Positions 1-64,000 of a DNA stretch of 64,000 nt are shown one piece after another; the stretch's first letter is position 1; every line of letters begins with the position of its first letter. Below the pieces are notes generated by a model, which was not told the origin of the DNA, searched no databases, and worked only from the letters and a program-made list of their open reading frames with translations. A program made the position numbers and the translations under genes. The DNA is taken from contig JAGVDM010000006.1 of the NCBI GenBank assembly GCA_020058765.1, positions 1-64,000 on the forward strand. Direction: 5' to 3'. This DNA is from Candidatus Peribacterales bacterium. Lineage in GTDB: Bacteria; Patescibacteriota; Gracilibacteria; Peribacterales; Peribacteraceae.

Positions 1-18
1 TAGCATCTGGCTCTGCGC

Positions 19-94
19 GCGGATGTAGCTCAGTTGGTAGAGCGTCGCCTTGCCATGGCGAAGGTCGCGGGTTCGACCCCCGTCATCCGCTCCA
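19..94 (+). tRNA. tRNA-Gly (anticodon GCC)
   Basis: A full cloverleaf can be folded: 7-bp acceptor stem GCGGATG/CATCCGC, D-arm GCTC/GAGC, anticodon stem TCGCC/GGCGA with loop TTGCCAT (anticodon GCC), T-arm GCGGG/CCCGT with TTCGACC. Discriminator T and CCA are encoded. Eight bases downstream lies a hairpin of the tRNA-adjacent repeat (copy A). Confidence 0.97.
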
Positions 95-101
95 AATAGT
101 C

Positions 102-187
102 GTGAGGGCAAACCTACGGTTTCCCCTCACGGGCACCCTTTCCCTTACAGAAGGTGTGCCTCCAAGCAAGCACAGCTTGCCTTCGGC
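102..187 (-). repeat. tRNA-adjacent two-hairpin repeat, copy A
   Basis: Read on the minus strand this has hairpin 1 (GCAAGC-TGT-GCTTGC, 180-166), a linker containing AAGGGAAAGG (150-139 region), and hairpin 2 (130-102) with outer stem GTGAGGG/CCCTCAC, a one-base mismatch, inner stem AAACC/GGTTT and triloop GTA. Copies B (250-328) and C (3804-3891) share the inner stem, triloop and linker but have different outer stems that still pair. The hairpin 2 end faces tRNA-Gly(GCC), 7 bases from its CCA. Confidence 0.8.
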
Positions 188-249
188 ACTGCTCATTGAA
201 TTGACGGGCCGTGAACACAGCGAATTCCCATCCTGACAAAGGTCGCGAA

Positions 250-328
250 GCCGGGCTCCGCCCGGCGGGAGCGATTCCATTGAAGGGAAGGAGAGTCCGC
301 GAGGGGAAACCGCAGGTTCTCTTTCGCG
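250..328 (+). repeat. tRNA-adjacent two-hairpin repeat, copy B
   Basis: Hairpin 1 is GCCGGGC-TCC-GCCCGGC (250-266). The linker carries AAGGGAAGGAG (283-293). Hairpin 2 (298-328) has outer arms beginning CGCGAGGGG and ending TTTCGCG (several G-T pairs), inner AACC/GGTT and triloop GCA. It ends six bases before the 5' end of tRNA-Gly(CCC), so hairpin 2 again faces a tRNA, here on the 5' side. Copies A and B form an inverted pair between the two Gly tRNA genes. The 66 bp between them (184-249) show no gene I can support. Confidence 0.8.
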
Positions 329-334
329 AAAAAT

Positions 335-408
335 GCGGGATTAGTACAGTGGTAGTATGCAAGCTTCCCAAGCTTGAGACGCGGGTTCGATTCCCGTATC
401 CCGCTCCA
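335..408 (+). tRNA. tRNA-Gly (anticodon CCC)
   Basis: Cloverleaf: acceptor GCGGGAT/ATCCCGC, D-arm GTAC/GTAT, anticodon stem CAAGC/GCTTG with loop TTCCCAA (anticodon CCC), T-arm GCGGG/CCCGT. CCA is encoded (406-408). Its last 20 bases recur with one mismatch at 1071-1090, on the far side of the DHFR-like gene. An intrinsic terminator follows at 417-440. Confidence 0.97.
389..408 (+). repeat. attachment-site-like direct repeat, left copy (tRNA-Gly 3' end)
   Basis: This 20-base 3' end of tRNA-Gly(CCC) (GATTCCCGTATCCCGCTCCA) is repeated at 1071-1090 with one C-to-T change. A duplicated tRNA 3' end bracketing a gene is the usual scar of site-specific integration at a tRNA gene. No integrase is present in the 700-bp interval, so mobility is inferred from the repeat alone. 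Confidence 0.6.
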
Positions 409-416
409 CCTAATTT

Positions 417-440
417 ATGTCTTATTGAAGACATTTTTTT
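417..440 (+). terminator. intrinsic terminator after tRNA-Gly(CCC)
   Basis: ATGTCTT (417-423), loop ATTG, AAGACAT (428-434), running into a T-tract to 440. It is placed just after the tRNA CCA end. Confidence 0.8.
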
Positions 441-480
441 AGGCTGGTAGTCAGAAATACAACTCTGATACTCTTCTGAT

Positions 481-1047
481 ATGAGAAAACTCATTCTGTG
501 GAATGTGATCACTCTCGATGGCTATTTTGAGGGTGAGAAGAGTTGGGACTTGTCATTTCATAACATCATCTGGAGCCATGAAGTGGAACAATTTAGCATC
601 GAGCAGCTCAAATCTGCTGATATGTTGGTATTTGGTAAAACTACATACGAAGGAATGGCCGACTACTGGCAAACCACAAAAGATGAAGGTGAAACAGCTA
701 CGCACATGAATAACGTTCCCAAGCTCGTCTGTTCTCGTAGCTTGAAAGTGGCCGATTGGAACAACACCACGATTGTACGAGATGCAGCTGCGGAGATTCC
801 GGCATTGAAGCAACAAGGAACCGGAAACATGTTTGTGTTCGGCAGCGGCAATCTTTCGGAAACTCTCATGAAGGAGAAGTTGTTCGATGAGTATCGACTT
901 CTTGTGGCACCCATTATTCTCGGCAAAGGGAGACACTTATTTCCTCAGGGGGCACCTAATCACAAGCTCAAATTACTGGAAGATCGTCCTCTTTCGACTG
1001 GTGGCATCATCTTGCGCTATACACCTGTCATGGACACAGAATCCTAG
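481..1047 (+). CDS. Dihydrofolate reductase / RibD C-terminal domain family protein
   Basis: This 188-residue cytosolic protein has the fold signature of the DHFR/RibD-C reductase family. Its N-terminal strand reads KLILWNVITLDGYFEG, followed by the LVFGKTTYEGM segment (about residues 54-65) typical of the NADPH-binding core, then FVFGSGNLSETL and a C-terminal GKGRHLFP motif. The family includes uncharacterised YwjB/YyaP-like reductases; the substrate is unknown. The gene lies between tRNA-Gly(CCC) and a copy of that tRNA's 3' end, which suggests it arrived as an insert. A -10-like GATACT (467-472) leaves almost no 5' leader before the ATG, and no Shine-Dalgarno sequence is seen. Confident of the family, not of the reaction. 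Confidence 0.85.
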   Translation: MRKLILWNVITLDGYFEGEKSWDLSFHNIIWSHEVEQFSIEQLKSADMLVFGKTTYEGMADYWQTTKDEGETATHMNNVPKLVCSRSLKVADWNNTTIVRDAAAEIPALKQQGTGNMFVFGSGNLSETLMKEKLFDEYRLLVAPIILGKGRHLFPQGAPNHKLKLLEDRPLSTGGIILRYTPVMDTES

Positions 1048-1070
1048 AACCACGCATTATGGTTGGAATA

Positions 1071-1090
1071 GATTCCTGTATCCCGCTCCA
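1071..1090 (+). repeat. attachment-site-like direct repeat, right copy
   Basis: GATTCCTGTATCCCGCTCCA matches 389-408 (3' end of tRNA-Gly CCC) at 19 of 20 bases, including discriminator and CCA. The rest of the tRNA is missing upstream, so this is a fragment, not a gene. It closes the roughly 700-bp interval holding the DHFR-like gene. Confidence 0.65.
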
Positions 1091-1094
1091 GTAT

Positions 1095-1123
1095 TTGCCA
1101 TTTATTGAGTATTTTGTTATAAT
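1095..1123 (+). promoter_or_regulatory. Sigma70-type promoter for the 1152 gene
   Basis: TTGCCA (1095-1100), 17-bp spacer, TATAAT (1118-1123). It starts five bases after the tRNA-end repeat. The expected start is near 1130, giving a leader of about 22 nt without a clear ribosome binding site. Confidence 0.7.
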
Positions 1124-1151
1124 AACAATATATTTGAGTTCCAACACGCAC

Positions 1152-1616
1152 ATGCACCCTTTACGAGAAAAGAATCCGTATCTGGAGACTGGCGCAGAAG
1201 CCATCATTGATGGTCTCAAAGAACAATTACAATCTGTATCCTTGGAAGGAGGAATTGCGGCAAGTCGCGATCGTGTTTCGGGATTGCTCAAGCAAACCGC
1301 TGCTTCGCAGGAAGGCAAAGGTCATGGTTTGCAGGGACGAGAAGTGAATCTTATTGCTGTTTCAGAAATCCTCGCCAACCTAGAGCCAGGTGACCCGAAG
1401 GGTATTGCACTCGCAGAGGCGACGCTGGAATACATGCCGAATGCTGGTGCTGGTGCGGCAGGGGAAGAAATCCGCGCTTGGATTGAAGATGATGACACTC
1501 GATATGACAAAATGGGGATGCCGTCATGGCACGAAGCACGTGATCCTCGTACCGACTCGCGTACTGCCGTAGACGGCTGGGGCGTGAAACGGATGCCGCA
1601 GCAGACCAATGAATAG
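1152..1616 (+). CDS. Hypothetical protein, 154 aa
   Basis: I do not recognise this protein. It is soluble and acidic to neutral, without signal peptide or membrane segment. The N-terminal half looks helical (an EAIIDGLKEQLQ segment), followed by a Gly/Ala-rich stretch and a Trp- and charge-rich C-terminus. The ATG at 1152 was chosen because a strong promoter sits at 1095-1123 and upstream codons would lie inside it. It ends 29 bp before the MscS-type channel gene and could be cotranscribed with it. Possibly lineage-specific. Confidence 0.6.
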   Translation: MHPLREKNPYLETGAEAIIDGLKEQLQSVSLEGGIAASRDRVSGLLKQTAASQEGKGHGLQGREVNLIAVSEILANLEPGDPKGIALAEATLEYMPNAGAGAAGEEIRAWIEDDDTRYDKMGMPSWHEARDPRTDSRTAVDGWGVKRMPQQTNE

Positions 1617-1645
1617 GGACGGTTGTTTGCAGACACAAACAGCGT

Positions 1646-3115
1646 ATGCTTTCGCTTCGCATGAAACGAACACTCACCGCAATCGGCACCACATTTATAC
1701 TCCTTACGTATGCGGTGCCCGCATTGGCGCAACAGACGAGCGTGCCCACTGCGGCGCAAGAGGCGCAGCTCGTGTATTTGTACGAACAGCAACTCGCTGA
1801 TCCAGACGCAACCTGGGCACAGGAGCGTATTGCTACAGATTTGCAGCGCATCCGTGCGGACATGGAGCAGGAACTTTTGCAGACAATCGCTGCGCCAGTG
1901 AGCGATGAGCTCAGTGAGAGTGACCTTACGCGCGCATTGGATCGCCAGCGCACGGTGGTGAATACACTCAAGGATCGCATCGCTGAACGCAAAGTGGATT
2001 TGGAGCTCCTCGATGCCGAGGAGCAACGCTACTACATCGAACCCGTGGTTGGCACCGGTGCGGAAGCAGGTGGACTGCGCCTCACGAAGACGCATGGTGA
2101 ACTCCTCGCCAAGCGTGCCATTCTGCAGGAGCGCATCGGCGCATTGGATTCACTCCTCACGCTCAACGAAGAACGGCTGCAGAAACTCACAGGTGATCAA
2201 CGAGTAGAGCAACTCGGCTTCCTACGCAGCGCGGCAACGTACGTGCTCATCCTGGTACTCATTTGGATGCTCGAACGGCTCGTGCGTGGTGCACTGCTCA
2301 CGCGTATCCCACGGCTGGAGGTGCGCTACACAGCCATCAAAGTATTCACTGCCATCATCTACAGCATCACCGCACTGTGGCTGCTGAGCGTGCTCATGGC
2401 ACGCCACCCCAACATCATTACCTCGTTCGCCATTATCGGCGCGGGTGTGGCAATCGCACTGCAAGACGTAGTCAAAGATATCCTCGGGTGGTTCACCATC
2501 CGCCAGAGCCAACTCTTTACACAGGGTGATCGCGTGTCTGTAGGCGGGGAAACAGGCGAAGTGATCGACATTGGCATCTTGCGTACACGCTTCCTAGAAG
2601 TAGGAACAGAAGGGCAGCCAGTGCTGGAGCGCACAGGAAAAATCCTCTCGCTCCCCAACTCCGTGGTACTCACGCAGCGCGTGGTGAATCACAGTGCTAC
2701 ATCTGATTTTGTGCGTGCGGAAATGCCACTCACGGTGACCTACCAGAGCAACTGGCAAAAGGCAGAAACCATTCTGCAAGAAGTACTCAAACAAGAGACA
2801 CTCGCATACGAAGAAAAGGAACGTCGTCAGCACGCGAGTCGCACGAAGATGTACTTCATCCCGCAGCAAACACGCGGCCCCGGCGTGCATGTGGATTTGG
2901 GTGCAGATGGAATTCAGTTCACACTGCGCTTCTCTGTACCTATCGGCGAACGACGGCCAGTCGTCACGCGCATTTCACGGGAAATACTCAAGCGATTCGG
3001 CGAGGAGAAAGATATCGAGCTCGCCTACAAAACAAGCCGTGTCTACAGCAGCGCCGTGAACCTAGAAGGAGAATTCGTGCCCCCTGCAGGCACTCCCAAG
3101 AGCGACTTAGGCTAG
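1646..3115 (+). CDS. MscS-family mechanosensitive channel
   Basis: A 489-residue membrane protein expected to act as a tension-gated channel releasing solutes on osmotic downshift. A signal peptide ending VPALA-QQ is followed by a long helical, charged extracytoplasmic region (about 30-190), then hydrophobic helices at about 195-215 and 230-260. The Gly/Ala-rich pore helix and the start of the beta domain read AIIGAGVAIALQDVVKDILG and then the GDRVSVGGETGEVIDIG segment, both classic for MscS. A second in-frame ATG at 1661 (MKRTL) is an equally good start. The N-terminal coiled region makes it longer than E. coli MscS. It converges with the L,D-transpeptidase gene; the stop codons overlap by 4 bp. 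Confidence 0.9.
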   Translation: MLSLRMKRTLTAIGTTFILLTYAVPALAQQTSVPTAAQEAQLVYLYEQQLADPDATWAQERIATDLQRIRADMEQELLQTIAAPVSDELSESDLTRALDRQRTVVNTLKDRIAERKVDLELLDAEEQRYYIEPVVGTGAEAGGLRLTKTHGELLAKRAILQERIGALDSLLTLNEERLQKLTGDQRVEQLGFLRSAATYVLILVLIWMLERLVRGALLTRIPRLEVRYTAIKVFTAIIYSITALWLLSVLMARHPNIITSFAIIGAGVAIALQDVVKDILGWFTIRQSQLFTQGDRVSVGGETGEVIDIGILRTRFLEVGTEGQPVLERTGKILSLPNSVVLTQRVVNHSATSDFVRAEMPLTVTYQSNWQKAETILQEVLKQETLAYEEKERRQHASRTKMYFIPQQTRGPGVHVDLGADGIQFTLRFSVPIGERRPVVTRISREILKRFGEEKDIELAYKTSRVYSSAVNLEGEFVPPAGTPKSDLG

Positions 3116-3705
3116 AGCTGCGCGGCCACAGCGCCTTCCGGTGCTGCTGGTGCCGGAAACGCAATTGCTACGGCGTCTTCTACCCCGTAGCGCGTGAACA
3201 CCTTGAAGCCGCCCAACTCCGCGTTGATGTCATACGTCTGTTCGATGATATCCATCATTGCCGTACGCACGATGACACATCCCATGCTCTGGTACCGGAT
3301 GTCGCGAGCGAACATCACCTCTTCTGACTTGTGTTCGTGAATGCCGTACGCCGTCTCCTCTCCATCCTCGTACAAACGTACAAAGCGTCCAGTAGGCCCG
3401 AATGTCACACGATCGCCTTTGATATCCTTACTCTTGGCCTCCCAATCCCAGTTTGGCGTAGCGGCGTTGTAGCTGCGGCCGATGTAGTACACGCGGCGAC
3501 GCTGACCAGTAATCACCGGAAAACGAATGTACTGCCCGTCGGTATGGATTAAATATCCTTCGTTATTCAGTGTATCCACCACAAAGCGGTCACCCCCCTT
3601 CGGCTGCCATTCTTCAATGGACACCTGGTAGGCAGCGGGGGCAGGCGTCATGAACGCTGCTACTGCAACAAGAGACCCGGCAATGGAACCAGTCAGGAAA
3701 GACAA
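3112..3705 (-). CDS. L,D-transpeptidase (YkuD-type) family protein, secreted
   Basis: The protein (197 aa) has an N-terminal hydrophobic signal ending near APAA-YQV and a YkuD-like domain. The catalytic region is recognisable: YGIHEHKSEE, then about 15 residues later SMGCVIV, matching the H...(S/T)xGC(I/V) pattern of L,D-transpeptidases that form 3-3 cross-links or attach proteins to peptidoglycan with an active-site Cys. The usual Arg after GC(I/V) sits two residues later. The start is TTG at 3705, chosen because the promoter (TTGACA 3741-3736, TACAAT 3719-3714) puts the transcript start almost on it; the next in-frame ATG would cut into the signal. Cell-wall role inferred from family. Confidence 0.75.
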   Translation of the reverse strand: MSFLTGSIAGSLVAVAAFMTPAPAAYQVSIEEWQPKGGDRFVVDTLNNEGYLIHTDGQYIRFPVITGQRRRVYYIGRSYNAATPNWDWEAKSKDIKGDRVTFGPTGRFVRLYEDGEETAYGIHEHKSEEVMFARDIRYQSMGCVIVRTAMMDIIEQTYDINAELGGFKVFTRYGVEDAVAIAFPAPAAPEGAVAAQL

Positions 3706-3713
3706 AGGCGACT

Positions 3714-3741
3714 ATTGTAAAACTTATTGTACTTTTGTCAA
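3714..3741 (-). promoter_or_regulatory. Promoter for the L,D-transpeptidase gene
   Basis: Minus strand TTGACA (3741-3736), 16-bp spacer, TACAAT (3719-3714). The predicted transcript start is about 3707, two bases before the TTG start codon, so the mRNA would be essentially leaderless. Confidence 0.7.
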
Positions 3742-3803
3742 TGCTTCCCCATAGGATTTTTGCGAGAAATATGTGCTAGAAATGGCTTCTAATACACAAA
3801 TTC

Positions 3804-3891
3804 GGCAAAGACGGGCTTTGCCCGGCTGCAGCCGCACCAAAGAAGGGAAAGGATGGTCCATGGAAGGAAAACCGTAGGTTTGCCTTCCATG
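3804..3891 (+). repeat. tRNA-adjacent two-hairpin repeat, copy C
   Basis: Hairpin 1 is GGCAAAG-ACGGG-CTTTGCC (3804-3822; an alternative CGGGC/GCCCG pairing also exists). The linker contains AAGGGAAAGG (3843-3852). Hairpin 2 (3859-3891) pairs CATGGAAGG with CCTTCCATG around an A-G mismatch, inner AAACC/GGTTT and triloop GTA. Hairpin 2 ends five bases from the 3' CCA of the minus-strand tRNA-Arg. Confidence 0.8.
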
Positions 3892-3896
3892 AAATG

Positions 3897-3971
3897 TGGT
3901 GCCCCCGACAGGATTCGAACCTGTACTCCCGGCTTCGGAGGCCAGTGGTCTATCCATTAGCCTACGGGGAC
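3897..3971 (-). tRNA. tRNA-Arg (anticodon CCG)
   Basis: On the minus strand: acceptor GTCCCCG/CGGGGGC, D-arm GGCTA..GACC, anticodon stem CTGGC/GCCGG with loop CTCCGAA (anticodon CCG), T-arm ACAGG/CCTGT with TTCGAAT. Discriminator A and CCA are encoded (3899-3897). Repeat copy C sits directly 3' of it. Confidence 0.95.
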
Positions 3972-4049
3972 AACAGCAAGACTCTACCTGATATTCGGAA
4001 AGAAACAGAAGAGACGAACGTCATCTGGAATGACTTTCCCCTCTTTGTA

Positions 4050-4487
4050 ATTCGCACCATCCCCTATTACAGGAAAACTATCGCACTGTTCTCTCTCCTT
4101 CTTCTTCCTGCTACTGCACTCGCGGTGCGCGTAGAGGATCCCCAGCACCTCACATGTCTGCGCGAGGTGTACACAAATGAAGCAGAGGGTGAAGCAGAGG
4201 CAGAGGAGCAATTTCACCGAGCCTATGAGCTTGTACTGCAAGCCTACGTACAAGATATCAGTCAGGCTTGGACGATTATGGATAAAGATGACCGGCGCGA
4301 TGCTCTGCGCGCAACAGACAAAGACTTTCGAGAGGCAAAAGGCGATGCCCGCAGTGAGCGCAATGACACACTCAAAGAAGTACGGAGCGAGAAACGCGAT
4401 GCACTAAGAGCGTGCAGCGATGCCGCACGCCAGCGAAGGGATTTGGAGGATGATCGCGAAAACAATCTTCGAGATCAGAGCCTGTAG
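4050..4487 (+). CDS. Secreted charged helical protein, start uncertain
   Basis: I do not recognise a family. After a hydrophobic stretch typical of a signal peptide (ALFSLLLLPATALA) comes a mature part with a Cys, a Glu-rich helix and a strongly charged Arg/Asp/Glu/Lys helix (RRDALRATDKDFREAKGDAR and onward) with a second Cys, ending in an Arg/Asp-rich tail. No ATG, GTG or TTG lies in frame between the tRNA-Arg gene and the signal peptide. I placed the start at an ATT codon (4050); an upstream frameshift is the alternative. A similar secreted Cys-flanked charged helical protein is encoded at 6617-7111. Its 3' end overlaps that of tatD by 13 bp. Confidence 0.5.
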   Translation: MRTIPYYRKTIALFSLLLLPATALAVRVEDPQHLTCLREVYTNEAEGEAEAEEQFHRAYELVLQAYVQDISQAWTIMDKDDRRDALRATDKDFREAKGDARSERNDTLKEVRSEKRDALRACSDAARQRRDLEDDRENNLRDQSL

Positions 4488-5233
4488 AAAGCTATCGTAT
4501 TCTTTGTCGTGATTGCATCCACTTCTGCCAAGGAGAGTGACTTCACTTCTGCAATGAGCTTCGCCACTTCCCGCACATATGCGGGTTCATTGCGCCCACC
4601 ACGATGTGGCGCTGGGGCGAGGTATGGTGCATCGGTTTCTATGAGCACACGATCCATAGGGCATTCCCGGATCGTGCGGCGGATGTCTTCGGATTTGGGG
4701 TAGGTGGCAATGGCAGTGAAGCCGAGATACGCACCCTGCTCTACGAGTGGCGCAACGTCTTCCCACACTTCGGTGCAGCAATGAATGACAAATGGCACTG
4801 CAGGGAACGCTGTGAGAATTTCTTTCAAATCCTGTATCGCCTCACGACAGTGCACAACTGCAGGGAGGCTGAGTGCTGCAGCAAGAGTGAGCTGCTCACG
4901 AAAGACCGCGCGCTGCGTATCGCGCGGAGAGTGATCGTAGTGATAATCGAGGCCGATCTCCCCGACCGCCCGGACTTTGGGCGACGAGAGCGCGAGCATA
5001 CGCAATTGTTTGCCGTCATCCGGCTGCCAATCTTTTGCATTGTGCGGATGCACGCCAACAGTGCAGAACACCTGCTCATACTCATCTGCAATCTCCATGC
5101 AGCGCCTCGCTTCCTGCAGGGAATCGGCAATCGTTACTGCCGAATGCACGCCGTGCTCTTCTGCACGGAGCAACACCGCGGCAAGATCGCCGGCAAAGGC
5201 CTTATCTGCCAAGTGGCAATGCGAATCAATCAC
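4475..5233 (-). CDS. tatD: TatD family metal-dependent deoxyribonuclease
   Basis: The 252-residue length is normal for TatD hydrolases, cytosolic TIM-barrel enzymes with two divalent metals that act as 3'-5' DNases. Metal ligands are visible in order: HCH at residues 4-6, Glu in GEIGLDYHYD (about 92), His in VVHCREA, His in FVIHCC, and Asp in ETDAPYLAP near residue 202, followed by the HRGGRNEP motif. All expected ligands are present. It lies 9 bp downstream of the DUF2238-like membrane protein gene on the same strand, probably in one transcript. Confidence 0.93.
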   Translation of the reverse strand: MIDSHCHLADKAFAGDLAAVLLRAEEHGVHSAVTIADSLQEARRCMEIADEYEQVFCTVGVHPHNAKDWQPDDGKQLRMLALSSPKVRAVGEIGLDYHYDHSPRDTQRAVFREQLTLAAALSLPAVVHCREAIQDLKEILTAFPAVPFVIHCCTEVWEDVAPLVEQGAYLGFTAIATYPKSEDIRRTIRECPMDRVLIETDAPYLAPAPHRGGRNEPAYVREVAKLIAEVKSLSLAEVDAITTKNTIAFYRL

Positions 5234-5242
5234 CGCACTATC

Positions 5243-5884
5243 CTACACGATAGCTGGCCGCGGAGGCCGACGGATTTCTGCAGGGCTGCCGTAGTGAATG
5301 AGCAATGCGGCAGCCACGCTGCCCACCATATTCGACACGAGATCCCACCCCGTATTCTCGTATCCTCCAACATTATTCTCATGCAAAAAGAGCGTAACGG
5401 TGAACTCCATTACTTCGTTGAACGCACCAAGGCCCATACCAGCAAACACGCAGATGAGCAGAAGACCAAAGCGGGGCGTTGCCGCGGGAAGTAGCGCTCG
5501 GAGCGCCTGGTAGCACGCCCACGTTGCCACTGCGAACCCGTACCCATGAAGGAGTTGATCGAATTTGAGCCACGGGAAAACCCATACGTTGTAGAGGACA
5601 TAGCGATCAGTCTCCACTGGCCAACTGGCAGGCACAGGAAGCAACCCTCCTAGGAGGTGGAACAATCCCCAGAGCGACAAGCACCAGAGCACCCCCTGCG
5701 TGAAACGGATGCGCGAGTGGATCGTCACTACAGCAACCACAATCACAATCAGCACAGTAACGTAGAAGAGGAACTCCCAGTTCGTCTTCGCAAGAGATAC
5801 GGCAATTCCCCCAATCAAATAGGTGAGGGTAAAGAGCGTAATGCCCCAGAGTGACCGATCAAATATCTTCATAAAGCGCAGCAT
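5243..5884 (-). CDS. DUF2238/YjdF-like integral membrane protein
   Basis: 213 residues with about six hydrophobic helices. Polar signatures in the C-terminal half, FDQLLHGYGF, FNEVMEF and YENTGWDLVSNMVG, resemble the conserved Asp/His/Glu positions of the YjdF (DUF2238) family, whose function is unknown. ATG at 5884 (MLRFMKIFD) was chosen over an upstream in-frame start because the extra residues would overlap the mini-gene at 5892-5972. Next in the transcript is tatD (9-bp gap). Family assignment rests on pattern only. Confidence 0.65.
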   Translation of the reverse strand: MLRFMKIFDRSLWGITLFTLTYLIGGIAVSLAKTNWEFLFYVTVLIVIVVAVVTIHSRIRFTQGVLWCLSLWGLFHLLGGLLPVPASWPVETDRYVLYNVWVFPWLKFDQLLHGYGFAVATWACYQALRALLPAATPRFGLLLICVFAGMGLGAFNEVMEFTVTLFLHENNVGGYENTGWDLVSNMVGSVAAALLIHYGSPAEIRRPPRPAIV

Positions 5885-5891
5885 AGCACTG

Positions 5892-5972
5892 TTACCCAAC
5901 GAAGAAATATAGCAATCCCCAGCCGCCACCAAAGAGGGCAGCAATAATGAGTGCAATCAACAAGCGTTGCAT
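5892..5972 (-). CDS. Possible 26-aa single-span membrane peptide
   Basis: ATG at 5972 opens a 26-codon frame encoding a hydrophobic helix with a Gly-rich middle (begins MQRLLIALIIAALF and ends in two Phe, Val, Gly). The stop lies 7 bp before the start of the DUF2238-like gene, as in an operon. The composition is typical of small membrane proteins, but so short a frame may be chance. No ribosome binding site is evident. Confidence 0.35.
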   Translation of the reverse strand: MQRLLIALIIAALFGGGWGLLYFFVG

Positions 5973-6149
5973 AGAAAATGGGAGGAGTATCACTAAAGAC
6001 GTGTGAGTGTACGCTTTCTGACAGCAATGTAGGGCGCCCAAGGGATCCCCTCTATGCGAAAAAATACGCTCGCACGCTGACAATCCTACTGAGGAGTGGC
6101 GTGGCAACACCATATTGCAAACAAAAGAAAAACGACTAGCGTATTCATC

Positions 6150-6488
6150 ATGAATGAATCACTTTCAACCGTACGCAGATTACTCAATATTCCCGACAGC
6201 ACGGAATTGGAAGAAAGAGCTCTCCTTACAGACGTAGGGGTCTCGCAACAACAAGTTATCGACGCACTCCAGGCCCGTTTTCCACTATTATTGGGCGTGA
6301 ACAACAGTGATCAGCAGGCAAAACAGCAACTCTTTGAGGCGGGTATGGCTCATGTTGTTTCTCCAGAACAACAAGCAGCAGATCAGGAGCTTGGGCGATC
6401 ATTTGGCGAACCATGGACCGCAGCTCGGCTGGCCGCAGTCTTCGCTAGATGTGCGGAAAGTGAGTACCCGGATAACGGTTCCGATTGA
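6150..6488 (+). CDS. Hypothetical protein, 112 aa
   Basis: Not recognised. It is soluble, Gln/Ala/Leu-rich and predicted helical, with no signal peptide or Cys pair. The start at 6150 is the ATG that gives a globular-looking N-terminus (MNESLSTVRRLL); upstream in-frame codons encode unlikely sequence. It stands alone: upstream (5973-6149) I see no gene, only short inverted repeats, and the minus-strand tRNA-Lys follows 5 bp after the stop. Confidence 0.55.
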   Translation: MNESLSTVRRLLNIPDSTELEERALLTDVGVSQQQVIDALQARFPLLLGVNNSDQQAKQQLFEAGMAHVVSPEQQAADQELGRSFGEPWTAARLAAVFARCAESEYPDNGSD

Positions 6489-6492
6489 TCTA

Positions 6493-6568
6493 TGGTGGGT
6501 CGGGTGGGGCTTGAACCCACGACCAATGCCTTAAAAGGGCACTGCTCTACCAACTGAGCTACCGACCC
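6493..6568 (-). tRNA. tRNA-Lys (anticodon TTT)
   Basis: Minus strand: acceptor GGGTCGG/CCGACCC, D-arm GCTC/GAGC, anticodon stem GTGCC/GGCAT with loop CTTTTAA (anticodon TTT), T-arm GTGGG/CCCAC with TTCAAGC. Discriminator A and CCA are encoded. Unlike the tRNAs at the left end, it has no flanking copy of the two-hairpin repeat. Confidence 0.96.
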
Positions 6569-6616
6569 GTCTGCACTATTGTGCGGCAAACCTGGATCGA
6601 TGCCAAATGCAAAGCC

Positions 6617-7111
6617 CTAGAACGTTCGGCAGGGATCTACGAAGTAATTGATAGGGTATCCCTCGCGCGAGCATGTGGGATACCGACGAGCATCGCTGCA
6701 GATATATGGCTGGCAATTTGCACCCGTGCCGCTCCCTGTCGTGCGGGTGCGCTGCTTCTCTGCAGTTCGGCAAGAATTCTTCTGCGCCGAGTACGCCGTC
6801 TTCGCTGCACTGTATTCCTGCTTATACTGATCGCGTGCACTCTTGCGGCCATCATTAAATGCCTGATCCGCAGCACGACGCATTGCCTTTCGTGCGTTGG
6901 TATCAGATACATTTTTCGCCGCTTCCTTTGCGCGATTGTGCTCCTGTTTCAATCGATCAATTTCCTGATCCCGTACATCCGCAGCTTGATCCACACGCTG
7001 GTCGAATGCACGACGAGCATCTTCGCTGCATACAGATGCAGCCATTAAACTAAGCGGAATCAACAATAAGCCAGCGCCTATGCCAATGATGATGCGTGGT
7101 CGCAGATGCAC
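6617..7111 (-). CDS. Secreted Cys-containing charged helical protein
   Basis: About 164 residues starting from GTG at 7111. A basic N-terminus and a hydrophobic helix (IIIGIGAGLLLIPLSLMAA) form a signal peptide. Then comes a Cys, a long Arg/Asp/Glu/Lys/Ala-rich coiled-coil-like helix (RRAFDQRVDQAADVRDQEID and beyond), a second Cys, and a Cys-rich C-terminal stretch (four Cys in about 30 residues, possibly two disulfides). An in-frame TTG at 7147 coincides with a TTGACA -35 box, so it is unlikely to be the start. It resembles in style the secreted protein at 4050-4487. No known family recognised. Confidence 0.55.
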   Translation of the reverse strand: MHLRPRIIIGIGAGLLLIPLSLMAASVCSEDARRAFDQRVDQAADVRDQEIDRLKQEHNRAKEAAKNVSDTNARKAMRRAADQAFNDGRKSARDQYKQEYSAAKTAYSAQKNSCRTAEKQRTRTTGSGTGANCQPYICSDARRYPTCSREGYPINYFVDPCRTF

Positions 7112-7118
7112 AATAGCG

Positions 7119-7147
7119 CATTCTCCACCTTCTATTGGTGTTGTCAA
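7119..7147 (-). promoter_or_regulatory. Probable promoter for the 6617-7111 gene
   Basis: Minus strand TTGACA (7147-7142), 17-bp spacer, weak -10 AGAATG (7124-7119). The expected transcript start is next to the GTG at 7111, again suggesting a leaderless message. Confidence 0.4.
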
Positions 7148-7206
7148 CTATTCTGTACCACAGGAGTTCTGTGGATCATGCGGCATGAAGCGTGCACACT
7201 GTCGCG

Positions 7207-8310
7207 GTGAAGATCGCGATCATCCATGAATTGCTCACCATGCGCGGCGGCGCGGAGCGCGTCCTGCGCAGTATTGCCGAGATGTTTCCGGAAGCACCGA
7301 TTTATACCCTCCTCTACGACGAGAAGAAGCTTGGCGATTGGTTCCCCAAAGAACGCGTACGCACAAGTACCTTGCAAAGGTACGCGCGGTTTTCTACCAA
7401 TCACCACCTGTACCTGCCCTGGTTCCCGCGAGCAGTACAAGCATGGGACTTTCGTGAGTTCGATGTCGTACTCTCCACGTCATCAGCCTTTGTGCACGGC
7501 ATTCTCACCAACGGCGCTCCAAGGCACCTCTGCTACGTACATTCCCCTGCTCGGTATTTGTGGGATCGTACGCATGACGTACTCGCACAAGCAGGTAAAG
7601 GACTACTTGGGCCGCTGCGCCGTGCCTACTTGGAACGTGTATTCCACAGGTTGCGTATTTGGGATAGTGAGGCAGCAGATCGGCCGGATGCACTCCTTAC
7701 AGCATCGCTGGAAGTGCAACGGCGCGTTGAGCTCTACTGGCGCAGGCCAAGCACCGTGCTGTACCCGCCCATAGATGATCGCTGGCTTACAGCATCACCT
7801 GTGCAAAGCACACGCGAACAGCCGAACTACTTCCTGATTGTTTCCACACTCGCGCGTTACAAGCGCATCGACCTGGCTATTGCCGCATGTACGTCACTCG
7901 GCATACACCTAAAGATTGTAGGAGAAGGACCTGATCGCACCCGACTGGAGCGCATGGCAGGACCAACAGTGGCATTCTACGGACGACGCAACCACGATGA
8001 GCTTGTGGATCTGTACGGTGGCGCGCAGGCAACAATTGTTCCGGGTGAAGAAGACTTTTGCCTTGTTGCACTGGAATCCATGGCATGCGGCACGCCAGTG
8101 ATCGCCTATGGGAAAGGCGGTGTCACCGAAACGGTGATTGAAGGAAAAACCGGCGTGTTCTTTGCGGAGCCGACACCAGAGTCACTATCCGCAGCGCTCT
8201 CATCCTTCAATACACAGAGCTTCAATGCAGATCTCTGCAAAGCACGTGCGGCAGAGTTTTCACAGAAGCGATTTACAGAAGGACTGCGCTCCGCACTCGC
8301 TGCGCTCTAA
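7207..8310 (+). CDS. GT4-family glycosyltransferase
   Basis: A 367-residue retaining glycosyltransferase of GT-B fold. The N-terminal domain starts KIAIIHELLTMRGGAERVL, the usual MRGGAE acceptor-side motif. The C-terminal domain has FLIVSTLARYKRIDLAIAA (nucleotide-sugar side), GEGPDRTRLE, and the ExFCLVALESMACGTPVIAY donor-binding motif of the GT4 family. It probably adds a sugar to a cell-surface polysaccharide or lipid; donor and acceptor cannot be told. GTG at 7207 fits the family N-terminus; GTG at 7192 is an alternative. No other glycan genes are adjacent. It converges on the EamA-like gene. Confidence 0.88.
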   Translation: MKIAIIHELLTMRGGAERVLRSIAEMFPEAPIYTLLYDEKKLGDWFPKERVRTSTLQRYARFSTNHHLYLPWFPRAVQAWDFREFDVVLSTSSAFVHGILTNGAPRHLCYVHSPARYLWDRTHDVLAQAGKGLLGPLRRAYLERVFHRLRIWDSEAADRPDALLTASLEVQRRVELYWRRPSTVLYPPIDDRWLTASPVQSTREQPNYFLIVSTLARYKRIDLAIAACTSLGIHLKIVGEGPDRTRLERMAGPTVAFYGRRNHDELVDLYGGAQATIVPGEEDFCLVALESMACGTPVIAYGKGGVTETVIEGKTGVFFAEPTPESLSAALSSFNTQSFNADLCKARAAEFSQKRFTEGLRSALAAL

Positions 8311-8315
8311 GCGAA

Positions 8316-8364
8316 GGGGGGGGGGTCCGCGCGCCACGGGGGGTGAAGGGGCAAGCGGAGTGGG
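8316..8364 (+). other. G-tract cluster with a run of ten G
   Basis: G-runs at 8316-8325 (10 G), 8338-8343 (6), 8348-8351 (4) and 8362-8364 (3) on the plus strand, just after the glycosyltransferase stop. Spacing would allow an intramolecular G-quadruplex. The G10 homopolymer is also a place where sequencing error or slippage is likely. Confidence 0.6.
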
Positions 8365-8391
8365 AGTTGGCGCGCGGTGCGTTTTCTTTGT

Positions 8392-8422
8392 TTCTTTCTT
8401 TGTCGGGAAGACAAAGAAAGAA
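8392..8422. repeat. Perfect 13-bp inverted repeat between convergent genes
   Basis: TTCTTTCTTTGTC (8392-8404), loop GGGAA, GACAAAGAAAGAA (8410-8422). It lies between the convergent glycosyltransferase and EamA-like genes, so it may stop transcription from both sides, although neither side has a proper T-tract outside the stem. Confidence 0.6.
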
Positions 8423-8425
8423 GTA

Positions 8426-8869
8426 TTAGGCACGTGCCACGATCACACCACCTGCAGCCACCAATACTGCACCCAGCAGGAGTTGGGGCACGTTCACCGT
8501 ACGCCACTCGCTGAAGATCCAGAGTGCGAGCACGACTGCAACAAGCGTGTTCATATTGAAGAGCGGCACCAGCTTGCCAACCGGCACGCCGTAGCGACCA
8601 AGCGCGAGCATGATGCCAATGCTTGCCGTGCACCAAATGATGCCGTACAGCGCTGCATACATTCCCGAACGACCCGAGAGGGTGACATTACCTGGGAACA
8701 CAACAGCAGCAACGAGTGCTGTGCATACAATGCCGACTCCAGCCACGAGCATGGTGGATACCGCACCTGCACCGGACTGTGCGGCGGCCTTTTGGCAAAG
8801 TGCGGAAAGACCAAGGAGCAGCGCCGGAGCAATGCCACCAACAAGGAGACCAATCGTTTGCGATTGCAT
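8426..8869 (-). CDS. Half-size EamA/DMT-like membrane protein
   Basis: 147 residues with about five hydrophobic helices. The last helices read GKLVPLFNMNTLVAVVLALWIFSEWRT and LLLGAVLVAAGGVIVARA, matching the end of a single EamA repeat of drug/metabolite transporters; full-length members carry two such repeats. It may work as a dimer, but the substrate is unknown. It starts 9 bp after the ruvB stop on the same strand, so it is probably cotranscribed with ruvB. Confidence 0.6.
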   Translation of the reverse strand: MQSQTIGLLVGGIAPALLLGLSALCQKAAAQSGAGAVSTMLVAGVGIVCTALVAAVVFPGNVTLSGRSGMYAALYGIIWCTASIGIMLALGRYGVPVGKLVPLFNMNTLVAVVLALWIFSEWRTVNVPQLLLGAVLVAAGGVIVARA

Positions 8870-8878
8870 AAGAGGAGT

Positions 8879-9925
8879 TTAGGAAAAGAGTGCGGATTGC
8901 ATAGTGTCGGGCACGTTGAGCCCAAGCAGTTCATACGCCTGACGTGTGGCCATGCGCCCCTTGGGCGTGCGGTGCAAGTACCCCTGCTGGAGTAGATACG
9001 GCTCGTACACATCTTCGAGTGTGTCTTCTTCCTCGGCGGTAATAGCCGCCAGTGTAGAAAGACCCACCGGTCCCCCGCCGAACTTGTCGACGATGGCCGA
9101 AAGAATGGCTCGATCGGTGCGATCAAGACCGGCTTCATCTATACCGAGCGCATCCAATGTGGATCGCACACGATCCATGGTAATAGTCGATTCACTCTTC
9201 ACCTGTGCAAAGTCGCGCACGGAACGCACGAGCCGGTTCGCAATACGCGGAGTAGCACGGCAGCTACAGGCGATGCGGTCTGCAACACCGCCCGCCAATT
9301 GAATCTGGAGAATTCGCGACGTGCGCTCTACTACCTGCTCCATTTCTTCGCGCGTATAGAAGGAGAGCTTGAACACATGCGGGAAACGATCACGCAGCGG
9401 CGCACTAATGGCACCCGCTTTTGTGGTGGCGCCAACAAGCGTGAACGGCTTGAGCTCAAGCCGCATCGATCGCGCAGTAGGTCCTTTGCCAATCACCAGA
9501 TCGAGGCAGTAGTCCTCCATTGCACTGTAGAGCACCTCCTCTATAGCGGGGCGCATGCGATGAATTTCGTCGATGAAGAGCACATCACCGGATTCAAGAT
9601 TGGTGAGGAGTGAGGCGAGATCACCGGGCTTCTCGATAGCGGGCCCGCTGGTCACGCGCACCTGTGCATTCATTTCCCGACCAATAATGTGTGCGAGTGT
9701 GGTTTTGCCGAGACCCGGTGCTCCATGGAGCAATGTGTGCCCGAGCGGTTCGCTCCTTTTGCGAGCAGCCTCCATATGCACGAGCAGATGGCTCTTTACG
9801 TCGCTCTGCCCAATGTAATCGGCAATCATCCGAGGACGGAGTGTCTGCTCAAACGCATCGCTCTCCCGCGCGGTTTTGGCGGGAGTAACGGCAGTCTGCT
9901 TGCGGGTGTCGCGGGTGATCACCAT
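8879..9925 (-). CDS. ruvB: Holliday junction branch migration ATPase RuvB
   Basis: 348 residues from the ATG at 9925, close to the family norm. It forms the hexameric motor that, with RuvA, drives Holliday junction branch migration. Visible: RPRMIADYIGQSDVK at the N-terminus, Walker A GAPGLGKTT (68-76), Walker B VLFIDEIH (115-122), sensor 1 region LVGATTKAGAISAPLRDRFP with the arginine finger, and the C-terminal winged-helix GGGPVGLSTLAAITAEE and GRMAT motifs. In-frame ATGs at 9943 and further upstream are alternatives. ruvA and ruvC are not in the window. Confidence 0.96.
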   Translation of the reverse strand: MVITRDTRKQTAVTPAKTARESDAFEQTLRPRMIADYIGQSDVKSHLLVHMEAARKRSEPLGHTLLHGAPGLGKTTLAHIIGREMNAQVRVTSGPAIEKPGDLASLLTNLESGDVLFIDEIHRMRPAIEEVLYSAMEDYCLDLVIGKGPTARSMRLELKPFTLVGATTKAGAISAPLRDRFPHVFKLSFYTREEMEQVVERTSRILQIQLAGGVADRIACSCRATPRIANRLVRSVRDFAQVKSESTITMDRVRSTLDALGIDEAGLDRTDRAILSAIVDKFGGGPVGLSTLAAITAEEEDTLEDVYEPYLLQQGYLHRTPKGRMATRQAYELLGLNVPDTMQSALFS

Positions 9926-9983
9926 GTATGCAAAGCATACCATGAAATCCGCCGCGCGCATGGTGCGCGCTGGCGAGAGGGGG

Positions 9984-9989
9984 TACAAT
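9984..9989 (+). promoter_or_regulatory. -10 box upstream of the 10003 gene
   Basis: TACAAT at 9984-9989, 13 bp before the ATG at 10003; no good -35 is visible at 16-18 bp. Expected leader length is about 7 nt. Confidence 0.4.
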
Positions 9990-10002
9990 CGCCGCCAAGC
10001 CC

Positions 10003-10641
10003 ATGCGAACTGCCGCCCTCACCATCGTTATGCTGCTCCTGCTCGTGGGCCTCGGCACCATTGATGCTGTTGTTACGGACGAAACTGGCCCGATTGTGGC
10101 GCTCCTCGGCGGAGAGCCTCCAGCGCCACAGCCAGAACCCGAACCAACAACCACTCCCGAACCCGTCGTTTCTGCAGAACCCACAGAGCAACCATCTGGC
10201 GGCGTACGAAAAGTGGAAGGGCCAGATATAGGCGTGGTACTCGGTCAACTGGGCTTTGAGGGACAAACAATTAGTGAACCGATTTTCCTCTCACGCATTA
10301 TCCCTCCAGAAGACGGCGCCGCAGTCACTGGTGCAGTACTCCTTAAAGACGGAGATCGCGCGGGCGTGCTCGCCTGGGCAGATTCACCCAAGATCAAGCT
10401 CTACTTCCTTGCTCTCAAGGAAGCGCTCCATGAATCATTCACGCCAGAGGTACGTGATCTTGTAGATGAAACACAGCGACGCGATGGCAAACCTACGAGG
10501 AACTTCCTGTCGTTTACAGATCCGGGCATCAGCGAGGAACGTGTTGTGTTCGTGCGCGTGCGAGAGCGTTTGTACGAAGTACACATTGCAAAAGACAAAG
10601 ACGCGCTCATGTACGGGCTGATTGATGCCGTCTCGGAATAG
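10003..10641 (+). CDS. Membrane-anchored or secreted hypothetical protein with Pro-rich linker
   Basis: 212 residues. An N-terminal hydrophobic helix (LTIVMLLLLVGLGTIDAVV) acts as signal or anchor. Next is a Pro/Glu/Thr-rich linker of about 40 residues (PEPEPTTTPEP...), then an extracytoplasmic domain of about 140 residues with no motif I recognise. The linker suggests a domain held away from the membrane. Divergent from ruvB (77 bp apart). It ends 73 bp before rplK. Confidence 0.6.
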   Translation: MRTAALTIVMLLLLVGLGTIDAVVTDETGPIVALLGGEPPAPQPEPEPTTTPEPVVSAEPTEQPSGGVRKVEGPDIGVVLGQLGFEGQTISEPIFLSRIIPPEDGAAVTGAVLLKDGDRAGVLAWADSPKIKLYFLALKEALHESFTPEVRDLVDETQRRDGKPTRNFLSFTDPGISEERVVFVRVRERLYEVHIAKDKDALMYGLIDAVSE

Positions 10642-10714
10642 CCGAGAATTTGCCGCAAACATCGTTGACGATGGCACCGAAGCTCCGTAGAGTGCAGCGG
10701 CATTCTTCGACTAT

Positions 10715-11137
10715 ATGGCCAAGAGAGTGACTAAAGTCATCAAAGCGCAAGCCACTGGAGGCGCGGCTAACCCCGCTCCGCCACTCGGTCCTGTACTCGG
10801 TCAGGCCGGTATTAACATTCAGGAATTCTGCGCGCAGTTCAATGCGAAGACGCAGGATCGCAAAGGTCAGGTGGTACCAGTCGTGATCACGGTCTACGAG
10901 GATCGCTCGTTCAGCTTCGAAATGAAGCAGGCTCCTGCAGCACAAATGATCATCGCCAAGGCGAAGATCCAGAAGGGCAGCGGCGAACCAAACAAGAACA
11001 AAGTCGGCACGATCACCAAGGCGCAAGTACGCGAAATCGCCGAAGCAAAGATGCCCGACTTGAATACAAAGAGCATTGAGAGCGCCATGAACATCATCGC
11101 GGGCACCGCTCGATCGATGGGTGTGAACGTGGAGTAA
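10715..11137 (+). CDS. rplK: 50S ribosomal protein L11
   Basis: 140 residues, normal for L11, which binds the GTPase-associated centre of 23S rRNA. N-terminal [29 protein letters not shown] and the C-terminal RNA-binding domain with KKSG-like [18 protein letters not shown] and a [18 protein letters not shown] ending are all family hallmarks. It is followed not directly by rplA but by a membrane protein gene at 11241. Confidence 0.98.
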
Positions 11138-11240
11138 TCGGAAAGCGAACACATCACGCATTCGCGTGTGCGCAACGGCTTTCACATGCCAGATGTATCG
11201 GGAAGACGTAGGCTACGCGTGCCCTTTCCTTCTTTTCATC

Positions 11241-11837
11241 ATGGACGCACAACAATTCCTCTTGGACATGTTCACCTTTATGCAGTCGATTTTCGGACTG
11301 CTCGCAGGGGTGATCGCCCTTGAGCTCGCCGCCTTCCTTCTGCTTGCGCGGCACATTACAGAGAGCCGCAATCCCGATGACGTTGGTCGTGCAATCTTCG
11401 GATACATGATGCTAACAGTCGGCATGTTGCTCATGTCCTTGAGTGCGATTCCCACGCTTATTTCCGTCTTCGGCTCCGCCGGGTTCACTGTAGAAATCTA
11501 CTTCGGCCTCGTGCTGATCTTCGCCATTGGCGGACTCCTATACCTCTGGCACGACTACCGCGTGCGCGAGTTGCCTGCGGATGCCGTACGCCTGCCTAAA
11601 TTGATTTACCACTTCTTCGTGAAGACGATTGGCCAACTTTCGCTGGTACTGGCTGTGCTGTACTTCACTATGTCGCTTGCACTGCAGGGGACAGACACCG
11701 AGGGGTGGTGGAGCATGCCGCTCACGATTCTTCTGTACGGCTTGCTGCTCACGTTCCTCACAATGGAGCCAGCAGTAGCGGCAAAAAAGTCTGTGGTTGC
11801 CACATCTCGCCCACTTGTACGGGGCAAGAAGAAGTAA
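11241..11837 (+). CDS. Unknown six-helix membrane protein between rplK and rplA
   Basis: 198 residues from ATG at 11241 (MDAQQFLLDMF), giving an N-terminus without the implausible upstream extension. About six transmembrane helices, for example SIFGLLAGVIALELAAFLLL (about 13-32) and ILLYGLLLTFLTM near the C-terminus, then a basic tail ending GKKK. No family recognised. Its position inside the usually contiguous rplK-rplA pair is unusual. Probably cotranscribed with both. Confidence 0.6.
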   Translation: MDAQQFLLDMFTFMQSIFGLLAGVIALELAAFLLLARHITESRNPDDVGRAIFGYMMLTVGMLLMSLSAIPTLISVFGSAGFTVEIYFGLVLIFAIGGLLYLWHDYRVRELPADAVRLPKLIYHFFVKTIGQLSLVLAVLYFTMSLALQGTDTEGWWSMPLTILLYGLLLTFLTMEPAVAAKKSVVATSRPLVRGKKK

Positions 11838-11933
11838 GGAATTCCTTTGCGCTGCTTCGCGCTCTCGAGCACACTATGCTCACTTTCGTGGGAGCCTGAT
11901 TCCGGGCGCCTGCACCACGTTCCCCCCTCTCTC

Positions 11934-12638
11934 ATGTCAGACAGCAAAGCTACTCCGTTGTCCCGCGCTCGCGGAAAGAAGTATGCCGAGAAGGCAGCAT
12001 TGGTTGAACAACGAGCGTACCCCATTGAAGAAGCCGCAGAGCTGCTCACCAAAGTGAGCACATCTACATTCGACGCAACAGTAGAAGCACACATCCGCAT
12101 CGCAGCGGATACCACGCAAGCCGATCAGCTCGTGCGCACGACGGTGTCGTTGCCACACGGTTCAGGAAAGTCTGTACGCATCGCTGCATTCGTACCAGAT
12201 GACCTCATTGAAGAAGCGAAGAAGGCAGGTGCAGATCGCGCAGGTTCCGAGGAACTCATTAAGGAGGTAGAGAGCGGCAAAATCGACTTCTCGGTGGCTG
12301 TTGCAGTACCAGAAGTTATGAAGAACCTTGGAAAGATTGCAAAGACGCTGGGTCAGAAAGGACTGATGCCAAACCCGAAGGCGGGAACAGTGACCCAAGA
12401 CATCAAGAAGACTATTGCCGAGCTCAAGAAAGGTCGCATCGAATGCAAAATGGACAAGCAGGGCATCATCCACGTGCCATTCGGCAAAGTGTCCTTCGGC
12501 AGCAGCAAGCTCGCAGAGAACCTCAAGATGCTGCTCGATGCAATTAAGGAAGCAAAGCCATCCGGCATCAAGGGTGCGTACATCGTTTCGGTAACCGTGT
12601 GCCCAACCATGGGGCCTGGCATCAAGCTCGAGTTCTAA
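11934..12638 (+). CDS. rplA: 50S ribosomal protein L1
   Basis: 234 residues, the same length as E. coli L1, which forms the mobile L1 stalk and often represses its own operon. Signatures: the N-terminal RARGKKYAEKAALV helix, VSLPHGSGKSVRIAAF, the LGKIAKTLGQKGLMPNPKAGT motif and PFGKVSFG. ATG at 11934 is chosen by homology (basic N-terminus); the open frame upstream is not L1-like. Confidence 0.98.
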   Translation: MSDSKATPLSRARGKKYAEKAALVEQRAYPIEEAAELLTKVSTSTFDATVEAHIRIAADTTQADQLVRTTVSLPHGSGKSVRIAAFVPDDLIEEAKKAGADRAGSEELIKEVESGKIDFSVAVAVPEVMKNLGKIAKTLGQKGLMPNPKAGTVTQDIKKTIAELKKGRIECKMDKQGIIHVPFGKVSFGSSKLAENLKMLLDAIKEAKPSGIKGAYIVSVTVCPTMGPGIKLEF

Positions 12639-12658
12639 ACCTGTTTTCCTCCTCTCCC

Positions 12659-12871
12659 ATGCACGGTCTCAGCCGCTTCAAAAACAATGCTGCACTCGAC
12701 GAGCTTGTCAGTCGAAAGACTGTTCGTGGCCCAGAAGCTGATCGTCTTCGAATGGAGGCATTGGCTACCGATAGGTCAAATCCCTTGGAAGTGAAGTGCG
12801 TGAGCATGGAAACATCCGACGCACTCCGCCATCTGGTTGCTACAGAGGACAGACAGCAGCAAAAACAGTAG
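12659..12871 (+). CDS. Hypothetical protein, 70 aa
   Basis: A short soluble charged protein (begins MHGLSRFKNNAALDEL, ends in a Gln/Lys-rich tail) starting 20 bp after rplA. No family recognised. The amino-acid composition looks protein-like, and the position right behind rplA favours cotranscription. It converges with the dus gene 9 bp later. Confidence 0.45.
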   Translation: MHGLSRFKNNAALDELVSRKTVRGPEADRLRMEALATDRSNPLEVKCVSMETSDALRHLVATEDRQQQKQ

Positions 12872-12880
12872 CACTCGCTG

Positions 12881-13855
12881 CTAGCCGAGTATCGCTTTTA
12901 CATCGTCGATCGTTTCTACGAGCACCAGTCGTTGACGCATTTCCGATGCGCCATCGAACCCTTTCACGTAGCTTGCGAGGTGCTTTCGCATTTCGAGCAT
13001 GCCCTTGCGCTCCCCTTTCGTACGTACGGCGAGCTCGCAGTGCATCAGGATGAGCGGCACCTTCTCCTCGAACGGAATCGTCTTTACCGATGGCAGTTCC
13101 GGAACGGCGTTGCGATGCAGCGCATCCACGATGTCGCGCATTACCCACGGATTGCCGAACGTGGCTCGACCCACCATAACGCCATCGAGATTGCCGATCT
13201 TCTCCACGGCATCCTGCGCCGAGAAAATATCGCCGTTACCGATCACCGGCACACTCACTGCCTTCTTGAGTTCGTAAATCGGGTCCCAATCGGCCTTGCC
13301 ACCGAATTTGTCGCAGTATCGACGACCGTGAATAGCGAGCGCTTCCGCGCCAGCATCAATCAACCCTTGGCAGAACGGAATGAGCGAATCTTTCGTATCC
13401 CAACCAAGGCGGGTCTTCACGCTCACAGGAATGGACACAGCCTTCTTGGTAGCATACACCAGTTCCTGCGCCAGCTGCGGATTGCGAATGAGCGCGGATC
13501 CATGGCATGACGAGACGACTTTGGCGGCGGGGCACCCCATATTGATATCAATACCGTCAGCCCCCATTTGCTCAATCACCTTTGCAGCCGTTAGAAAGTG
13601 CTCCGGCTCTTTGCCAAACACCTGCACCACGAACGGGCGTTCAACCTCCGAGTCAAAGTTGATCATTTCCATGGTTTTCTTGGCGCCATAATGAATAGCA
13701 TCGGTGCTCAGGAACTCGGTATACACGATCGTTTCTGGCGCTATAGCCTTAATCAACTGACGGTACGACGCATCGGTTACACCAGCCATAGGTGCCAATG
13801 CCACGATTGGTCGCGGAGTGGTCTGCCAACGGAAATTGGAGGAGGATTGCAGCAT
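12881..13855 (-). CDS. dus: tRNA-dihydrouridine synthase (Dus family)
   Basis: 324 residues from ATG at 13855. FMN-dependent reduction of specific uridines in tRNA. Seen: ALAPMAGVTDASYR at the N-terminus, TEFLSTDAI, DINMGCPAAKVVSSCHGSAL with the catalytic Cys, VSVKTRLGW, AIHGRR, VIGNGDIFS, and GVMVGRATFGNPW. A longer frame from TTG at 13894 coincides with a TTGACA -35 box (13894-13889) paired with GACAAT (13872-13867), so the ATG is preferred. The subfamily (DusB-like) cannot be fixed by eye. Confidence 0.95.
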   Translation of the reverse strand: MLQSSSNFRWQTTPRPIVALAPMAGVTDASYRQLIKAIAPETIVYTEFLSTDAIHYGAKKTMEMINFDSEVERPFVVQVFGKEPEHFLTAAKVIEQMGADGIDINMGCPAAKVVSSCHGSALIRNPQLAQELVYATKKAVSIPVSVKTRLGWDTKDSLIPFCQGLIDAGAEALAIHGRRYCDKFGGKADWDPIYELKKAVSVPVIGNGDIFSAQDAVEKIGNLDGVMVGRATFGNPWVMRDIVDALHRNAVPELPSVKTIPFEEKVPLILMHCELAVRTKGERKGMLEMRKHLASYVKGFDGASEMRQRLVLVETIDDVKAILG

Positions 13856-13866
13856 CTCGTTGCGTA

Positions 13867-13894
13867 ATTGTCGCCTCTCCTGGGAAACTGTCAA
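13867..13894 (-). promoter_or_regulatory. Promoter for dus
   Basis: Minus strand TTGACA (13894-13889), 16-bp spacer, GACAAT (13872-13867). Predicted transcript start about 13860, five bases before the ATG at 13855. Confidence 0.6.
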
Positions 13895-13944
13895 CGAAAC
13901 TCCATCGCGCTTTTTGCGCTTCTGGACAACAATAGTGTCCGACT

Positions 13945-14313
13945 ATGCAGGCGCGTTGGCTCGCATTACTGGCATGGACCGTCTCCGTCCTCCCCGTATC
14001 CGCAGGGGCGCAGATGATCTCGCTCTTTGGTGACGATGTGCCTTGCAAAAGCAAATTTCTATCTGGAGAAGTGACAGCAGACTGCGTTCCGCAGTACATC
14101 GCGTACGTCATCCAGCAGGTGTTTTCGTTTACCGGTGCGGTTGCTCTTATTGTCATTATGGTCGGTGGCTTTCAGTACGCGCTCGGCACCGTTGCAGGAG
14201 GCAAGGACAAAGCAAAAGCCACTATCCAGTTCGGGATCGTGGGCATGATCGTCTCTGCACTCGCGTTCTTTATTCTGTCATTCATTATTAACGCAATTGC
14301 AACTGGAGCATGA
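13945..14313 (+). CDS. TrbC/VirB2-like pilin
   Basis: 122 residues with the layout of type IV secretion pilins: signal peptide (to about residue 22, VSAGA-QM), a short loop with two Cys, a first long hydrophobic helix (about 50-75, ALIVIMVGGFQYALG), a short polar loop with GGKDKAKA, and a second hydrophobic helix (about 92-117). Such VirB2-like proteins are common in CPR genomes. Its stop overlaps the start of the AI-2E permease gene (ATGA). Other secretion parts are 4.5 kb downstream (PrgI, TraC N-domain). Confidence 0.7.
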   Translation: MQARWLALLAWTVSVLPVSAGAQMISLFGDDVPCKSKFLSGEVTADCVPQYIAYVIQQVFSFTGAVALIVIMVGGFQYALGTVAGGKDKAKATIQFGIVGMIVSALAFFILSFIINAIATGA

Positions 14314-15566
14314 CGGCGAAGCGCAAACAACCAGCGGCATTCACGTCGATCCGTGTGATCGGCACCAAGGCGCAGCGCATGTTGCATCGGGCGCGCGAAG
14401 CAATGGCAAAGGAGCCAAGACCATCGAGCCGCCCTGCAGGAGCGCGGGAACCGAACCTGGAGGAAATGGTCATGCACGTCTCCATGAAGAGCGTGCTAGA
14501 AGCAGCATTTGCGATTATTGGAATCAGCTTTGGTTTGTGGCTGCTCTTTACGCTACGCCACAAGATCCTACTACTCTTGCTCGCAATGTTCGTGGCAACC
14601 GTGGTGGATCCCGGCGTGCAAACATTGCAGCGGTGGGGCGTACCACGTGCAATCGCCATCATTCTGCATTACCTGCTCGCACTTGGGCTCGTGGTGTTCC
14701 TCATTGTGTCGTTCATACCAATCATCGCCACACAGATTCAAGATCTTGCTGCAACAGTAAGCCAAAGCTTGGCGCCGTTCATGAATGATCCACAGATTGA
14801 AATCCCCTTCCTGCCGCCGGAAGCAAACGCGCAAGCGAGCAGACTCGCAGAAACTCTTTTGCAAAACCTTTCTGTGGATCGGTTTGTACTGAGCATGCAG
14901 CAAACAGGGCAGAACCTCTCTGATGTGGCGCAGGAATCCGTGCGATTTGCCGCCCGCATCGCCGGGTCGGTGGTGAACTTCTTTATCAGTCTCGTGATTG
15001 TGCTCGTTCTTGCGTTCTTCATGCAGCTGGAAAAGGAGCGCATCATTCTGTGGATTCGTGGCTTCCTGCCACGCAAATATCGCGGTTACGCCGATCGGAA
15101 GTCCGAAGCGATTCATACGAAAATCGGCCAATGGATGCGAGGCGAACTCCTCCTTATGTCGGCCATCTTCCTACTCACACTCGTAGTACTCTCGATTTTG
15201 GGAATCGATTATGCACTCACGCTCGCAGTACTCGCTGGCTTCTGTGAAGTTATTCCCGGTGTTGGACCACTCATTGCAGCGATTCCCGCAATGCTTGTTG
15301 CCGGCACGCAGGAGGGCCTGGTGTGGATCCCCATTACTGCAGGTGTGTACTACGCCATCCAGTGGACCGAGAACAATCTGCTCGTGCCACTCATTATGAA
15401 GCGCGCCGTCGGGCTCTCTCCCATTGCCATCCTGTTTGCAATGATGGTGGGCATTAGCTTCCCGGATACTATTCATCCGATTCTCGGCGTGCTGCTCGCC
15501 GTGCCGACCACCACGATCATCACCATTTTCCTGGAAGACTGGAGAGAGTACCAATCCCGCGACTAA
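14310..15566 (+). CDS. AI-2E/PerM family permease
   Basis: 418 residues. After about 60 basic N-terminal residues come hydrophobic helices in the AI-2 exporter family pattern, with FLPRKYRGYADRKSEAIHTKIGQWMRGEL in the cytoplasmic loop, ALLAGFCEVIPGVGPLIAAIPA-like GFCEVIPGVGPLIAAIPAM, and the NNLLVPLIMKRAVGLSPI motif near the C-terminus. Members export diverse substrates or act as Na+/H+ antiporters; the name does not prove autoinducer transport. Translationally coupled to the pilin gene by ATGA. An intrinsic terminator follows at 15591-15610. Confidence 0.88.
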   Translation: MTAKRKQPAAFTSIRVIGTKAQRMLHRAREAMAKEPRPSSRPAGAREPNLEEMVMHVSMKSVLEAAFAIIGISFGLWLLFTLRHKILLLLLAMFVATVVDPGVQTLQRWGVPRAIAIILHYLLALGLVVFLIVSFIPIIATQIQDLAATVSQSLAPFMNDPQIEIPFLPPEANAQASRLAETLLQNLSVDRFVLSMQQTGQNLSDVAQESVRFAARIAGSVVNFFISLVIVLVLAFFMQLEKERIILWIRGFLPRKYRGYADRKSEAIHTKIGQWMRGELLLMSAIFLLTLVVLSILGIDYALTLAVLAGFCEVIPGVGPLIAAIPAMLVAGTQEGLVWIPITAGVYYAIQWTENNLLVPLIMKRAVGLSPIAILFAMMVGISFPDTIHPILGVLLAVPTTTIITIFLEDWREYQSRD

Positions 15567-15590
15567 TGCAGGAAACACTGCAGAATCTCG

Positions 15591-15610
15591 GCGCGGATTC
15601 CGCGCTTTTT
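15591..15610 (+). terminator. Intrinsic terminator after the AI-2E permease gene
   Basis: GCGCGG (15591-15596), loop ATT, CCGCGC (15600-15605), TTTTT (15606-15610). It separates the pilin-permease unit from clpC. Confidence 0.75.
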
Positions 15611-15727
15611 CGTGAAGGATACAATGCACAGAAAAATCGACAAAAAGTGGTAAGACAACGCTTTATCTATGTGAATACTCCTCCGACGAACGAAATTTTG
15701 GTACAGTGTCCTGATCTTCTGGACGCA

Positions 15728-15754
15728 TTATCACTCACTATGATAGAGTGACAG
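15728..15754 (+). promoter_or_regulatory. CIRCE-like operator over the clpC promoter
   Basis: TTATCACTC (15728-15736), exactly 9 bp, GAGTGACAG (15746-15754). The CIRCE consensus bound by HrcA is TTAGCACTC-N9-GAGTGCTAA; the inner CACTC-N9-GAGTG is perfect and the left arm matches at 8 of 9. A -10-like TATGAT (15739-15744) lies inside the spacer, as expected of a repressor site. It is 32 bp before the clpC ATG. Confidence 0.6.
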
Positions 15755-15785
15755 CTTCTAGGGGAAACATTCCTCACTCACTCGT

Positions 15786-18389
15786 ATGCACCCATTCGAC
15801 CGATTCACACCCAATGCCAAGCTTGCTCTGCAGATCGCGGAGCAGGAAGCCAAGAACTTGAAGAGCCCGTACATTGGTACGGAACACCTCATCTTGGGAT
15901 TACTCAGTATTCCCAAGTCACTCGGTTTCTCCATTTTCACTGGCGCAGGAATCACACTCGAAAACGTGCGCATCATCCTGAAGTCGATGAAGACGCAGAA
16001 CATTGAGGGAAAGCACGTAAAGCACGGTCTGTCGCAATACCTGCACAACGTGATTGAGCAGAGCGTCATTACCGCGCATAAGTTCCGCCATGCAAACGTT
16101 GGTACGGAGCACTTGCTCCATGCACTCGTCTCTACAGAGCGGAATGCAGCGCAGGCAATCATGGAACAAATGCAGGTGGACCCAGTGGATCTGCGCACGC
16201 ACGTGGAAGACATGTTCGGCCAGATCAATCAATTTAAGAAGCAGAACCGCGACTTGGAACAGTCACTGGAATCGTTCTTTCAGGGTCTACAAGGAGCAAT
16301 CGTTGGCATGCAGAGCTCACCGGCGAATGATCCAGATGGCCTAAAGAAGAAGAAAACCGACGGAAAGAGCAAGACGCCTGTGCTCGACTACTTCACCGAA
16401 GATCTGATTGTGAAGGCCAGAGAGAACAAGATCGACCCGATCATTGGGCGCGATAAAGAAATCGAACGCGTGATTCATATTCTGAGTCGTAAGACAAAGA
16501 ACAACCCTGTGCTCATTGGTGAACCTGGTGTTGGAAAAACAGCAATCGTGGAAGGTCTTGCACAGCGTATTGCTGTAGGTAACGTGCCACTCACGCTCCG
16601 CGGCAAGCGCGTACTTGTGCTCAACATGGGTTCGCTCGTTGCAGGTACCAAGTACCGCGGTGAATTCGAACAGCGCTTCGACGACATCATTAAAGAAGCG
16701 GTCTCCTGCGAAAAGGAGATCATTCTTTTCATCGATGAATTGCACACCGTTGTTGGTACAGGTTCCGCAGAAGGGTCACTCGATGCAGCGAACATCTTAA
16801 AGCCCGCACTGAGCCGCGGCACGATCCAGGTGATTGGTGCAACAACGCTCGATGAGTACCGCACGATCGAGAAAGACCGCGCACTCGAGCGCCGGTTCCA
16901 GTCCATTCTGGTGGAAGAAACAAGTATCGAAGATACGATTACGATTTTGAAGGGCATTAAACGTGGATTTGAGGAGTACCACAAACTCGAAATCACCGAC
17001 GAAGCGGTAGAAGCCGCGGTGAACTTGAGTAAGCGCTACCTCACAGAACGCTTCCTGCCAGATAAAGCCATCGACGTGCTCGATGAAGCTGCAGCAGGCA
17101 AGAGCCTGCAATACCAAGAGGTATCGCCTGAATTGCGCGAGTTGGAAACAAAGCTAGAGAAGCTCGTGCAGAAACAACAGGAAGCAGTGAAGGAGCAGAA
17201 GTATCATTTGGCGCTCAAGCTCAAGCAGGAGCACCAGCAGATGCAGGAGAAGCTCGACGCCGCACGCAGTGCGCAGGATGGCGATCGCCGCACGCCTATT
17301 TCCATCACCGGTGATGACATCACCGCGGTGATTGGGCGCATGACTGGTATCCCCGTCATGAAGCTCCTCAAAGACGAGCAGCGCAAACTCCGCAACTTAG
17401 AACAGGTCATGCGCAAGCATGTTGTAGGCCAGGATCAAGCGATCGAAAAGGTTGCGCGCGCCATTCGCCGTAGCAGAGTCGGCATTAGCGATCAGCGCCG
17501 TCCAATTGGTTCCTTCCTATTTATGGGGCCAACAGGCGTAGGCAAGACCGAGCTCGTACGCACCATCGCTGCGGAGGTATTCAGCCGCGAAGATGCGCTC
17601 ATCAAGATCGACATGTCCGAATTCATGGAACGACACAACGTGTCGCGTCTTACAGGCACCACTGCAGGGTACGTGGGCTACGAAGACGGCGGTCAGCTCA
17701 CCGAGAGCGTCCGTCGCAAGCCCTATTCCGTTGTGCTCTTCGATGAAATCGAGAAGGCACACCCCGACTTCTTCAACATTCTGTTACAGATTCTGGAAGA
17801 CGGAAAGCTCACCGACGGTCAGGGCAAGGTAGTGGACTTCACGAACACGATCATTGTGATGACCAGCAACATTGGTGCCGACAAACTCACCAAGCAGGCA
17901 GCCAAGATTGGCTTCCACTTGCTCGAAGAAGCAAAGGCTGCAGAAACCGAATACGAGCAGAAGTGCGCGGAAGTGATCACGGAACTCAAGGAACACATGC
18001 GACCCGAATTCTTGAACCGCATTGATCACACCATCGTATTCAATGCTCTCGCACAGGAAGAGATTCGCAAGATCGTTAAACTCCACATCACTGAGCTGGA
18101 GCAGCGCCTCAAGGAGCGTGACTACAGACTCGTAGTAGATCAAAAAGTGATCAATCTGCTCGCGCAGCAGGGCTTCGACCCAGAGTACGGCGCTCGCCCT
18201 GTGCGCAGAGTGATCCAGCAACAGGTTGAAGACGGCATTGCCGAGAACATCCTGAAGGGCGTGTTCTCCCCTGGAGACACGATCCATGTGGTTCGAAAGG
18301 GCAAGGACAAGCTCGAATTCATGCATGGCGATGCCCCTGCACCCGCAGTAAGCCTCGAATCTGCCAAAGAAACGCCCGTTTCTGCCTAA
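15786..18389 (+). CDS. clpC: ATP-dependent Clp protease ATPase subunit ClpC
   Basis: An 867-residue AAA+ unfoldase that hands substrates to ClpP. Domains: N-terminal double Clp-N repeat (about 1-145), first AAA+ module with Walker A GEPGVGKTA (about 246) and LFIDELHT, a UVR-containing coiled middle domain (about 446-490), second AAA+ module with Walker A GPTGVGKTE (about 581), VLFDEIEKAHPD, and the C-terminal D2-small domain with GFDPEYGARPVRR. The short middle domain marks it as ClpC/ClpA-type rather than ClpB. clpP is not in the window. The upstream CIRCE-like site suggests heat-shock control by HrcA; a strong terminator follows. Confidence 0.95.
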   Translation: MHPFDRFTPNAKLALQIAEQEAKNLKSPYIGTEHLILGLLSIPKSLGFSIFTGAGITLENVRIILKSMKTQNIEGKHVKHGLSQYLHNVIEQSVITAHKFRHANVGTEHLLHALVSTERNAAQAIMEQMQVDPVDLRTHVEDMFGQINQFKKQNRDLEQSLESFFQGLQGAIVGMQSSPANDPDGLKKKKTDGKSKTPVLDYFTEDLIVKARENKIDPIIGRDKEIERVIHILSRKTKNNPVLIGEPGVGKTAIVEGLAQRIAVGNVPLTLRGKRVLVLNMGSLVAGTKYRGEFEQRFDDIIKEAVSCEKEIILFIDELHTVVGTGSAEGSLDAANILKPALSRGTIQVIGATTLDEYRTIEKDRALERRFQSILVEETSIEDTITILKGIKRGFEEYHKLEITDEAVEAAVNLSKRYLTERFLPDKAIDVLDEAAAGKSLQYQEVSPELRELETKLEKLVQKQQEAVKEQKYHLALKLKQEHQQMQEKLDAARSAQDGDRRTPISITGDDITAVIGRMTGIPVMKLLKDEQRKLRNLEQVMRKHVVGQDQAIEKVARAIRRSRVGISDQRRPIGSFLFMGPTGVGKTELVRTIAAEVFSREDALIKIDMSEFMERHNVSRLTGTTAGYVGYEDGGQLTESVRRKPYSVVLFDEIEKAHPDFFNILLQILEDGKLTDGQGKVVDFTNTIIVMTSNIGADKLTKQAAKIGFHLLEEAKAAETEYEQKCAEVITELKEHMRPEFLNRIDHTIVFNALAQEEIRKIVKLHITELEQRLKERDYRLVVDQKVINLLAQQGFDPEYGARPVRRVIQQQVEDGIAENILKGVFSPGDTIHVVRKGKDKLEFMHGDAPAPAVSLESAKETPVSA

Positions 18390-18402
18390 ATGACGTATTC
18401 TG

Positions 18403-18438
18403 CGACCCGCTCGTGCCTATGGCACGGCGGGTCGTTTT
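18403..18438 (+). terminator. Intrinsic terminator after clpC
   Basis: CGACCCGC-T-CGTGCC (18403-18417), loop TAT, GGCACGGCGGGTCG (18421-18434), then TTTT (18435-18438). A 14-bp GC-rich stem with a one-base bulge. Confidence 0.88.
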
Positions 18439-18474
18439 GTGATAGAATAGAGGGATTCACACACACAAAACCCT

Positions 18475-19086
18475 ATGGCAATCGACCCAGTGAAAGTACC
18501 AACGGACATCCAGATCGAAGAGAAAATCGTCGGTCCGGTAAGCCTGCGCCAAATTTTCCTGCTCCTTGCCACAGGCGGCGTCAGCTACGTGCTGTGGAGC
18601 GCCTTCGGTTCCATCCCGGGTTCGAGCATTGTCATTAAAATTCTCAGCTGGTTACCGCTGCTCGTAGGCATTGCCTTCGCATTCATCAAAATTCATGACG
18701 TGAGCCTGTTTAAGCTCCTGCTCTTGAACATTGAAAAGCTGCAAAAGCCTACGACCCGCACATTTGGTCCGCGGCAAGGGATCACCGTGAACATTCGCAT
18801 CGATCCCACCGCGCAAGACAAGCGCCCCGTGGTGAAAGATCGCAGTGCCGAAAACCAGATGGAACAACTGAGCACCGTACTGGATACAGGTCTCGACGGC
18901 CTTGCGAACGTGCCAGTGGAAGATGAAGACGAGATGCCAGCTCCAGAGCCAGTGCGGCGAGAGAAAATCAGCGCATCACCTGCAATTTCCGCAGCCCCAA
19001 ACATTGATGGTATGACCGCTGCACCACGACAAGAACCGAGTGAACGTGGCACTGGCGGACTCCTGCGAGACCTCTCTCCTGCATAA
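18475..19086 (+). CDS. PrgI family membrane protein (type IV secretion-associated)
   Basis: 203 residues. The N-terminus VKVPTDIQIEEKIVGPVSLRQ followed by two close transmembrane helices (about 28-48 and 54-72) and then FIKIHDVSLFKLLL is the PrgI layout; PrgI proteins sit next to VirB4/TraC in many Gram-positive and CPR conjugation-like systems. The C-terminal 120 residues are polar, Pro/Ala/Glu-rich and probably cytoplasmic. A -10-like TAGAAT lies at 18443-18448. The next gene (TraC N-domain) starts 2 bp after the stop. Confidence 0.72.
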   Translation: MAIDPVKVPTDIQIEEKIVGPVSLRQIFLLLATGGVSYVLWSAFGSIPGSSIVIKILSWLPLLVGIAFAFIKIHDVSLFKLLLLNIEKLQKPTTRTFGPRQGITVNIRIDPTAQDKRPVVKDRSAENQMEQLSTVLDTGLDGLANVPVEDEDEMPAPEPVRREKISASPAISAAPNIDGMTAAPRQEPSERGTGGLLRDLSPA

Positions 19087-19088
19087 CC

Positions 19089-19832
19089 ATGAGCGAAAAT
19101 ACGTCAGACACTGGCCAAAAAAAGCGCGGGCTCTTTAAGAGCACCGTGCGTGGCAGAAAGCGCAACGAAATGGCCAACGTTCAGCGCTACATTCCGTTCG
19201 CCGAAATTCGTAACGACACGGTAATTTTGAAGAACGGCGGCCTCCGTGGAGTGCTCAAAGTAGAACCGCTCAACTTCAACCTGAAGAGCGAAACAGAACA
19301 GCAGGGCATTATCGCCGGCTACGAATCGTTCATCAACACGATCAGCTTTCCGCTGCAGATTCTGATCCGATCAACGAAGGTAAACATTGAGCCGTACCTC
19401 ATCCACATTCACGAGCAAGCGGAGCGTATCGACAACGATTTGCTCAAAGAGCAGACGCTTGCCTATGGCACCTTCATCGAAAAAATCGTGGAAATCGCCG
19501 ACATCATGCAGAAAGAGTTCTATGTAATCGTGCCGCTCGATGACGTACCGCAGAAGAACAACACTATCAGTAAATTTCTCTCTTGGTTACACATCGACGA
19601 TACGCTCGGCCACGCTGTACAGCGTAATAAGCAATTCACCGGTCAGTCCGCACGACTCAAGGAACGCATCGACCTTATTGAAACGGGTTTGAACAACGTG
19701 GGTATCGGCACCAAGCGCCTGAACACTATGGATCTCATCCGTCTGTATTACCGGGTGTATAACTCGGGGCTGAGTAAGTCGCAAAAGCTCCCAGAAAACG
19801 GGGAATTCAATACAGAGGAAAACGTACTGTAG
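19089..19832 (+). CDS. TraC/VirB4 N-terminal domain protein without ATPase domain
   Basis: 247 residues. After a basic N-terminus, VQRYIPFAEIRNDTVILKNGGLRGVLKVEPLNF matches the start of TraC/VirB4-type conjugation ATPases in CPR and Gram-positive systems. The protein stops after LIRLYYRVYNSG without Walker A or B motifs, so only the N-terminal module is present. In CPR genomes such a stand-alone N-module often pairs with a separate ATPase; none is within this window. Cotranscribed with prgI (2-bp gap). The next 144 bp before rpsA contain no gene; a TTGACA at 19858 lacks a convincing -10. Confidence 0.72.
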   Translation: MSENTSDTGQKKRGLFKSTVRGRKRNEMANVQRYIPFAEIRNDTVILKNGGLRGVLKVEPLNFNLKSETEQQGIIAGYESFINTISFPLQILIRSTKVNIEPYLIHIHEQAERIDNDLLKEQTLAYGTFIEKIVEIADIMQKEFYVIVPLDDVPQKNNTISKFLSWLHIDDTLGHAVQRNKQFTGQSARLKERIDLIETGLNNVGIGTKRLNTMDLIRLYYRVYNSGLSKSQKLPENGEFNTEENVL

Positions 19833-19976
19833 GAGCCGAATTTCCTGCACAGTTCCGTTGACAGACGAATGACGGCATGCGAACCTTCGCGTGTCGCTTT
19901 CCGCAGGTGCCGCCGTGCAAGGGCCCCTGACGTTACGGAGAGTGTTTACTTCCTTCTCTTGCACGCCCCATTCGTC

Positions 19977-21356
19977 ATGGTAAAAACCCGTACTTCAAGT
20001 AATACAATGATGGACGAGCTGCTCAAGCAGTCGCCCAAAGTTTTCCGCGCGCGTCCCGGCGAGCTCATCGAAGGGAACGTGATCTTCCGCGGAAAGAATA
20101 AACTGCTCCTTGATCTCGATGGCGTTGCCACCGGTATCGTGAGCGGTCGTGAATTGCGTGACTCGTTCAACACATTCAAGAACTTAAATATTGGCGACCC
20201 CGTCGCTGCCATGATCTTGGAAGAGGAAAACGAGGAAGGCATGGTGGTGTTGAGCCTCCGCATGGCCAGCCAGCAGAAGGCATGGGATCGGTTCCACACG
20301 CTGGTAAAGAACGACACAATGATGGAATTCACCGCACAGGAAGCCAACAAGGGCGGTCTGCTCGCCAACATCGACGGTATTCGTACCTTCCTACCAGTCA
20401 GCCAACTCGCTCCCCTACACTATCCACGCGTGAGCAATGCAGACAGCGGCGAGATCATGCAGCGCCTGCAGAAGTACGTTGGCCACACATTCAACGTGAA
20501 GATCATTACGATGGATGAAGAGGCAGGAAAAGTGGTGGTATCTGAACGCGAGGCGATGGCCGAAGAGCGTTCCAAGTCGCTGGAGAAGCTCACAATCGGT
20601 GACGCCAAGGAAGGCATGATCACCGGTATCGTGAAGTTCGGTCTGTTCGTTGCATTCGACGGACTCGAAGGACTCGTACACATCTCCGAGATCGCATGGG
20701 GACATGTGAAGAACCCATCCGAACATGCCGAAGTTGGTGACCGCGTAAAAGTGAAAGTTATTGGCATCGAAGGCGACAAGCTTTCGCTCTCCATGAAGCA
20801 ACTCACCAAAGATCCATGGGAAGAGATCGCCGAGCGCTACCCAGTGGGCAAGAAGGTCTCCGGCACGGTGACGCGCTTTGCGGACTACGGCGCCTTCCTG
20901 CGCCTGGAAAAGGACATCAACGGTCTCGTGCACCTCTCTGAGCTGGCTCACCACAAGGTGACTGATCCTGCAGAAGTGCTCACGATCGGCCAGAAGCTCG
21001 ACGCACAGGTGATCAACATTGATGTGGATGAGCGCCGCATCGGCCTCTCCATCAAGGCGTTGCTCCCGATCGACAAAGCAACGATGGAGCGCATCAAGAA
21101 GGAGCGTGAGGAGGAAGAAGCTGCAGCCAAGAAGGCAGAGAGCAAAGAGGAAGAGCCAAAAGCCAAGAAGCCAAAAAAGGCCGCATCGAAAGATGAAGCA
21201 TCTGATGATGCCGCATCAGAAGGTGGCTTCGTTGCCTCCACCACAGGCAAGAAGTACTACCCTGCCGATTCCGCAGCAGCCAAGAAGATCAAGGAAGAGA
21301 ACCGCGTCGAATTCAAGACAGAGAAAGAGGCAGAGAAGGCTGGATACAGCGCATAA
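19977..21356 (+). CDS. rpsA: 30S ribosomal protein S1
   Basis: 459 residues from ATG at 19977. Four S1 RNA-binding repeats: about 20-95 (GELIEGNVIFRGKNKLLLDL), 105-195, 205-280 (GMITGIVKFGLFVAFDGLEGLVHISEIAW) and 290-365 (VSGTVTRFADYGAFLRL...GLVHLSELAHHKV). E. coli S1 has six repeats; four is common in other phyla. A Lys/Glu/Ala-rich linker of about 60 residues follows, then a terminal segment GKKYYPADS...ENRVEFKTEKEAEKAGY that resembles the tail of Ada-type metal-binding modules but lacks cysteines. It brings mRNA to the ribosome, which matters in a genome with few Shine-Dalgarno sites. Confidence 0.93.
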   Translation: MVKTRTSSNTMMDELLKQSPKVFRARPGELIEGNVIFRGKNKLLLDLDGVATGIVSGRELRDSFNTFKNLNIGDPVAAMILEEENEEGMVVLSLRMASQQKAWDRFHTLVKNDTMMEFTAQEANKGGLLANIDGIRTFLPVSQLAPLHYPRVSNADSGEIMQRLQKYVGHTFNVKIITMDEEAGKVVVSEREAMAEERSKSLEKLTIGDAKEGMITGIVKFGLFVAFDGLEGLVHISEIAWGHVKNPSEHAEVGDRVKVKVIGIEGDKLSLSMKQLTKDPWEEIAERYPVGKKVSGTVTRFADYGAFLRLEKDINGLVHLSELAHHKVTDPAEVLTIGQKLDAQVINIDVDERRIGLSIKALLPIDKATMERIKKEREEEEAAAKKAESKEEEPKAKKPKKAASKDEASDDAASEGGFVASTTGKKYYPADSAAAKKIKEENRVEFKTEKEAEKAGYSA

Positions 21357-21377
21357 GTGAGTCCATCAACAGCGCGT

Positions 21378-21412
21378 CGAAGGAGCGAAGCCTCACCGGC
21401 TCGCTCCTTTCG
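21378..21412 (+). terminator. Strong hairpin after rpsA, possible terminator
   Basis: CGAAGGAGCGAAGCC (21378-21392), loop TCACC, GGCTCGCTCCTTTCG (21398-21412), paired with two single-base bulges. No downstream T-tract, so termination is uncertain. Confidence 0.45.
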
Positions 21413-21460
21413 AAATTCATGAAAATATGTTATAATTATTATAAATACCAAATAAAATAT

Positions 21461-21991
21461 ATGGAGCATTTCAAAGGAAAACCCACCGAACAACCAACCC
21501 CAGAAAAGAAGTCCGAAAGTCCGAATGTGCAAAAGTCTCCAAAACTTCCTGATGTTCCCACGACTGCAAAGCGCCTCGTTGTGTGGACAAAAGCGGAACA
21601 AGTCTATGAAGTGATGTGGGACTACATCACGCGTCAACGCCAACGTTTGCCGGAGGATCAAAAAAAAGCGTTGCACACGTTCTTCGACAAAATCGATACG
21701 TTGCCTTGGCATGAAATGCTGGAAGGCCTTGCGGGATTCATCAAACAGATCGAGCCAAATGCTGATCCGTTCGAAACAGCAATGAGCTCCATGGAAGCGG
21801 AGCTTTCACATCGCCTCTCCGCATACACCGTGCAACTGGACGGCTCCATACAAGATCCGGAGAAATACCGAACTGTCATCGAAGGAATGCAAGCCGCCGA
21901 AAATGATTATCAGGAATTTAAAGCGTTCCGGAAGGAATACAACAATGTTCGCAATGGTCGGAATCCGGTACCAAAAATTGAAATTTTATAG
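21461..21991 (+). CDS. Hypothetical protein, 176 aa
   Basis: Not recognised. A soluble, mostly helical protein: a Pro/Lys-rich N-terminal 35 residues, then helices containing WTKAEQVYEVMWDYITRQR and a MSSMEAELSHRLSAY segment, ending with a basic tail. The ATG at 21461 follows an AT-rich promoter-like stretch with TATAAT at 21431-21436. The 3' end overlaps the HIT gene on the other strand by 6 bp. Confidence 0.6.
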   Translation: MEHFKGKPTEQPTPEKKSESPNVQKSPKLPDVPTTAKRLVVWTKAEQVYEVMWDYITRQRQRLPEDQKKALHTFFDKIDTLPWHEMLEGLAGFIKQIEPNADPFETAMSSMEAELSHRLSAYTVQLDGSIQDPEKYRTVIEGMQAAENDYQEFKAFRKEYNNVRNGRNPVPKIEIL

Positions 21992-22318
21992 TGTTTTCTG
22001 ACTAAGGAAGTGCAGGTGCAGGTAGAACACTTCCTGCTCGCCAGCTTTGCCGACGTGGAAGGTAAGCTTGTACCCGTCGATCCCCTGCTCTTTGGCGAAG
22101 CGCTGTGCAGCTGCAATGAGCATGCCGGGCACATGTGCAGTGGCATCGCTCATATCCGCGATTGATGGTACAAAGTCCGATGCATCCTTCGCTATGAAGA
22201 GTAGATGTGTTGGTGCCTTAGGGTGAATGTCTTTGAAGGCCATAACAACGCCATCATCGTATACGACATCCGCTGGGATCTCTGCACGAGCGATTTTGTG
22301 GAAGATAGTATCACCCAT
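21986..22318 (-). CDS. HIT family protein (histidine triad nucleotide hydrolase)
   Basis: 110 residues from ATG at 22318, typical of HINT-type proteins that hydrolyse AMP-lysine or other nucleotide conjugates. Seen: DTIFHKIARAEIPADVVYDD, FKDIHPKAPTHLLFIAK and the C-terminal triad region FYLHLHFLS. The first His of the HxHxH triad is replaced by Tyr; the second, which is the nucleophile in characterised HINT proteins, is kept. The long upstream open frame is not HIT-like and crosses the divergent promoter region, so it was excluded. Confidence 0.88.
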   Translation of the reverse strand: MGDTIFHKIARAEIPADVVYDDGVVMAFKDIHPKAPTHLLFIAKDASDFVPSIADMSDATAHVPGMLIAAAQRFAKEQGIDGYKLTFHVGKAGEQEVFYLHLHFLSQKTL

Positions 22319-22356
22319 ATGTCCTGATCCTAACGGTGCTCGCCCTAGGCTACACA

Positions 22357-22385
22357 TTGACTTTTTGGCTAAAAAGAGAGAAAAT
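22357..22385 (+). promoter_or_regulatory. Promoter for the 22394 gene
   Basis: TTGACT (22357-22362), 17-bp spacer, GAAAAT (22380-22385). The expected transcript start is about 22392, two bases from the ATG at 22394. Confidence 0.5.
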
Positions 22386-22393
22386 GTAGGTAC

Positions 22394-22879
22394 ATGCACA
22401 ACGCCTCCGTCGAGAAAGGCTCCAGTGCCTCCCCGGAACGTTCCGAGAGGCCGCTCATCGCGGTTGCCCAGCCAAAGAAGCTGGAAGGTCTGTTGGATAC
22501 AATCAACCTGCTCAACACTGTGAGTGAGCGTATTGGCGATAAGGCGAGTGAAAACTGGAGTGGGGGTGCAACCGGGCAACAGGCAAGTGCCGCTCAAGGG
22601 CAAACATGGCGTGATGAGGCGATTGCCAACCTGCCCGCAACGCCAGCAATGCAGCGTGAGCTACGTACGCACATAGAAAAAGAGATCGCAACCCTGCAAA
22701 AAGAAGTGCATGCCATAGCAAGGCGCGCGGCAAAGCCAGGTGCGGGGTACAAGCTCACCAAACTCTATGCACGTATTCGCCGCTTAAACGGCATTCTGCA
22801 GGAACTCCTCGAATCATCTGTAGACGTCGTGAAACGGCTCTACATCCGGATCTTCGTGGATAAGCAAAGTGCGTTCTAA
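22394..22879 (+). CDS. Hypothetical protein, 161 aa
   Basis: Not recognised. A soluble protein: a Ser/Gly/Ala-rich first 75 residues, then a charged helical region (RELRTHIEKEIATLQKEVHA) and a C-terminal basic/hydrophobic helix (LYARIRRLNGILQELLESSV...KRLYIRIF), possibly peripheral to a membrane. Divergent from the HIT gene, with a promoter that leaves almost no leader. It converges with the 22883 gene 3 bp later. Confidence 0.6.
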   Translation: MHNASVEKGSSASPERSERPLIAVAQPKKLEGLLDTINLLNTVSERIGDKASENWSGGATGQQASAAQGQTWRDEAIANLPATPAMQRELRTHIEKEIATLQKEVHAIARRAAKPGAGYKLTKLYARIRRLNGILQELLESSVDVVKRLYIRIFVDKQSAF

Positions 22880-22882
22880 GCA

Positions 22883-23152
22883 CTAGTTGGCATCCTTCTT
22901 GGGTGCGGCCTTTTTGTGCGTGTGCTTCTTGTGCGCACCTTCAAGCATGCCAGAAATCCAATCTACCGTAGCATCTGCCATAGAGATCGGCTTGAGCAGC
23001 ACCTGCTCCACCTGATCGGTAACTGTATCCACACGTTTGAGTACTTTGCGCAGGCTTACCGCCGCAAATATGAGGTGGTAGAGCAATACGAGCAGCAGCA
23101 CGAAGGCTACTATTTGGAGAATGATGATGACTTCCTCGGTGGAGAGCTGCAT
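22883..23152 (-). CDS. Small single-span membrane protein with basic tail
   Basis: 89 residues from ATG at 23152. One long transmembrane helix (about 7-30, VIIILQIVAFVLLLVLLYHLIFAA), then an amphipathic helix (LRKVLKRVDTVTDQVEQVL) and a Lys/His-rich tail (HKKHTHKKAAPKKDAN). The layout resembles DUF948-like or other small helper proteins, but no family is certain. Divergent from yidD, whose ATG is 46 bp away. Confidence 0.6.
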   Translation of the reverse strand: MQLSTEEVIIILQIVAFVLLLVLLYHLIFAAVSLRKVLKRVDTVTDQVEQVLLKPISMADATVDWISGMLEGAHKKHTHKKAAPKKDAN

Positions 23153-23198
23153 ACGTATAGAATGGGAATACACTCGCATCCTATCGCCCGCATCCTCT

Positions 23199-23528
23199 AT
23201 GCGCAATGCGCTCCGCACTATCGGCCACCTGCCCCGCAAGTTGATTTGCGGTCTGATCGGCGTGTACCAAGCAACACTTTCGCCGGATCACGGACCACTA
23301 AAACACCTGCACCCCTACGGATACTGCCGACATGAACCCACGTGCAGTATGTACGCAAAGCAGGTTGTAGCGCAGAAGGGAGTGCTTCTAGGTACACTCA
23401 TGGCGTGCCGCAGAATTCTGTCGTGTAATCCGTGGCAACAGCCAAACGAAGCTACTATCATGCACCGCCTTTCGCGAAACCATGCCAAACAGATCATGCA
23501 ACTGGAGGAACAAGGACCTCCAAAATGA
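23199..23528 (+). CDS. yidD: Membrane protein insertion efficiency factor YidD
   Basis: 109 residues. The compact YidD motif set is present: GLIGVYQATLSPDHG, then CRHEPTCSMYAKQVVAQKG (family pattern CRFxPTCSxYA) and LMACRRILSCNPW. YidD is a small amphipathic membrane-associated protein that helps YidC/Sec insertion. ATG at 23199 fits the usual N-terminal length. The final 47 bases overlap the start of recQ in another frame. Confidence 0.9.
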   Translation: MRNALRTIGHLPRKLICGLIGVYQATLSPDHGPLKHLHPYGYCRHEPTCSMYAKQVVAQKGVLLGTLMACRRILSCNPWQQPNEATIMHRLSRNHAKQIMQLEEQGPPK

Positions 23529-24999
23529 CACACCGGAAGCCGCACTGCGCGAAACATTCGGCTTACAGGAATACCGCGGCATGCAACGGAAGGTTATTCA
23601 TACATTGCTGCAGGGAGACGACGCTCTCTACATCGCGCCAACAGGCTTAGGAAAATCGCTCTGTTACCAGCTGCCTGCCGTGATGCAGGAGCGCGGGAAA
23701 ACCGCAGTGATCACTACTCCGCTCATTGCACTCATGCGCGATCAAGTGCGCAAACTGCAAGAATTAGAAATCCCTGCGACAGATTTCCATTCGGATATGA
23801 CGAGGAATCGCGAGCGCGTGCTCGAGGAAATACAGCGTGGCAAGTACGCCATGGTCTACATGTCCCCGGAGCAACTGCAAAAAGCAGATGTGATTGAGAG
23901 TTTGCGATCGACGAATCGATCATTCATGGCTATCGATGAAGCGCATTGCATTAGTCAGTGGGGCCATGATTTCCGCCCGGCGTATGGCGCACTCGGCAAA
24001 GCAGTCAAACACTGCGGATTTGAGCAGGTGGGCGCGTTCACTGCTACCGCATCACCAATTGTAGAGCAGGATATTCGCCGCACTCTTGCGATCCCCAAAG
24101 AAAACCATCACAGGGAAAACCCTCTACGAAAGAATCTGCAATATGGCGTGACCAAGCTGGATACGCGGCATCAGAAAATTGATGCTATTGAAAAACTCAT
24201 AAAGGAACACGCACCCGGCAAGAACGATGCAGTGATCGTCTATTGCGGCACTCGCAACGACACCGACCACATTGCGAGCATGCTCAGATTCCGAGGAATG
24301 GGTGCCCAGTTCTACCACGGGGAAATGGCCGGCAGCATGCGGCGAGATACAGAAAAGAAATTCATGGGAGATACACCGCGTGTGCTCGCTGCAACGAATG
24401 CGTTTGGTATGGGGATAGACAAGCCCAATATTCGACTCGTGATCCATAATCAATTCCCCAGCAGTGTGCAGAACTACCTGCAGGAAACAGGACGTGCCGG
24501 GAGAGATGGAAAGCCGTCACGGTGCGAACTGCTGTATTGCCCGCAAGATAGCGAACTGCAGGAATACTTTTTGGAGCGCAAAGTGCCGCCATACATGTTT
24601 ATTCGTGGGGTATACTTGAATTTAGTCGAGGCATCGCAAAAACGAAGCATGAGGGCAGAGGGGTATTTCAGCATTGATCTGTTCCCGTTCTACCGACTGT
24701 TTGATCGCAAAGGAAAATGGGACATTGAGAAGAATGAGCTCCGTGTGAACTCCGCATTTTCCATACTGGAACAGGCCGGCATTATCGAACGTCCATCACC
24801 GTCTGTCTTCCGTATTGCTGGAGCTCTTGATGAAAATGAAACAGGGCAGCAGCTCGTGAAAGGCATGCGAAACCAGCGAGAGAGCGTTGGGAGATTCCAT
24901 TTGGATCAAATGCTCACGTACGCCACATCGCCAAAACCGAGCCAACAGCAATTGATCAAGATGCTTGGGCAGAATGCACCAAATGGACAAACGAAGTAA
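23482..24999 (+). CDS. recQ: RecQ-family ATP-dependent DNA helicase
   Basis: 505 residues, a 3'-5' SF2 helicase for recombination and repair. Motif 0 region LRETFGLQEYRGMQ, Walker A APTGLGKSLCYQLPA, motif II DEAHCISQWGHDFRP (the RecQ aromatic loop), FTATAS, motif V ATNAFGMGIDKPNIR and motif VI QETGRAGRDG are all visible. After the helicase core, a winged-helix-like region follows, but the four-Cys zinc site of classic RecQ is not clear and no HRDC domain is present, so this is a short RecQ. The start at 23482 is needed to include motif 0 and overlaps yidD by 47 bp. Confidence 0.92.
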   Translation: MPNRSCNWRNKDLQNDTPEAALRETFGLQEYRGMQRKVIHTLLQGDDALYIAPTGLGKSLCYQLPAVMQERGKTAVITTPLIALMRDQVRKLQELEIPATDFHSDMTRNRERVLEEIQRGKYAMVYMSPEQLQKADVIESLRSTNRSFMAIDEAHCISQWGHDFRPAYGALGKAVKHCGFEQVGAFTATASPIVEQDIRRTLAIPKENHHRENPLRKNLQYGVTKLDTRHQKIDAIEKLIKEHAPGKNDAVIVYCGTRNDTDHIASMLRFRGMGAQFYHGEMAGSMRRDTEKKFMGDTPRVLAATNAFGMGIDKPNIRLVIHNQFPSSVQNYLQETGRAGRDGKPSRCELLYCPQDSELQEYFLERKVPPYMFIRGVYLNLVEASQKRSMRAEGYFSIDLFPFYRLFDRKGKWDIEKNELRVNSAFSILEQAGIIERPSPSVFRIAGALDENETGQQLVKGMRNQRESVGRFHLDQMLTYATSPKPSQQQLIKMLGQNAPNGQTK

Positions 25000-25057
25000 G
25001 TTCTCCGCCAACCGCTTCACAGAGGAGCAAGAGGCCAGTATTCTACGTCGCGCAGTC

Positions 25058-25132
25058 GCGGGTGTCGTATAATGGCTATTACCTCAGGTTTCCAACCTGA
25101 TGACGCGGGTTCGATTCCCGCCACCCGCTCCA
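25058..25132 (+). tRNA. tRNA-Gly (anticodon TCC)
   Basis: Acceptor GCGGGTG/CACCCGC, D-arm GTAT..TTAC, anticodon stem TCAGG/CCTGA with loop TTTCCAA (anticodon TCC), T-arm GCGGG/CCCGC with TTCGATT. CCA is encoded. No copy of the two-hairpin repeat flanks it. With GCC and CCC this gives all three Gly anticodons in one window. Confidence 0.96.
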
Positions 25133-25145
25133 ACTCCTATTGCCC

Positions 25146-25568
25146 ATGAACAACGCAACCGTGATCACTGTAGAAACAACTGTGGATGCCCCAGTGGAGC
25201 AGGTATGGAAATGCTGGACTGAGCCGAAGCACATCATGCAGTGGAATAACGCATCGGATGATTGGCACACACCAAGCGGCACCAATGATCTGCGTGAAGG
25301 TGGGTCATTTACGTACCGCATGGAAGCGAAAGATCAGAGCGTGGGATTTGATTTTGGAGGTACCTACACGAAAGTTTTACAGCAGAAGGAAATCGCCTAC
25401 ACGATGGATGACGGCAGAACGGTATCGATTACATTCGAGGAACACGATCGGCATACGCACATCACCGAGAGCTTTGATGCAGAAACGGAGAACCCGGCAG
25501 AAATGCAACGGGAAGGCTGGCAGGCAATACTCGAGAACTTCAAGAAACACGTGGAATCGTGCACCTAA
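25146..25568 (+). CDS. AHSA1/SRPBCC-domain protein
   Basis: 140 residues of the START-like SRPBCC fold. ITVETTVDAPVEQVWKCWTEPKHIMQW is the typical first strand-helix segment, DDWHTPSGTNDLREGGSFTYRMEAKD the middle, and EMQREGWQAILENFKKHVE the C-terminal helix of the Aha1-like group. Ligand and role are unknown for most bacterial members. ATG at 25146 preferred over TTG at 25140. It starts 13 bp after tRNA-Gly(TCC) and may be read from the tRNA promoter. Six bp precede the next gene. Confidence 0.85.
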   Translation: MNNATVITVETTVDAPVEQVWKCWTEPKHIMQWNNASDDWHTPSGTNDLREGGSFTYRMEAKDQSVGFDFGGTYTKVLQQKEIAYTMDDGRTVSITFEEHDRHTHITESFDAETENPAEMQREGWQAILENFKKHVESCT

Positions 25569-25574
25569 ACTGAT

Positions 25575-25796
25575 ATGACACTCCTGCGCGCACTCTTCTC
25601 CCGGCACATCCCCTTCCGGTACAAAGTAGTCGTCCTCGTTGCTGCGCTCTACGGTATTTCGCCGATCGACCTCATTCCCGATATCGCACCTGTACTCGGC
25701 CTCATGGATGACGCACTGTTCATCATTGGCGCTCTGGCATGGTTCTGGAATAGCACGAAGAGCGTGCGTGCCAAACTCAGCGCGAAAACTGACTAA
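25575..25796 (+). CDS. DUF1232 (YkvA-like) small membrane protein
   Basis: 73 residues. The signature FRYKVVVLVAALYGISPIDLIPDIAPVLGLMDD (spaced here over residues 14-46) is the DUF1232 core: a helix, then SPIDLIPD and the LG..DD turn. A second hydrophobic helix (FIIGALAWFW) follows. Function unknown. In tandem with the AHSA1-like gene. Its stop overlaps that of the opposing DUF1428 gene by 4 bp. Confidence 0.85.
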   Translation: MTLLRALFSRHIPFRYKVVVLVAALYGISPIDLIPDIAPVLGLMDDALFIIGALAWFWNSTKSVRAKLSAKTD

Positions 25797-26155
25797 TCAA
25801 CGGCAACCGTAAATCCACCATACGCCATGCGCTTCATATCGAACGGCATCTCTTTGTCTTTCGCATCTGCATATTTCTTATCAAAGAATGCCATCACCTT
25901 CTTGTTCACCGCATCGCGATGCTTGCGAGATTTGAATACGATGAATGAGAAAAAAACCGTTTCATTCTTCTTCGCCTTCACCATTGTAGAGAATGTGAAA
26001 GTGACACCCTTGGGCTTCATATCGTCTGCGATACATTCTTTGTAATCGAGAGCGCCGCATTTCTTCCACACCTGTGAGCCCTCCTTTGCCATTTTCTTAT
26101 AGGCGGCAACCTTCTTCGTGGGAACGACGAGCACGAATCCATCGACGTATGACAT
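25793..26155 (-). CDS. DUF1428 family protein
   Basis: 120 residues matching the YbaA/DUF1428 ferredoxin-like-fold group: MSYVDGFVLVVPTKKVAAYKK at the N-terminus, WKKCGALDYKECIADDM, FSFIVFKSRKHRDAVNKKVM and the terminal FDMKRMAYGGFTV. The family is cytosolic and of unknown biochemical role. Stands between a convergent neighbour and the MATE gene upstream on the same strand (31 bp). Confidence 0.9.
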   Translation of the reverse strand: MSYVDGFVLVVPTKKVAAYKKMAKEGSQVWKKCGALDYKECIADDMKPKGVTFTFSTMVKAKKNETVFFSFIVFKSRKHRDAVNKKVMAFFDKKYADAKDKEMPFDMKRMAYGGFTVAVD

Positions 26156-26186
26156 GAGAGAAAAGGAAAGGATGTGAAAGAGTGTA

Positions 26187-27599
26187 TCACACTACTCCTT
26201 CTTCAATCATCGTCTCTTCGCGCACCTGATCCTCCAACTTCTCATCTTCACTCTTAATCAAGCGCACAGTATCCCACCGCCCAATGTAGAAGTACGTCAT
26301 GGCAACCGCGGCCATGATGACGCTCGTAACCGCAGGCGCGAGCCAGATACCTGTCTCCGCGAGTGTTGTGTGCTTGGAAAGCACGTACGTGAGTGGGAAC
26401 TCCAGCACCCAGAGGGACACGAGCGAGAAGATCATGGAAATACGCGTGTTGCCTGCGCCTTGGTATACGCCGCTTAAAATGAACTGCACGCCGAGGAAGG
26501 CGAATGCGAAGGCTAGGCAGCGGATGAATACACTCGACTGAGCGATTACCGCGCTATCCCCGGGAATGAACGCAGCTGCGAGCTGCTCGGCAAAGAAGAA
26601 TGTTGCAATGCCTGCAAGCACGAGTACGCCAAAGCCAACCTGCACGCTCTTCAGGCCGGTTTCGCGTGCACGCTCCGGCTTGCCTGCACCCATGTTCTGC
26701 CCCACCAATGTGGAGGTAGCCATGGAGAGACCGTATGCAGGAATAATCACAAAGCTGAGTACGCGGATACCAATACCGTACGCTGCAACAATCACCGTAC
26801 CGAAGGACGCCACAATGAATGACACGATCGTAAGGCCGAGCGCCTTCATGGACATTTCGATCGATGCAGGAAGACCCAAGAAGAACATCTGTTTGATGAG
26901 CGGCCCGTCGAACGCGAAGTCCTTGAGCGACACACGAATACCCTGTTTACCGCGCAGCAAGAGGAAGAAGCCAATGCTCATGGCTACACCCTGTGTGAAA
27001 ATCGTTGCATATGCAGCACCGGTAACACCGTTCGCCGGAATGGGACCCCATCCCATAATGAAGAGTGGGTCCAGCACGAGATTCATCATCACCGTTGTGA
27101 ACACGATGTAGAGAGGCATGCGCACCTCCCCTACTCCGCGCATCAGCGACTGGTACATAAAGAAACCAAACATGAAGATCATGCCGAAGCTGGAGATTTG
27201 CAGATACGCAACAGTCTGCTCATACACCACTGCCTCCGCACCCATCAGATCGATAATGAACGGCGAGAGGAAATACCCCAGGATAGAAATAAGCACCGAT
27301 ACAAGCAGCACCATAACAATGGTCTGTGCTGCGATGTGGTTTACCTTCTCGCCATCTCCTTTGCCTTTGTACTGAGCTACAAGAATTGTTCCTGCAATGG
27401 AGAAACCACCTCCAAGCGTCATAAGGAGGAACAGAATCGGGAAACTGAGTGACACCGATGCCACAGCATCTGCCCCCAAGCGACCAACCCAGAACGTATC
27501 GGTAAGTTGATACGCGCTATGCAGAAGATTGGTGATCACGATCGGCACTGCAAGGGATACGAGTGCCTGCACAATGGATCCTGTTGTGTAGTTCTTCAT
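26187..27599 (-). CDS. MATE family efflux transporter
   Basis: 470 residues with twelve predicted helices in two six-helix halves. The N-terminal TTGSIVQALVSLAVPIVITNLLHSAYQLTDTFWVGRLGADAVASV is characteristic (GPI.....L..P......L..L.DT..VG.LG..A.A), and the start of the second half reads FFLGLPASIEMSMKALG. It should export cationic drugs or metabolites using Na+ or H+; the specificity is unknown. The polar C-terminus is acidic. Probably cotranscribed with the DUF1428 gene downstream. Confidence 0.93.
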   Translation of the reverse strand: MKNYTTGSIVQALVSLAVPIVITNLLHSAYQLTDTFWVGRLGADAVASVSLSFPILFLLMTLGGGFSIAGTILVAQYKGKGDGEKVNHIAAQTIVMVLLVSVLISILGYFLSPFIIDLMGAEAVVYEQTVAYLQISSFGMIFMFGFFMYQSLMRGVGEVRMPLYIVFTTVMMNLVLDPLFIMGWGPIPANGVTGAAYATIFTQGVAMSIGFFLLLRGKQGIRVSLKDFAFDGPLIKQMFFLGLPASIEMSMKALGLTIVSFIVASFGTVIVAAYGIGIRVLSFVIIPAYGLSMATSTLVGQNMGAGKPERARETGLKSVQVGFGVLVLAGIATFFFAEQLAAAFIPGDSAVIAQSSVFIRCLAFAFAFLGVQFILSGVYQGAGNTRISMIFSLVSLWVLEFPLTYVLSKHTTLAETGIWLAPAVTSVIMAAVAMTYFYIGRWDTVRLIKSEDEKLEDQVREETMIEEGVV

Positions 27600-27714
27600 G
27601 GATATGAATGAATGAGAAGCGAGCCGACAGGGTAGTGAAAAACTGCGGAAATGTACATGCTTATAACACCGAAATGCGCTTCCCTTTCAAACGCGGAAGA
27701 CACACAATTCTTGC

Positions 27715-28698
27715 ATGCGACTGCATGTATCGTTCCTCGCTTCGATCATAGTGGTTGGATGTAGTACGAATGCTCCACCTATACCTGGGACGGATGTTCC
27801 TACTGGAACATATGAGTTCACAATGACAGTCGATGACATCGATCGGCGATACTACGTACACATCCCGCCTGCATACGATGGAACAACGCGTCTGCCTGTT
27901 ATCCTCAATTTTCACGGTGGAGGAGGGACAGCAAAAGACGCAATGAAAGAAACACAAATGCATGAAGCATCCGATGAATACGGGTTTATTGCTGTGCATC
28001 CCGAAGGAACAGGAACACAGGTGCTTGGCAGGCTGTTTGCTACATGGAACGCCGGTGAGTGCTGCGCTTCGGCAATGGAGAATGGCATCGATGATGTGGG
28101 ATTCATTGAAGCTCTCCTGGATCACTTGGAGGAGACATATACGGTGGATACACAACGCATCTATGCGACCGGCCACAGCAATGGCGCGCTCTTTTCGTAT
28201 CGTCTCGCATGCGAACTCTCCGATCGTATTGCAGCAATTGCGCCAAACGGATCACACGACGCGTTCAAAGAGTGCCACCCCACTCGGCCTGTGCCAGTGC
28301 TGCACTTTCATGGCACTGCCGATCCCGCTGCGCCATACGAGGGTGGTACCTGTGGGGGTCTATTTGCAAAAGCACTGGGGCTAGAGGCAACCGAAAAGGA
28401 TACGTGGCTCTGCGCATCTGTTCAGGCATACGTACAAACATGGGCGGAACGAAATGGGTGCAGCACCCAACCAGTAGTCACCATAGAAAAAGGCCTATCG
28501 AGATGTATCAGCTACGGGCAATGCAATCAGAATGCTGACGTCACACTCTGCACACTCGACGGTGGAGGCCACACATGGCCGGGTGGGATCTACGCATCAA
28601 ATCTGCAGTACTACCACGATACCGTTGGTCCAATCAGCAGTGATCTTGATGCGAATGCAATACTGTGGGAATTCTTTGCGGAGCATCCACTTCCGTAG
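27715..28698 (+). CDS. PHB depolymerase/feruloyl-esterase-like lipoprotein
   Basis: 327 residues. A signal peptide ends in a lipobox (IIVVGC, Cys 16), so it is probably a surface lipoprotein. The alpha/beta-hydrolase domain follows the LpqC/PHB-depolymerase esterase pattern: YYVHIPPAYD, NFHGGGGTAKDAM (oxyanion hole), FIAVHPEGTG, the nucleophile elbow GHSNGALFSYRLACE (Ser about 155), PVLHFHGTADPAAPY with the acid Asp, and GGGHTWPGG with the catalytic His. Several Cys in the mature part may form disulfides. It would cleave esters of polymers or aromatic acids outside the cell; the substrate is inferred from family only. Confidence 0.85.
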   Translation: MRLHVSFLASIIVVGCSTNAPPIPGTDVPTGTYEFTMTVDDIDRRYYVHIPPAYDGTTRLPVILNFHGGGGTAKDAMKETQMHEASDEYGFIAVHPEGTGTQVLGRLFATWNAGECCASAMENGIDDVGFIEALLDHLEETYTVDTQRIYATGHSNGALFSYRLACELSDRIAAIAPNGSHDAFKECHPTRPVPVLHFHGTADPAAPYEGGTCGGLFAKALGLEATEKDTWLCASVQAYVQTWAERNGCSTQPVVTIEKGLSRCISYGQCNQNADVTLCTLDGGGHTWPGGIYASNLQYYHDTVGPISSDLDANAILWEFFAEHPLP

Positions 28699-28779
28699 CA
28701 TCAATTGCCACCGGGTGACATGTGCATGTACAAAAAAACACCTGTCGACGGCGTACGTTGCATAGCATATTCTGCAGAC

Positions 28780-29244
28780 ATGAATGTACAAATGAGCGAA
28801 CCGGACATGCGCGATATTCTCGCAAAGGGCCTCTATGGACACCTGGGCTGTATTCTGGAGGGCAACCAGCCGTTGGTACTCCCGATTGCGTACGCGTATA
28901 CCAACGGCAAAATATATTCGTTTTCCTTTGTGGGACAGAAAATTGATGCGATGCGACAGGAGCCTAATGTGTGCTTTCAGGTGGAGAAAATACTCAGCAG
29001 TACTTCGTGGAAGAGTGTGGTGGCATATGGCACATACCAGGAGCTCACCGACGAACAGGAAAAAGGAGAGGCAATGAATCTTCTCACGCAGAAATTATGG
29101 GACGCGGGAAATCAGGAAAAGACGCTCTACATGCCATTCCAGGATTCCACAAAAGCTATGGAGCGTGCCATGGCAGACACAGATGTTGTCCTATACCGCA
29201 TCGACATTACGAAAATGACCGGACGGTTTGAACAGTACGAGTAA
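28780..29244 (+). CDS. Pyridoxamine 5'-phosphate oxidase-like flavin-binding protein
   Basis: 154 residues with the split-barrel fold of NimA/PPOX-like proteins: MRDILAKGLYGHLGCILEGNQPLVLPIAYAYTNGKIYSF (residues spread over about 10-48), GQKIDAMRQEPNVCFQVEKI and SWKSVVAYGTYQEL. These bind FMN or F420 and reduce small molecules or heme; the substrate is unknown. ATG at 28780 is chosen because upstream codons give sequence foreign to the family. It converges with the SLH-haloperoxidase gene. Confidence 0.82.
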   Translation: MNVQMSEPDMRDILAKGLYGHLGCILEGNQPLVLPIAYAYTNGKIYSFSFVGQKIDAMRQEPNVCFQVEKILSSTSWKSVVAYGTYQELTDEQEKGEAMNLLTQKLWDAGNQEKTLYMPFQDSTKAMERAMADTDVVLYRIDITKMTGRFEQYE

Positions 29245-29250
29245 CCCTTG

Positions 29251-31599
29251 CTAGTTCCCCACCGGACGCAGCGCGTTGCTGTAGACGTAGTCTGCGATGT
29301 CGGTACCCATTTCTATGCCTGCCGTGGAATCGAAACGCCAGTGCACGCCAAGATACACACGGCTTAGGCCGTTCTCCTGCACTGCATCACTTAAGCGCGA
29401 GAAGCTGCGGGAATGGTACGGACGCGGGTTGCCCTGCTGATCGGTAGTCACTCCGTTGAGCTCATCGGATACGAACGTGAAAGGAACATTGTCCGTACCG
29501 TAGAACCGCTCAATAAGACCGAAGCTCACCGCACCGAATGTTGCGTGACCAGAGGGATACGCTGGAAATGGTGGTGTAAAGCTCGTCTCAGTCTTGTTGC
29601 TCATAGGCGCACCGAGCGGCGTCCAGTTGATGTCGCCGATGGTAAGCGGATTGTTGTCACCCAAACCTGTAGGACCAGTGCCAGCGTCCGCTTCACGAAT
29701 ACCCACGACTGGCCGCCAGTAATTGTGATGATACTTCGATTCCCAACAGGCAATGCCTGCATCGGCCATACCAAGATTAATCAAAGCAAACAGGCGGGCA
29801 TTCTGCACCACGGTATTGCCGCGATCATCTGCAATTATGCGAGCAATCTGGTTGTAGAGACGAGGTGGCGTACCAATGTTCTTCACGCCATCGTACGCCC
29901 AGTAGAGGCCAATAAGCGTCTGTTCCTGCGTGCGGCTTGTAGGAGACACAACACCATCTGCACCTAAATCCTTCACCTCGTTATAGTACTCTGCGTACTC
30001 CGGCGTATCGATCGCTGGGGGTGTAGGTGCGCGGAACTGCGTGCTGCTTGCAATCACGAACGGATCGACATCACCCCACTGCGGCCCAAGGAATGGTTGG
30101 TTGGGATTGAGTGGATCCTTGCGATGAAACCCAGGGGCATCGCTTGGATCGTAGTGCATGTCATCAGTGGCGTTGTCATTGGCACGCGCTGCGAGCACTT
30201 GGGCTGCTGCCACCTGCCCTACGGTAATTCCCAGAGATTTGGCGGTACCTTCTGGCAATTTGGAAAGATGATCCTGCCGTGCGGCATCGAATATCGATCG
30301 CTGCTTGGGGAACAATGCTACCAAAGTTTCGTGTGCTGCCACCGCAACGGCTGCATCTATAGATGCGCTCTGCCCACCAGGAATCGGCACAAGGGCAATG
30401 TACGGTTCGTACGAACGATCAATGGAGTTCACCGCATCAAACATGGCGGCATGCGTGATCGCTAATGCACGAGAAGATGCACCCGGCCCACCCTGCTCGG
30501 GTGCACCGTATGTACCAGTGTGATCGACAGCATTCGCCTCGATGGCAATTGCATTCCAATGCAGCACCGGATCCCCAACAGGAGAAGCAACTACAACGCC
30601 TTGTACGACGATTGCATCGCTTTTAGTGACACCGTCCATGCTTACCTGCACCGCCTGGCGACTACCAGACTGCGCAGCATCATGCACTTCCACCAGCATC
30701 GTAAGAATCATCTCGTCACCCGATTCGACCTCCATGTCATCCCACGTAACCCATTCTGTATCGGCTTGCGGACTACCCGACGCCTGCACAAAGACCAATC
30801 CACTATCGAGCCGAGCGGCGACGTCCATCGTATGATCGGAGGAATCACTGTTGTCGAGAACAATGGTGAACTGCACCTGATCGCCAGGGCGTGCCGTTTC
30901 GGAAGAGGCCTGAACCGACAACGTCATATCGCCGTACTCCCTATCATCCTCATCGTCGTCTCTATCGATCGGAGGATAGTCATTACCATAGAAATACGTC
31001 GGCGGTGTGCCATAGGTTGGACCAACAACACGAGGTTGCTCCACGCCGGGGGCACCATGTGCCATATCACTCTTCCAGATCATGTATGCCATCTCCCCTC
31101 GAGTAATGGAAGCATCGATCCACTCAAGTGATGGCGGAACCGCACCCCACGTTTGCATCTTCTTGGCGTACGGCATGTACCAAGATCCCCCTTCTGGAGG
31201 AAGCATGCCTTCATGGTGCCGTGCAATGAGAGCTGCTGCTTCCACGAATGTCACATCCTGATCCGGACGGAATGAGCCATCGGGATACCCCTGCACCATT
31301 CCATGCTCACGCGCAGAACACACATATGGCGCGAACCACTCACCACGCACATCACGGAAACAGAATGACTGCGTCATATCTGCATCATTCCCCATGAGGA
31401 TCTTCACCATTTCTGCGCGATTAATGAGCGTATCTGGACGGAACGAGCCATCGCTATACCCTTGTGCAAGACCCTCCTGACGCAGGTATGTGACCGCCTC
31501 GGCGTACATACTTGTTTGCGGTACGTCGTATGCTGACTGCGCGACGGCTCCCGTAGGAGCGACAAGGGAAATCGCCAGCAGGAACGCGACTGATCGCAT
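29251..31599 (-). CDS. S-layer-homology + vanadium-haloperoxidase-like fusion protein
   Basis: A 782-residue exported protein. Signal peptide to about residue 20. Three SLH repeats (about 25-180) with SDGSFRPDTLINRAEMVKIL, PDGSFRPDQDVTFVEAAALI and DASITRGEMAYMIW. An Asp-rich linker (DRDDDEDDREYGD), then a DUF11-like beta domain (about 230-345). From about 355 to the end comes a vanadium-dependent haloperoxidase/PAP2-type domain with the vanadate/phosphate motifs KYHHNYWRP (about 622-630), AYPSGHATFG (about 680-690) and SRVYLGVHWRFD (about 746-757). SLH domains bind cell-wall polymers, so the enzyme should be cell-surface. Whether it is a haloperoxidase or a phosphatase cannot be decided from sequence. 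Confidence 0.88.
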   Translation of the reverse strand: MRSVAFLLAISLVAPTGAVAQSAYDVPQTSMYAEAVTYLRQEGLAQGYSDGSFRPDTLINRAEMVKILMGNDADMTQSFCFRDVRGEWFAPYVCSAREHGMVQGYPDGSFRPDQDVTFVEAAALIARHHEGMLPPEGGSWYMPYAKKMQTWGAVPPSLEWIDASITRGEMAYMIWKSDMAHGAPGVEQPRVVGPTYGTPPTYFYGNDYPPIDRDDDEDDREYGDMTLSVQASSETARPGDQVQFTIVLDNSDSSDHTMDVAARLDSGLVFVQASGSPQADTEWVTWDDMEVESGDEMILTMLVEVHDAAQSGSRQAVQVSMDGVTKSDAIVVQGVVVASPVGDPVLHWNAIAIEANAVDHTGTYGAPEQGGPGASSRALAITHAAMFDAVNSIDRSYEPYIALVPIPGGQSASIDAAVAVAAHETLVALFPKQRSIFDAARQDHLSKLPEGTAKSLGITVGQVAAAQVLAARANDNATDDMHYDPSDAPGFHRKDPLNPNQPFLGPQWGDVDPFVIASSTQFRAPTPPAIDTPEYAEYYNEVKDLGADGVVSPTSRTQEQTLIGLYWAYDGVKNIGTPPRLYNQIARIIADDRGNTVVQNARLFALINLGMADAGIACWESKYHHNYWRPVVGIREADAGTGPTGLGDNNPLTIGDINWTPLGAPMSNKTETSFTPPFPAYPSGHATFGAVSFGLIERFYGTDNVPFTFVSDELNGVTTDQQGNPRPYHSRSFSRLSDAVQENGLSRVYLGVHWRFDSTAGIEMGTDIADYVYSNALRPVGN

Positions 31600-31615
31600 A
31601 GAGAGAAAGTGATAC

Positions 31616-31643
31616 TTTATACACTATTTACTTTATTTGTCAA
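31616..31643 (-). promoter_or_regulatory. Promoter for the SLH-haloperoxidase gene
   Basis: Minus strand TTGACA (31643-31638), 16-bp spacer, TATAAA (31621-31616); a leader of about 10 nt to the ATG at 31599. The -35 box touches the first base of the divergent methyltransferase start codon, so the two genes share this short region. Confidence 0.75.
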
Positions 31644-32509
31644 TGCTCTACACTATGCAAAACGCCATGCAACACTACGCACTCATTGATTTCGGCGATG
31701 GTAAACGGCTGGAGCAATGGGGTGCGTATCGCTTGGTTCGCCCAGACCCTACGGCAAGCCAAATGTCAGAACAGCCGCAGGAGTGGCAATCGGCCGATGC
31801 CGTGTATACAGGCGAAAAGGGGAAGGGCTCATGGGAAGGTGCAAGTGCACTGCCGGATCATTGGACGGTACAATTCGACGACGTGCAGATGGTCGTGCGT
31901 TTGGCACCCTACAAACACACGGGGGTGTTCCCTGAGCAACACGAGAACTGGCAGTGGTGCAGGGTGCAGGGTGTTTCCAGAAAGCTCACAGTACTCAACC
32001 TGTTCGCGTACACCGGCGGCGCCACCATGGCGCTCGCCTTGGACGGTCACTTCGTGACACACGTGGATGCTTCGAAGCCCGCCATCACCTGGGCGAAGGA
32101 AAACGCCCAGTTGAACGCGCTGCCTGGCGACCGCATTCGTTGGATTCTCGACGATGCGGCGAGCTTTGTGCAGAAGGAAAAGAAGCGCGGCAAGCGCTAC
32201 GACGCGATCATCCTAGACCCTCCGGCCTACGGGCATTCCCCCTCCGGCAAAACGTGGCGCATGGAGCGCGACCTCGCCCCTCTGCTGGAAGATTGCGCCG
32301 CACTACTCAGTGATGATCCATCGTTTTTGCTGCTAAACGGTTACGCACAACACGACACACCAGAAAGCTTCCACCGCTTACTGAGCGGTATCTTCCATAA
32401 ACGAATCCCCAATCACTTCCCGGTGATCCGAACAGCAGAACTACTGCTGCACTGCAACGACGGTCGGACGCTCTCTACGGGCGTAACCGCACGCTGCACG
32501 TTTGCCTAG
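31643..32509 (+). CDS. RlmI/RlmK-like class I SAM-dependent methyltransferase
   Basis: 288 residues. NLFAYTGGATMALALDGHFVTHVDASKPAITWAKENAQLN is SAM motif I plus the acidic motif II region, and YDAIILDPPAYGHSPSGKTWRMERDL carries the DPPA(Y/F)G motif of the RlmI/YccW group of 23S rRNA cytosine-C5 methyltransferases. The PUA domain found in E. coli RlmI is absent; the first 100 residues form a different beta-rich module. rRNA methylation is likely but the site is unknown. ATG 31643 (MLYTM) chosen; 31655 is possible. The 3' end overlaps ABC-F by 4 bp. Confidence 0.82.
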   Translation: MLYTMQNAMQHYALIDFGDGKRLEQWGAYRLVRPDPTASQMSEQPQEWQSADAVYTGEKGKGSWEGASALPDHWTVQFDDVQMVVRLAPYKHTGVFPEQHENWQWCRVQGVSRKLTVLNLFAYTGGATMALALDGHFVTHVDASKPAITWAKENAQLNALPGDRIRWILDDAASFVQKEKKRGKRYDAIILDPPAYGHSPSGKTWRMERDLAPLLEDCAALLSDDPSFLLLNGYAQHDTPESFHRLLSGIFHKRIPNHFPVIRTAELLLHCNDGRTLSTGVTARCTFA

Positions 32510-33957
32510 AGCGCTCCCAGATCCAGCTCTTCGTCCACAGTAACCTGCTGCACGAATTCCTGATCGTGGCTGATTAAAATCATGCCGCCTTCGTACTCGT
32601 TGAGCGCGGCTGCGATCACTGGAATGTGACGGAAGTTGATGTGGTTCGTCGGCTCGTCGAGCAGGAGGAGTGTGGGCTGCTGCAGCATGAACCGTGCAAA
32701 ACAGAGCAGACCTTTCTGCCCTTCGGAAAGGGAGCCAACTTTGTTCTGCACTTTATCACCGGGGAGCAGGAAACGTGCCGCTGTGGCGAAGATCATTTGG
32801 TGATTTGGTGGATCCATGACTTCGGCAAGCACGTCGTACACGGTTTTCTCGAAGGGCAACCCCGAGAAATCCTGACGGTAGTACCCCATCTTTACGTCTG
32901 GCGTAATCACCGCACCCTTCTCTGTACCGTTCGCCATCGATTCGAGCAGTGTGCTTTTGCCGATGCCATTTGGCCCGGTAATGAGCACACGGTGCCGCTT
33001 GCGGAGCGTGAGCTCAATGTTGCGCTTCACGGGCTTGTGATTCTTCATCACGGTCACCGACGTAATTTGCAGGAGTGGCTTAGAGAATTCACTAATAGGG
33101 ATCGTGAATGGCGGAATGGTTTTGTCTTCGCGACGCACATCAACCTTATTGGACTCCGCCTCCTCTACTGCATCGCGCATTTTGCTCGCGAGCTTTCGCA
33201 TTTTTCCTCCTTTGTGTGAGAAGAAGTTGATCTTCTCCTTCTGATCGATGATATCTTTTTGCATGCGCGCGTTCTGGCTCTGTTCACGTTCAATTTGCGC
33301 CTCGATCTTCTCCACTACATCGAAGTAGTCTCCCACGTACTGTTCCACTTTATGGCTGTGCGCATCGAGGTGCAGCACTCCATGTGTGAAGCTATTCAGG
33401 AATCCCGCATCGTGCGAAATCACAATACACGTCTTGTCGTACATCATGAGGAACATAGTGAGGTGACCGATTCCCTCGGCATCCAGATTGTTCGTCGGCT
33501 CATCCAGTAGGAGGATATCGGGCTCTTGAATGAGGGCGTATGCCAACAACAAACGAGCCTTTTGCCCTCCGGAGAAGGCGCTGATTTTCTTGTCGAGCGG
33601 AGCAACAAGATTCACCACATCGAGCACGCGAGCGATGTGCTTTTCTATGTCGTACTTCTTCTCGGAGAACGCGTCCTCGAAGAACTTTAAGACCGTCTTC
33701 TGCAGATCGTCATGCGGAACCACTTGGCGTGCAATACCGATCGTAATCCCCTTCTTCTTGTGGATCTCTCCGTCCTGCGGCTTCTCGGCTCCCGTCATCA
33801 ATTTGAAAATCGTGCTCTTACCCGCACCGTTCTGCCCCATAATAGTGAGCTTCGCGTTCTCGCGGATGGAGAAACTCGCCTCATCAAGAATGGGCTTGTT
33901 GTGCTCGTAGCGATACGACACATCCTGAAACCGGAGAATAACATCACCATGATCCAT
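32506..33957 (-). CDS. ABC-F family ATPase (ribosome-associated)
   Basis: 483 residues with two ABC domains and no membrane part. Domain 1: Walker A MGQNGAGKST (about 40), signature FSGGQKARLL, Walker B LLLDEPTNNLD. An interdomain linker of about 80 charged residues follows (FFSHKGGKMRKLASKM...). Domain 2: ITGPNGIGKSTL, signature LSEGQKGLL, Walker B LLLDEPTNHIN, where the usual Leu-Asp after NH is Ile-Asn. ABC-F proteins act at the ribosomal E site on stalled translation or give antibiotic protection; which one cannot be told. Last gene of a tight minus-strand operon (34461 to 32506) with 3-bp gaps. Confidence 0.92.
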   Translation of the reverse strand: MDHGDVILRFQDVSYRYEHNKPILDEASFSIRENAKLTIMGQNGAGKSTIFKLMTGAEKPQDGEIHKKKGITIGIARQVVPHDDLQKTVLKFFEDAFSEKKYDIEKHIARVLDVVNLVAPLDKKISAFSGGQKARLLLAYALIQEPDILLLDEPTNNLDAEGIGHLTMFLMMYDKTCIVISHDAGFLNSFTHGVLHLDAHSHKVEQYVGDYFDVVEKIEAQIEREQSQNARMQKDIIDQKEKINFFSHKGGKMRKLASKMRDAVEEAESNKVDVRREDKTIPPFTIPISEFSKPLLQITSVTVMKNHKPVKRNIELTLRKRHRVLITGPNGIGKSTLLESMANGTEKGAVITPDVKMGYYRQDFSGLPFEKTVYDVLAEVMDPPNHQMIFATAARFLLPGDKVQNKVGSLSEGQKGLLCFARFMLQQPTLLLLDEPTNHINFRHIPVIAAALNEYEGGMILISHDQEFVQQVTVDEELDLGAL

Positions 33958-33960
33958 GAA

Positions 33961-34137
33961 TCATCTGGGGAAACGTCGCCGGATTGTAGGGTTTTTTACC
34001 ACTGAGTGACAGGGTAATCCTCCGAAAAACTCCGCCCTGCCATAGCAATCGACAAACGCACCTTCTGTAAAATCATTGAGCGGATCCACAACAATATGCG
34101 GCGTACCGACCGGAAGCGTAAGTGTATGAGCGTACAT
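33961..34137 (-). CDS. Small protein, 58 aa, in the alpha-CTD-like/ABC-F operon
   Basis: An ATG-to-TGA frame of 58 codons fills the whole space between two genes: its ATG (34137) is 3 bp after the alpha-CTD-like stop, and its TGA (33961-33963) is 3 bp before the ABC-F ATG. The product begins MYAHTLTLPVGTPHIVVDPL, continues NDFTEGAFVDCYGRAEFFGG and ends in a basic Arg-rich tail; it contains two Cys and no hydrophobic span. Identical 3-bp spacing on both sides is strong contextual evidence for a real gene. Function unknown. Confidence 0.65.
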   Translation of the reverse strand: MYAHTLTLPVGTPHIVVDPLNDFTEGAFVDCYGRAEFFGGLPCHSVVKNPTIRRRFPR

Positions 34138-34140
34138 GCG

Positions 34141-34461
34141 TTAATGCGTGGTGCCGTTACCATTCACAAAAAGATCCGTGAGCTTGCCACTGCTTTCCCA
34201 GCGCACGCCTGCAATCGCCAATTTTTCCTGCAATCCCGCCATCATCTTCTGGCCGAAATTGCCGATACTCATTACCTGTTCATGCGTCACTCCTTGCAGC
34301 TGACGAATCCAAATCACACCCATTTCTTCGTCGAGTTTGTTCTGCGTGCTAGTAGAAACACCAAGCTGCGAAATACTGAATTCCAAACGCTCCCGAAACG
34401 GCAAGTCTTTGGAGTTGCGTACTTCCTCGGTCGTGAACGGCTTCTCAACATCTTTAGCCAT
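34141..34461 (-). CDS. Free-standing RNA polymerase alpha-CTD-like protein
   Basis: 106 residues. Between about 25 and 88 the sequence (PFRERLEFSISQLGVST..., then GVIWIRQLQGVTHEQVMSIG and NFGQKMMAGLQEKLAIAGVRW) follows the helix-hairpin-helix pattern of the RpoA C-terminal domain: an L..S.R..N.L-like first helix, a middle helix, then the I.NFGKKSL.E..EKL.. motif, here IGNFGQKMMAGLQEKL. There is no alpha N-terminal assembly domain. It could bind DNA UP elements or a regulator, or be an unrelated HhH protein. First gene of the operon with the 58-aa protein and ABC-F. Confidence 0.62.
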   Translation of the reverse strand: MAKDVEKPFTTEEVRNSKDLPFRERLEFSISQLGVSTSTQNKLDEEMGVIWIRQLQGVTHEQVMSIGNFGQKMMAGLQEKLAIAGVRWESSGKLTDLFVNGNGTTH

Positions 34462-34499
34462 AGCAGCAGAAGTGTAGAGCTGTAGAAGAGCATGATTCA

Positions 34500-34772
34500 A
34501 TGCATAAACCAGAAATTTTCTCTGTCAATTTTGGTTCGGTAAGAGTCCTCCGCATCGACCGTCTTCCTGTGTACACGACCCATCTGTGTCTTGTCGGGAT
34601 TCCGCGCACCGGTGCAAGAAGCACCACCGCGCTCAACGCAGAATACGGATGGGTCTCACTATCAATGTCTACGCTCACCGGGATTCCGTGCCCCTCTCCA
34701 CACACGGTGTGGGGAACGGGTCACTCAACGGCAGTGCGGACGAGAATTCTCACCGGCAACAGCCGCTCTTAG
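34500..34772 (+). CDS. Possible 90-aa protein or structured RNA, doubtful
   Basis: The only plus-strand frame in the 388-bp space 34462-34849. It starts ATG at 34500 (MHKPEIFSVNFGSVRVLRID) and ends TAG at 34772; no family is recognised. An intrinsic terminator at 34809-34835 shows that something transcribed rightward should end here. The same stretch can fold: GACCCATC (about 34578) pairs with GATGGGTC (about 34648), enclosing a GGTGC-AAGAA-GCACC hairpin, and CCACAC/GTGTGG lies further on. A noncoding RNA is an equal alternative. Confidence 0.3.
   Translation: MHKPEIFSVNFGSVRVLRIDRLPVYTTHLCLVGIPRTGARSTTALNAEYGWVSLSMSTLTGIPCPSPHTVWGTGHSTAVRTRILTGNSRS
34501..34528 (-). promoter_or_regulatory. 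Promoter for the alpha-CTD-like operon
   Basis: Minus strand TTGACA (34528-34523), 16-bp spacer, TATGCA (34506-34501); the leader to the ATG at 34461 is about 33 nt. Confidence 0.55.
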
Positions 34773-34808
34773 AGCATTGACTTTCCTGCAAAAATCCTTA
34801 CGCTGCCC

Positions 34809-34835
34809 GCCCCGCAGACCCGCGGGGCATTTTTT
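34809..34835 (+). terminator. Intrinsic terminator before the GGDEF gene
   Basis: GCCCCGC (34809-34815), loop AGACCC, GCGGGGC (34822-34828), then A and TTTTTT (34830-34835). It ends transcription of whatever lies at 34500-34800. A promoter-like TTGACT (34777-34782) and TACGCT (34799-34804) pair precedes it, which could make it an attenuator for the next gene. Confidence 0.85.
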
Positions 34836-34849
34836 CATATGAGAAAATT

Positions 34850-36076
34850 ATGAACGCCTTCAATGCTCATCGAACGGAAACTGCCGAAAAACCGGCGGAG
34901 ATCGGTGATGTGCTCGCGTCGCTTCGTGCAGTGCACGAGCAAAAATACACGCGACCGGATGCATTGCGCTGCACCGAGCGTATTGTGGCATCACTCGGAG
35001 CAACAAACAGAGAGCTCCTGCAAGTGTTTGGCGAAAACATGCAATTGCGCAGCGCAATTGAAGGAAGAGATCCACCAACGCCAGAAACAGTGTCCGCGGC
35101 AATCCGTGAACGCGCAATTCGTCTGCTTTATCACCACTTCGGATATTCCACGCAGGATAAGCCGATCAAGACACTGCAATTTGGACAGCTGCTCACAAAG
35201 CAACATTTGGAGGAAATCGTGCGGGAGAGCAGTGATCCCAAAGATGCACTGCGCACGCTTGGGCTTGTGATGGTAGATGTAGACGGTTTGAAGGGTGTAA
35301 AGGAATGCATCGGTCACTACGATACGAATCGCTTTGTGCAGTATCTGTCGCAAAACCTGACCAACACGCAGGGGCAGGCAAAGCAATGGGCAGAACAGGA
35401 GCGAGGCATTGCAGTGACGCCGCTTGTTGCGGGAGGTGACGAATTCGCGCTGCTCCTGAAGAGCAAAACACCGCTCGACGATGGCACACTCGAAGAAATT
35501 ATCGATCGCTACGAAGCCGATGTAATGGCAGATCCACAACTGCAGAACATGGTGAATTTCAACAGCCCCACCGTTCTGCTGAACTACGCGGGATTCAACC
35601 ACACCGATCGCCAGGAATTCTTCGCATTACCTGCCGCTGAGCAAGCGGCACAACTGACCGAATTGCGAAAAGCGCTGCCCACGAAATTCACACCGTCTGT
35701 TTCGTGCGGGGCTGCAACTCTTGAGGAAGGAATGCGTTGGGCATTGGAGCAACAGGATCACTTTCGCCTCACTACCGAGGAACAGGATTTTGAAGAAGCC
35801 GGAGCGAAGGTGTTCCAAGGCATGTTCCACCTTGCGGAAGATAGAGAGACGATTCGGAAGGCGAACTACAAACTGAGCATTAAAGAAACGAATCCCGCGC
35901 TGCACAGATTTATTACCCGTACGGGGGAGATGGTAAAAATGGAAGACAGAATTGCAGAGGCACGAGCAATGATTGCCGACCTACTCCCACGACTCAGCGA
36001 GATCGGAGTGCGCATGGAGGAATGGGCAAATGGCGATAGTCCCGAAGGGAGAAAATCAGAGCAAGTACGACGGTAA
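34850..36076 (+). CDS. GGDEF-domain protein (diguanylate-cyclase-like), soluble
   Basis: 408 residues without membrane segment. The first 120 residues are helical. From about 135 comes LGLVMVDVDGLKGVKECIGHYDTNRFVQYLSQNL, the usual metal-binding D.D.FK..ND-type motif in the form DVDGLKGVKECIGH, and then VAGGDEFALLLK (about 194-200), an intact GGDEF signature loop. A stretch of about 75 residues follows before the VSCGAATLEEGM segment (family S.G.A). This is either an unusual cyclic-di-GMP synthase or a degenerate nucleotide sensor: the first motif has Gly-Val where Phe-Lys-x-Ile-Asn is common. Convergent with rel, 1 bp apart. Confidence 0.72.
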   Translation: MNAFNAHRTETAEKPAEIGDVLASLRAVHEQKYTRPDALRCTERIVASLGATNRELLQVFGENMQLRSAIEGRDPPTPETVSAAIRERAIRLLYHHFGYSTQDKPIKTLQFGQLLTKQHLEEIVRESSDPKDALRTLGLVMVDVDGLKGVKECIGHYDTNRFVQYLSQNLTNTQGQAKQWAEQERGIAVTPLVAGGDEFALLLKSKTPLDDGTLEEIIDRYEADVMADPQLQNMVNFNSPTVLLNYAGFNHTDRQEFFALPAAEQAAQLTELRKALPTKFTPSVSCGAATLEEGMRWALEQQDHFRLTTEEQDFEEAGAKVFQGMFHLAEDRETIRKANYKLSIKETNPALHRFITRTGEMVKMEDRIAEARAMIADLLPRLSEIGVRMEEWANGDSPEGRKSEQVRR

Positions 36077-36077
36077 A

Positions 36078-37481
36078 TCACCGTTGCGATCGAATCCGCT
36101 GCTTGGTGGCAGCATGCTCGCAGTGCCGCAGCCACTCTGTATTCATACGGGATGTGCGGCCAAATACCGCTTCCACTGTATCGCCATCTTTGAGTGAAAG
36201 ACCAACGTGCTGCTCACGCCCATTCACCTTCACTGCGCGCAAGCGCGCGAACTGACCAGGGAATACGGTGCATACAAAATCGAGCGCCGTGAGGGGTTTT
36301 GGAAGGTGATACAGATTGTTCTTCGCATCGAACACAGCCAAGTGATCCTCGCGGAAGTACTTGCCGAGTGCTTGGGCGAACTGACCGGGGGAAGTGGTCT
36401 GCGCACGCAGAGTTTCCAAGTCACGCACCAGCGCCACACGCGTATGCGCACTCGAGAGCGCATAGAGCAAGCTCTTGTACTGCCCGTGTGCTGCAGGACC
36501 GTACCGCCCCAGTCTGTGCATTTCTTCGGTACGAATTTGAATTTCGATAGGCTGTTCGGTGACTCCGGGCAACGGATACACCACCGTGTGGATCGATCGA
36601 TACCCATTCTCCTTCGGCGCCCCGATATAGTCCTTCAACTTCCCAGGAATTGGGTGCATGAACTCATGTGCAACGGCAAGCGCGCGATAGCAATCCATCG
36701 CATCTTTGGTAATGATGCGCAATGCGAGACGGTCAGTGAGATCCTCGAACCGGCGATGCTTGCGCACCATCTTTTGGTACGTGGAATACAGCGATTTTAT
36801 GCGCGTTTCTGTACGGCAATCGATATGCGCTGCACGTAAATGCTTTTGAAGAAATTTCTGTGTGTGTTCAAGGCAGTGCTGGTCCATTGCCTGCTTGGAT
36901 GCAAACCGACTTTGCAAACGCGTAGCAATACGCGGCTGGAGCAGAGGAAATGTGCGATCTTCCATTTCTATGCGCCAAGCCTGCATGCCAAGCCTCCCTG
37001 CAATGGATGCGTACATATGCAAGGTCTCGCGTGCGATTTGTTTGCGGAGCGACGGAGCAAAGCGCTCCAGGTGACGGACGTCGTTTACACGGTGCGCCAT
37101 GCGTAAAATGAGCAAACGTGCGTCGTCGGTAAACGCCTGCAGCACTTGATCCAGATCGTGCGTTTGCTCGTGAATATGCAAACGACGGAGTGCGTGCATA
37201 CGCCGTGCGAGTGAGCGCTCCGTTGCAGTGAGTGGAGATGCAGCGACTATGGCCGCACCACCGGGGTGCAAAAACACATCGTGCAGCAACGCCACGCATA
37301 GCAGAGTGGAATCGCACATAACCTCACTCAGTACTCCGGCAACTTCGTACCCGTGTTGTGCATATGATTCACCGCTGCGTCTCTCAAATGTGGAGAGCTC
37401 CGTATCCACAAAATGCAGCACCTCTTGTACATGCTTTTTGGCACGATTCGGGAGGTTGGGGCACAGTGCGTGCAAATCCAT
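36078..37481 (-). CDS. Rel/SpoT-type (p)ppGpp synthetase with degenerate hydrolase site
   Basis: 467 residues from ATG at 37481. HD region (about 20-190) with AQHGYEVAGVL and ALLHDVFLHPGG: the HD pair is kept, but the following Glu-Asp of the HDxxED motif is Leu-His, so hydrolysis of (p)ppGpp is probably lost. Synthetase domain (about 215-345): TRIKSLYSTYQKMVRKHR, LTDRLALRII, KDYIGAPKENGYRSIHT and EIQIRTEEMHRLGRYGPAAHGQYK are all present. A TGS domain closes the protein (about 395-455). The ACT/RRM tail of long RelA is missing. Product: the stringent-response alarmone. Confidence 0.9.
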   Translation of the reverse strand: MDLHALCPNLPNRAKKHVQEVLHFVDTELSTFERRSGESYAQHGYEVAGVLSEVMCDSTLLCVALLHDVFLHPGGAAIVAASPLTATERSLARRMHALRRLHIHEQTHDLDQVLQAFTDDARLLILRMAHRVNDVRHLERFAPSLRKQIARETLHMYASIAGRLGMQAWRIEMEDRTFPLLQPRIATRLQSRFASKQAMDQHCLEHTQKFLQKHLRAAHIDCRTETRIKSLYSTYQKMVRKHRRFEDLTDRLALRIITKDAMDCYRALAVAHEFMHPIPGKLKDYIGAPKENGYRSIHTVVYPLPGVTEQPIEIQIRTEEMHRLGRYGPAAHGQYKSLLYALSSAHTRVALVRDLETLRAQTTSPGQFAQALGKYFREDHLAVFDAKNNLYHLPKPLTALDFVCTVFPGQFARLRAVKVNGREQHVGLSLKDGDTVEAVFGRTSRMNTEWLRHCEHAATKQRIRSQR

Positions 37482-37571
37482 CAGCCGAGGAATACGCCAA
37501 GTATATTCTGGCTGTACAGAAAAGGCGACAATATACCTGCAAATGGCATGTAAAAGGCGTAAAATCCACAA

Positions 37572-39401
37572 GTGAACACCACGTCAAAACAGCAACGGAA
37601 GGTGCACGTGCCGATCCGAACAATTTTCGGCATGTATTTGGGTACGTCGAAGGGGTACCTCGGTTCCGTAATAGCTACATTCCTCTTCTACGGTGTTGGG
37701 CACGCGCTGGGCGATGTGCTCATCCCACTACTGTACAGAGATATCTTTGATGTGCTCTCTTCTGCGGATCGAGGGGCGGAGGCAGCATCGATCATTTGGC
37801 CGATCTTCGTAGGCATCATCGCATTGATGGTAACACACAACGTGCTCTACAGAGTGGCGGACTACTTGGTGGTGTATTCGCAGGCAAACATGATGCGCAA
37901 AGTGACGAACATGGCATTCGAGCGATTGCAAAAGCATTCGTACAACTTCTTCACTGGGAGTTTTGCCGGCAGCTTGGTAGCAAAAGTGAAACGGTTCACC
38001 CGCTCACTAGAAACCATTTACGACAAAGTACTGTTTGAGTTCTGGTTCGTGACGATCCAGCTCGTTGGCATATTCATTGTGCTTGTGTGGAACATGCCGC
38101 AGCTCGCCGTGCTGTTTGGCGTGTGGTGCGCGCTGTACATCCTGATGAGTTACGGATTCGCGCGCTTCCGTTTTCGATTTGATTTGCAGGAAGCTGCAGC
38201 GGATTCGGCTGTAACAGGCGAGCTTTCCGACACCATCACGAACATTCTGAATCTGAAAATGTTCGCAACGGGGCGCAGGGAAAACGAGCGGTTTGGAGAC
38301 GCAACATACAAGGAATATCGAGCTCGCAGAAAAGCGTGGCACATGGGAAACATCTTCCATGCAGTGCAAGGCGCAGCAATGGCTGCGCTCGAAATCGCGG
38401 GCATGTATATGGCATTGCAAATGTGGATCAATGGAGAAATTTCCGCAGGCACTGTCATGCTCGTGCAGACATACTTCGCAATGGTGATGATGAAGATTTG
38501 GGGCATCGGCCGTGCCATTAGCGACACCTACAAGGCGCTATCCGACGCAGAGGAAATGGCATCCATTCTGCTCCTGCCAATTGAGGTGCAGGATCCAGCG
38601 CAACCCGAGCCTCTCCGAGTGAAACATGGCCAGATCGCCCTGGAAAAAGCCACATTCCGGTACAAGGACGGCAACCCCGTCTTCACCGATTTTTCTATCA
38701 CGATCCCAGCCGGGCAACGCGTGGGTATTGTGGGACATTCCGGCGCAGGGAAATCCACACTGTTTAAGCTCCTGCTGCGCTTTGCAGATGTCACCGACGG
38801 TCGCATTACGATCGACGGGCAAGACGTACGTGCCATCGCTCAAGATGATCTGCGCCGATGCATCAGTTACGTTCCGCAAGAACCGATGCTCTTCCATCGC
38901 TCGCTGTACGAGAACATTGCATACGCAAAACCGGATGCCACGCACGAGGAAGTGATCGATGCAGCTCGACGCGCGCATGCCCATGACTTTATTGAGAAGA
39001 TGCCGAAAGGCTACGAAACGCTCGTTGGCGAACGCGGAGTAAAGCTGAGCGGCGGTGAACGCCAACGCGTGGCACTGGCACGAGTAATTTTAAAAGATGC
39101 ACCCATTCTGTTGCTGGATGAAGCCACCAGTTCTCTGGATTCTCTGAGCGAGAAATTCATTCAGGAGCAAATTGGAACGCTCATGCTCGGCAAAACCACA
39201 CTCGCAATCGCTCACCGCATCTCAACCATTACCAAAATGGATCGCATCATCGTGCTCCAAGATGGGAAGATCGTGGAAGACGGAACGCACGAGGAATTAC
39301 TCACGAAAGATGGTACGTACGCCGAGCTGTGGCAGCACCAGAGCAACGGCTTCTTGCCCGACGATGGAGAAGAAGAGGACGCAGAAACAACAGAGGCGTG
39401 A
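37572..39401 (+). CDS. ABC exporter, fused permease and ATPase
   Basis: 609 residues. A six-helix transmembrane domain (about 30-320) is followed by a nucleotide-binding domain with Walker A GHSGAGKST, Q-loop YVPQEPMLF, signature LSGGERQRVALAR, Walker B ILLLDEATSSLD and the H-loop AIAHR. This is the homodimeric type IV exporter layout (MsbA/LmrA-like); the substrate is unknown (lipid, peptide or drug). Start GTG at 37572, in the usual position for the family. Divergent from rel (90 bp). A VIT-family gene follows 12 bp later. Confidence 0.93.
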   Translation: MNTTSKQQRKVHVPIRTIFGMYLGTSKGYLGSVIATFLFYGVGHALGDVLIPLLYRDIFDVLSSADRGAEAASIIWPIFVGIIALMVTHNVLYRVADYLVVYSQANMMRKVTNMAFERLQKHSYNFFTGSFAGSLVAKVKRFTRSLETIYDKVLFEFWFVTIQLVGIFIVLVWNMPQLAVLFGVWCALYILMSYGFARFRFRFDLQEAAADSAVTGELSDTITNILNLKMFATGRRENERFGDATYKEYRARRKAWHMGNIFHAVQGAAMAALEIAGMYMALQMWINGEISAGTVMLVQTYFAMVMMKIWGIGRAISDTYKALSDAEEMASILLLPIEVQDPAQPEPLRVKHGQIALEKATFRYKDGNPVFTDFSITIPAGQRVGIVGHSGAGKSTLFKLLLRFADVTDGRITIDGQDVRAIAQDDLRRCISYVPQEPMLFHRSLYENIAYAKPDATHEEVIDAARRAHAHDFIEKMPKGYETLVGERGVKLSGGERQRVALARVILKDAPILLLDEATSSLDSLSEKFIQEQIGTLMLGKTTLAIAHRISTITKMDRIIVLQDGKIVEDGTHEELLTKDGTYAELWQHQSNGFLPDDGEEEDAETTEA

Positions 39402-39413
39402 TAGGATGGGAAT

Positions 39414-40160
39414 ATGGATAAAGAAGCCACACCACAAGAAGTAGAAGCGCATCTCGCAGCAGATGCACATGGACATGATTTGGGACCGTACATTCACGAT
39501 ATCGTATACGGCGGAAACGACGGTATCGTGACGACATTCGCCGTAGTCGCGGGAACGGTGGGAGCGGCCATGCCCGACTACGTCATTATTATTCTGGGGC
39601 TCGCAAACTTGTTCGCGGATGGATTTTCTATGGGCACGGGGAGTTTCCTTTCTCTGAAATCCGAACTCGATCAGTACAGAAGACTGCGCAAAGAAGAGTC
39701 CGATGAAATAGACCATGCCCCAGGAATCGAACGAGGCGAAATCCGCCATTTCTTCCAGAAGAAAGGGCTGCAAGGCAAACCACTGGATGACTTGGTGACT
39801 TCGGTGACAAGCAACAAAGAAACGTGGCTGGATGTCATGATGTGCGAAGAGCACCACATGACCGAGGAACAAACAGGATCACCCCTCCGGCACGGGATCA
39901 TGACATTCGTATCGTTCTGCATATTCGGCAGCGTCCCTCTGCTCCCCTACCTGTTTGGCATTCCAGAGCAGCAGCGGTTCCCCGTCGCAATCGGCTCAAC
40001 ATTGGCAGCACTCATACTTTTGGGCATCAGTCGTAGTTTCGTAACAAAAGAGCGCCTCATTCGCGGTGCAGTGGAAGTGGTTACCGTTGGATCGGGCGGG
40101 GCAATTATCGCCTATGCAATCGGCGCGGCACTGCGAACACTCGTAGGCGTTGCTCTTTAA
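39414..40160 (+). CDS. VIT1/CCC1 family Fe/Mn transporter
   Basis: 248 residues with about five transmembrane helices. [25 protein letters not shown] is the first family motif; [23 protein letters not shown] the second. A cytoplasmic Glu/His-rich metal-binding loop follows ([21 protein letters not shown] and [10 protein letters not shown]), then three C-terminal helices. The family moves Fe2+ or Mn2+ out of the cytosol. Probably cotranscribed with the ABC exporter (12-bp gap). The stop overlaps the pdxT stop on the opposite strand. Confidence 0.9.
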
Positions 40161-40735
40161 GAGGCAATAAACAACCGATGAATCGACTCCTCATCTCGTA
40201 ACTCGGGATGGCAAGTGAGCGCCCACACATTCCCCGCACGAACGATGACGGGGTGTTCCCCGTGCATGGCGAGCACCTCCACATCTTTTCCTACGTGTGT
40301 AATTACGGGGGCGCGGATAAAGCTTGCCCGTACCGGTCGATCAACATGCGACACGATGAGTGACGCATCGAAGCTTTCCAGTTGATTCCCATAGGCATTG
40401 CGATCAATCGTGATATCGATCAATCCGAGCGATGCGGGAGGGTTCTTGCCTGTGATCTTCGTAGCAACAAGAATGGCACCTGCACAAATACCCATCACGG
40501 AGAGTGTGCTGGCACGACAACGGTCAGTAATAGCTGCATCCAACCCTGTAGAAGCAAGCAGCAGACTAATAGTTGTACTCTCACCACCAGGAATGATGAG
40601 GTGCGTGCACTGTTCCAGATCTTGCACGGTACGCACGTACTGCACCTGTACGCTCATGGCAGCCAAGAGCGCTGCGTGCTCAGCGAAATTCCCCTGCAAT
40701 GCCAGTATGCCTACGGTGACAGTTTTAGTGGCCAC
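40157..40735 (-). CDS. pdxT: Pyridoxal 5'-phosphate synthase glutaminase subunit PdxT
   Basis: 192 residues from GTG at 40735. It supplies ammonia from glutamine to Pdx[18 protein letters not shown] opens the class I amidotransferase domain; [26 protein letters not shown] (nucleophile Cys) and [11 protein letters not shown] (His-Glu of the catalytic triad) are all present. The GTG overlaps the end of pdxS by 11 bp, a typical coupled arrangement. An open frame continues upstream in this phase through pdxS but is not coding. Confidence 0.95.
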
Positions 40736-41612
40736 GATGCTGCATACTGAGCTCCAACTGCGCAATCTCCTGCCCCGCCATTGCCTGGCCGATCCCTGAG
40801 GAAACGTCGGCAAGGAGTGCGGCATCATTGAAGTGCGTGGTTGCCTGCACAATCGCCGCTGCGCGACGCTGCGGATCAGAGGACTTGAAGATCCCCGACC
40901 CGACGAACACACCTTCGGCGCCAAGGCTCATGACCAATGCTGCGTCTGCTGGAGTAGCAACACCACCGGCGACGAACGTAACTACAGGGAGTCGCCCTGC
41001 CTCACGAACGGACTCTACAAGGTTCGCATCTACACGCTCCTGCTCAGCGAAAGCCGTACGGTCTGCTGCAGTCATATCTTGGAGAGCGGCGATCTGGCGT
41101 GTGATGAGCTTGAGGTGACGCACCGCCTCCACGATGTTCCCCGTACCGGCCTCGCCCTTGGTGCGAATCATTGCTGCTCCTTCGGAAATACGGCGCAGTG
41201 CCTCGCCAAGCGAGGTAGCGCCGCATACGAACGGAACGCTGAATGATGCCTTCTGCACATGATCAAATGGATCTGCAGGCGTGAGCACTTCGCTCTCGTC
41301 GATGAAGTCGACACCGATCGCCTCTAGAATGCGTGCCTCGGCCGTATGGCCGATGCGTACTTTGGCCATTACAGGAATGGATACGGCCTCACGGATCTCG
41401 CGAATGAGCGCAGGATCGCTCATGCGAGCCACGCCGCCCTCTGCTCGGATATCGGAAGGAATGCGCTCCAGCGCCATCACTGCACACGCACCGGCTTCTT
41501 CGGCAATCACTGCCTGTTCTGCTGTGGTGACATCCATAATGACGCCACCCTTGAGCATACGCGCAAGGTCTTCGCCGAGGGTGTTCCGAGTGTGCTTCAC
41601 GGGCTTGAGCAT
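40725..41612 (-). CDS. pdxS: Pyridoxal 5'-phosphate synthase subunit PdxS
   Basis: 295 residues from ATG at 41612. The TIM barrel that makes PLP from ribose 5-phosphate, glyceraldehyde 3-phosphate and ammonia. Signatures: [51 protein letters not shown] with an active-site Lys, [13 protein letters not shown], and [12 protein letters not shown] purine-rich GCAAAGGGGT stretch precedes the ATG. A much longer frame extends upstream but runs antisense to idi and is spurious. With pdxT this is the DXP-independent vitamin B6 route. Confidence 0.97.
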
Positions 41613-41659
41613 ACCCCTTTGCGCAGCCAGACGGGAGCAGAGAATCCGGATTTTTCTGA

Positions 41660-41686
41660 GTATGGCACACGAGTCACTTGCCATAC
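41660..41686. promoter_or_regulatory. Inverted repeat between pdxS and idi, candidate operator
   Basis: GTATGGCA (41660-41667), 11 bp, TGCCATAC (41679-41686), a perfect 8-bp inverted repeat in the 100-bp divergent region. Centre-to-centre spacing of about two helical turns suits a dimeric repressor; an RNA hairpin in the idi leader is the other reading. Confidence 0.5.
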
Positions 41687-41712
41687 CGAAGCATCGAGGC
41701 GAACATGCAATC

Positions 41713-42228
41713 ATGAAGCACGTCGTACTCTGCAACGAGCAGGGCGAACCTGCAGGAACCATGGAAATCCTGCAAGCGCACGCAGGAAACGGGACGCTCC
41801 ATCGAGCGTACTCAGTATTCGTATTCCGCAACGGCGGCAACGAACTCCTCCTGCAACAGCGCAGTGCAGCGAAGCCGCTCTTTCCGCTCTTTTGGGCCAA
41901 CACGTGCTGCAGCCACCCACAGCAGGGCGAAGGCATCGCAGAGTCTGCAGAGAAGCGCTTGCAGGAAGAAATGGGCTTCACCTGTTCGCTCAAGGAAGTA
42001 GGTTCGTTTGTGTACCAAGCGCCGGATCCCGAAGGGCGAGGCGCGGAACACGAATACGACACCGTGCTCATGGGCATGGTGGAAGATGACATCGGCGTGG
42101 AGCCGAATCCGACTGAGGTGGCCGATTGGCGATGGGTGAGCTTGGAAGAACTGCAACAAGAGCTGGATGAAACACCCGAGCTCTTTGCGCCATGGTTCCC
42201 GCAGGCGTTGAGCCTGATTTTCCGATGA
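41713..42228 (+). CDS. idi: Isopentenyl-diphosphate delta-isomerase, type I
   Basis: 171 residues. Interconverts IPP and DMAPP. The Nudix-like type I features are seen: [22 protein letters not shown] (63-73) with the catalytic Cys, [11 protein letters not shown] (Nudix helix) and the [10 protein letters not shown] segment with the metal/substrate Glu. [16 protein letters not shown] matches the usual N-terminus, so ATG 41713 is chosen; ATG 41662 is in frame but falls in the inverted repeat. First gene of the mevalonate/isoprenoid operon. Its stop overlaps the uppS start (ATGA). Confidence 0.94.
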
Positions 42229-42902
42229 ACGCAGACAAGCCGTTGCACCTAGCCATCATCCCGGACGGCAACCGCCGTTGGGCAAAAAAGCGCATGTTGC
42301 AGCCATGGAAAGGGCATGAAGAAGCGATCCATACGATCGAGAATATCCTCGAGTGGTGTAGGCAGCGTGAGGACATTGCCGTACTGACCCTGTGGCTGTT
42401 TTCGACGGAGAACTGGAAACGTGATTCCGTAGAAATCGAGAAACTGATGCACATGCTCTTGGAATACCTACAAAAAGAACGTGCATCCTTCACGGAAAAA
42501 CAAACACGTTTCGTGCACTCTGGCCGCAAGGATCGCATCCCTAAGGAGCTGGCGACATTGATTGCGGATATCGAAGCAGAAACAGCAGCATTCTCCCGGT
42601 ACACACTGCACCTTGCACTCGATTACGGCGGCAAGGATGAACTGCTCCGTGCACTCGGAAAGCTGCAGAGCGATGCGCCTACAGACGAAGAAGTACGCGC
42701 TGCACTTGATCATCCCGAACTCCCAGATATCGACATCATTGTGCGTACATCTGGCGAGCATCGCACAAGCAACTTCTTCCTATGGCAGAGCACATATGCG
42801 GAGTGGTTCTTCGTGCCACAGTTTTTCCCCGATCTTACAACGGAGGATCTGGAAGGAATTCTCTCGGAATTTCACAAGCGTGGACGCCGCTTTGGGGGCT
42901 AG
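42225..42902 (+). CDS. uppS: Undecaprenyl diphosphate synthase (cis-prenyltransferase)
   Basis: 225 residues. Elongates farnesyl diphosphate with IPP units to the C55 lipid carrier for cell-wall synthesis. [15 protein letters not shown] (11-25) contains the catalytic Asp 14 and the phosphate-binding NRRWA. Also [13 protein letters not shown], the [10 protein letters not shown] region, [23 protein letters not shown] and FVPQFFPD. All conserved Arg positions of motif V are present. Overlaps idi by 4 bp, so carrier-lipid and precursor synthesis are coupled in one transcript. Confidence 0.95.
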
Positions 42903-42914
42903 AATACGGCAAGT

Positions 42915-43766
42915 ATGACCCGCCAAGGCCATGCATGCGGCAAGATCATTGTGAGCGGCGAATACGCTGTGCTCTTTGGGGAACCAGGGCTCGCGCTCCC
43001 CGCAGCAATGGGCATAACGGTGGAGTACCTAGAGAATCCCTTACGCGGCACATTGGATGTGCATTGGGAACACGATGGTGGAGCGCTCTGGAATGCATAC
43101 CTCATGCAGATTCTTTCGCTCGTCGAACATGCGAAAGGGCAGCTGCTCACGGGAACGCTCAGTATCACCAGTACATTACCGCTCGGCAAAGGCATGGGAT
43201 CGTCCACAGCGCTAGTGATTGCCTGCTGCAGGGCGATACTTGGGGAGCACTGCGAGCAAGAGGCGCTGGATATCGAAAACAAGGTAAACCCCGGTCACAG
43301 CGGAGTGGATTTTGCGGCCATCTGGCTCCAGAAACCGATTCTGTTCGTGCGTGGTGAACCCGCACAGATTGTTGCATTGCCACCGGACGTGCTGGCAAAT
43401 GCGCTGCTCCTGGATACAGGCACACCGGATCAACCAACGCCCGAGCTTGTGGCATGGGTACGAGAACACGAACGGCAGCTACGTGCGCCACTACAGAATA
43501 TCGGCGAATGCTCACGGCGCATTGCCGGCGATGAGGATATCTCCACCGTATTGCGCGCACACCATCGTGCACAGGTTGCACTGGGTGTCGTGCCAGACTT
43601 CGTGCAGGCAATCATCGCAGAAATTGAAGCATCAGGCGGGGCAGCAAAGGTCATTGGTGCAGGAGGACAATCCGGCGGAGCAGGAATGGTGCTTGTACTG
43701 GGCATGGAACAAGAAGACCTGCGCCGGATTGCAGGTGAGCGTGAAATTTTCCCTCTGCACGCATGA
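42915..43766 (+). CDS. mvk: Mevalonate kinase (GHMP family)
   Basis: 283 residues, short but complete. Phosphorylates mevalonate at O5. The N-terminal CGKIIVSGEYAVLFGEPGLALP is the mevalonate kinase start (GK.ILFGEHAVV.G.PA.A). The GHMP ATP-loop LPLGKGMGSSTAL (89-100) and ENKVNPGHSGVDFAA (E..(H).NPSG.D) and a C-terminal KVIGAGGQSGGAG (GAG-GGC-like motif) are present. It could act on phosphomevalonate instead, but the N-terminal motif favours mevalonate. 12 bp after uppS; overlaps mvaD by 4 bp. Confidence 0.88.
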   Translation: MTRQGHACGKIIVSGEYAVLFGEPGLALPAAMGITVEYLENPLRGTLDVHWEHDGGALWNAYLMQILSLVEHAKGQLLTGTLSITSTLPLGKGMGSSTALVIACCRAILGEHCEQEALDIENKVNPGHSGVDFAAIWLQKPILFVRGEPAQIVALPPDVLANALLLDTGTPDQPTPELVAWVREHERQLRAPLQNIGECSRRIAGDEDISTVLRAHHRAQVALGVVPDFVQAIIAEIEASGGAAKVIGAGGQSGGAGMVLVLGMEQEDLRRIAGEREIFPLHA

Positions 43767-44767
43767 GTGTACGTGCCATCTCCTCACCCAACATTGCGCT
43801 CGTGAAGTATTGGGGAAATCGCCACACTGCATTGCGCCTACCTGCCGCTGATTCGCTCTCCATAACGCTCTCTACACCAACAGTCACTCTGACTGTGGAT
43901 CACGCAGATTCACTCAAAATACGATCGTACACCATGGGAGAAGAGCGCCCAGTAACAGGGAAGCACTTGGAGCGATTTGCTGCACACATTGCACATGCAA
44001 AAACGTACCTCGCCACACTCGGCATACCCGATGCAGTTCCCAGTAGTCTCTCCATCGATATCGATTCGCACATTCCCCCTTCTGTTGGACTTGCCTCATC
44101 TGCTGCAGTGTTCAGCTGCCTTGCGCAGGCTATTCGTCAGTTGATCGCACCATCGATCGCACTCACAGATGCACAAACCAGTGTGATTGCTCGACTGGGT
44201 TCCGGTTCTGCATGCCGCAGTGTCATGGGCGGTTTTGTAGCTATGGAAGCGGGTAACGGCGATGCAATAGATGCTGCATTCGCACGACAAATCGCAGATG
44301 CGGAGCACTGGATGCTCTACGATTTCGTCATCATACCAACGCACGAAGAAAAGAAAGTCGGCTCGACCGAAGGACATGCAGAGGCACAAAGCAGCCCGCT
44401 GTTTGCGGAGCGCGTCACAGCGATACACACTCGCCGTCAGCAAGAGTGTATCAATGCCATCATGCACAAAGACTTCGAGAAATTGCGTGCCGTATCAGAG
44501 GAAGACATGTGGGACATGCATCGCGTTATGCAGTCACAGAGCCATCCGCTCAACTACCTGTCCGACGAAACACATCGCATTGTGCGCGAGCTCGAAGCGC
44601 TGCGCACAGCACAGCATATGCCTGTGCTCTACACCATGGATGCCGGCCCGACCGTGCATGCCATCTGCACCGAGGAGGCTGTGCCGCTTGTGCAAGAGTT
44701 TGCAGAGGCGCAGCAAGAGTGCACACTCTTTCTTGCACACGCTGGATCTGGTTCCCGCCCTGCATAA
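43763..44767 (+). CDS. mvaD: Diphosphomevalonate (or phosphomevalonate) decarboxylase
   Basis: 334 residues of the GHMP superfamily. SPNIALVKYWGNR (8-20) has the catalytic-site Lys 15; PPSVGLASSAAVFSCLA is the ATP loop; GSGSACRSVMGGFVAME contains the conserved Ser-Arg; and YTMDAGPTVHAIC holds the catalytic Asp of the DAGP(N) motif. The enzyme makes IPP from diphosphomevalonate. Archaeal relatives instead decarboxylate phosphomevalonate; without a recognisable phosphomevalonate kinase in the operon, the exact substrate is open. ATGA overlap with mvk; one base separates it from the HMG-CoA reductase ATG. Confidence 0.9.
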   Translation: MSVRAISSPNIALVKYWGNRHTALRLPAADSLSITLSTPTVTLTVDHADSLKIRSYTMGEERPVTGKHLERFAAHIAHAKTYLATLGIPDAVPSSLSIDIDSHIPPSVGLASSAAVFSCLAQAIRQLIAPSIALTDAQTSVIARLGSGSACRSVMGGFVAMEAGNGDAIDAAFARQIADAEHWMLYDFVIIPTHEEKKVGSTEGHAEAQSSPLFAERVTAIHTRRQQECINAIMHKDFEKLRAVSEEDMWDMHRVMQSQSHPLNYLSDETHRIVRELEALRTAQHMPVLYTMDAGPTVHAICTEEAVPLVQEFAEAQQECTLFLAHAGSGSRPA

Positions 44768-44768
44768 T

Positions 44769-45935
44769 ATGGATCTACGCACACTCCCCGACGGCATGAC
44801 CCCGGCAGAACGCTGCGATGAGCGTCGCCAGAGAATCGCTCAGGAAAGCGGTATCGACCTCTCGAACGTTGGTGTAGATGCACGGAGAATCGGCACTGCA
44901 GAAGAGAAGAATTGTGAGCAGATGTTCGGCCACATACCGCTGCCTGTGGGAATCGCAGGATCGCTCGTTGTGCACTTCAGCAGCCAAGAACGCGCTGAGG
45001 TGTACGTGCCACTCGCCACAACAGAAGGTGCACTGGTCGCCAGCACCAACCGAGGGTGCAAAGCAATCACCGAGAGCGGTGGGGCACGCGTGACGCACGT
45101 CCACCATGGAACATCTCGCTCACTCGCATTCCACTGTACTAGCACAGATGGTGTACGATCGTTCATGGCTTTTCTCAAAGGAAAAACTGATAAATGGACT
45201 ACAATCGGAGAGGCAACGAGCGGTCATTTGCATCTGCTTTCGTACACGATTGATGCAAAAGATGATCATGTGTTCCTCACTATTTTCTGTGACACAGATG
45301 AAGCAATGGGAATGAACATGGTGACCATCGCTGCGCAGGCGATTGGCGAGTGGGCCGCAGAGCACCATGAGGGTGTGCAATTCGTCACTGTTGCCGGGAA
45401 TGTGGATAGCGACAAAAAACCGAGCGAGCGCGTGCACCAGAATGGGCGAGGATACAGCGTGACCGCTTTCGTCACACTTCCCTCTGCTGTGATTGCCTCG
45501 GTACTCAAAACAACACCGGAGGCAATGCTGGGCGTTGCTCGCGCAAAGCTGGAACTGGGCTCATCCGTCGCGGGAGCAATCGGCCACAACCTGCATGCAG
45601 CCAATGTGATCGCCGCCATCTACCTGGCAACCGGGCAAGATGCGGCGCACACAGTGGAAGGATCGCTCACAGATACGACCGTAACACAGGAAAAAGACGG
45701 CCTCACCGTCACAGTACGACTCCCGGCGGTATTGGTAGGCGTGCGAGGCGGAGGAACAGGTCTCCCTGCACAGTCGCAATGCCTCAATTTACTCCTGCAG
45801 CCGGGCACTGCCCTCACTAGCCGCGTACAACTTGCCGAAACCATTGGCGCAGCGGTACTGGCAGGCGAAGTGTCACTTCTGGCTGCCCAGGCGAGCCATA
45901 CGCTTGCGAGGGCACACCGGGAATTGGGGCGCTAA
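44769..45935 (+). CDS. Hydroxymethylglutaryl-CoA reductase, class I
   Basis: 388 residues, soluble, without the membrane domain of eukaryotic forms. Reduces HMG-CoA to mevalonate. Motifs: CEQMFGHIPLPVGIAGSL, PLATTEGALVASTNRGCKAI (catalytic Glu about 86), DEAMGMNMVTIA (NADPH-binding DAMGMN form), AGNVDSDKKPSE with the catalytic Lys, GHNLHAANVIAAIYLATGQD with the catalytic His, and VRGGGTGLPAQSQCL. The DKKP and GTGLP-type motifs match class I (archaeal/eukaryotic) rather than class II. ATG 44769 is one base after the mvaD stop. Confidence 0.95.
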   Translation: MDLRTLPDGMTPAERCDERRQRIAQESGIDLSNVGVDARRIGTAEEKNCEQMFGHIPLPVGIAGSLVVHFSSQERAEVYVPLATTEGALVASTNRGCKAITESGGARVTHVHHGTSRSLAFHCTSTDGVRSFMAFLKGKTDKWTTIGEATSGHLHLLSYTIDAKDDHVFLTIFCDTDEAMGMNMVTIAAQAIGEWAAEHHEGVQFVTVAGNVDSDKKPSERVHQNGRGYSVTAFVTLPSAVIASVLKTTPEAMLGVARAKLELGSSVAGAIGHNLHAANVIAAIYLATGQDAAHTVEGSLTDTTVTQEKDGLTVTVRLPAVLVGVRGGGTGLPAQSQCLNLLLQPGTALTSRVQLAETIGAAVLAGEVSLLAAQASHTLARAHRELGR

Positions 45936-45936
45936 A

Positions 45937-47055
45937 ATGACCGGAGAACGTTTGAGGAATACCGCAATTTCAGCGAGAATAGGTGCTCGGCACAATAGAC
46001 CGACTATCGCGATGCCAACATCGAATCGGAGTGCCATTATCGGCTTCGGTATGTGTCTGCCTTCCGAACGCATCCGCGTGACGGAAATCGCCAACGCCTG
46101 GCAACAGGATGGTGCAGGCGTGAGCGCGGCTATTGGCGTAACCGAGAAAACCGTACCCGGAGAGGGGCAGGATAGCTTTACGCTAGCCTACGAAGCAGGC
46201 AAGCAAGCTATTGCCATTGCCGGCATTCAGCCCAGTGAAATCAGTGCGGTATTCGTAGGATCCGAGAGCCACCCCTATGCGGTAAAACCTACGAGCGGCA
46301 TGGTGGCCGATGCACTGGGAGTGCACCCATTCTGCCACGCTGCAGACCTCGAGTTTGCCTGCAAAGCCGGCACGGCCGGGCTGCAGATTGTGGATGCATT
46401 CGTACGCTGCAAGCAGATCCGCTACGGCCTTGCGATCGGCAGCGATACTGCGCAATCAAAGCCGGGTGATGCATTGGAATACACGGCTGCGGCTGGTGCT
46501 GCAGCATTCGTAGTAGGACCGGACAGCGCGAAGAACGCACTTTGCAGAATCGATTCGACCCTATCTTTCACTACCGATACGCCGGACTTCTGGCGCGCAG
46601 GAAACGCACAGTACCCCAGCCACGGCGGGCGGTTCACAGGAGAACCCGGCTACTTCCATCATGTGCGCACCACGGTGCAAGGCATGTTGGAACAAGCAAA
46701 ACTGGAAGCCAAAGACCTCGACCACGTGGTGCTCCACATGCCCAATGGCAAGTTCCCGTCGCGTATTGCCAAGGAGTGTGGGTTCACTAAAGAACAAATG
46801 CGCTGCGGATTCATCGTGCCGCACATTGGCAACACCTATAGCGCATGTTCCCCCATCGGCCTGGCGCATGTGCTTCAAGAAGCCAAGAAGGATCAACGCA
46901 TATTGCTGGTGTCCTATGGCTCCGGCGCGGGGTGCGACGCGTTCCTGTTCACCATGCTGCGGGACGGTGTTGCATTACCATCTGCAACTACAGAAACCAC
47001 ATACGTGGAATACGCCGAATACCGCAAACGTTCCGAAACACTCTCGCTGCATTAA
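45937..47055 (+). CDS. Hydroxymethylglutaryl-CoA synthase, archaeal type
   Basis: Condenses acetyl-CoA and acetoacetyl-CoA to HMG-CoA. With the ATG at 45937 (one base after the previous stop) the protein has 372 residues; family similarity starts near ATG 46012 (IIGFGMCLPSERIRVTEIA), leaving a 25-residue extension that may not be translated. Catalytic residues: Glu in FVGSESHPYAVKPT, Cys in DLEFACKAGTAGLQ, His in VVLHMPNGKFPSR. GNTYSACSPIGLAHVL and the VSYGSGAGCDAFLF end match archaeal HMG-CoA synthases. Followed by thiolase with TAATG overlap, the archaeal gene pairing. Confidence 0.92.
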   Translation: MTGERLRNTAISARIGARHNRPTIAMPTSNRSAIIGFGMCLPSERIRVTEIANAWQQDGAGVSAAIGVTEKTVPGEGQDSFTLAYEAGKQAIAIAGIQPSEISAVFVGSESHPYAVKPTSGMVADALGVHPFCHAADLEFACKAGTAGLQIVDAFVRCKQIRYGLAIGSDTAQSKPGDALEYTAAAGAAAFVVGPDSAKNALCRIDSTLSFTTDTPDFWRAGNAQYPSHGGRFTGEPGYFHHVRTTVQGMLEQAKLEAKDLDHVVLHMPNGKFPSRIAKECGFTKEQMRCGFIVPHIGNTYSACSPIGLAHVLQEAKKDQRILLVSYGSGAGCDAFLFTMLRDGVALPSATTETTYVEYAEYRKRSETLSLH

Positions 47056-48170
47056 TGGATCAAATGATCTCCATCATCGGCACAGGCCAAACGCCGTTTG
47101 GTGAGCACTGGGATAAGAGCCTGCACGACCTCATTGCCGATGCTGTACAGAGCGCAATCGAAGCTGCGCGCTGTACACCGCTCGATATCGACATGGTCAT
47201 TGTGGCAAACATGATCGGTGAGCGCTTAAGCGGCCAGGCACACCTAGGTGCACTGACGGCATCGCTGCTCCCCCACCACCCACCTGCACTGCGAGTGGAA
47301 GCCGCTTGCGCCTCCGGCGCAGTAGCCATGCACACTGCATGCGCGCTGCTAGAAAGCGGCAAGGCGCAAACCGTGCTTGTTGTAGGAGCCGAGAAAATGA
47401 CCGACGCAACGAATGAAGAGGTAGCCGCAGCACTCATGGGTGCGGCAGATAGCGAAAAGGATGCGCCCGCGGGCATTACATTCCCCGGACTCTTTGGCCT
47501 GGTGGCACAACGCTACATGCATGAGTACAACCTCTCGCGCGAGGACTTAAGCTGCGTTAGTGCACTCCATCATCGCAATGCTGTGGGGAATCCCTACGCA
47601 CAATTCCGCAAAGAAATTTCCGCGGAGGAAATCTCTGCGAGCGCGCTTATTGCCGATCCACTTCGTCTGCTCGATTGCTCACCAGTAAGCGACGGTGCAG
47701 CTGCGTGTATCCTCTCTACAAAGTTTGAGGGGCCTGTGCGTATTGCTGCATCACAACTAGCAACCGATGCCGTAAGCCTACTCGATCGACCATCCATCAC
47801 AAGCTTTCGGGCAACTAAGACCGCAACAGAACGAGCACTCGCAGAAGCGAATATTAAACTGCAGGATCTTCAGGCAATCGAACTGCATGACTGTTTCTCT
47901 ATTGCAGCAGTGATCAGCGTGGAGGATATGGGGCTGGCAGAACCGGGCACTGGTGTGCAGCTCTACAAAAAGCCGGACGGCAATCTCGTACTCAATCCAA
48001 GTGGTGGGCTCAAGGCATGCGGTCATCCTGTTGCGGCCACCGGGGTAAAGCAGGTCATCGAAATCAGTAAATGGCTGCAAAACAACAATCTCCGCTGGGG
48101 CGCGACCCACAACTTCGGCGGTACAGGCGCCACTTGTGGTATGCATATCCTCGAACGACACAATGGATAA
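47055..48170 (+). CDS. Acetyl-CoA C-acetyltransferase (archaeal/SCPx-type thiolase)
   Basis: 371 residues. Makes acetoacetyl-CoA from two acetyl-CoA, the first step of the mevalonate route. IIGTGQTPFGEHWDKSLHDL at the start, nucleophile Cys 85 in VEAACASGAVAMHTA, CSPVSDGAAACILS, ELHDCFSIAAV with the HDCF motif, NPSGGLKACGHPVAATG with the catalytic Cys-Gly-His, and the terminal NFGGTGATCGMHIL. In archaea such thiolases form a complex with HMG-CoA synthase bridged by a DUF35 protein; here the DUF35 part is in the next gene, which starts within the last codons (8-bp overlap). Confidence 0.92.
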   Translation: MDQMISIIGTGQTPFGEHWDKSLHDLIADAVQSAIEAARCTPLDIDMVIVANMIGERLSGQAHLGALTASLLPHHPPALRVEAACASGAVAMHTACALLESGKAQTVLVVGAEKMTDATNEEVAAALMGAADSEKDAPAGITFPGLFGLVAQRYMHEYNLSREDLSCVSALHHRNAVGNPYAQFRKEISAEEISASALIADPLRLLDCSPVSDGAAACILSTKFEGPVRIAASQLATDAVSLLDRPSITSFRATKTATERALAEANIKLQDLQAIELHDCFSIAAVISVEDMGLAEPGTGVQLYKKPDGNLVLNPSGGLKACGHPVAATGVKQVIEISKWLQNNNLRWGATHNFGGTGATCGMHILERHNG

Positions 48171-49107
48171 CACGGCACCCATCATCGCCCGCGCACAGCG
48201 CGACAGAAAAGTGCAGATGCAACACGGCACTGTGCTGTCGCTCACGACTGTACGGCACCCGCCTGCCGGTTTCCCAGATGCACCGCGTCGTATTGCAATG
48301 CTGCAGCTCGAGGACGGCAAAAAAGTATTGGGCCTCATTGTAGGCAAAGCTCCGCTACAGATCGGAGATACCGTCGCCCCACGCTTGCGGCTCACGCGCG
48401 TGAGCGAAGATGGTTTGCGCCGCTACGATGCATGCTACGAGCCAGTCGTCTCTGTACGCGAGGAGCTCACAACAGGCTCATGGCGATACATTGTGGCACT
48501 CACTGGACCTTCTGGCGTTGGGAAGTCCACGGTGAATGCACTGCTCGGGAACGTGTTCTCCGACTACGTGCAGCCTGTACCGATCCTCACCACGAGGCCG
48601 CGACGAAAAGGCGACAGCAACGAATATCGATATGTTACGCCCGAGGAGTTTGTAGCGCTGCGCAGCCAAGGTGACATCATTGCTGCCACACATATTCCCT
48701 CTACAACCGAAGAGCGCTGGTACGGGTACCAAGCGAGCGATATCGAGGCGATCTGGAGGCAGGGCAAGATCCCCACAGTGGTGACGGAAATGCACCTGCT
48801 ACAAGATTTGGCACGCCACTACGGTCGACGGTCGATCTTGTCGTGCGGCCTGTTGCCGCCAGGAAAGAGCCGCCGTGCAAAACTTTCACAATTACTGCAC
48901 CGTCTACGCGCGCGCGGCAGGGACAGCGAAGAAAGCATCCGCGATCGTTTGCGTAATGCAGAAGAAGATCTCAAGTTCTTCGATACACGCACAGATCTGT
49001 TCGATCACATTCTCGTAAACGAGGATTTAGAAAGCGTGATCGGCACACTGAAGGATTCTATCCTGCAGCTGGTACAACCCGTACGCCCCGCGCAAGCCGC
49101 AGCGTAG
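48163..49107 (+). CDS. DUF35-type OB-fold fused to a guanylate-kinase-like domain
   Basis: 314 residues, two domains. Residues about 19-95 (GTVLSLTTVRHPPAGFPDA, VLGLIVG, LQIGDTV, DACYEP) match the OB-fold of DUF35 proteins, which bridge thiolase and HMG-CoA synthase in archaea; the zinc-ribbon cysteines are absent. Residues 108-300 match guanylate kinase: Walker A GPSGVGKS (115-122), LTTRPRRKGDSNEYRYVTPEEF (142-163, split binding motif), WYGYQ in place of YYGT, the lid RLRARGRDSEESIRDRL, and FDHILVNEDLE. The family Glu of FLEHAEV is Ala 174, and the DIDxQG motif reads VTEMHL, so GMP contacts are altered. The architecture is unusual. It overlaps thiolase by 8 bp and ends the operon. Confidence 0.82.
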   Translation: MDNTAPIIARAQRDRKVQMQHGTVLSLTTVRHPPAGFPDAPRRIAMLQLEDGKKVLGLIVGKAPLQIGDTVAPRLRLTRVSEDGLRRYDACYEPVVSVREELTTGSWRYIVALTGPSGVGKSTVNALLGNVFSDYVQPVPILTTRPRRKGDSNEYRYVTPEEFVALRSQGDIIAATHIPSTTEERWYGYQASDIEAIWRQGKIPTVVTEMHLLQDLARHYGRRSILSCGLLPPGKSRRAKLSQLLHRLRARGRDSEESIRDRLRNAEEDLKFFDTRTDLFDHILVNEDLESVIGTLKDSILQLVQPVRPAQAAA

Positions 49108-49141
49108 GAAAACGCAGAAGCGGTGTGCTACACTGTCCACC

Positions 49142-50146
49142 GTGCCCAAAAAGAAGCAAGCACCAATACGTAGGTCTGTCATTGCACATGCAATTGCCAC
49201 CTGGTCTGTGGTCATCCTGTGCTTGGTGTGTATTGGCATTGTGAGCGTCCTGCATGGCAACAATCTGCTCGGGCAAATCTCCTCTTCGGGTACAAGCTCT
49301 TCCTCTGCCAGCGGCAGTGTGCGCCAAGTGATCGAAGATATTGAGCAGCAACGCATTGATGCCCTCTGGCAGGAGCGACTGAGCCGTGCAGAGACATTCT
49401 TCGTGGAACTGCGATCGGAGCAATCCACGCTCGCAAGCCTGCGACGATTTTTTGAGCAGAGTCGTATTCGTCAGCTGGAGCATCGCCGAACATGTGCGAC
49501 AGACCTGCGCACAGCAAGCAAATTCACCAAGCTGCCCGTGACGCTCCGCTGCTACAAGGCAGACCTGCAACTGGAAACAGAGCGGCTACGACGCCAGCAC
49601 GAAAACATAGAGCAAATGCTGGGCGTGAATGAAGACACGCGCAGTCTCGCGCTCACGCGACTTACACTCTTAAGTGACGCTATCAAAGCCATCATCACTG
49701 GTATCGATAGCAATGTGTATGCCGTCCTCGAAGACCTGGAAGAGAGCAAGCGCAATCTGCTCACCAACTACCGTGAACCAGCGTGGTTGCTGCTCACCAA
49801 ACTGCGTGCCGAGCAGCTTTCCACATGGACAGACGCACTCATTACACGAGCGGCACAGGCAGGAGAGACGCTCCCCGAAGCCGACGCAGCTGTACAGGAA
49901 CAGCTACTCGCCGGCATCCAATGCCTGGAGGAAGGCAGGAATCTGCTCGACTCCATCGGCATCTCCAGCACATTCCTCGATGCAAACCAGGCACTGCTAT
50001 CCGCAGTGGATCACCTGTCTGATTGCCCCACCGTGCTACGCAATGCGTTGGGCACTCCTGTTGAGGTAGAGGAGGTGCCAGCAGAGAACAATGTGGAAAC
50101 TATACAGCCTATGACTCGCCTGCAACGACGCTTGTTGCAACAGTAA
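49142..50146 (+). CDS. Membrane-anchored coiled-coil protein, unknown
   Basis: 334 residues. A basic N-terminus and one transmembrane helix (about 15-38, TWSVVILCLVCIGIVSVL), a Ser-rich stretch, then about 260 residues of helix-forming sequence with heptad-like Leu/Ile/Arg/Glu spacing and three or four Cys. No domain recognised; the layout suggests an extracytoplasmic coiled coil. GTG at 49142 follows a -10-like TACACT (49129-49134) by 7 bp, another apparent leaderless start. The metallopeptidase gene starts 2 bp after its stop. Confidence 0.6.
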   Translation: MPKKKQAPIRRSVIAHAIATWSVVILCLVCIGIVSVLHGNNLLGQISSSGTSSSSASGSVRQVIEDIEQQRIDALWQERLSRAETFFVELRSEQSTLASLRRFFEQSRIRQLEHRRTCATDLRTASKFTKLPVTLRCYKADLQLETERLRRQHENIEQMLGVNEDTRSLALTRLTLLSDAIKAIITGIDSNVYAVLEDLEESKRNLLTNYREPAWLLLTKLRAEQLSTWTDALITRAAQAGETLPEADAAVQEQLLAGIQCLEEGRNLLDSIGISSTFLDANQALLSAVDHLSDCPTVLRNALGTPVEVEEVPAENNVETIQPMTRLQRRLLQQ

Positions 50147-50148
50147 AC

Positions 50149-50850
50149 ATGGAAAACGCCCACATTCCCTTCCGCATTGAGCGGACGCGCAACCGTCATT
50201 CTCGTGCTGTATACCAAGAGGATACCGTGATTATTCGTCTTGCCCGTAATCTGTCGAAAACACAGGAGGAACACCATATTCATGAACTTCTACAGCGCAT
50301 GAAAAAAGTGCTGCTGCGCGAACGCTCGCGGCAGGAAATTTCCCCATTCGCCCCGTTACTCCGAGGAGAAACCGAGAGCAGCATTACGCTCGCCAATGGC
50401 ACGCAGCACATTGTGCAGCTTCACCCCGGTACACGCCTGCGTGCAGTACGGGAGCCTCATGGGATCTGGCGCGTGCACATTTCGCCGCAAACAGATCGTT
50501 GTGCCCTTCACAGGGCATTGTGGAACACCTTGTGTGCTGCGCAGCAGGAGCACATTACAACGCTCACTGCGCGCATCAATGCAGATACACTCCGGGTACC
50601 GTTTACGAATGTTCGGCTTCGCTTCGCCAAAACGCAGTGGGGCAGCTGCTCCACCAGAGGCACGCTCACGCTCAATCCTGCGCTCCTCTTTTTGCCAGAT
50701 GCACTGCTGCGATACGTGATCATTCACGAACTTGCGCATCGAGTGCACACCAACCACTCCGCACGGTTCTGGGACTTAGTCGAAAGTGCTGTGCCGAACG
50801 TTACGACGATTCGAGCGGAACTCCGTGGATACCGACTGCCATCATTGTGA
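50149..50850 (+). CDS. YgjP/SprT-like zinc metallopeptidase (DUF45)
   Basis: 233 residues. The C-terminal part is diagnostic: RFAKTQWGSCSTRGTLTLNPALLFLPD followed by VIIHELAHRVHTNHSARFW; HELAH (about 193-197) provides two zinc ligands and the Glu, with a third ligand expected in HSARFW. The N-terminal half has the beta-rich arrangement usual for YgjP-like proteins (RTRNRHSRAVYQEDTVIIRL). The family is cytosolic; its substrates are unknown. Cotranscribed with the preceding membrane protein. Confidence 0.88.
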   Translation: MENAHIPFRIERTRNRHSRAVYQEDTVIIRLARNLSKTQEEHHIHELLQRMKKVLLRERSRQEISPFAPLLRGETESSITLANGTQHIVQLHPGTRLRAVREPHGIWRVHISPQTDRCALHRALWNTLCAAQQEHITTLTARINADTLRVPFTNVRLRFAKTQWGSCSTRGTLTLNPALLFLPDALLRYVIIHELAHRVHTNHSARFWDLVESAVPNVTTIRAELRGYRLPSL

Positions 50851-50881
50851 TACGGAAAACGGTGCTGTATTCTGGGCGCAT

Positions 50882-51046
50882 ATGATGCACCTCCAAGAAG
50901 ATGTCTGGATCCGCGACGGCGACGATGAAGATGAAGACGAGGAGTCCACAAGCGACGACTCGGAAGAAAGCGCCGATCCGGGCGACGAAGACTTAGGCGA
51001 CGACGCAGGTGAGCGCGTAGGCGAACACGAGGAGGATCCGTTCTAA
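50882..51046 (+). CDS. Small acidic protein, 54 aa
   Basis: Starts at ATG 50882 (a second ATG follows at 50885) and is made almost entirely of Asp, Glu, Ser and Gly after the first ten residues (WIRDGDDEDEDEESTSDD...). Disordered, with no family. Placed 31 bp after the metallopeptidase gene, with the stop overlapping maf on the other strand by 4 bp. The strong composition bias and clean frame favour a real gene; function unknown. Confidence 0.5.
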   Translation: MMHLQEDVWIRDGDDEDEDEESTSDDSEESADPGDEDLGDDAGERVGEHEEDPF

Positions 51047-51627
51047 GCCAACGTGTGAATATCGGCTCCAAGCCGCAGAAGCTGCTCTTTGAGCAGGAAG
51101 ATTGGCAGTCCTACTACGGATGCCCATTCACCTTCTAGGCGCTCAATAAGGAGCTGGCCTGGGCCGTCAATTTGGAACGATCCTGAGCGATCTTTCCAGA
51201 GCTCTGTGCGTATCCACCACTCGATATCTGTTGCGGAAAGATCAGCGAACACGACGGTGCTTGAGGAGAGCCCGTCCACGCTTGCTCCACCCGGAGCGAT
51301 CACGCACAGCCCCGAGTGCACAATGGACGCATGCCCACTCTGCAGAGTAAGCATTCTGCGCGCATCATCGGCATGCTCCGGCTTTTCGAGCAACGTTCCG
51401 TCATGCGCAACCACCAACGTATCGCAACCGATGACATACGCATCCTGGTGACGGCTCGCAACATCTTCTGCTTTGAGCCGAGCAAGTTCTACTGCTCTGC
51501 GCGCCGGTTCCGGCTGCGGACAAGCGCGTTCATCTACAGTACTGGGCTCCACAGAGAAGTGCAGCCCAAGACCTGTAAGTAGATGCCGGCGCTGTGGGCT
51601 TGCCGAGGCAAGAACGAGTCGGGACAC
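51043..51627 (-). CDS. maf: Maf-family nucleotide pyrophosphatase
   Basis: 194 residues, GTG start at 51627. Hydrolyses non-canonical or modified NTPs (dTTP/UTP/m7GTP group). LVLASASPQRRHLLTGLGL is the Maf signature; VDERACPQPEPARRAVELARLKAE, VIGCDTLVV and GSFQIDGPGQLLIERLEGEWASVVGLP complete the conserved set. One Ala replaces the small residue usual in the KPxxxxdA segment; otherwise ordinary. Possibly cotranscribed with the secreted protein gene that follows after 51627 on the same strand. Confidence 0.93.
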   Translation of the reverse strand: MSRLVLASASPQRRHLLTGLGLHFSVEPSTVDERACPQPEPARRAVELARLKAEDVASRHQDAYVIGCDTLVVAHDGTLLEKPEHADDARRMLTLQSGHASIVHSGLCVIAPGGASVDGLSSSTVVFADLSATDIEWWIRTELWKDRSGSFQIDGPGQLLIERLEGEWASVVGLPIFLLKEQLLRLGADIHTLA

Positions 51628-51648
51628 GTCGGCAGTATAGGGGAGGTG

Positions 51649-52287
51649 TTACCGAAGCCGGTAGTCACCTCGGCCTTCGGGAGCACTACCGTGCATGGCA
51701 TCCTGCACTTGCTGGATGCGTGCACGAAGAATGGACGTGCGAGATTGCCCCTCACGAACACTCTGGGCTGCCCTGTCATTCTGGAAACCACCAAAGACTG
51801 TTGCATCCTGCCCAAGCTCTATGCGCAAGAGCTCGCAATAGCGGTACAACCCCTGACCTACAAGGCGCAGGGAACACTCGCCGTTCGCCGCGGCCTGTTC
51901 CACCAACGCGCGATCACGAGGCGCGAGTGCCTCAATGCGACGGCGAATGGAACTCGTTGGTACCACCTGATCTACATTGCCCTGCAACGCACGAGTGAAA
52001 TCCTCGTAGGAAGAGGCATCGTTTACATCTGCGCACGGCACTTCTTCACCAGTCACACGGCGCTGATTCAAACAGTCATCAATAGCGAGCTTGTGTGCCC
52101 GCTGCTGCTGACGGAGTGCATCGCGATCCCCCATGGCGCCCCTGCGTACCTGTGCCTGCACTGCGAATGGATTCACCTGGTGCTGTGCCGTCACGGAACC
52201 GAGCAACGCGTACGACGCGAGCGGTGATACAACGACACCAACTGCCAAGGTAGCTACGACACTAAACGAGAACGGGTGCTTCTGCAT
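51649..52287 (-). CDS. Secreted hypothetical protein, 212 aa
   Basis: Signal-peptide-like N-terminus (MQKHPFSFSVVATLAVGVVV, then SPLASYALLG), followed by a mature part rich in Arg, Gln and Ala with four Cys that could form two disulfides (DDCLNQ, PCADVND, GECSLR, YRYCELL). No family recognised. A clear promoter lies at 52348-52320. It precedes maf by 21 bp. Confidence 0.6.
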   Translation of the reverse strand: MQKHPFSFSVVATLAVGVVVSPLASYALLGSVTAQHQVNPFAVQAQVRRGAMGDRDALRQQQRAHKLAIDDCLNQRRVTGEEVPCADVNDASSYEDFTRALQGNVDQVVPTSSIRRRIEALAPRDRALVEQAAANGECSLRLVGQGLYRYCELLRIELGQDATVFGGFQNDRAAQSVREGQSRTSILRARIQQVQDAMHGSAPEGRGDYRLR

Positions 52288-52319
52288 AACGATGAAGGGG
52301 AATGTGTGTTACAAGTACT

Positions 52320-52348
52320 ATTGTACTATATTTTTGTTGTTTTTACAA
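52320..52348 (-). promoter_or_regulatory. Promoter for the 51649-52287 gene
   Basis: Minus strand TTGTAA (52348-52343), 17-bp spacer, TACAAT (52325-52320); about 25 nt of leader. The -35 box uses the last codons and stop of trpS. Confidence 0.6.
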
Positions 52349-53302
52349 CCCTACCAACTGTCGCACCTTTGCCATTGTTGCCCCTGCTTCTTTACTTGCA
52401 GCAGTGCGCCCCGCCTCGAGCACTTCCTGTACATACGCGTCTGTGAGTTCTACGCGGCGTTCGCGCATAGGGCTGAAGTAATCCATATACGCCTCCAGCA
52501 AGAGCTTCTTCGCATCGCCGTACGGCAAGCCGTTTCGGTACTCCGCAGCGAGTAGTTCTGCACCAGCATCGGGGAGCAGAAGCTTATGGATCTGGAAGAT
52601 CGCACAGGTCTCTGGATCCTTGGGATCAGTCATCCCCTTGGAGTCGGTCACAATGCCCATGATTGCCTTCTTAATAGCCTTCTCTTCGCCGAAGAGCGGA
52701 ATCGTATTCCCGTAGCTCTTGCTCATCTTCTGGCCGTCGGTACCGGGAACCACCGCGACATCTTCACGAATCACCGGCTCTGGCAGCGTGAAGATTTCAC
52801 CAAATTCGTTGTTGAACTTTATGGCGATATCGCGCGTCATTTCCACGTGCTGCTTCTGGTCTTTCCCTACTGGTACGGTATCTGCGTTGTAGAGCAGGAT
52901 ATCCGCAGCCATGAGCACGGGATACGTAAAGAGCCCAACGGATGCAGGGATCCCCTTCTCCACCTTTTCTTTGTAGCTCACCGCGCGCTCGAGGAGCCCC
53001 ATGGGCGTTACTGTATTCAAGATCCACATCAGCTCCGTATGCTCAGGAACCTGTGACTGATAGAAAATGATCGACTGCTCTGGATCAAAACCCACGGCGA
53101 GGTAATCGCGTACGCAGTCCTCTCGCGAAGCGCGGAGTGCTGCTGGATCGTGCAACGTGGTAAGCGCGTGCAGATCGACGATAAAGAACAGGCTCTCCTC
53201 TGCCTGTTTCACGAACTCCAAATTCGGCCGCATAGAACCAAAGTAGTTCCCAAGGTGTAATTGGCCGGAGGGCTGCATAGCCGAAAGGACGCGCATACAC
53301 AT
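52343..53302 (-). CDS. trpS: Tryptophanyl-tRNA synthetase
   Basis: 319 residues, the usual bacterial TrpRS size. MRVLSAMQPSGQLHLGNYFGSM contains the HIGH-equivalent HLGN; FIVDLHALTT, GIPASVGLFTYPVLMAADILLYNADTVPVGKDQKQHVEMTRDIA (split over about 118-165) builds the Trp and adenylate pocket, and GQKMSKSYGN (about 189-198) is the KMSKS loop. Alternative start at 53296 (MRVLS). Ends 55 bp before the secreted protein gene. Confidence 0.97.
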   Translation of the reverse strand: MCMRVLSAMQPSGQLHLGNYFGSMRPNLEFVKQAEESLFFIVDLHALTTLHDPAALRASREDCVRDYLAVGFDPEQSIIFYQSQVPEHTELMWILNTVTPMGLLERAVSYKEKVEKGIPASVGLFTYPVLMAADILLYNADTVPVGKDQKQHVEMTRDIAIKFNNEFGEIFTLPEPVIREDVAVVPGTDGQKMSKSYGNTIPLFGEEKAIKKAIMGIVTDSKGMTDPKDPETCAIFQIHKLLLPDAGAELLAAEYRNGLPYGDAKKLLLEAYMDYFSPMRERRVELTDAYVQEVLEAGRTAASKEAGATMAKVRQLVGL

Positions 53303-53343
53303 GAATGCTACTGCAGAGCGCGCAGGATGTGAATGTGGATTGC

Positions 53344-54006
53344 CTACTCTCTGCCCACCTTTCGTAGAACCTTCAGAACGCTCTTGAATTGCTCGGGCAA
53401 AGGCGCTTCTATGCGAAGCTTCTGCCCTGTAATGGGATGCGGCAGCTCCAAAGTAATGGCGTGGAGAAAGAACTTCCGGAAGCCAAGCTCCTGAGTGAAG
53501 AGCTGATTAAACTTGCCGTGCCCATACTCGCGATCGAGTGCGAGTGGATGTTTGATCCCAGCAAAGTGCAGACGAATTTGATGGTGACGACCGGTAAGCG
53601 GTTCCGCCTCGATGTAGCTGGAATTCACAAAACGCTCCAGTACAAGATACTGCGTTTCTGCAGGAACGGTTCCCCTGCCACGCGCCGGGAGCGGCGTGCG
53701 AATTGCGCCACTGGAACGCTCCATGCGCCCCATAACAAGCGCATGGTAGCGCTTGTGCCAGCCGGCAAACGCAGAGGTGATAATGCGATCAGTGGCTTGC
53801 TTACTTTTGGCAAAGAGCACCACGCCGGATGTATCGAAATCGAGGCGGTGTAGTGTGCGCAAGCCGGGGTAGTCTTTTTTGAGGAAATCGAGCAGCGGCA
53901 ACTTACCCACTTCGCCTTTGCCGCGCACTACGAGCTCGCCGGAACGTTTGTTCACGGCAAGAAGATGGTCGTCTTCGTAGAGGATGCGATCAGCAGCAAT
54001 AGGCAC
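53344..54006 (-). CDS. RluA-family pseudouridine synthase
   Basis: 220 residues without an S4 domain. ILYEDDHLLAVNKRSGELVV opens the catalytic domain, TLHRLDFDTSGVVLFAKS (51-68) contains catalytic Asp 56, and PLTGRHHQIRLHFAGIKHPLALDREYG is the third family motif. It isomerises uridines in rRNA or tRNA; the target cannot be read from sequence. 41 bp after trpS in reverse order; 12 bp from the 54019 gene upstream on the same strand. Confidence 0.92.
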   Translation of the reverse strand: MPIAADRILYEDDHLLAVNKRSGELVVRGKGEVGKLPLLDFLKKDYPGLRTLHRLDFDTSGVVLFAKSKQATDRIITSAFAGWHKRYHALVMGRMERSSGAIRTPLPARGRGTVPAETQYLVLERFVNSSYIEAEPLTGRHHQIRLHFAGIKHPLALDREYGHGKFNQLFTQELGFRKFFLHAITLELPHPITGQKLRIEAPLPEQFKSVLKVLRKVGRE

Positions 54007-54018
54007 AGCCGCACTCTA

Positions 54019-54291
54019 CTACTTATCGAGTAAGTCGTCGTGTGGATCAGTAAAGAATCCACCAGTAGGGTCATGGTCCTCTGGATCAAGGACACCGCGC
54101 ATGCTCGATACAGTGTGACGAGATGTGTCCTGCACAGGACGCAAGCGTTCAATATGATCATCATCCGCGCCGAAGTTCGGATGAAGATTGAGATTCACAG
54201 CAACAACTCGCTCGCCATCAACAATAAAATGTGTCGCCTCTTTTTTGTCGGGCGGGTACTGATCGGGGCTGAACTTCGGAGTAGATGTCAT
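54019..54291 (-). CDS. Hypothetical protein, 90 aa
   Basis: A soluble, Asp/His/Pro-rich short protein (MTSTPKFSPDQYPPDKKEAT; C-terminus GGFFTDPHDDLLDK). No family recognised. The ATG at 54291 is preferred: the longer frame from TTG 54345 runs through the promoter (TTGACA 54345-54340). Positioned directly upstream of the rluA-type gene, 12 bp apart. Confidence 0.5.
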   Translation of the reverse strand: MTSTPKFSPDQYPPDKKEATHFIVDGERVVAVNLNLHPNFGADDDHIERLRPVQDTSRHTVSSMRGVLDPEDHDPTGGFFTDPHDDLLDK

Positions 54292-54317
54292 TGGCAGTAC
54301 TGGGAAGGTATACGTCA

Positions 54318-54345
54318 AGTTTATACATTTTTGCAATTTTGTCAA
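54318..54345 (-). promoter_or_regulatory. Promoter for the 54019-rluA unit
   Basis: Minus strand TTGACA (54345-54340) with -10 candidates TAAACT (54323-54318, spacer 16) or TATAAA (54325-54320, spacer 14). Directly after the PEPC stop codon. Confidence 0.5.
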
Positions 54346-55878
54346 TCATCCCAAACTCCGCCGCAGCACTCCAGCCTCCACAATGTCTTCGGTGAGCTGT
54401 GCTGCATCACGCGCGTCTTCGTTGAGGCGGTGCAGAATGGTCGACGTGTAATTGCGATGCACCACGTGCTTGGGTTTCTCCATGGCGAGGGTGATGCCGA
54501 GGATCTGCTCAATGAGCGCAACGTCCTGCTGCACATCGGCAAACGCGGGTACTTTCGCTGCAAGCATGCCAAGATTCTCCCGATTGAGATATTTCCCTGC
54601 GTGTTTCAAATCTGCACGCATGGCGGGGTACATCCGCTCGACAAGCGGAAGTAGGCCTTTGCCCCGTGCTGCAGCCAATCCTCGACCAGTGGCAATGAGC
54701 TCGGGTGGCACACCAATGGAATAGAGTGCACCTGTGAACTTGATGGCACGAGGGAGCGTGACTTTGCCGAGCCCGCGGCTGTATCCAAAGAGCCCCACGT
54801 GCTGCAAACGTTCACGACGCCCCGGCACGTACTGCGCTACATCGTTAATGATATCTGCAAGCGCCTCCACGCTCGGCTTCCAGAATGCCGAAAAGAGATC
54901 GGCCGCTTCCCGTAGCTGTGCCTGCTCGGCAACGGAAATGCGCTCGGCTGATCGCGCCGGCGCTTCCTGCTGGATGGTTTCCAATGCGGAACGCACCTGA
55001 TCAAGCGGGTAATCGTACCGGAATGCAGACTGGATACAGTAGGTACGCACCCCTGCATATTGCGCGAGAAATTCCGCCGTATACTGTGGGTTCACACTGC
55101 CGCGGAACGGGAGTGATCCGGTACCAATGATCGGATGCACAGGTGTTGCGTACTGCTCGCCAAGCGTATCGAGCTTGCTCAAGGCAGATTTAATCGCGAG
55201 CACCGCAGGTACGAGACCGGCATTCATCGCCGGGTCGGAGCGCGCGAGGAACACGCGCTGTCCCCGGGCGGTATTCAGAGTGCCTTCTGCTTTCAGCGAA
55301 TCCCAGTACGGCTGCAGAATCTTCTCTATCGTGAACATGGATTCCACGTCTTCCACCAGTGGTGTGACTTGGAATTGCTCACGCAACACATCGTGCTGCT
55401 CACGATCGGAGTGGAAGATATGCCGATGATAATCGGCAATATCTCGGAACGTTTTGCGCACACCAATCAACTGGTGCGCGGACTCCGTGAGCGGCAAGAA
55501 CATTTCGGTTACGGGAGGCCTCGGTAACTTGAGCTCCGCACCAAGATCGGAAAGCGAAAGCAGGTTCATGAATGCACGCGCCATGCGGTGCAACTTGCCT
55601 TCTTCGTACGCAGGAATACGGAACGTAAGGTGGAAGTCTTCACCAAGCGGGTGCGCAGCGAAGAATTCGTGTGCTCGTGAATAGAGCTTTTCTCCTACCG
55701 CTTCATCCACATACTTCCCCTCCCAGTCCCACATGTATTCATCGATCGGCAGCTCTTTAAAGAGTAGCAGCACCTCGTCGATTTCATCCTGCGTAGTGAT
55801 GAACGGATCATCATGCCACCATGGCTTCCCCGCGTTGTCGGGGTGCTGCGTTGCCATAGTGACGGGTGGCCAAGCCAT
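54346..55878 (-). CDS. ppcA: Phosphoenolpyruvate carboxylase, archaeal type
   Basis: 510 residues, half the length of the bacterial Ppc and matching the archaeal PpcA family. PEP + bicarbonate gives oxaloacetate, an anaplerotic step. MATQHPDNAGKPWW near the start, DEYMWDWEGKYVDEAV, AHQLIGVRKTF, IGTGSLPFRGSVNP (PEP/glycine-rich loop), RTYCIQSAFRYDYP and FGYSRGLGKVTLPRAIKFTGALYSIG are family hallmarks. The start MAWPPVT parallels the short leader seen in archaeal members; ATG 55857 is an alternative. Rare in bacteria, so transfer from archaea is possible. Confidence 0.95.
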   Translation of the reverse strand: MAWPPVTMATQHPDNAGKPWWHDDPFITTQDEIDEVLLLFKELPIDEYMWDWEGKYVDEAVGEKLYSRAHEFFAAHPLGEDFHLTFRIPAYEEGKLHRMARAFMNLLSLSDLGAELKLPRPPVTEMFLPLTESAHQLIGVRKTFRDIADYHRHIFHSDREQHDVLREQFQVTPLVEDVESMFTIEKILQPYWDSLKAEGTLNTARGQRVFLARSDPAMNAGLVPAVLAIKSALSKLDTLGEQYATPVHPIIGTGSLPFRGSVNPQYTAEFLAQYAGVRTYCIQSAFRYDYPLDQVRSALETIQQEAPARSAERISVAEQAQLREAADLFSAFWKPSVEALADIINDVAQYVPGRRERLQHVGLFGYSRGLGKVTLPRAIKFTGALYSIGVPPELIATGRGLAAARGKGLLPLVERMYPAMRADLKHAGKYLNRENLGMLAAKVPAFADVQQDVALIEQILGITLAMEKPKHVVHRNYTSTILHRLNEDARDAAQLTEDIVEAGVLRRSLG

Positions 55879-55983
55879 GGCGGCAGTGTAAGGAGAGATG
55901 CGAAGAGGTACACGAAATTGCAGACAGAAGTCCCGCCAACCAATACAACCGCGATGCGAAGCAGGAATATTCCAACAACGAAG

Positions 55984-56060
55984 TGGTGGACGATACTGGA
56001 TTCGAACCAGTGACCTTTCGAATGTGAATCGAACGCTCTAACCAGCTGAGCTAATCGTCC
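55984..56060 (-). tRNA. tRNA-Val (anticodon CAC)
   Basis: Minus strand: acceptor GGACGAT/ATCGTCC, D-arm GCTC/GAGC, anticodon stem TTCGA/TCGAA with loop TTCACAT (anticodon CAC), T-arm ACTGG/CCAGT with TTCGAAT. Discriminator A and CCA are encoded. Its first 19 bases recur at 56163-56145. Confidence 0.95.
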
Positions 56061-56144
56061 ATAGTTGCTGTACAAATGATCGGAACTGGGCGAGCGTTAC
56101 GCTCTTTTTATTGGCGCCTCTCCCGCATGCGCGGGATCGTCGAC

Positions 56145-56163
56145 CCAGCTGAGCTAATCGTCC
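56145..56163 (-). repeat. tRNA-Val 5'-end fragment
   Basis: GGACGATTAGCTCAGCTGG, identical to the first 19 bases of the tRNA-Val gene 85 bp downstream on the same strand; the remainder of the tRNA is absent. The intervening 56064-56144 holds two small hairpins (GAGCG-TTA-CGCTC with T5 at 56092-56109; TCCCGC-ATGC-GCGGGA at 56121-56136). Looks like a partial duplication. Confidence 0.6.
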
Positions 56164-56216
56164 GAGCCGCAGAAGTGTACTCATCGAGATGTCCTCGAGC
56201 AAAGAAGTCTGCATGC

Positions 56217-56248
56217 AAAAAAACCCAGCGCCGTCCTTGGCGCTGGGT
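56217..56248 (-). terminator. Intrinsic terminator after the antiporter gene
   Basis: Minus strand ACCCAGCGCC (56248-56239), loop AAGGAC, GGCGCTGGGT (56232-56223), T-run to 56217. A perfect 10-bp stem, 26 bp beyond the stop at 56274. Confidence 0.92.
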
Positions 56249-56273
56249 AGAGAACCCTTTGGCAGTTCTGCGG

Positions 56274-57680
56274 TTACAGACACCAGAAACAAACGAACGC
56301 AACGGCCGTGGGCAACGCGGCTCCCAATAGAAGCCAGAGCGGGCTCACGCCGCTCCCAAACCGCGCCTCGAAGGACGGGCTTAGGATAGAGTACCCAGCG
56401 GGGTTGGGCGCATTGGCAATGACCGTGAGGCCACCGCCAGTTACCGCGCCCGCCACGAGAGCATACTTCATGTCGTCGGAAAGCCCCTCGACCTGGGAAC
56501 CCAGGTACGTGAGCGCAGCGTTGTCCGTTACCGCAGTGAGCCCCGTGCAGCCAACGAAGAGAGGGAACTCACTAAGAGAACCGAGTAGCGGCCGGAGCCA
56601 CCAATCTTGGAGTCCTCCCATGGTGACGAGCCCCGCGAGGAACCCGCCCACAAGCAACGACTCCTTGAGCTTAAGCGATTCCTGGAACTCCTTGGTAACC
56701 GCCACGAAGCCAAGGAATACCACAAACACTCCGAAACACACATCTGCATGATGTCCTGTAAGGACAACAAATCCCATCGAGACGAGATGAACGACCTTCA
56801 CCCACCATGGCACCGGCATCCTGCCAGCATCGCCATTATGGGCGTCGCTATCTGCAAGCAGCGATAGCTCACGCAGCTCTCGCCCAAAGGCGAGCGTCAC
56901 GATAAGCGCATTGATACAGACAGCAATGATCGCCTTCCATCCAAAATTTACGAACATGAACTCCGTGGTCCACCCCCAGGTCTTCGCGACCATGAGTACT
57001 GGTGGAGCGGCAAAATTCGTGAGGACGCCTCCAATGGAGACGTTCACAAACAACGTACCGAGAACCGCGTACATCAGCTTCATGCTGATACCGCGATCGA
57101 AGTACTGTCGCTTCAAGACCATTGCCGTCACCGTCATGGCGGCGGGTTCGGTCACAAACGATCCTAGGAGCGGCCCTACGATGAGCGCACTCAAGAGAAA
57201 CGCCTGGGATTCGCCAAACGGTGTTACTGCCTGAAACACGCGACCGATCATCCTGATCGCCGCATCGACAACCTCGACCACCGGGCGTGTTGCCGCGATG
57301 ACCATGATGATAAAAACGAATTTCGGCTCGGTGTAATCGAGATGCTCGATGTAGTGGATGGCTTCGTGCCAACCGCCCATCGCAGCAATTGCCGAAAATA
57401 ATGCCGCAGCCCAGAGCAGGAAGACCGCCTCGGTCTCCCCGAGCAAATGAAGCAGGTTCTCCTGTATAGACCCTTCCTCGAAGTGGTGCGCCCATTCTTT
57501 GAAGCGCCCGACGAGAAAGGTATGCAGGACCGCGATGGCGAACAGTGCCGTTGCCAGCACCTGCAAGCCGCCGTTCACGGTAACTTTCTGCTCCGCTCCA
57601 TGCTCTCCGGCCAGCGCCATCCCGGCGACCAGTAGGCACCCCACCAAAGTGAGTGCCACGATTCCCAACTGCTTTCTCAT
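56274..57680 (-). CDS. Putative Na+/H+ antiporter (PF07399-like, ion transporter superfamily)
   Basis: 468 residues with a signal-like first helix and about twelve hydrophobic segments. GPLLGSFVTEPAAMTVTAMVL, GGVLTNFAAPPVLMVAK, CTGLTAVTDNAALTYLGSQV and GGGLTVIANAPNPAGYSIL are the conserved polar-in-membrane motifs of this putative antiporter family, related to NhaD/ArsB-type carriers. Ion specificity is unproven. Unlike most genes here it has a clean ribosome binding site (AGGAG, 7 bases before the ATG) and is boxed in by terminators on both sides, so it is an independent unit and perhaps a newcomer. Confidence 0.82.
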   Translation of the reverse strand: MRKQLGIVALTLVGCLLVAGMALAGEHGAEQKVTVNGGLQVLATALFAIAVLHTFLVGRFKEWAHHFEEGSIQENLLHLLGETEAVFLLWAAALFSAIAAMGGWHEAIHYIEHLDYTEPKFVFIIMVIAATRPVVEVVDAAIRMIGRVFQAVTPFGESQAFLLSALIVGPLLGSFVTEPAAMTVTAMVLKRQYFDRGISMKLMYAVLGTLFVNVSIGGVLTNFAAPPVLMVAKTWGWTTEFMFVNFGWKAIIAVCINALIVTLAFGRELRELSLLADSDAHNGDAGRMPVPWWVKVVHLVSMGFVVLTGHHADVCFGVFVVFLGFVAVTKEFQESLKLKESLLVGGFLAGLVTMGGLQDWWLRPLLGSLSEFPLFVGCTGLTAVTDNAALTYLGSQVEGLSDDMKYALVAGAVTGGGLTVIANAPNPAGYSILSPSFEARFGSGVSPLWLLLGAALPTAVAFVCFWCL

Positions 57681-57755
57681 ACGTTTTCTCCTGTGTCTGA
57701 ACCGATGTTGCCAAAGGGCAATTCCCTCTCTGCACCAAGCAGAAAGGAACGTATG

Positions 57756-57770
57756 CTTTACTTTACTTTA
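57756..57770. repeat. CTTTA tandem repeat (3 units)
   Basis: Three perfect CTTTA units (57756-57770), which read TAAAG x3 on the minus strand, in the leader/promoter region between dcd and the antiporter gene. Confidence 0.7.
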
Positions 57771-57773
57771 CGG

Positions 57774-57798
57774 AAAAAATCAAGGCTCCTAGAGCCTT
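57774..57798 (-). terminator. Intrinsic terminator after dcd
   Basis: Minus strand AAGGCTC (57798-57792), loop TAG, GAGCCTT (57788-57782), then GATTTTTT (to 57774). 16 bp after the dcd stop. Confidence 0.88.
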
Positions 57799-57814
57799 TC
57801 CTTCGCACAAACGA

Positions 57815-58417
57815 CTACAGTTTTGCGGCGACTGGCGCGGCAAACTCCGGATCGAGCGCAAGCCTGCTCTCCTCCGGCAATACCTGATGCTGATACTTGC
57901 TGTGCGGCTTCATGTGATACGGCGTATCGGCCACGCTGCTCATCATTTCGAAGGCAAGCTGACACACGCGCATACCTGGGTAGAGCGCCACCGGTAAACG
58001 GTTGAGGTTGCTGATTTCGAGCGTAATTGTTCCGCTGAACCCGGGATCCACGAAGCCCGCTGTCGAGTGCACGATGATCCCAAGACGGCCTAGGCTACTG
58101 CGCCCTTCTACTCGAGCAACCAAATCATCCGGTAGTGTGATTGTCTCTTGTGTAACACCCAACACAAATTCTCCCGGCTGCACAATGAATGCCTCGCCTT
58201 CTGGAATAGTGATCGTGCGCATGTTCCCCGCAAAACTTTCTGGCTTCTTGGGATCTAGCACCGCGAACTTACTGTGCTCATAGAGCTTGAACGTGTTGCC
58301 GAGACGTAAGTCCATGCTGCTCGCATGAATGTATTGGATCAGTTCAGGCTGCTCGGCCTGCACTTTTATGCGGCCAGCCTCGATTGCCGTACGGATGTCT
58401 CGGTCGGAGAGGATCAT
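57815..58417 (-). CDS. dcd: dCTP deaminase
   Basis: 200 residues from ATG at 58417 (MILSDRDIRTAIEAGRI). Trimeric enzyme that deaminates dCTP to dUTP on the way to dTMP. SMDLRLGNTFKLYE, FVLGVTQETITLPDDLVARVEGRSSLGRLGI and the active-site stretch HSTAGFVDPGFSGTITLEISN are present; the Glu in TLE and the Ser/Arg of GRSSLGR are the catalytic and binding residues. Bifunctional DCD/DUT enzymes look similar, so dUTPase activity cannot be excluded. Confidence 0.94.
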   Translation of the reverse strand: MILSDRDIRTAIEAGRIKVQAEQPELIQYIHASSMDLRLGNTFKLYEHSKFAVLDPKKPESFAGNMRTITIPEGEAFIVQPGEFVLGVTQETITLPDDLVARVEGRSSLGRLGIIVHSTAGFVDPGFSGTITLEISNLNRLPVALYPGMRVCQLAFEMMSSVADTPYHMKPHSKYQHQVLPEESRLALDPEFAAPVAAKL

Positions 58418-58497
58418 TGGGTGCAGAGCGTACCACACTGGAACTTCGCCAGGAAAGGAATTGCCCCTTTGCCAGGAATCAGCAGAATACCCAGGCA

Positions 58498-60309
58498 ATG
58501 CCAACGCCCGTTCCCCACCTCACCGAGGAGACCGACTTCCACGCCGAAAAGCGTGAGAGCAGCAGAGAAGCCGAAGATAGCCCCCAGCAACGCGCCGCGC
58601 GCGATCAGATTCGTGCGGAAGCAATGGAGAAAATTCGCAGCGCGGTAGCGGGGAGCAAGATCCTCACCGAGAAGGACGTATCAAGCTTCCAGAATTCGCT
58701 ACGCGATAGCGAGCTCGAGCAGTTCGGCCACCGCACACACGAAGAAAAGCTCAATTGGCTGCGCAAAAGCTCATCACAAATGTTCCCCAACGTCATCGCC
58801 CAGGCGAGAGAGATGGAGAGCAGATTCTTCTCTGCGGTGAGTTCTTTGGAAGGCGACGGGCTCGACCGCGGGAGCGCGGATCGTTGGCGAGACTTCATGC
58901 GCAAAGGTGACAAACTCTGGTTCTCCAAGCAATCCTTCCTCAAGAACAAATTCTTCGCAGATCTGTACCCACGATGGAAGTCGCTCCTGCGCCAGGAACG
59001 AACATTGCAGAATAAGATCAGTTCAGTAAAAGGCGCAGACAAAATTGCAGAGGTCGCCAAGTTCAAAGGCAGCTCTTATACCGGCGCATCACTCGCTACA
59101 CGCGAGTCGATCCTCCACAGCGCATTCGCTGCTCTCGCCGCACAGGAAAAGGGGCGCAGCCCGCTCTATGGCGAAGCACGCGCACGTCTTCTCGCAGTTT
59201 CCACGGGCGCTAATCGCGTGCTCTCACCCACCAAGGTGAATCTGTGGCTCCGGCGCATTTTCGAGAGCAATGCCGACGAGCAGTTGATTCGCGACTTCAT
59301 TGATGGCGATGGCCACGGGCAACTCGGCTGGCTGATCAACCAATGGACGGAGGCACGAGCAGGATTCGACGGAGTAGAGAAGAAACGCCAAAACGGAAAG
59401 ATATCACCCACATTTCACTTCGTAACGCTCGACACATTTTTGGATTGGCATTACGACGCGCGCATGGCGTATGTAAAAGAAGCAGACAATCGTGATGTTG
59501 AGAATGCATCAGAAGCAGCAACGCCGGGTATCTTGCTCGATATTCGTCGCGAGATGGATATGCGAGATTGGCGCTCTGCTCAAGCGCTCATCGATAAGGC
59601 AAAGACATTGCAACTCTCCGAAGAGAATCGCCGCCAAGTTGCATCTATGCAGCAATACTTGAACACACAACGTGTGGAAACACCGAAGACAACGCAGGAT
59701 GAAGAGCACGATGAAAGCCCGCAGCAGGACATGCACAAAGCACTCGCCGAACTCAAGCAAATCGATGGAGGCTTATACGACATGTACGTACGTGCAATGG
59801 CGCGCGGTCCGGGTGCACTCAGTGCACTGGGAGCCCTTATGTATAACCGCTGCTGGACTCGCCAAAACTCGGTGCTGGATGACAGCGATGAGGAGCAATT
59901 GCGCCAGCGATCCAAAGATGAGACGCAAGAGATCGTTGATCACGGCCATACCAAGAAATTTGAGAACAATCAGATCGATGGATTTGGAACCGACGCCATC
60001 CGTGACCACGATAAAGGCGAGTGGTCACCACAGGTATTGCACATTGGGAACGACCCAGCAGCACACGAAGCCTTGGCAGCGAAGTGTGAGGCACAGCAGA
60101 ACAACCGCTCATTCAAGTACTGGTCTACGCTCATTCCGGAAGGCGTGGGCTACAGTCAGCATCAGTACGTTGTGTTCAATCTGCAGTGGCGCTTAAAGAG
60201 TGGACTGCGCAGTGCAGGGAGCATCTCCGAACAGGAGCTGCTACTGACGAAGAACACCACTCCAGCCACACAGAAGCCATCTTCTGAAGCGTTGGCAACT
60301 GCAGCGTAA
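58498..60309 (+). CDS. Large soluble protein of unknown function, 603 aa
   Basis: Not recognised. No signal peptide or membrane helix; highly charged, largely helical, Gln/Glu/Arg-rich. Noteworthy segments: RWRDFMRKGDKLWFSKQSFLKN (about 128-149), a FIDGDGHGQLGWLINQW stretch (about 270-285), a disordered Glu/Asp/Gln region (about 395-420, TQDEEHDESPQQD), and a C-terminal domain with GPGALSALGALMYNRCW. It may belong to a lineage-specific family of large CPR proteins. Divergent from dcd (80 bp apart). Confidence 0.65.
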   Translation: MPTPVPHLTEETDFHAEKRESSREAEDSPQQRAARDQIRAEAMEKIRSAVAGSKILTEKDVSSFQNSLRDSELEQFGHRTHEEKLNWLRKSSSQMFPNVIAQAREMESRFFSAVSSLEGDGLDRGSADRWRDFMRKGDKLWFSKQSFLKNKFFADLYPRWKSLLRQERTLQNKISSVKGADKIAEVAKFKGSSYTGASLATRESILHSAFAALAAQEKGRSPLYGEARARLLAVSTGANRVLSPTKVNLWLRRIFESNADEQLIRDFIDGDGHGQLGWLINQWTEARAGFDGVEKKRQNGKISPTFHFVTLDTFLDWHYDARMAYVKEADNRDVENASEAATPGILLDIRREMDMRDWRSAQALIDKAKTLQLSEENRRQVASMQQYLNTQRVETPKTTQDEEHDESPQQDMHKALAELKQIDGGLYDMYVRAMARGPGALSALGALMYNRCWTRQNSVLDDSDEEQLRQRSKDETQEIVDHGHTKKFENNQIDGFGTDAIRDHDKGEWSPQVLHIGNDPAAHEALAAKCEAQQNNRSFKYWSTLIPEGVGYSQHQYVVFNLQWRLKSGLRSAGSISEQELLLTKNTTPATQKPSSEALATAA

Positions 60310-60365
60310 ATGCTTGCGCCCTACGCGGTGATTTGTACAATTTCTCTCCGTTTTCCCACTTTTCT

Positions 60366-60956
60366 ATGCGCCTACACTTCTCCTTGCTTGCCGCAGCATC
60401 TGTCCTGACGCTCACAGCATGTTCAGCTCAGGAACGATCGCAGAATCTTGAATCTCTGCTCCAAAATCCCCTCTTTGCTGAGCGATATGCCGAAGAGATT
60501 GTACAGAGCATGGTAGAAATGAAGATTGCACAGGATCCCCTCCTAGAGGAGGCGGGAAAGGAAGCAATTGTCGATAGCACGCGCCAGGACTGGAATCAGC
60601 GTGCAGCAGATGCCAAGCAGCTCCAGCGGGAAGGGCGCTTGGGACTCTTTATTCCTATCAAGGAACATGTAACAGGCGAAGTGCTCGTAAAGGACTCCAT
60701 ACTGTATTTTGGCCCCACATTCGAAGTGATGCCCGGACCTGCTCTGCACCTGTACTACACCACTGCAGTTGATCCTCGCGATGTAGAATTCCCCGACGAA
60801 ACGGCAATAGATCTTGGTCTACTACAATCACCGTACGGGGCACAGCAGTTTACCCTGCCAGTACTCGAAAACCCGATCCACTACCGCACCATCGTACTAT
60901 GGGATGCGGCATTGGAGCGCCTCTACGGTTTCGCGCAGATCAGCGAACAGCGCTAA
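60366..60956 (+). CDS. DM13-domain lipoprotein
   Basis: 196 residues. The signal peptide ends in a lipobox (LTAC, Cys 19). After a helical region (about 25-95) the C-terminal 100 residues fit the DM13 domain: HVTGEVLVKDSILYFGPTFEV, PGPALHLYYTT, IDLGLLQSPYGAQQFTLP and YRTIVLWDAALERLYGFAQI. DM13 domains are thought to work in extracytoplasmic redox or adhesion; the usual Cys is not seen here. A -10-like TACAAT at 60336-60341 precedes it. The neighbouring DsbA-like lipoprotein gene on the other strand ends directly against its stop. Confidence 0.75.
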   Translation: MRLHFSLLAAASVLTLTACSAQERSQNLESLLQNPLFAERYAEEIVQSMVEMKIAQDPLLEEAGKEAIVDSTRQDWNQRAADAKQLQREGRLGLFIPIKEHVTGEVLVKDSILYFGPTFEVMPGPALHLYYTTAVDPRDVEFPDETAIDLGLLQSPYGAQQFTLPVLENPIHYRTIVLWDAALERLYGFAQISEQR

Positions 60957-61547
60957 TTAGAGGCGCTGCGTGACGGACGCAAATGCATCCTCCACCGCCT
61001 GCTTGAGCTGGTTGCTGGGGGTTTGCTTGCCGTTTACAAAGAACGTTGGTGTACCGTTCACATTGAGCTCACGACCTTTGTTGTAGTCGGCAAGCACCGT
61101 ATCGCGCTTGATCTGAGAATCCAGACAGCGCTTGAAGAGCTCTTCGTCTAAGCCCAACTGCACTGCCCATTCCTCCAGAGCACGAGCACCTAAGTTGGAT
61201 TGATTAGCAAAGACTGTATCGACGTACTCCCAGAATTTCCCCTGATCAGCTGCACATTCCGATGCCATTGCTGCACGAAGTGCGTACGGGTGAATCGCTT
61301 GCAATGGGAAGTGGTTGTAATCGAAACGGATGCGATCGCCGTATTCTTCGAGCAGTGGCTGAATGACCACAGTGTGTGCCGCGCCACATGCGGGGCATTG
61401 TAAGTCAGCAAATTCCTGCACAATGACCGGCGCTCCCGGGTTCCCCTTTGGGCCTCGCGATGATTCAGCGGAAAGACCCGTGGTATCTGTGCACGCTGCA
61501 AAGAGCAACGTAGCAGCAAGTGCAGAGAGAGTGATGGTTGAACGCAT
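60957..61547 (-). CDS. DsbA-like thiol oxidoreductase lipoprotein
   Basis: 196 residues. The lipobox LFAAC (Cys 19) anchors it outside the membrane. The thioredoxin-fold DSBA domain has VIVQEFADLQCPACGAAH with the CPAC active site (51-54), FDYNHFPLQAIHPYALRAA and the cis-proline loop NGTPTFFVNGK. It should catalyse disulfide formation or exchange in exported proteins, which fits the many paired-Cys secreted proteins in this window. Divergent from dnaX (127 bp between). Confidence 0.92.
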   Translation of the reverse strand: MRSTITLSALAATLLFAACTDTTGLSAESSRGPKGNPGAPVIVQEFADLQCPACGAAHTVVIQPLLEEYGDRIRFDYNHFPLQAIHPYALRAAMASECAADQGKFWEYVDTVFANQSNLGARALEEWAVQLGLDEELFKRCLDSQIKRDTVLADYNKGRELNVNGTPTFFVNGKQTPSNQLKQAVEDAFASVTQRL

Positions 61548-61674
61548 AGTGCTGCAAGCATGGCAGGTTCACGCTATCCGCGCAAACCACCAACAGAATT
61601 TTGTGCACGAGAATAGGGTAAAAAGACACACTCTATCTTCACGCCGCTGCGTGCAGGGAGTACGCTACCCGCCC

Positions 61675-63138
61675 ATGTCTTTGTATCGCCTCTATCGCCC
61701 CCAAACGTTCGCCGACGTGATAGGGCAAGACCACATCGTGACCACGCTGGAACGTGCTGCAGAGCAGGAACAATTGGCGCACGCGTACTTGTTCGCCGGG
61801 AGCCGCGGTACTGGGAAGACGTCCGTAGCGCGCATTTTGGCGAAAGTACTCATGACGCGGAACATTGCCGATGAGAAGATTCGCAAACAGATCGAGAAGG
61901 GTGTGGAAGAAGGCAATATGGTAGACCTGCTGGAAATCGACGCGGCGAGCAACCGTGGAATCGACGATATTCGTGATCTCATCGAAAAGATTCAGTTCTC
62001 GCCTGTAGTAGCAACGTCCAAGGTCTACATCATCGACGAGGTGCACATGCTCACCAAAGAAGCGTTCAATGCGCTCCTCAAAACTCTGGAGGAACCACCG
62101 CCCTATGCGTTCTTTATTCTTGCAACAACGGAGCTCAACAAGATCCCCGTCACCATTCAGTCTCGCTGTCAGTGTTTCCCGTTTCGGCATATTCGCGAAG
62201 AGGACATTATTCGGCGCCTGCAGTACATTGCCGACTCGGAAAAAATCACTATTGAGCGTGATGCACTGCGTGTGATCGCCCGCCATGTAGATGGCGGCAT
62301 GCGCGATGCAATTTCCCTGCTTGATCAGCTCCGCTCGCTCCCCAAGATCACCAAAGAGGATGTGGAAGACCGCGCCGGATCACCCGGTCACGAATATGTG
62401 GAGCGCGTGCTCCAGGCAATACATGCACTCGATACACAGGCCATTCTGGATGCCGTGCATGCGCTAGAGGACAACGGTATTCCAACGGATGTCTTCCTAC
62501 GACAACTGCTCGGAGACGTACGTGAACAACTGCACGCCGCTATTGAGGCCAAGCAATCGACAGATGCACTCATTCACACGATCGATACCTTGCTACAGGC
62601 CATTCGCGACGCTCGCAGTTCACCACTCCCTCACCTCACATTGGAGGCCGCACTGCTGTCACTCGCACGAGGAAGTGACGCTGCGCCAGCGCCTCGCCCT
62701 GCACCCGAAGTACGACAGGAACCAAAGCCAGCTGCACAACCGGTACCCACACCGCGTAAGCAAGAAGAAGCAGTGGTAGTAGAAGCCCCCGTAGCTCCAC
62801 CTGTAGCAGCAGAAATCGAGGCACCGGAAATTTCACTAGAAAGTATCCGCCAGCAATGGCCGAGCATCGTGAAAAGTACAGAACCAGCGTCTGTGCGGAT
62901 GTCCCTCAAAGACGGCAGAGTGCACGCACTCGATGGCACCACAGTCATCGTGGCATTCGGCTCTGCATTCCACCGAGACAAAGTATCGGCAACGGATGCG
63001 AGCCGTACTGTAGAGGAAACAATGGAGCGTATTTTCCGACGATCCCTGCGTTTGCAGTGCACAATCGGCGATCGCGCAACGGCGGTTCCCGCACAAGACG
63101 CAGTGAACCTAGCCGAAGCTGCAGCGGAAATCTTCTAG
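61675..63138 (+). CDS. dnaX: DNA polymerase III subunit gamma/tau
   Basis: 487 residues from ATG at 61675. Clamp-loader ATPase. SLYRLYRPQTFADVIGQDHI, Walker A GSRGTGKTS (42-50), LLEIDAASNRGIDDIRDL, VYIIDEVHMLTKEAFNALLKTLEEPP (DEVH box), and the SRC motif QSRCQCFPFR with the arginine finger are present. The four-Cys zinc module normally between ARILAK and EIDAASN is replaced by a charged helical stretch without Cys (about 58-85). A Pro/Ala-rich linker (about 340-395) precedes a tau-like C-terminal domain. The 5-FTHF cyclo-ligase gene follows 8 bp later. Confidence 0.95.
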   Translation: MSLYRLYRPQTFADVIGQDHIVTTLERAAEQEQLAHAYLFAGSRGTGKTSVARILAKVLMTRNIADEKIRKQIEKGVEEGNMVDLLEIDAASNRGIDDIRDLIEKIQFSPVVATSKVYIIDEVHMLTKEAFNALLKTLEEPPPYAFFILATTELNKIPVTIQSRCQCFPFRHIREEDIIRRLQYIADSEKITIERDALRVIARHVDGGMRDAISLLDQLRSLPKITKEDVEDRAGSPGHEYVERVLQAIHALDTQAILDAVHALEDNGIPTDVFLRQLLGDVREQLHAAIEAKQSTDALIHTIDTLLQAIRDARSSPLPHLTLEAALLSLARGSDAAPAPRPAPEVRQEPKPAAQPVPTPRKQEEAVVVEAPVAPPVAAEIEAPEISLESIRQQWPSIVKSTEPASVRMSLKDGRVHALDGTTVIVAFGSAFHRDKVSATDASRTVEETMERIFRRSLRLQCTIGDRATAVPAQDAVNLAEAAAEIF

Positions 63139-63146
63139 GCAAACAC

Positions 63147-63719
63147 ATGCATATCAGCGATCAGAAAACAGCCCTGCGAGAGGCAACCGCACAACGGCTC
63201 CTGCGAATGGCTCCCGACGATCGGGCGGCGGAGAGTCGGTCGCTGTGCCGTAGATTAATCGCGATGATCCCGAAAGGGTCGACAGTATGTGCATACGTTC
63301 CACTCAAGACCGAACCGGATATCCGACCGTTGCTCAAAGAACTACTCGCACGCAACGATACGGTGTATCTCCCCTGCTTCGAAGGAAAGCTCGTGTTCCG
63401 TCGTGTAACATCGCTCCTTGCACTTGTGCCAGGTGAACTGCGCATCCCAGAACCTCCAAAGGATGCAGAGCTCCTGCCGGACAATACGGCGGATATTGTG
63501 CTGGTGCCGGGTCGCGCGTTCGATGCCAAGGGGAATCGCTTGGGCCGTGGTGCGGGAGGGTACGACCGCTGGATTGCACATGTGCGCACCCAAGAACACG
63601 TACCACGTATGATCGGCACGGCATACGAATGCCAAATCGTGAATACGATCCCTAGCGAGCCACACGATGAGCCCGTAGATGTCGTCGTAACGGCACGCGG
63701 AGCGGTGGAAAGCAGGTGA
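63147..63719 (+). CDS. fthC: 5-formyltetrahydrofolate cyclo-ligase
   Basis: 190 residues. Converts 5-formyl-THF to 5,10-methenyl-THF with ATP. KTALREATAQRLLRM at the N-terminus (basic substrate helix), STVCAYVPLKTEPDIRPLL, VPGRAFDAKGNRLGRGAGGYDRW (the RLGxGxGYYD ATP-binding motif with one Tyr replaced by Gly-Tyr spacing) and ECQIVNTIPSEPHDEPVDVVVT are visible. In one-carbon metabolism together with glyA, which starts 85 bp later and is probably partly cotranscribed. Confidence 0.92.
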   Translation: MHISDQKTALREATAQRLLRMAPDDRAAESRSLCRRLIAMIPKGSTVCAYVPLKTEPDIRPLLKELLARNDTVYLPCFEGKLVFRRVTSLLALVPGELRIPEPPKDAELLPDNTADIVLVPGRAFDAKGNRLGRGAGGYDRWIAHVRTQEHVPRMIGTAYECQIVNTIPSEPHDEPVDVVVTARGAVESR

Positions 63720-63804
63720 AGCGCAAGAATTGTGCTCATGCGTTGTTCTATCGGAAGGGTAAACACGCTATCATTGGCATCCCGCTTCTTCTCCCCACAC
63801 GCCC

Positions 63805-64000
63805 ATGCCAAGCTTCGACGCTCTCCGGATTCAAGATCCAGACATCTTCGCCGCACTACAGGGCGAGATGCTACGACAGCGCGAAGGCGTGGAGCTCATT
63901 CCGTCGGAGAACTACATTTCCGCCGCAGTAATGGAAGCAATGGGGAACTGCTTCAACAACAAGTATTCCGAAGGGTACCCGGGCAAGCGCTATTACGGCG
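63805..64000 (+). CDS. glyA: Serine hydroxymethyltransferase, 5' part (cut by window end)
   Basis: The first 65 residues only. [41 protein letters not shown] (spread over positions 5-45) and [14 protein letters not shown] match the N-terminus of GlyA, the PLP enzyme that interconverts serine and glycine and charges tetrahydrofolate. SENY replaces the common SEN(F/Y) form. A -10-like TATCAT (63769-63774) is 30 bp upstream. The frame is open at the window edge. PLP supply could come from the pdxST pair at 40-41 kb. Confidence 0.95.

What the first reader, a model, noticed from the sequence alone, without database searches (positions are those of the whole stretch)
48163..49107. DUF35 OB-fold fused to a guanylate-kinase-like domain at the end of a mevalonate operon
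Residues 19-95 look like the DUF35 OB-fold, which in archaea joins thiolase to HMG-CoA synthase (established for archaeal complexes). Here its gene directly follows those two enzymes but continues into a complete guanylate-kinase-like domain with Walker A and lid. I know of no described DUF35-kinase fusion. The kinase part has lost typical GMP contacts (Ala 174 in place of the FLE Glu; VTEMHL in place of DIDxQG). A kinase tethered to the HMG-CoA-forming complex suggests control of flux or a catalytic step in the pathway.
Basis: partly seen in the sequence, partly recalled or inferred. Interest (0 to 1): 0.8.

Follow-up and report, generated by a model that had tools for sequence, protein, structure and literature searches.

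The report
Scaffold-fused kinase completing mevalonate pathway
In a lineage of tiny uncultured bacteria (Peribacteria), the protein that holds together the first two enzymes of isoprenoid synthesis is fused to a kinase repurposed from guanylate kinase, which most likely supplies the pathway step, phosphorylation of phosphomevalonate, that earlier genome studies could not find.

Summary
Window 48163-49107 (+) encodes a 314-aa DUF35 OB-fold (PF01796) plus guanylate-kinase (PF00625) fusion; both pass Pfam cut-offs. It ends a mevalonate operon in a Peribacteria-type genome. Full-length fusions occur in 63 of 74 genomes of the order and in no other genome of the class. The genome has a separate, canonical gmk.

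The OB half matches best the DUF35 subunit of the archaeal thiolase/HMG-CoA synthase complex, whose other two subunits the operon also encodes. The kinase half keeps the P-loop, the transfer arginines and the GMP-phosphate contacts, but its guanine contacts are replaced.

The pathway lacks any GHMP-type phosphomevalonate kinase (PMK), animal-type PMK, isopentenyl phosphate kinase (IPK) and dxr. A published Peribacteria reconstruction misses exactly the MVA-5P to MVA-5PP step. Where a GHMP-type PMK was gained, the kinase half (not the OB half) decayed: 8 of 9 sampled genomes, at least three and probably four origins. It is intact in all 46 sampled genomes without one, including two that swapped the decarboxylase but gained no PMK.

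Best reading: a guanylate-kinase-derived PMK tethered to the HMG-CoA-forming complex (0.62). Main rival: IPK (0.2). Activity is untested.

The parts
48163..49107 (+). DUF35 OB-fold / guanylate-kinase-like fusion gene, 314 aa
48163..48456 (+). N-terminal helix and OB-fold (aa 1-98), DUF35-type, without the zinc ribbon
   Evidence: PF01796 aa 21-74; profile best PDB hit 6esq_E, E 2.5e-15; model pLDDT 85.8, best Foldseek hit 6esq_F
48457..48477 (+). linker (about aa 99-105), predicted disordered
   Evidence: pLDDT under 50 at aa 98-104
48478..49083 (+). guanylate-kinase-like domain (about aa 106-307)
   Evidence: PF00625 56.8 bits; closed guanylate kinase-GMP structures Z 25, 189 residues, 27% identity
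48505..48531 (+). Walker A GPSGVGKST (aa 115-123); K121 invariant in 47 intact homologues
48595..48723 (+). acceptor site: R145, Y155, R185, Y187 (R145, Y155, Y187 = yeast GK R38, Y50, Y78, phosphate contacts); A174 (and I141 just upstream) replace guanine contacts
48868..48948 (+). lid and transfer arginines R247, R249, R251, R253, R262 (aa 236-262)
   Evidence: invariant in 47 intact homologues
47055..48170 (+). acetoacetyl-CoA thiolase, archaeal type
   Evidence: best PDB hit 6esq_A, E 9.4e-75
46012..47055 (+). HMG-CoA synthase, archaeal type
   Evidence: TIGR00748 390.7 bits over cut-off; 6esq_I, E 5.7e-105
44769..45935 (+). HMG-CoA reductase
   Evidence: PF00368 313.7 bits
43763..44767 (+). 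diphosphomevalonate/phosphomevalonate decarboxylase family, KYWGN and GSTEGH signature
   Evidence: TIGR01240 168.8 bits, just under cut-off; signature
42915..43766 (+). mevalonate kinase (GHMP family)
   Evidence: TIGR00549 72.6 bits, under cut-off; groups with mevalonate kinases 100/100
42192..42902 (+). uppS, polyprenyl diphosphate synthase
   Evidence: TIGR00055
41710..42228 (+). idi, type 1 isopentenyl diphosphate isomerase (start approximate)
   Evidence: TIGR02150

Best explanation
The fusion is a bifunctional scaffold-enzyme. [quoted passage not shown] Its kinase half descends from guanylate kinase and has become a phosphomevalonate kinase: ATP + mevalonate 5-phosphate gives ADP + mevalonate 5-diphosphate (inferred). 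It keeps the P-loop, the transfer arginines and the site that grips the acceptor's phosphate, while the guanine pocket is rebuilt (shown by alignment). It thereby supplies a pathway step with no other candidate gene in this genome, tethered by a short flexible linker to the complex that makes HMG-CoA.
For: (1) No other candidate. G000 (99% complete) has only two GHMP genes, mevalonate kinase and the decarboxylase, no animal PMK PF04275, one AA-kinase that is PyrH, and no dxr. Anantharaman et al. 2016 (PMC4736985) found the Peribacteria pathway except mevalonate-5P to mevalonate-5PP. (2) The fusion co-occurs with the mevalonate genes across 74 genomes, apart from two incomplete assemblies. (3) Natural experiment: genomes with a third GHMP gene, which groups with true PMKs at 100/98, have lost 7-14 of 59 invariant kinase positions but only 0-2 of 10 OB positions. 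This arose at least three, probably four times; relative rates rise in the kinase half. GHMP-PMK present: 8 decayed, 1 intact; absent: 0 decayed, 46 intact. (4) G072 and G035 swapped the decarboxylase without gaining a PMK, and keep an intact kinase half. (5) R145, Y155, Y187 are retained, guanine contacts replaced, and invariant R185 and R253 added. (6) EC 2.7.4.2 is already known in the P-loop kinase fold (PMC1079889).
Against: No activity data. The usual decarboxylase carries a phosphomevalonate-decarboxylase/dual signature, which would also fit an isopentenyl phosphate kinase role. The third GHMP kinase passes the mevalonate kinase model TIGR00549; it is called PMK from the tree, motif and operon position. 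The window's mevalonate kinase lies on a long branch (2.37). G037 keeps an intact kinase half beside a GHMP-PMK. The decay association counts few independent origins.
Confidence: 0.62

Rival explanations
1. The kinase half is an isopentenyl phosphate kinase. The decarboxylase turns mevalonate 5-phosphate into isopentenyl phosphate, and the kinase half makes IPP (an alternative mevalonate route with a new kind of IPK).
For: All 22 old-type decarboxylases aligned (21 with that site covered) have Asn instead of the DMD lysine and keep the PMD histidine, described as a PMD/dual feature (PMC11052028). The genome has no AA-kinase IPK. Decarboxylase and kinase state usually change together. In the same phylum G370 pairs a Q/H-type decarboxylase with a true IPK, NF040647 156 bits.
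Against: G072 and G035 pair an intact kinase half with a decarboxylase of the clade otherwise found with PMK, carrying the DMD lysine (KYMGK). The state of the kinase half follows PMK presence, not decarboxylase type. Invariant extra arginines suit an acidic acceptor better than isopentenyl phosphate. The Anaerolinea enzyme with the same signature accepts both substrates (from memory of Thomas et al. 2019; PMC11052028).
Confidence: 0.2
2. The kinase half is the mevalonate kinase and the window's GHMP kinase is the PMK.
For: The third GHMP kinase that makes the kinase half redundant passes the mevalonate kinase model TIGR00549.
Against: The tree puts the window's GHMP kinase with mevalonate kinases (100/100) and the third one with PMKs (100/98). 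In other Patescibacteria the third kinase sits beside a separate mevalonate kinase. The kept phosphate-binding residues suggest a phosphorylated acceptor.
Confidence: 0.06
3. A non-catalytic or regulatory kinase-like domain, comparable to MAGUK guanylate-kinase domains, that senses ATP or a metabolite and controls the complex.
For: It is tethered to the pathway-entry complex, and the domain is retained, not deleted, after decay.
Against: P-loop lysine and five transfer/lid arginines are invariant in 47 homologues, and several active-site residues are lost where a PMK is present. It would leave the pathway without the missing kinase.
Confidence: 0.06
4. A second GMP or nucleotide kinase that happens to be fused.
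For: Guanylate-kinase fold, Z 25.
Against: Separate gmk with guanine contacts kept. Score well under guanylate kinase equivalog cut-offs (78 of 160 bits). Guanine contacts replaced. Presence tied to mevalonate genes.
Confidence: 0.03

Closest known systems
[quoted passage not shown]
   Same: All three subunits of the window operon have their best PDB sequence hit in this complex.
   Different: Here the DUF35 subunit lacks the zinc ribbon and carries a kinase domain.
Bacterial and eukaryotic guanylate kinase (Gmk, PF00625)
   Same: Fold, P-loop, lid, transfer arginines, acceptor-phosphate site.
   Different: Guanine contacts replaced, extra arginines, fused to an OB-fold; far below equivalog cut-offs.
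Animal phosphomevalonate kinase (PF04275)
   Same: Proposed reaction, EC 2.7.4.2, also a P-loop kinase fold (PMC1079889).
   Different: Different P-loop family; PF04275 does not hit this genome.
GHMP-family phosphomevalonate kinase (TIGR01220; ERG8, TIGR01219)
   Same: Proposed reaction; apparently interchangeable with the kinase half in evolution.
   Different: Unrelated fold.
Isopentenyl phosphate kinase (NF040647, AA-kinase fold)
   Same: The rival proposed reaction.
   Different: Unrelated fold; absent from this genome.
Standalone DUF35 of mevalonate operons in other Patescibacteria (e.g. L133 8283-8681)
   Same: Same place in the operon after thiolase and a related OB-fold.
   Different: No kinase; those operons carry a GHMP PMK instead.

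Membership tests
DUF35 / OB_ChsH2_C (PF01796) | OB-fold matching the profile | tested here: met
   35.5 bits over 27.1; model matches 6esq_F
[quoted passage not shown]
   No cysteine before C91; the chain starts with one helix, then the OB strands
Archaeal thiolase/HMGS/DUF35 complex | Three homologous subunits encoded together | tested here: met
Archaeal thiolase/HMGS/DUF35 complex | Physical assembly with a shared CoA site | not testable with these tools
   no complex prediction or experiment was possible
Guanylate kinase (Gmk) | Fold and P-loop | tested here: met
Guanylate kinase (Gmk) | Equivalog score and guanine contacts (yeast S34, E69, S80, D98/D100) | tested here: not met
   78 of 160 bits; I141, A174, Y189, V207/E209
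GHMP-family PMK (TIGR01220) | GHMP fold and motifs | tested here: not met
   P-loop kinase; no GHMP match
Animal-type PMK (PF04275) | Profile match | tested here: not met
   no match in the genome at E 1
Phosphomevalonate kinase by activity (EC 2.7.4.2) | ATP-dependent phosphorylation of mevalonate 5-phosphate | not testable with these tools
   only comparative genomics
Isopentenyl phosphate kinase (NF040647) | AA-kinase fold and profile match | tested here: not met
   sole PF00696 gene is PyrH; no NF040647 hit for the fusion

The most novel reading that the evidence does not exclude
A new, guanylate-kinase-derived isoprenoid-pathway kinase (phosphomevalonate kinase, or a first P-loop isopentenyl phosphate kinase) that is covalently part of the thiolase/HMG-CoA synthase scaffold, and that is repeatedly displaced by the GHMP-family enzyme.
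Probability: 0.8. Interest if true: 0.82.

Novelty: new variant of a known kind. Interest (0 to 1): 0.76.

Why it matters
It offers a concrete candidate for a pathway hole reported for Peribacteria in 2016, and would be another case of phosphomevalonate kinase arising in a separate P-loop family. It also suggests a physical link between HMG-CoA formation and a later pathway step, and is directly testable with one purified protein. The repeated decay of the kinase half beside a GHMP enzyme is a clean example of non-orthologous displacement.

Tried and rejected
A supposed frameshift of the mevalonate kinase in G035 is a scaffold gap (run of N), so a 'two of three kinases' rule was dropped. The first assignment of the third GHMP gene as mevalonate kinase from TIGR00549 was revised after the tree and operon comparison. 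I then considered the kinase half as IPK because of the decarboxylase signature and demoted this after G072 and G035. Other AA-kinases sampled in the order are proB, not IPK. The genome-contig scan found the fusion only in Peribacteria-type records plus one labelled Kaiserbacteria; all other hits were 21-35% identical to the kinase half only, as expected of ordinary guanylate kinases. The literature searches found no DUF35-kinase fusion or guanylate-kinase-type PMK; Hoshino and Gaucher 2018 is not held. Whole-model VIA rows list only guanylate-kinase relatives because that domain fills the list, so human PMK was not compared structurally.

Full report
WHAT IS THERE. Window 48163-49107 (+) is one open frame of 314 aa. 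Pfam finds PF01796 at aa 21-74 (35.5 bits, cut-off 27.1) and PF00625 at aa 111-300 (56.8 bits, cut-off 25.2). AlphaFold with 47 homologues gives pLDDT 88.4, with a disordered linker at aa 98-104. The kinase half superposes on closed guanylate kinase-GMP structures at Z 25 over 189 residues. The first 100 residues alone match the DUF35 subunit of 6ESQ best, both as a model and as a sequence profile, E 2.5e-15. The zinc ribbon described for all DUF35 proteins (PMC2954200) is absent: there is no cysteine before residue 91.

CONTEXT. The gene ends an operon idi-uppS-mevalonate kinase-decarboxylase-HMGR-HMGS-thiolase-fusion. The fusion's start codon overlaps the thiolase stop by 8 bp. HMGS and thiolase match chains I and A of the same archaeal complex best (E 5.7e-105 and 9.4e-75). 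In that complex DUF35 holds the two enzymes together (PMC12329534). So the OB half very probably does the same here; this is inferred, not shown.

DISTRIBUTION. 63 of 74 genomes of the order carry the full fusion at 42-67% identity, and none elsewhere among 353 genomes of the class does. The closest named record is Candidatus Peribacteraceae STF1_71 at 67%. The genomes lacking it also lack GHMP-family mevalonate genes, apart from two incomplete assemblies, G022 and G028. In G014 the GHMP genes are gone and only a damaged remnant of the fusion is left, with both halves affected.

WHY A KINASE IS MISSING. G000 has two GHMP genes only, no PF04275, one AA-kinase gene which is PyrH, and no dxr. Other AA-kinases sampled in the order are proB. 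The 2016 description of Peribacteria reports the genes making mevalonate-5P and those using mevalonate-5PP, and calls the pathway near-complete (PMC4736985). A separate gmk with guanine contacts kept is on contig 6, so GMP kinase activity is already covered.

WHAT THE KINASE HALF KEEPS AND LOSES. In 47 intact homologues K121, R185, Y155, Y187, Y189, R247, R249, R251, R253 and R262 are invariant, and R145 is kept in 46. By alignment with yeast guanylate kinase, R145, Y155 and Y187 correspond to R38, Y50 and Y78, which bind the acceptor phosphate; the guanine contacts S34, E69 and S80 are I141, A174 (A/S/T) and Y189 (contact roles from general knowledge of guanylate kinase). This fits a phosphorylated acceptor that is not GMP.

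THE NATURAL EXPERIMENT. Nine genomes carry a third GHMP gene next to a different decarboxylase. That gene passes the mevalonate kinase model, but in an IQ-TREE analysis it groups with true PMKs (3k17, 1k47 and a TIGR01220-positive protein) at 100/98, while the window's GHMP kinase groups with mevalonate kinases at 100/100. In eight other Patescibacteria genomes the same gene occurs with a separate mevalonate kinase gene and the decarboxylase, in operons several of which have a detectable standalone DUF35. So it is most likely a PMK. In eight of the nine genomes the kinase half has lost 7-14 of 59 invariant positions, while the OB half has lost 0-2 of 10. Y155 is lost in 8 of 8, Y187 and R253 in 7, R185 and R262 in 6; two also lost the P-loop lysine. 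The tree of the fusion needs four changes, at least three forced by supported branches. G047 (decayed) is sister to G048 (intact); on the G047 branch the kinase half has 39 unique changes against 12, the OB half 9 against 6. The ninth genome, G037, is intact; its close relative G036 has the old arrangement, so a recent gain is plausible. Among 46 sampled genomes without the GHMP PMK none is decayed (Fisher p about 7e-9 for 8/1 against 0/46, computed by hand; one search printed 6e-9 for 0/47; neither is corrected for shared ancestry).

PMK OR IPK. The usual decarboxylase of the order has Asn in place of the DMD lysine and keeps the PMD histidine in all cases where the sites are covered, a pattern reported for PMD and dual-specific enzymes (PMC11052028). 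That would fit decarboxylation first and an isopentenyl phosphate kinase last, and it nearly changed the verdict. Two genomes argue against it. G072 and G035, from different genera, carry the other decarboxylase clade with the DMD lysine (KYMGK) but no GHMP PMK, and both have an intact kinase half. So kinase integrity follows PMK absence and not decarboxylase type; this contrast rests on 8, 1 and 2 genomes (p 0.05). The extra invariant arginines also suit an acceptor with a carboxylate. I therefore put PMK at 0.62 and IPK at 0.2.

WHAT IS SHOWN AND WHAT IS INFERRED. Shown: the fusion, its conservation, residue retention and loss, the absence of known alternatives, and the association with the GHMP PMK. 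Inferred: the reaction, the assembly with thiolase and HMGS, and any benefit of tethering. Steps 1-2 and the PMK step are not consecutive (HMGR and mevalonate kinase act between), so direct channelling is not claimed.

NOVELTY. PMKs are known as GHMP kinases and, in animals, as a P-loop kinase; IPKs as AA-kinases. A guanylate-kinase-derived enzyme for either reaction, and any DUF35-kinase fusion, were not found in the literature searched; PMC2954200 lists DUF35 fusions to thiolase, dehydrogenase, SCP2 and hot-dog domains only. I rate it a new variant of a known kind.

Noticed in passing
L056 7501-8427 (G014): Damaged remnant of the fusion in a genome without GHMP mevalonate genes; both halves affected, unlike lineages with a GHMP PMK, where the OB half is kept.
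   Followed up: partly
L044, L046, L050, L041, L054 (new-type decarboxylase): New-type decarboxylases have Asn in place of the catalytic Asp (FT(L/I)NTGQD). D281N in Saccharolobus DMD keeps activity (PMC9254496), so this may be tolerated.
   Followed up: partly
L248 9892-10491 (-), genome G497: A small P-loop ORF (GLQGAGKST) next to a mevalonate kinase and an M/H-type decarboxylase, in a genome where no PMK was seen nearby and none of the few AA-kinase genes looks like an IPK: possibly another unrecognised pathway kinase.
   Followed up: no
L136 1181-1894 (-), genome G370: A true isopentenyl phosphate kinase (NF040647, 156 bits) in a bacterial mevalonate cluster with a Q/H-type decarboxylase and a PMK-like GHMP gene.
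   Followed up: partly
L140 (JACRFK010000003.1): Record labelled Candidatus Kaiserbacteria holds a full fusion at 54% identity; probably a mislabelled Peribacteria MAG.
   Followed up: no
window 49142-50146 and 50149-50850 (+): An uncharacterised 334-aa protein and a YgjP-like metallopeptidase follow the fusion and recur beside it in several relatives (L061, L078, L079, L080).
   Followed up: no
window 40157-42248 (-): PdxT- and PdxS-like genes (PLP synthase, by eye from the translations) lie on the opposite strand next to the operon.
   Followed up: no
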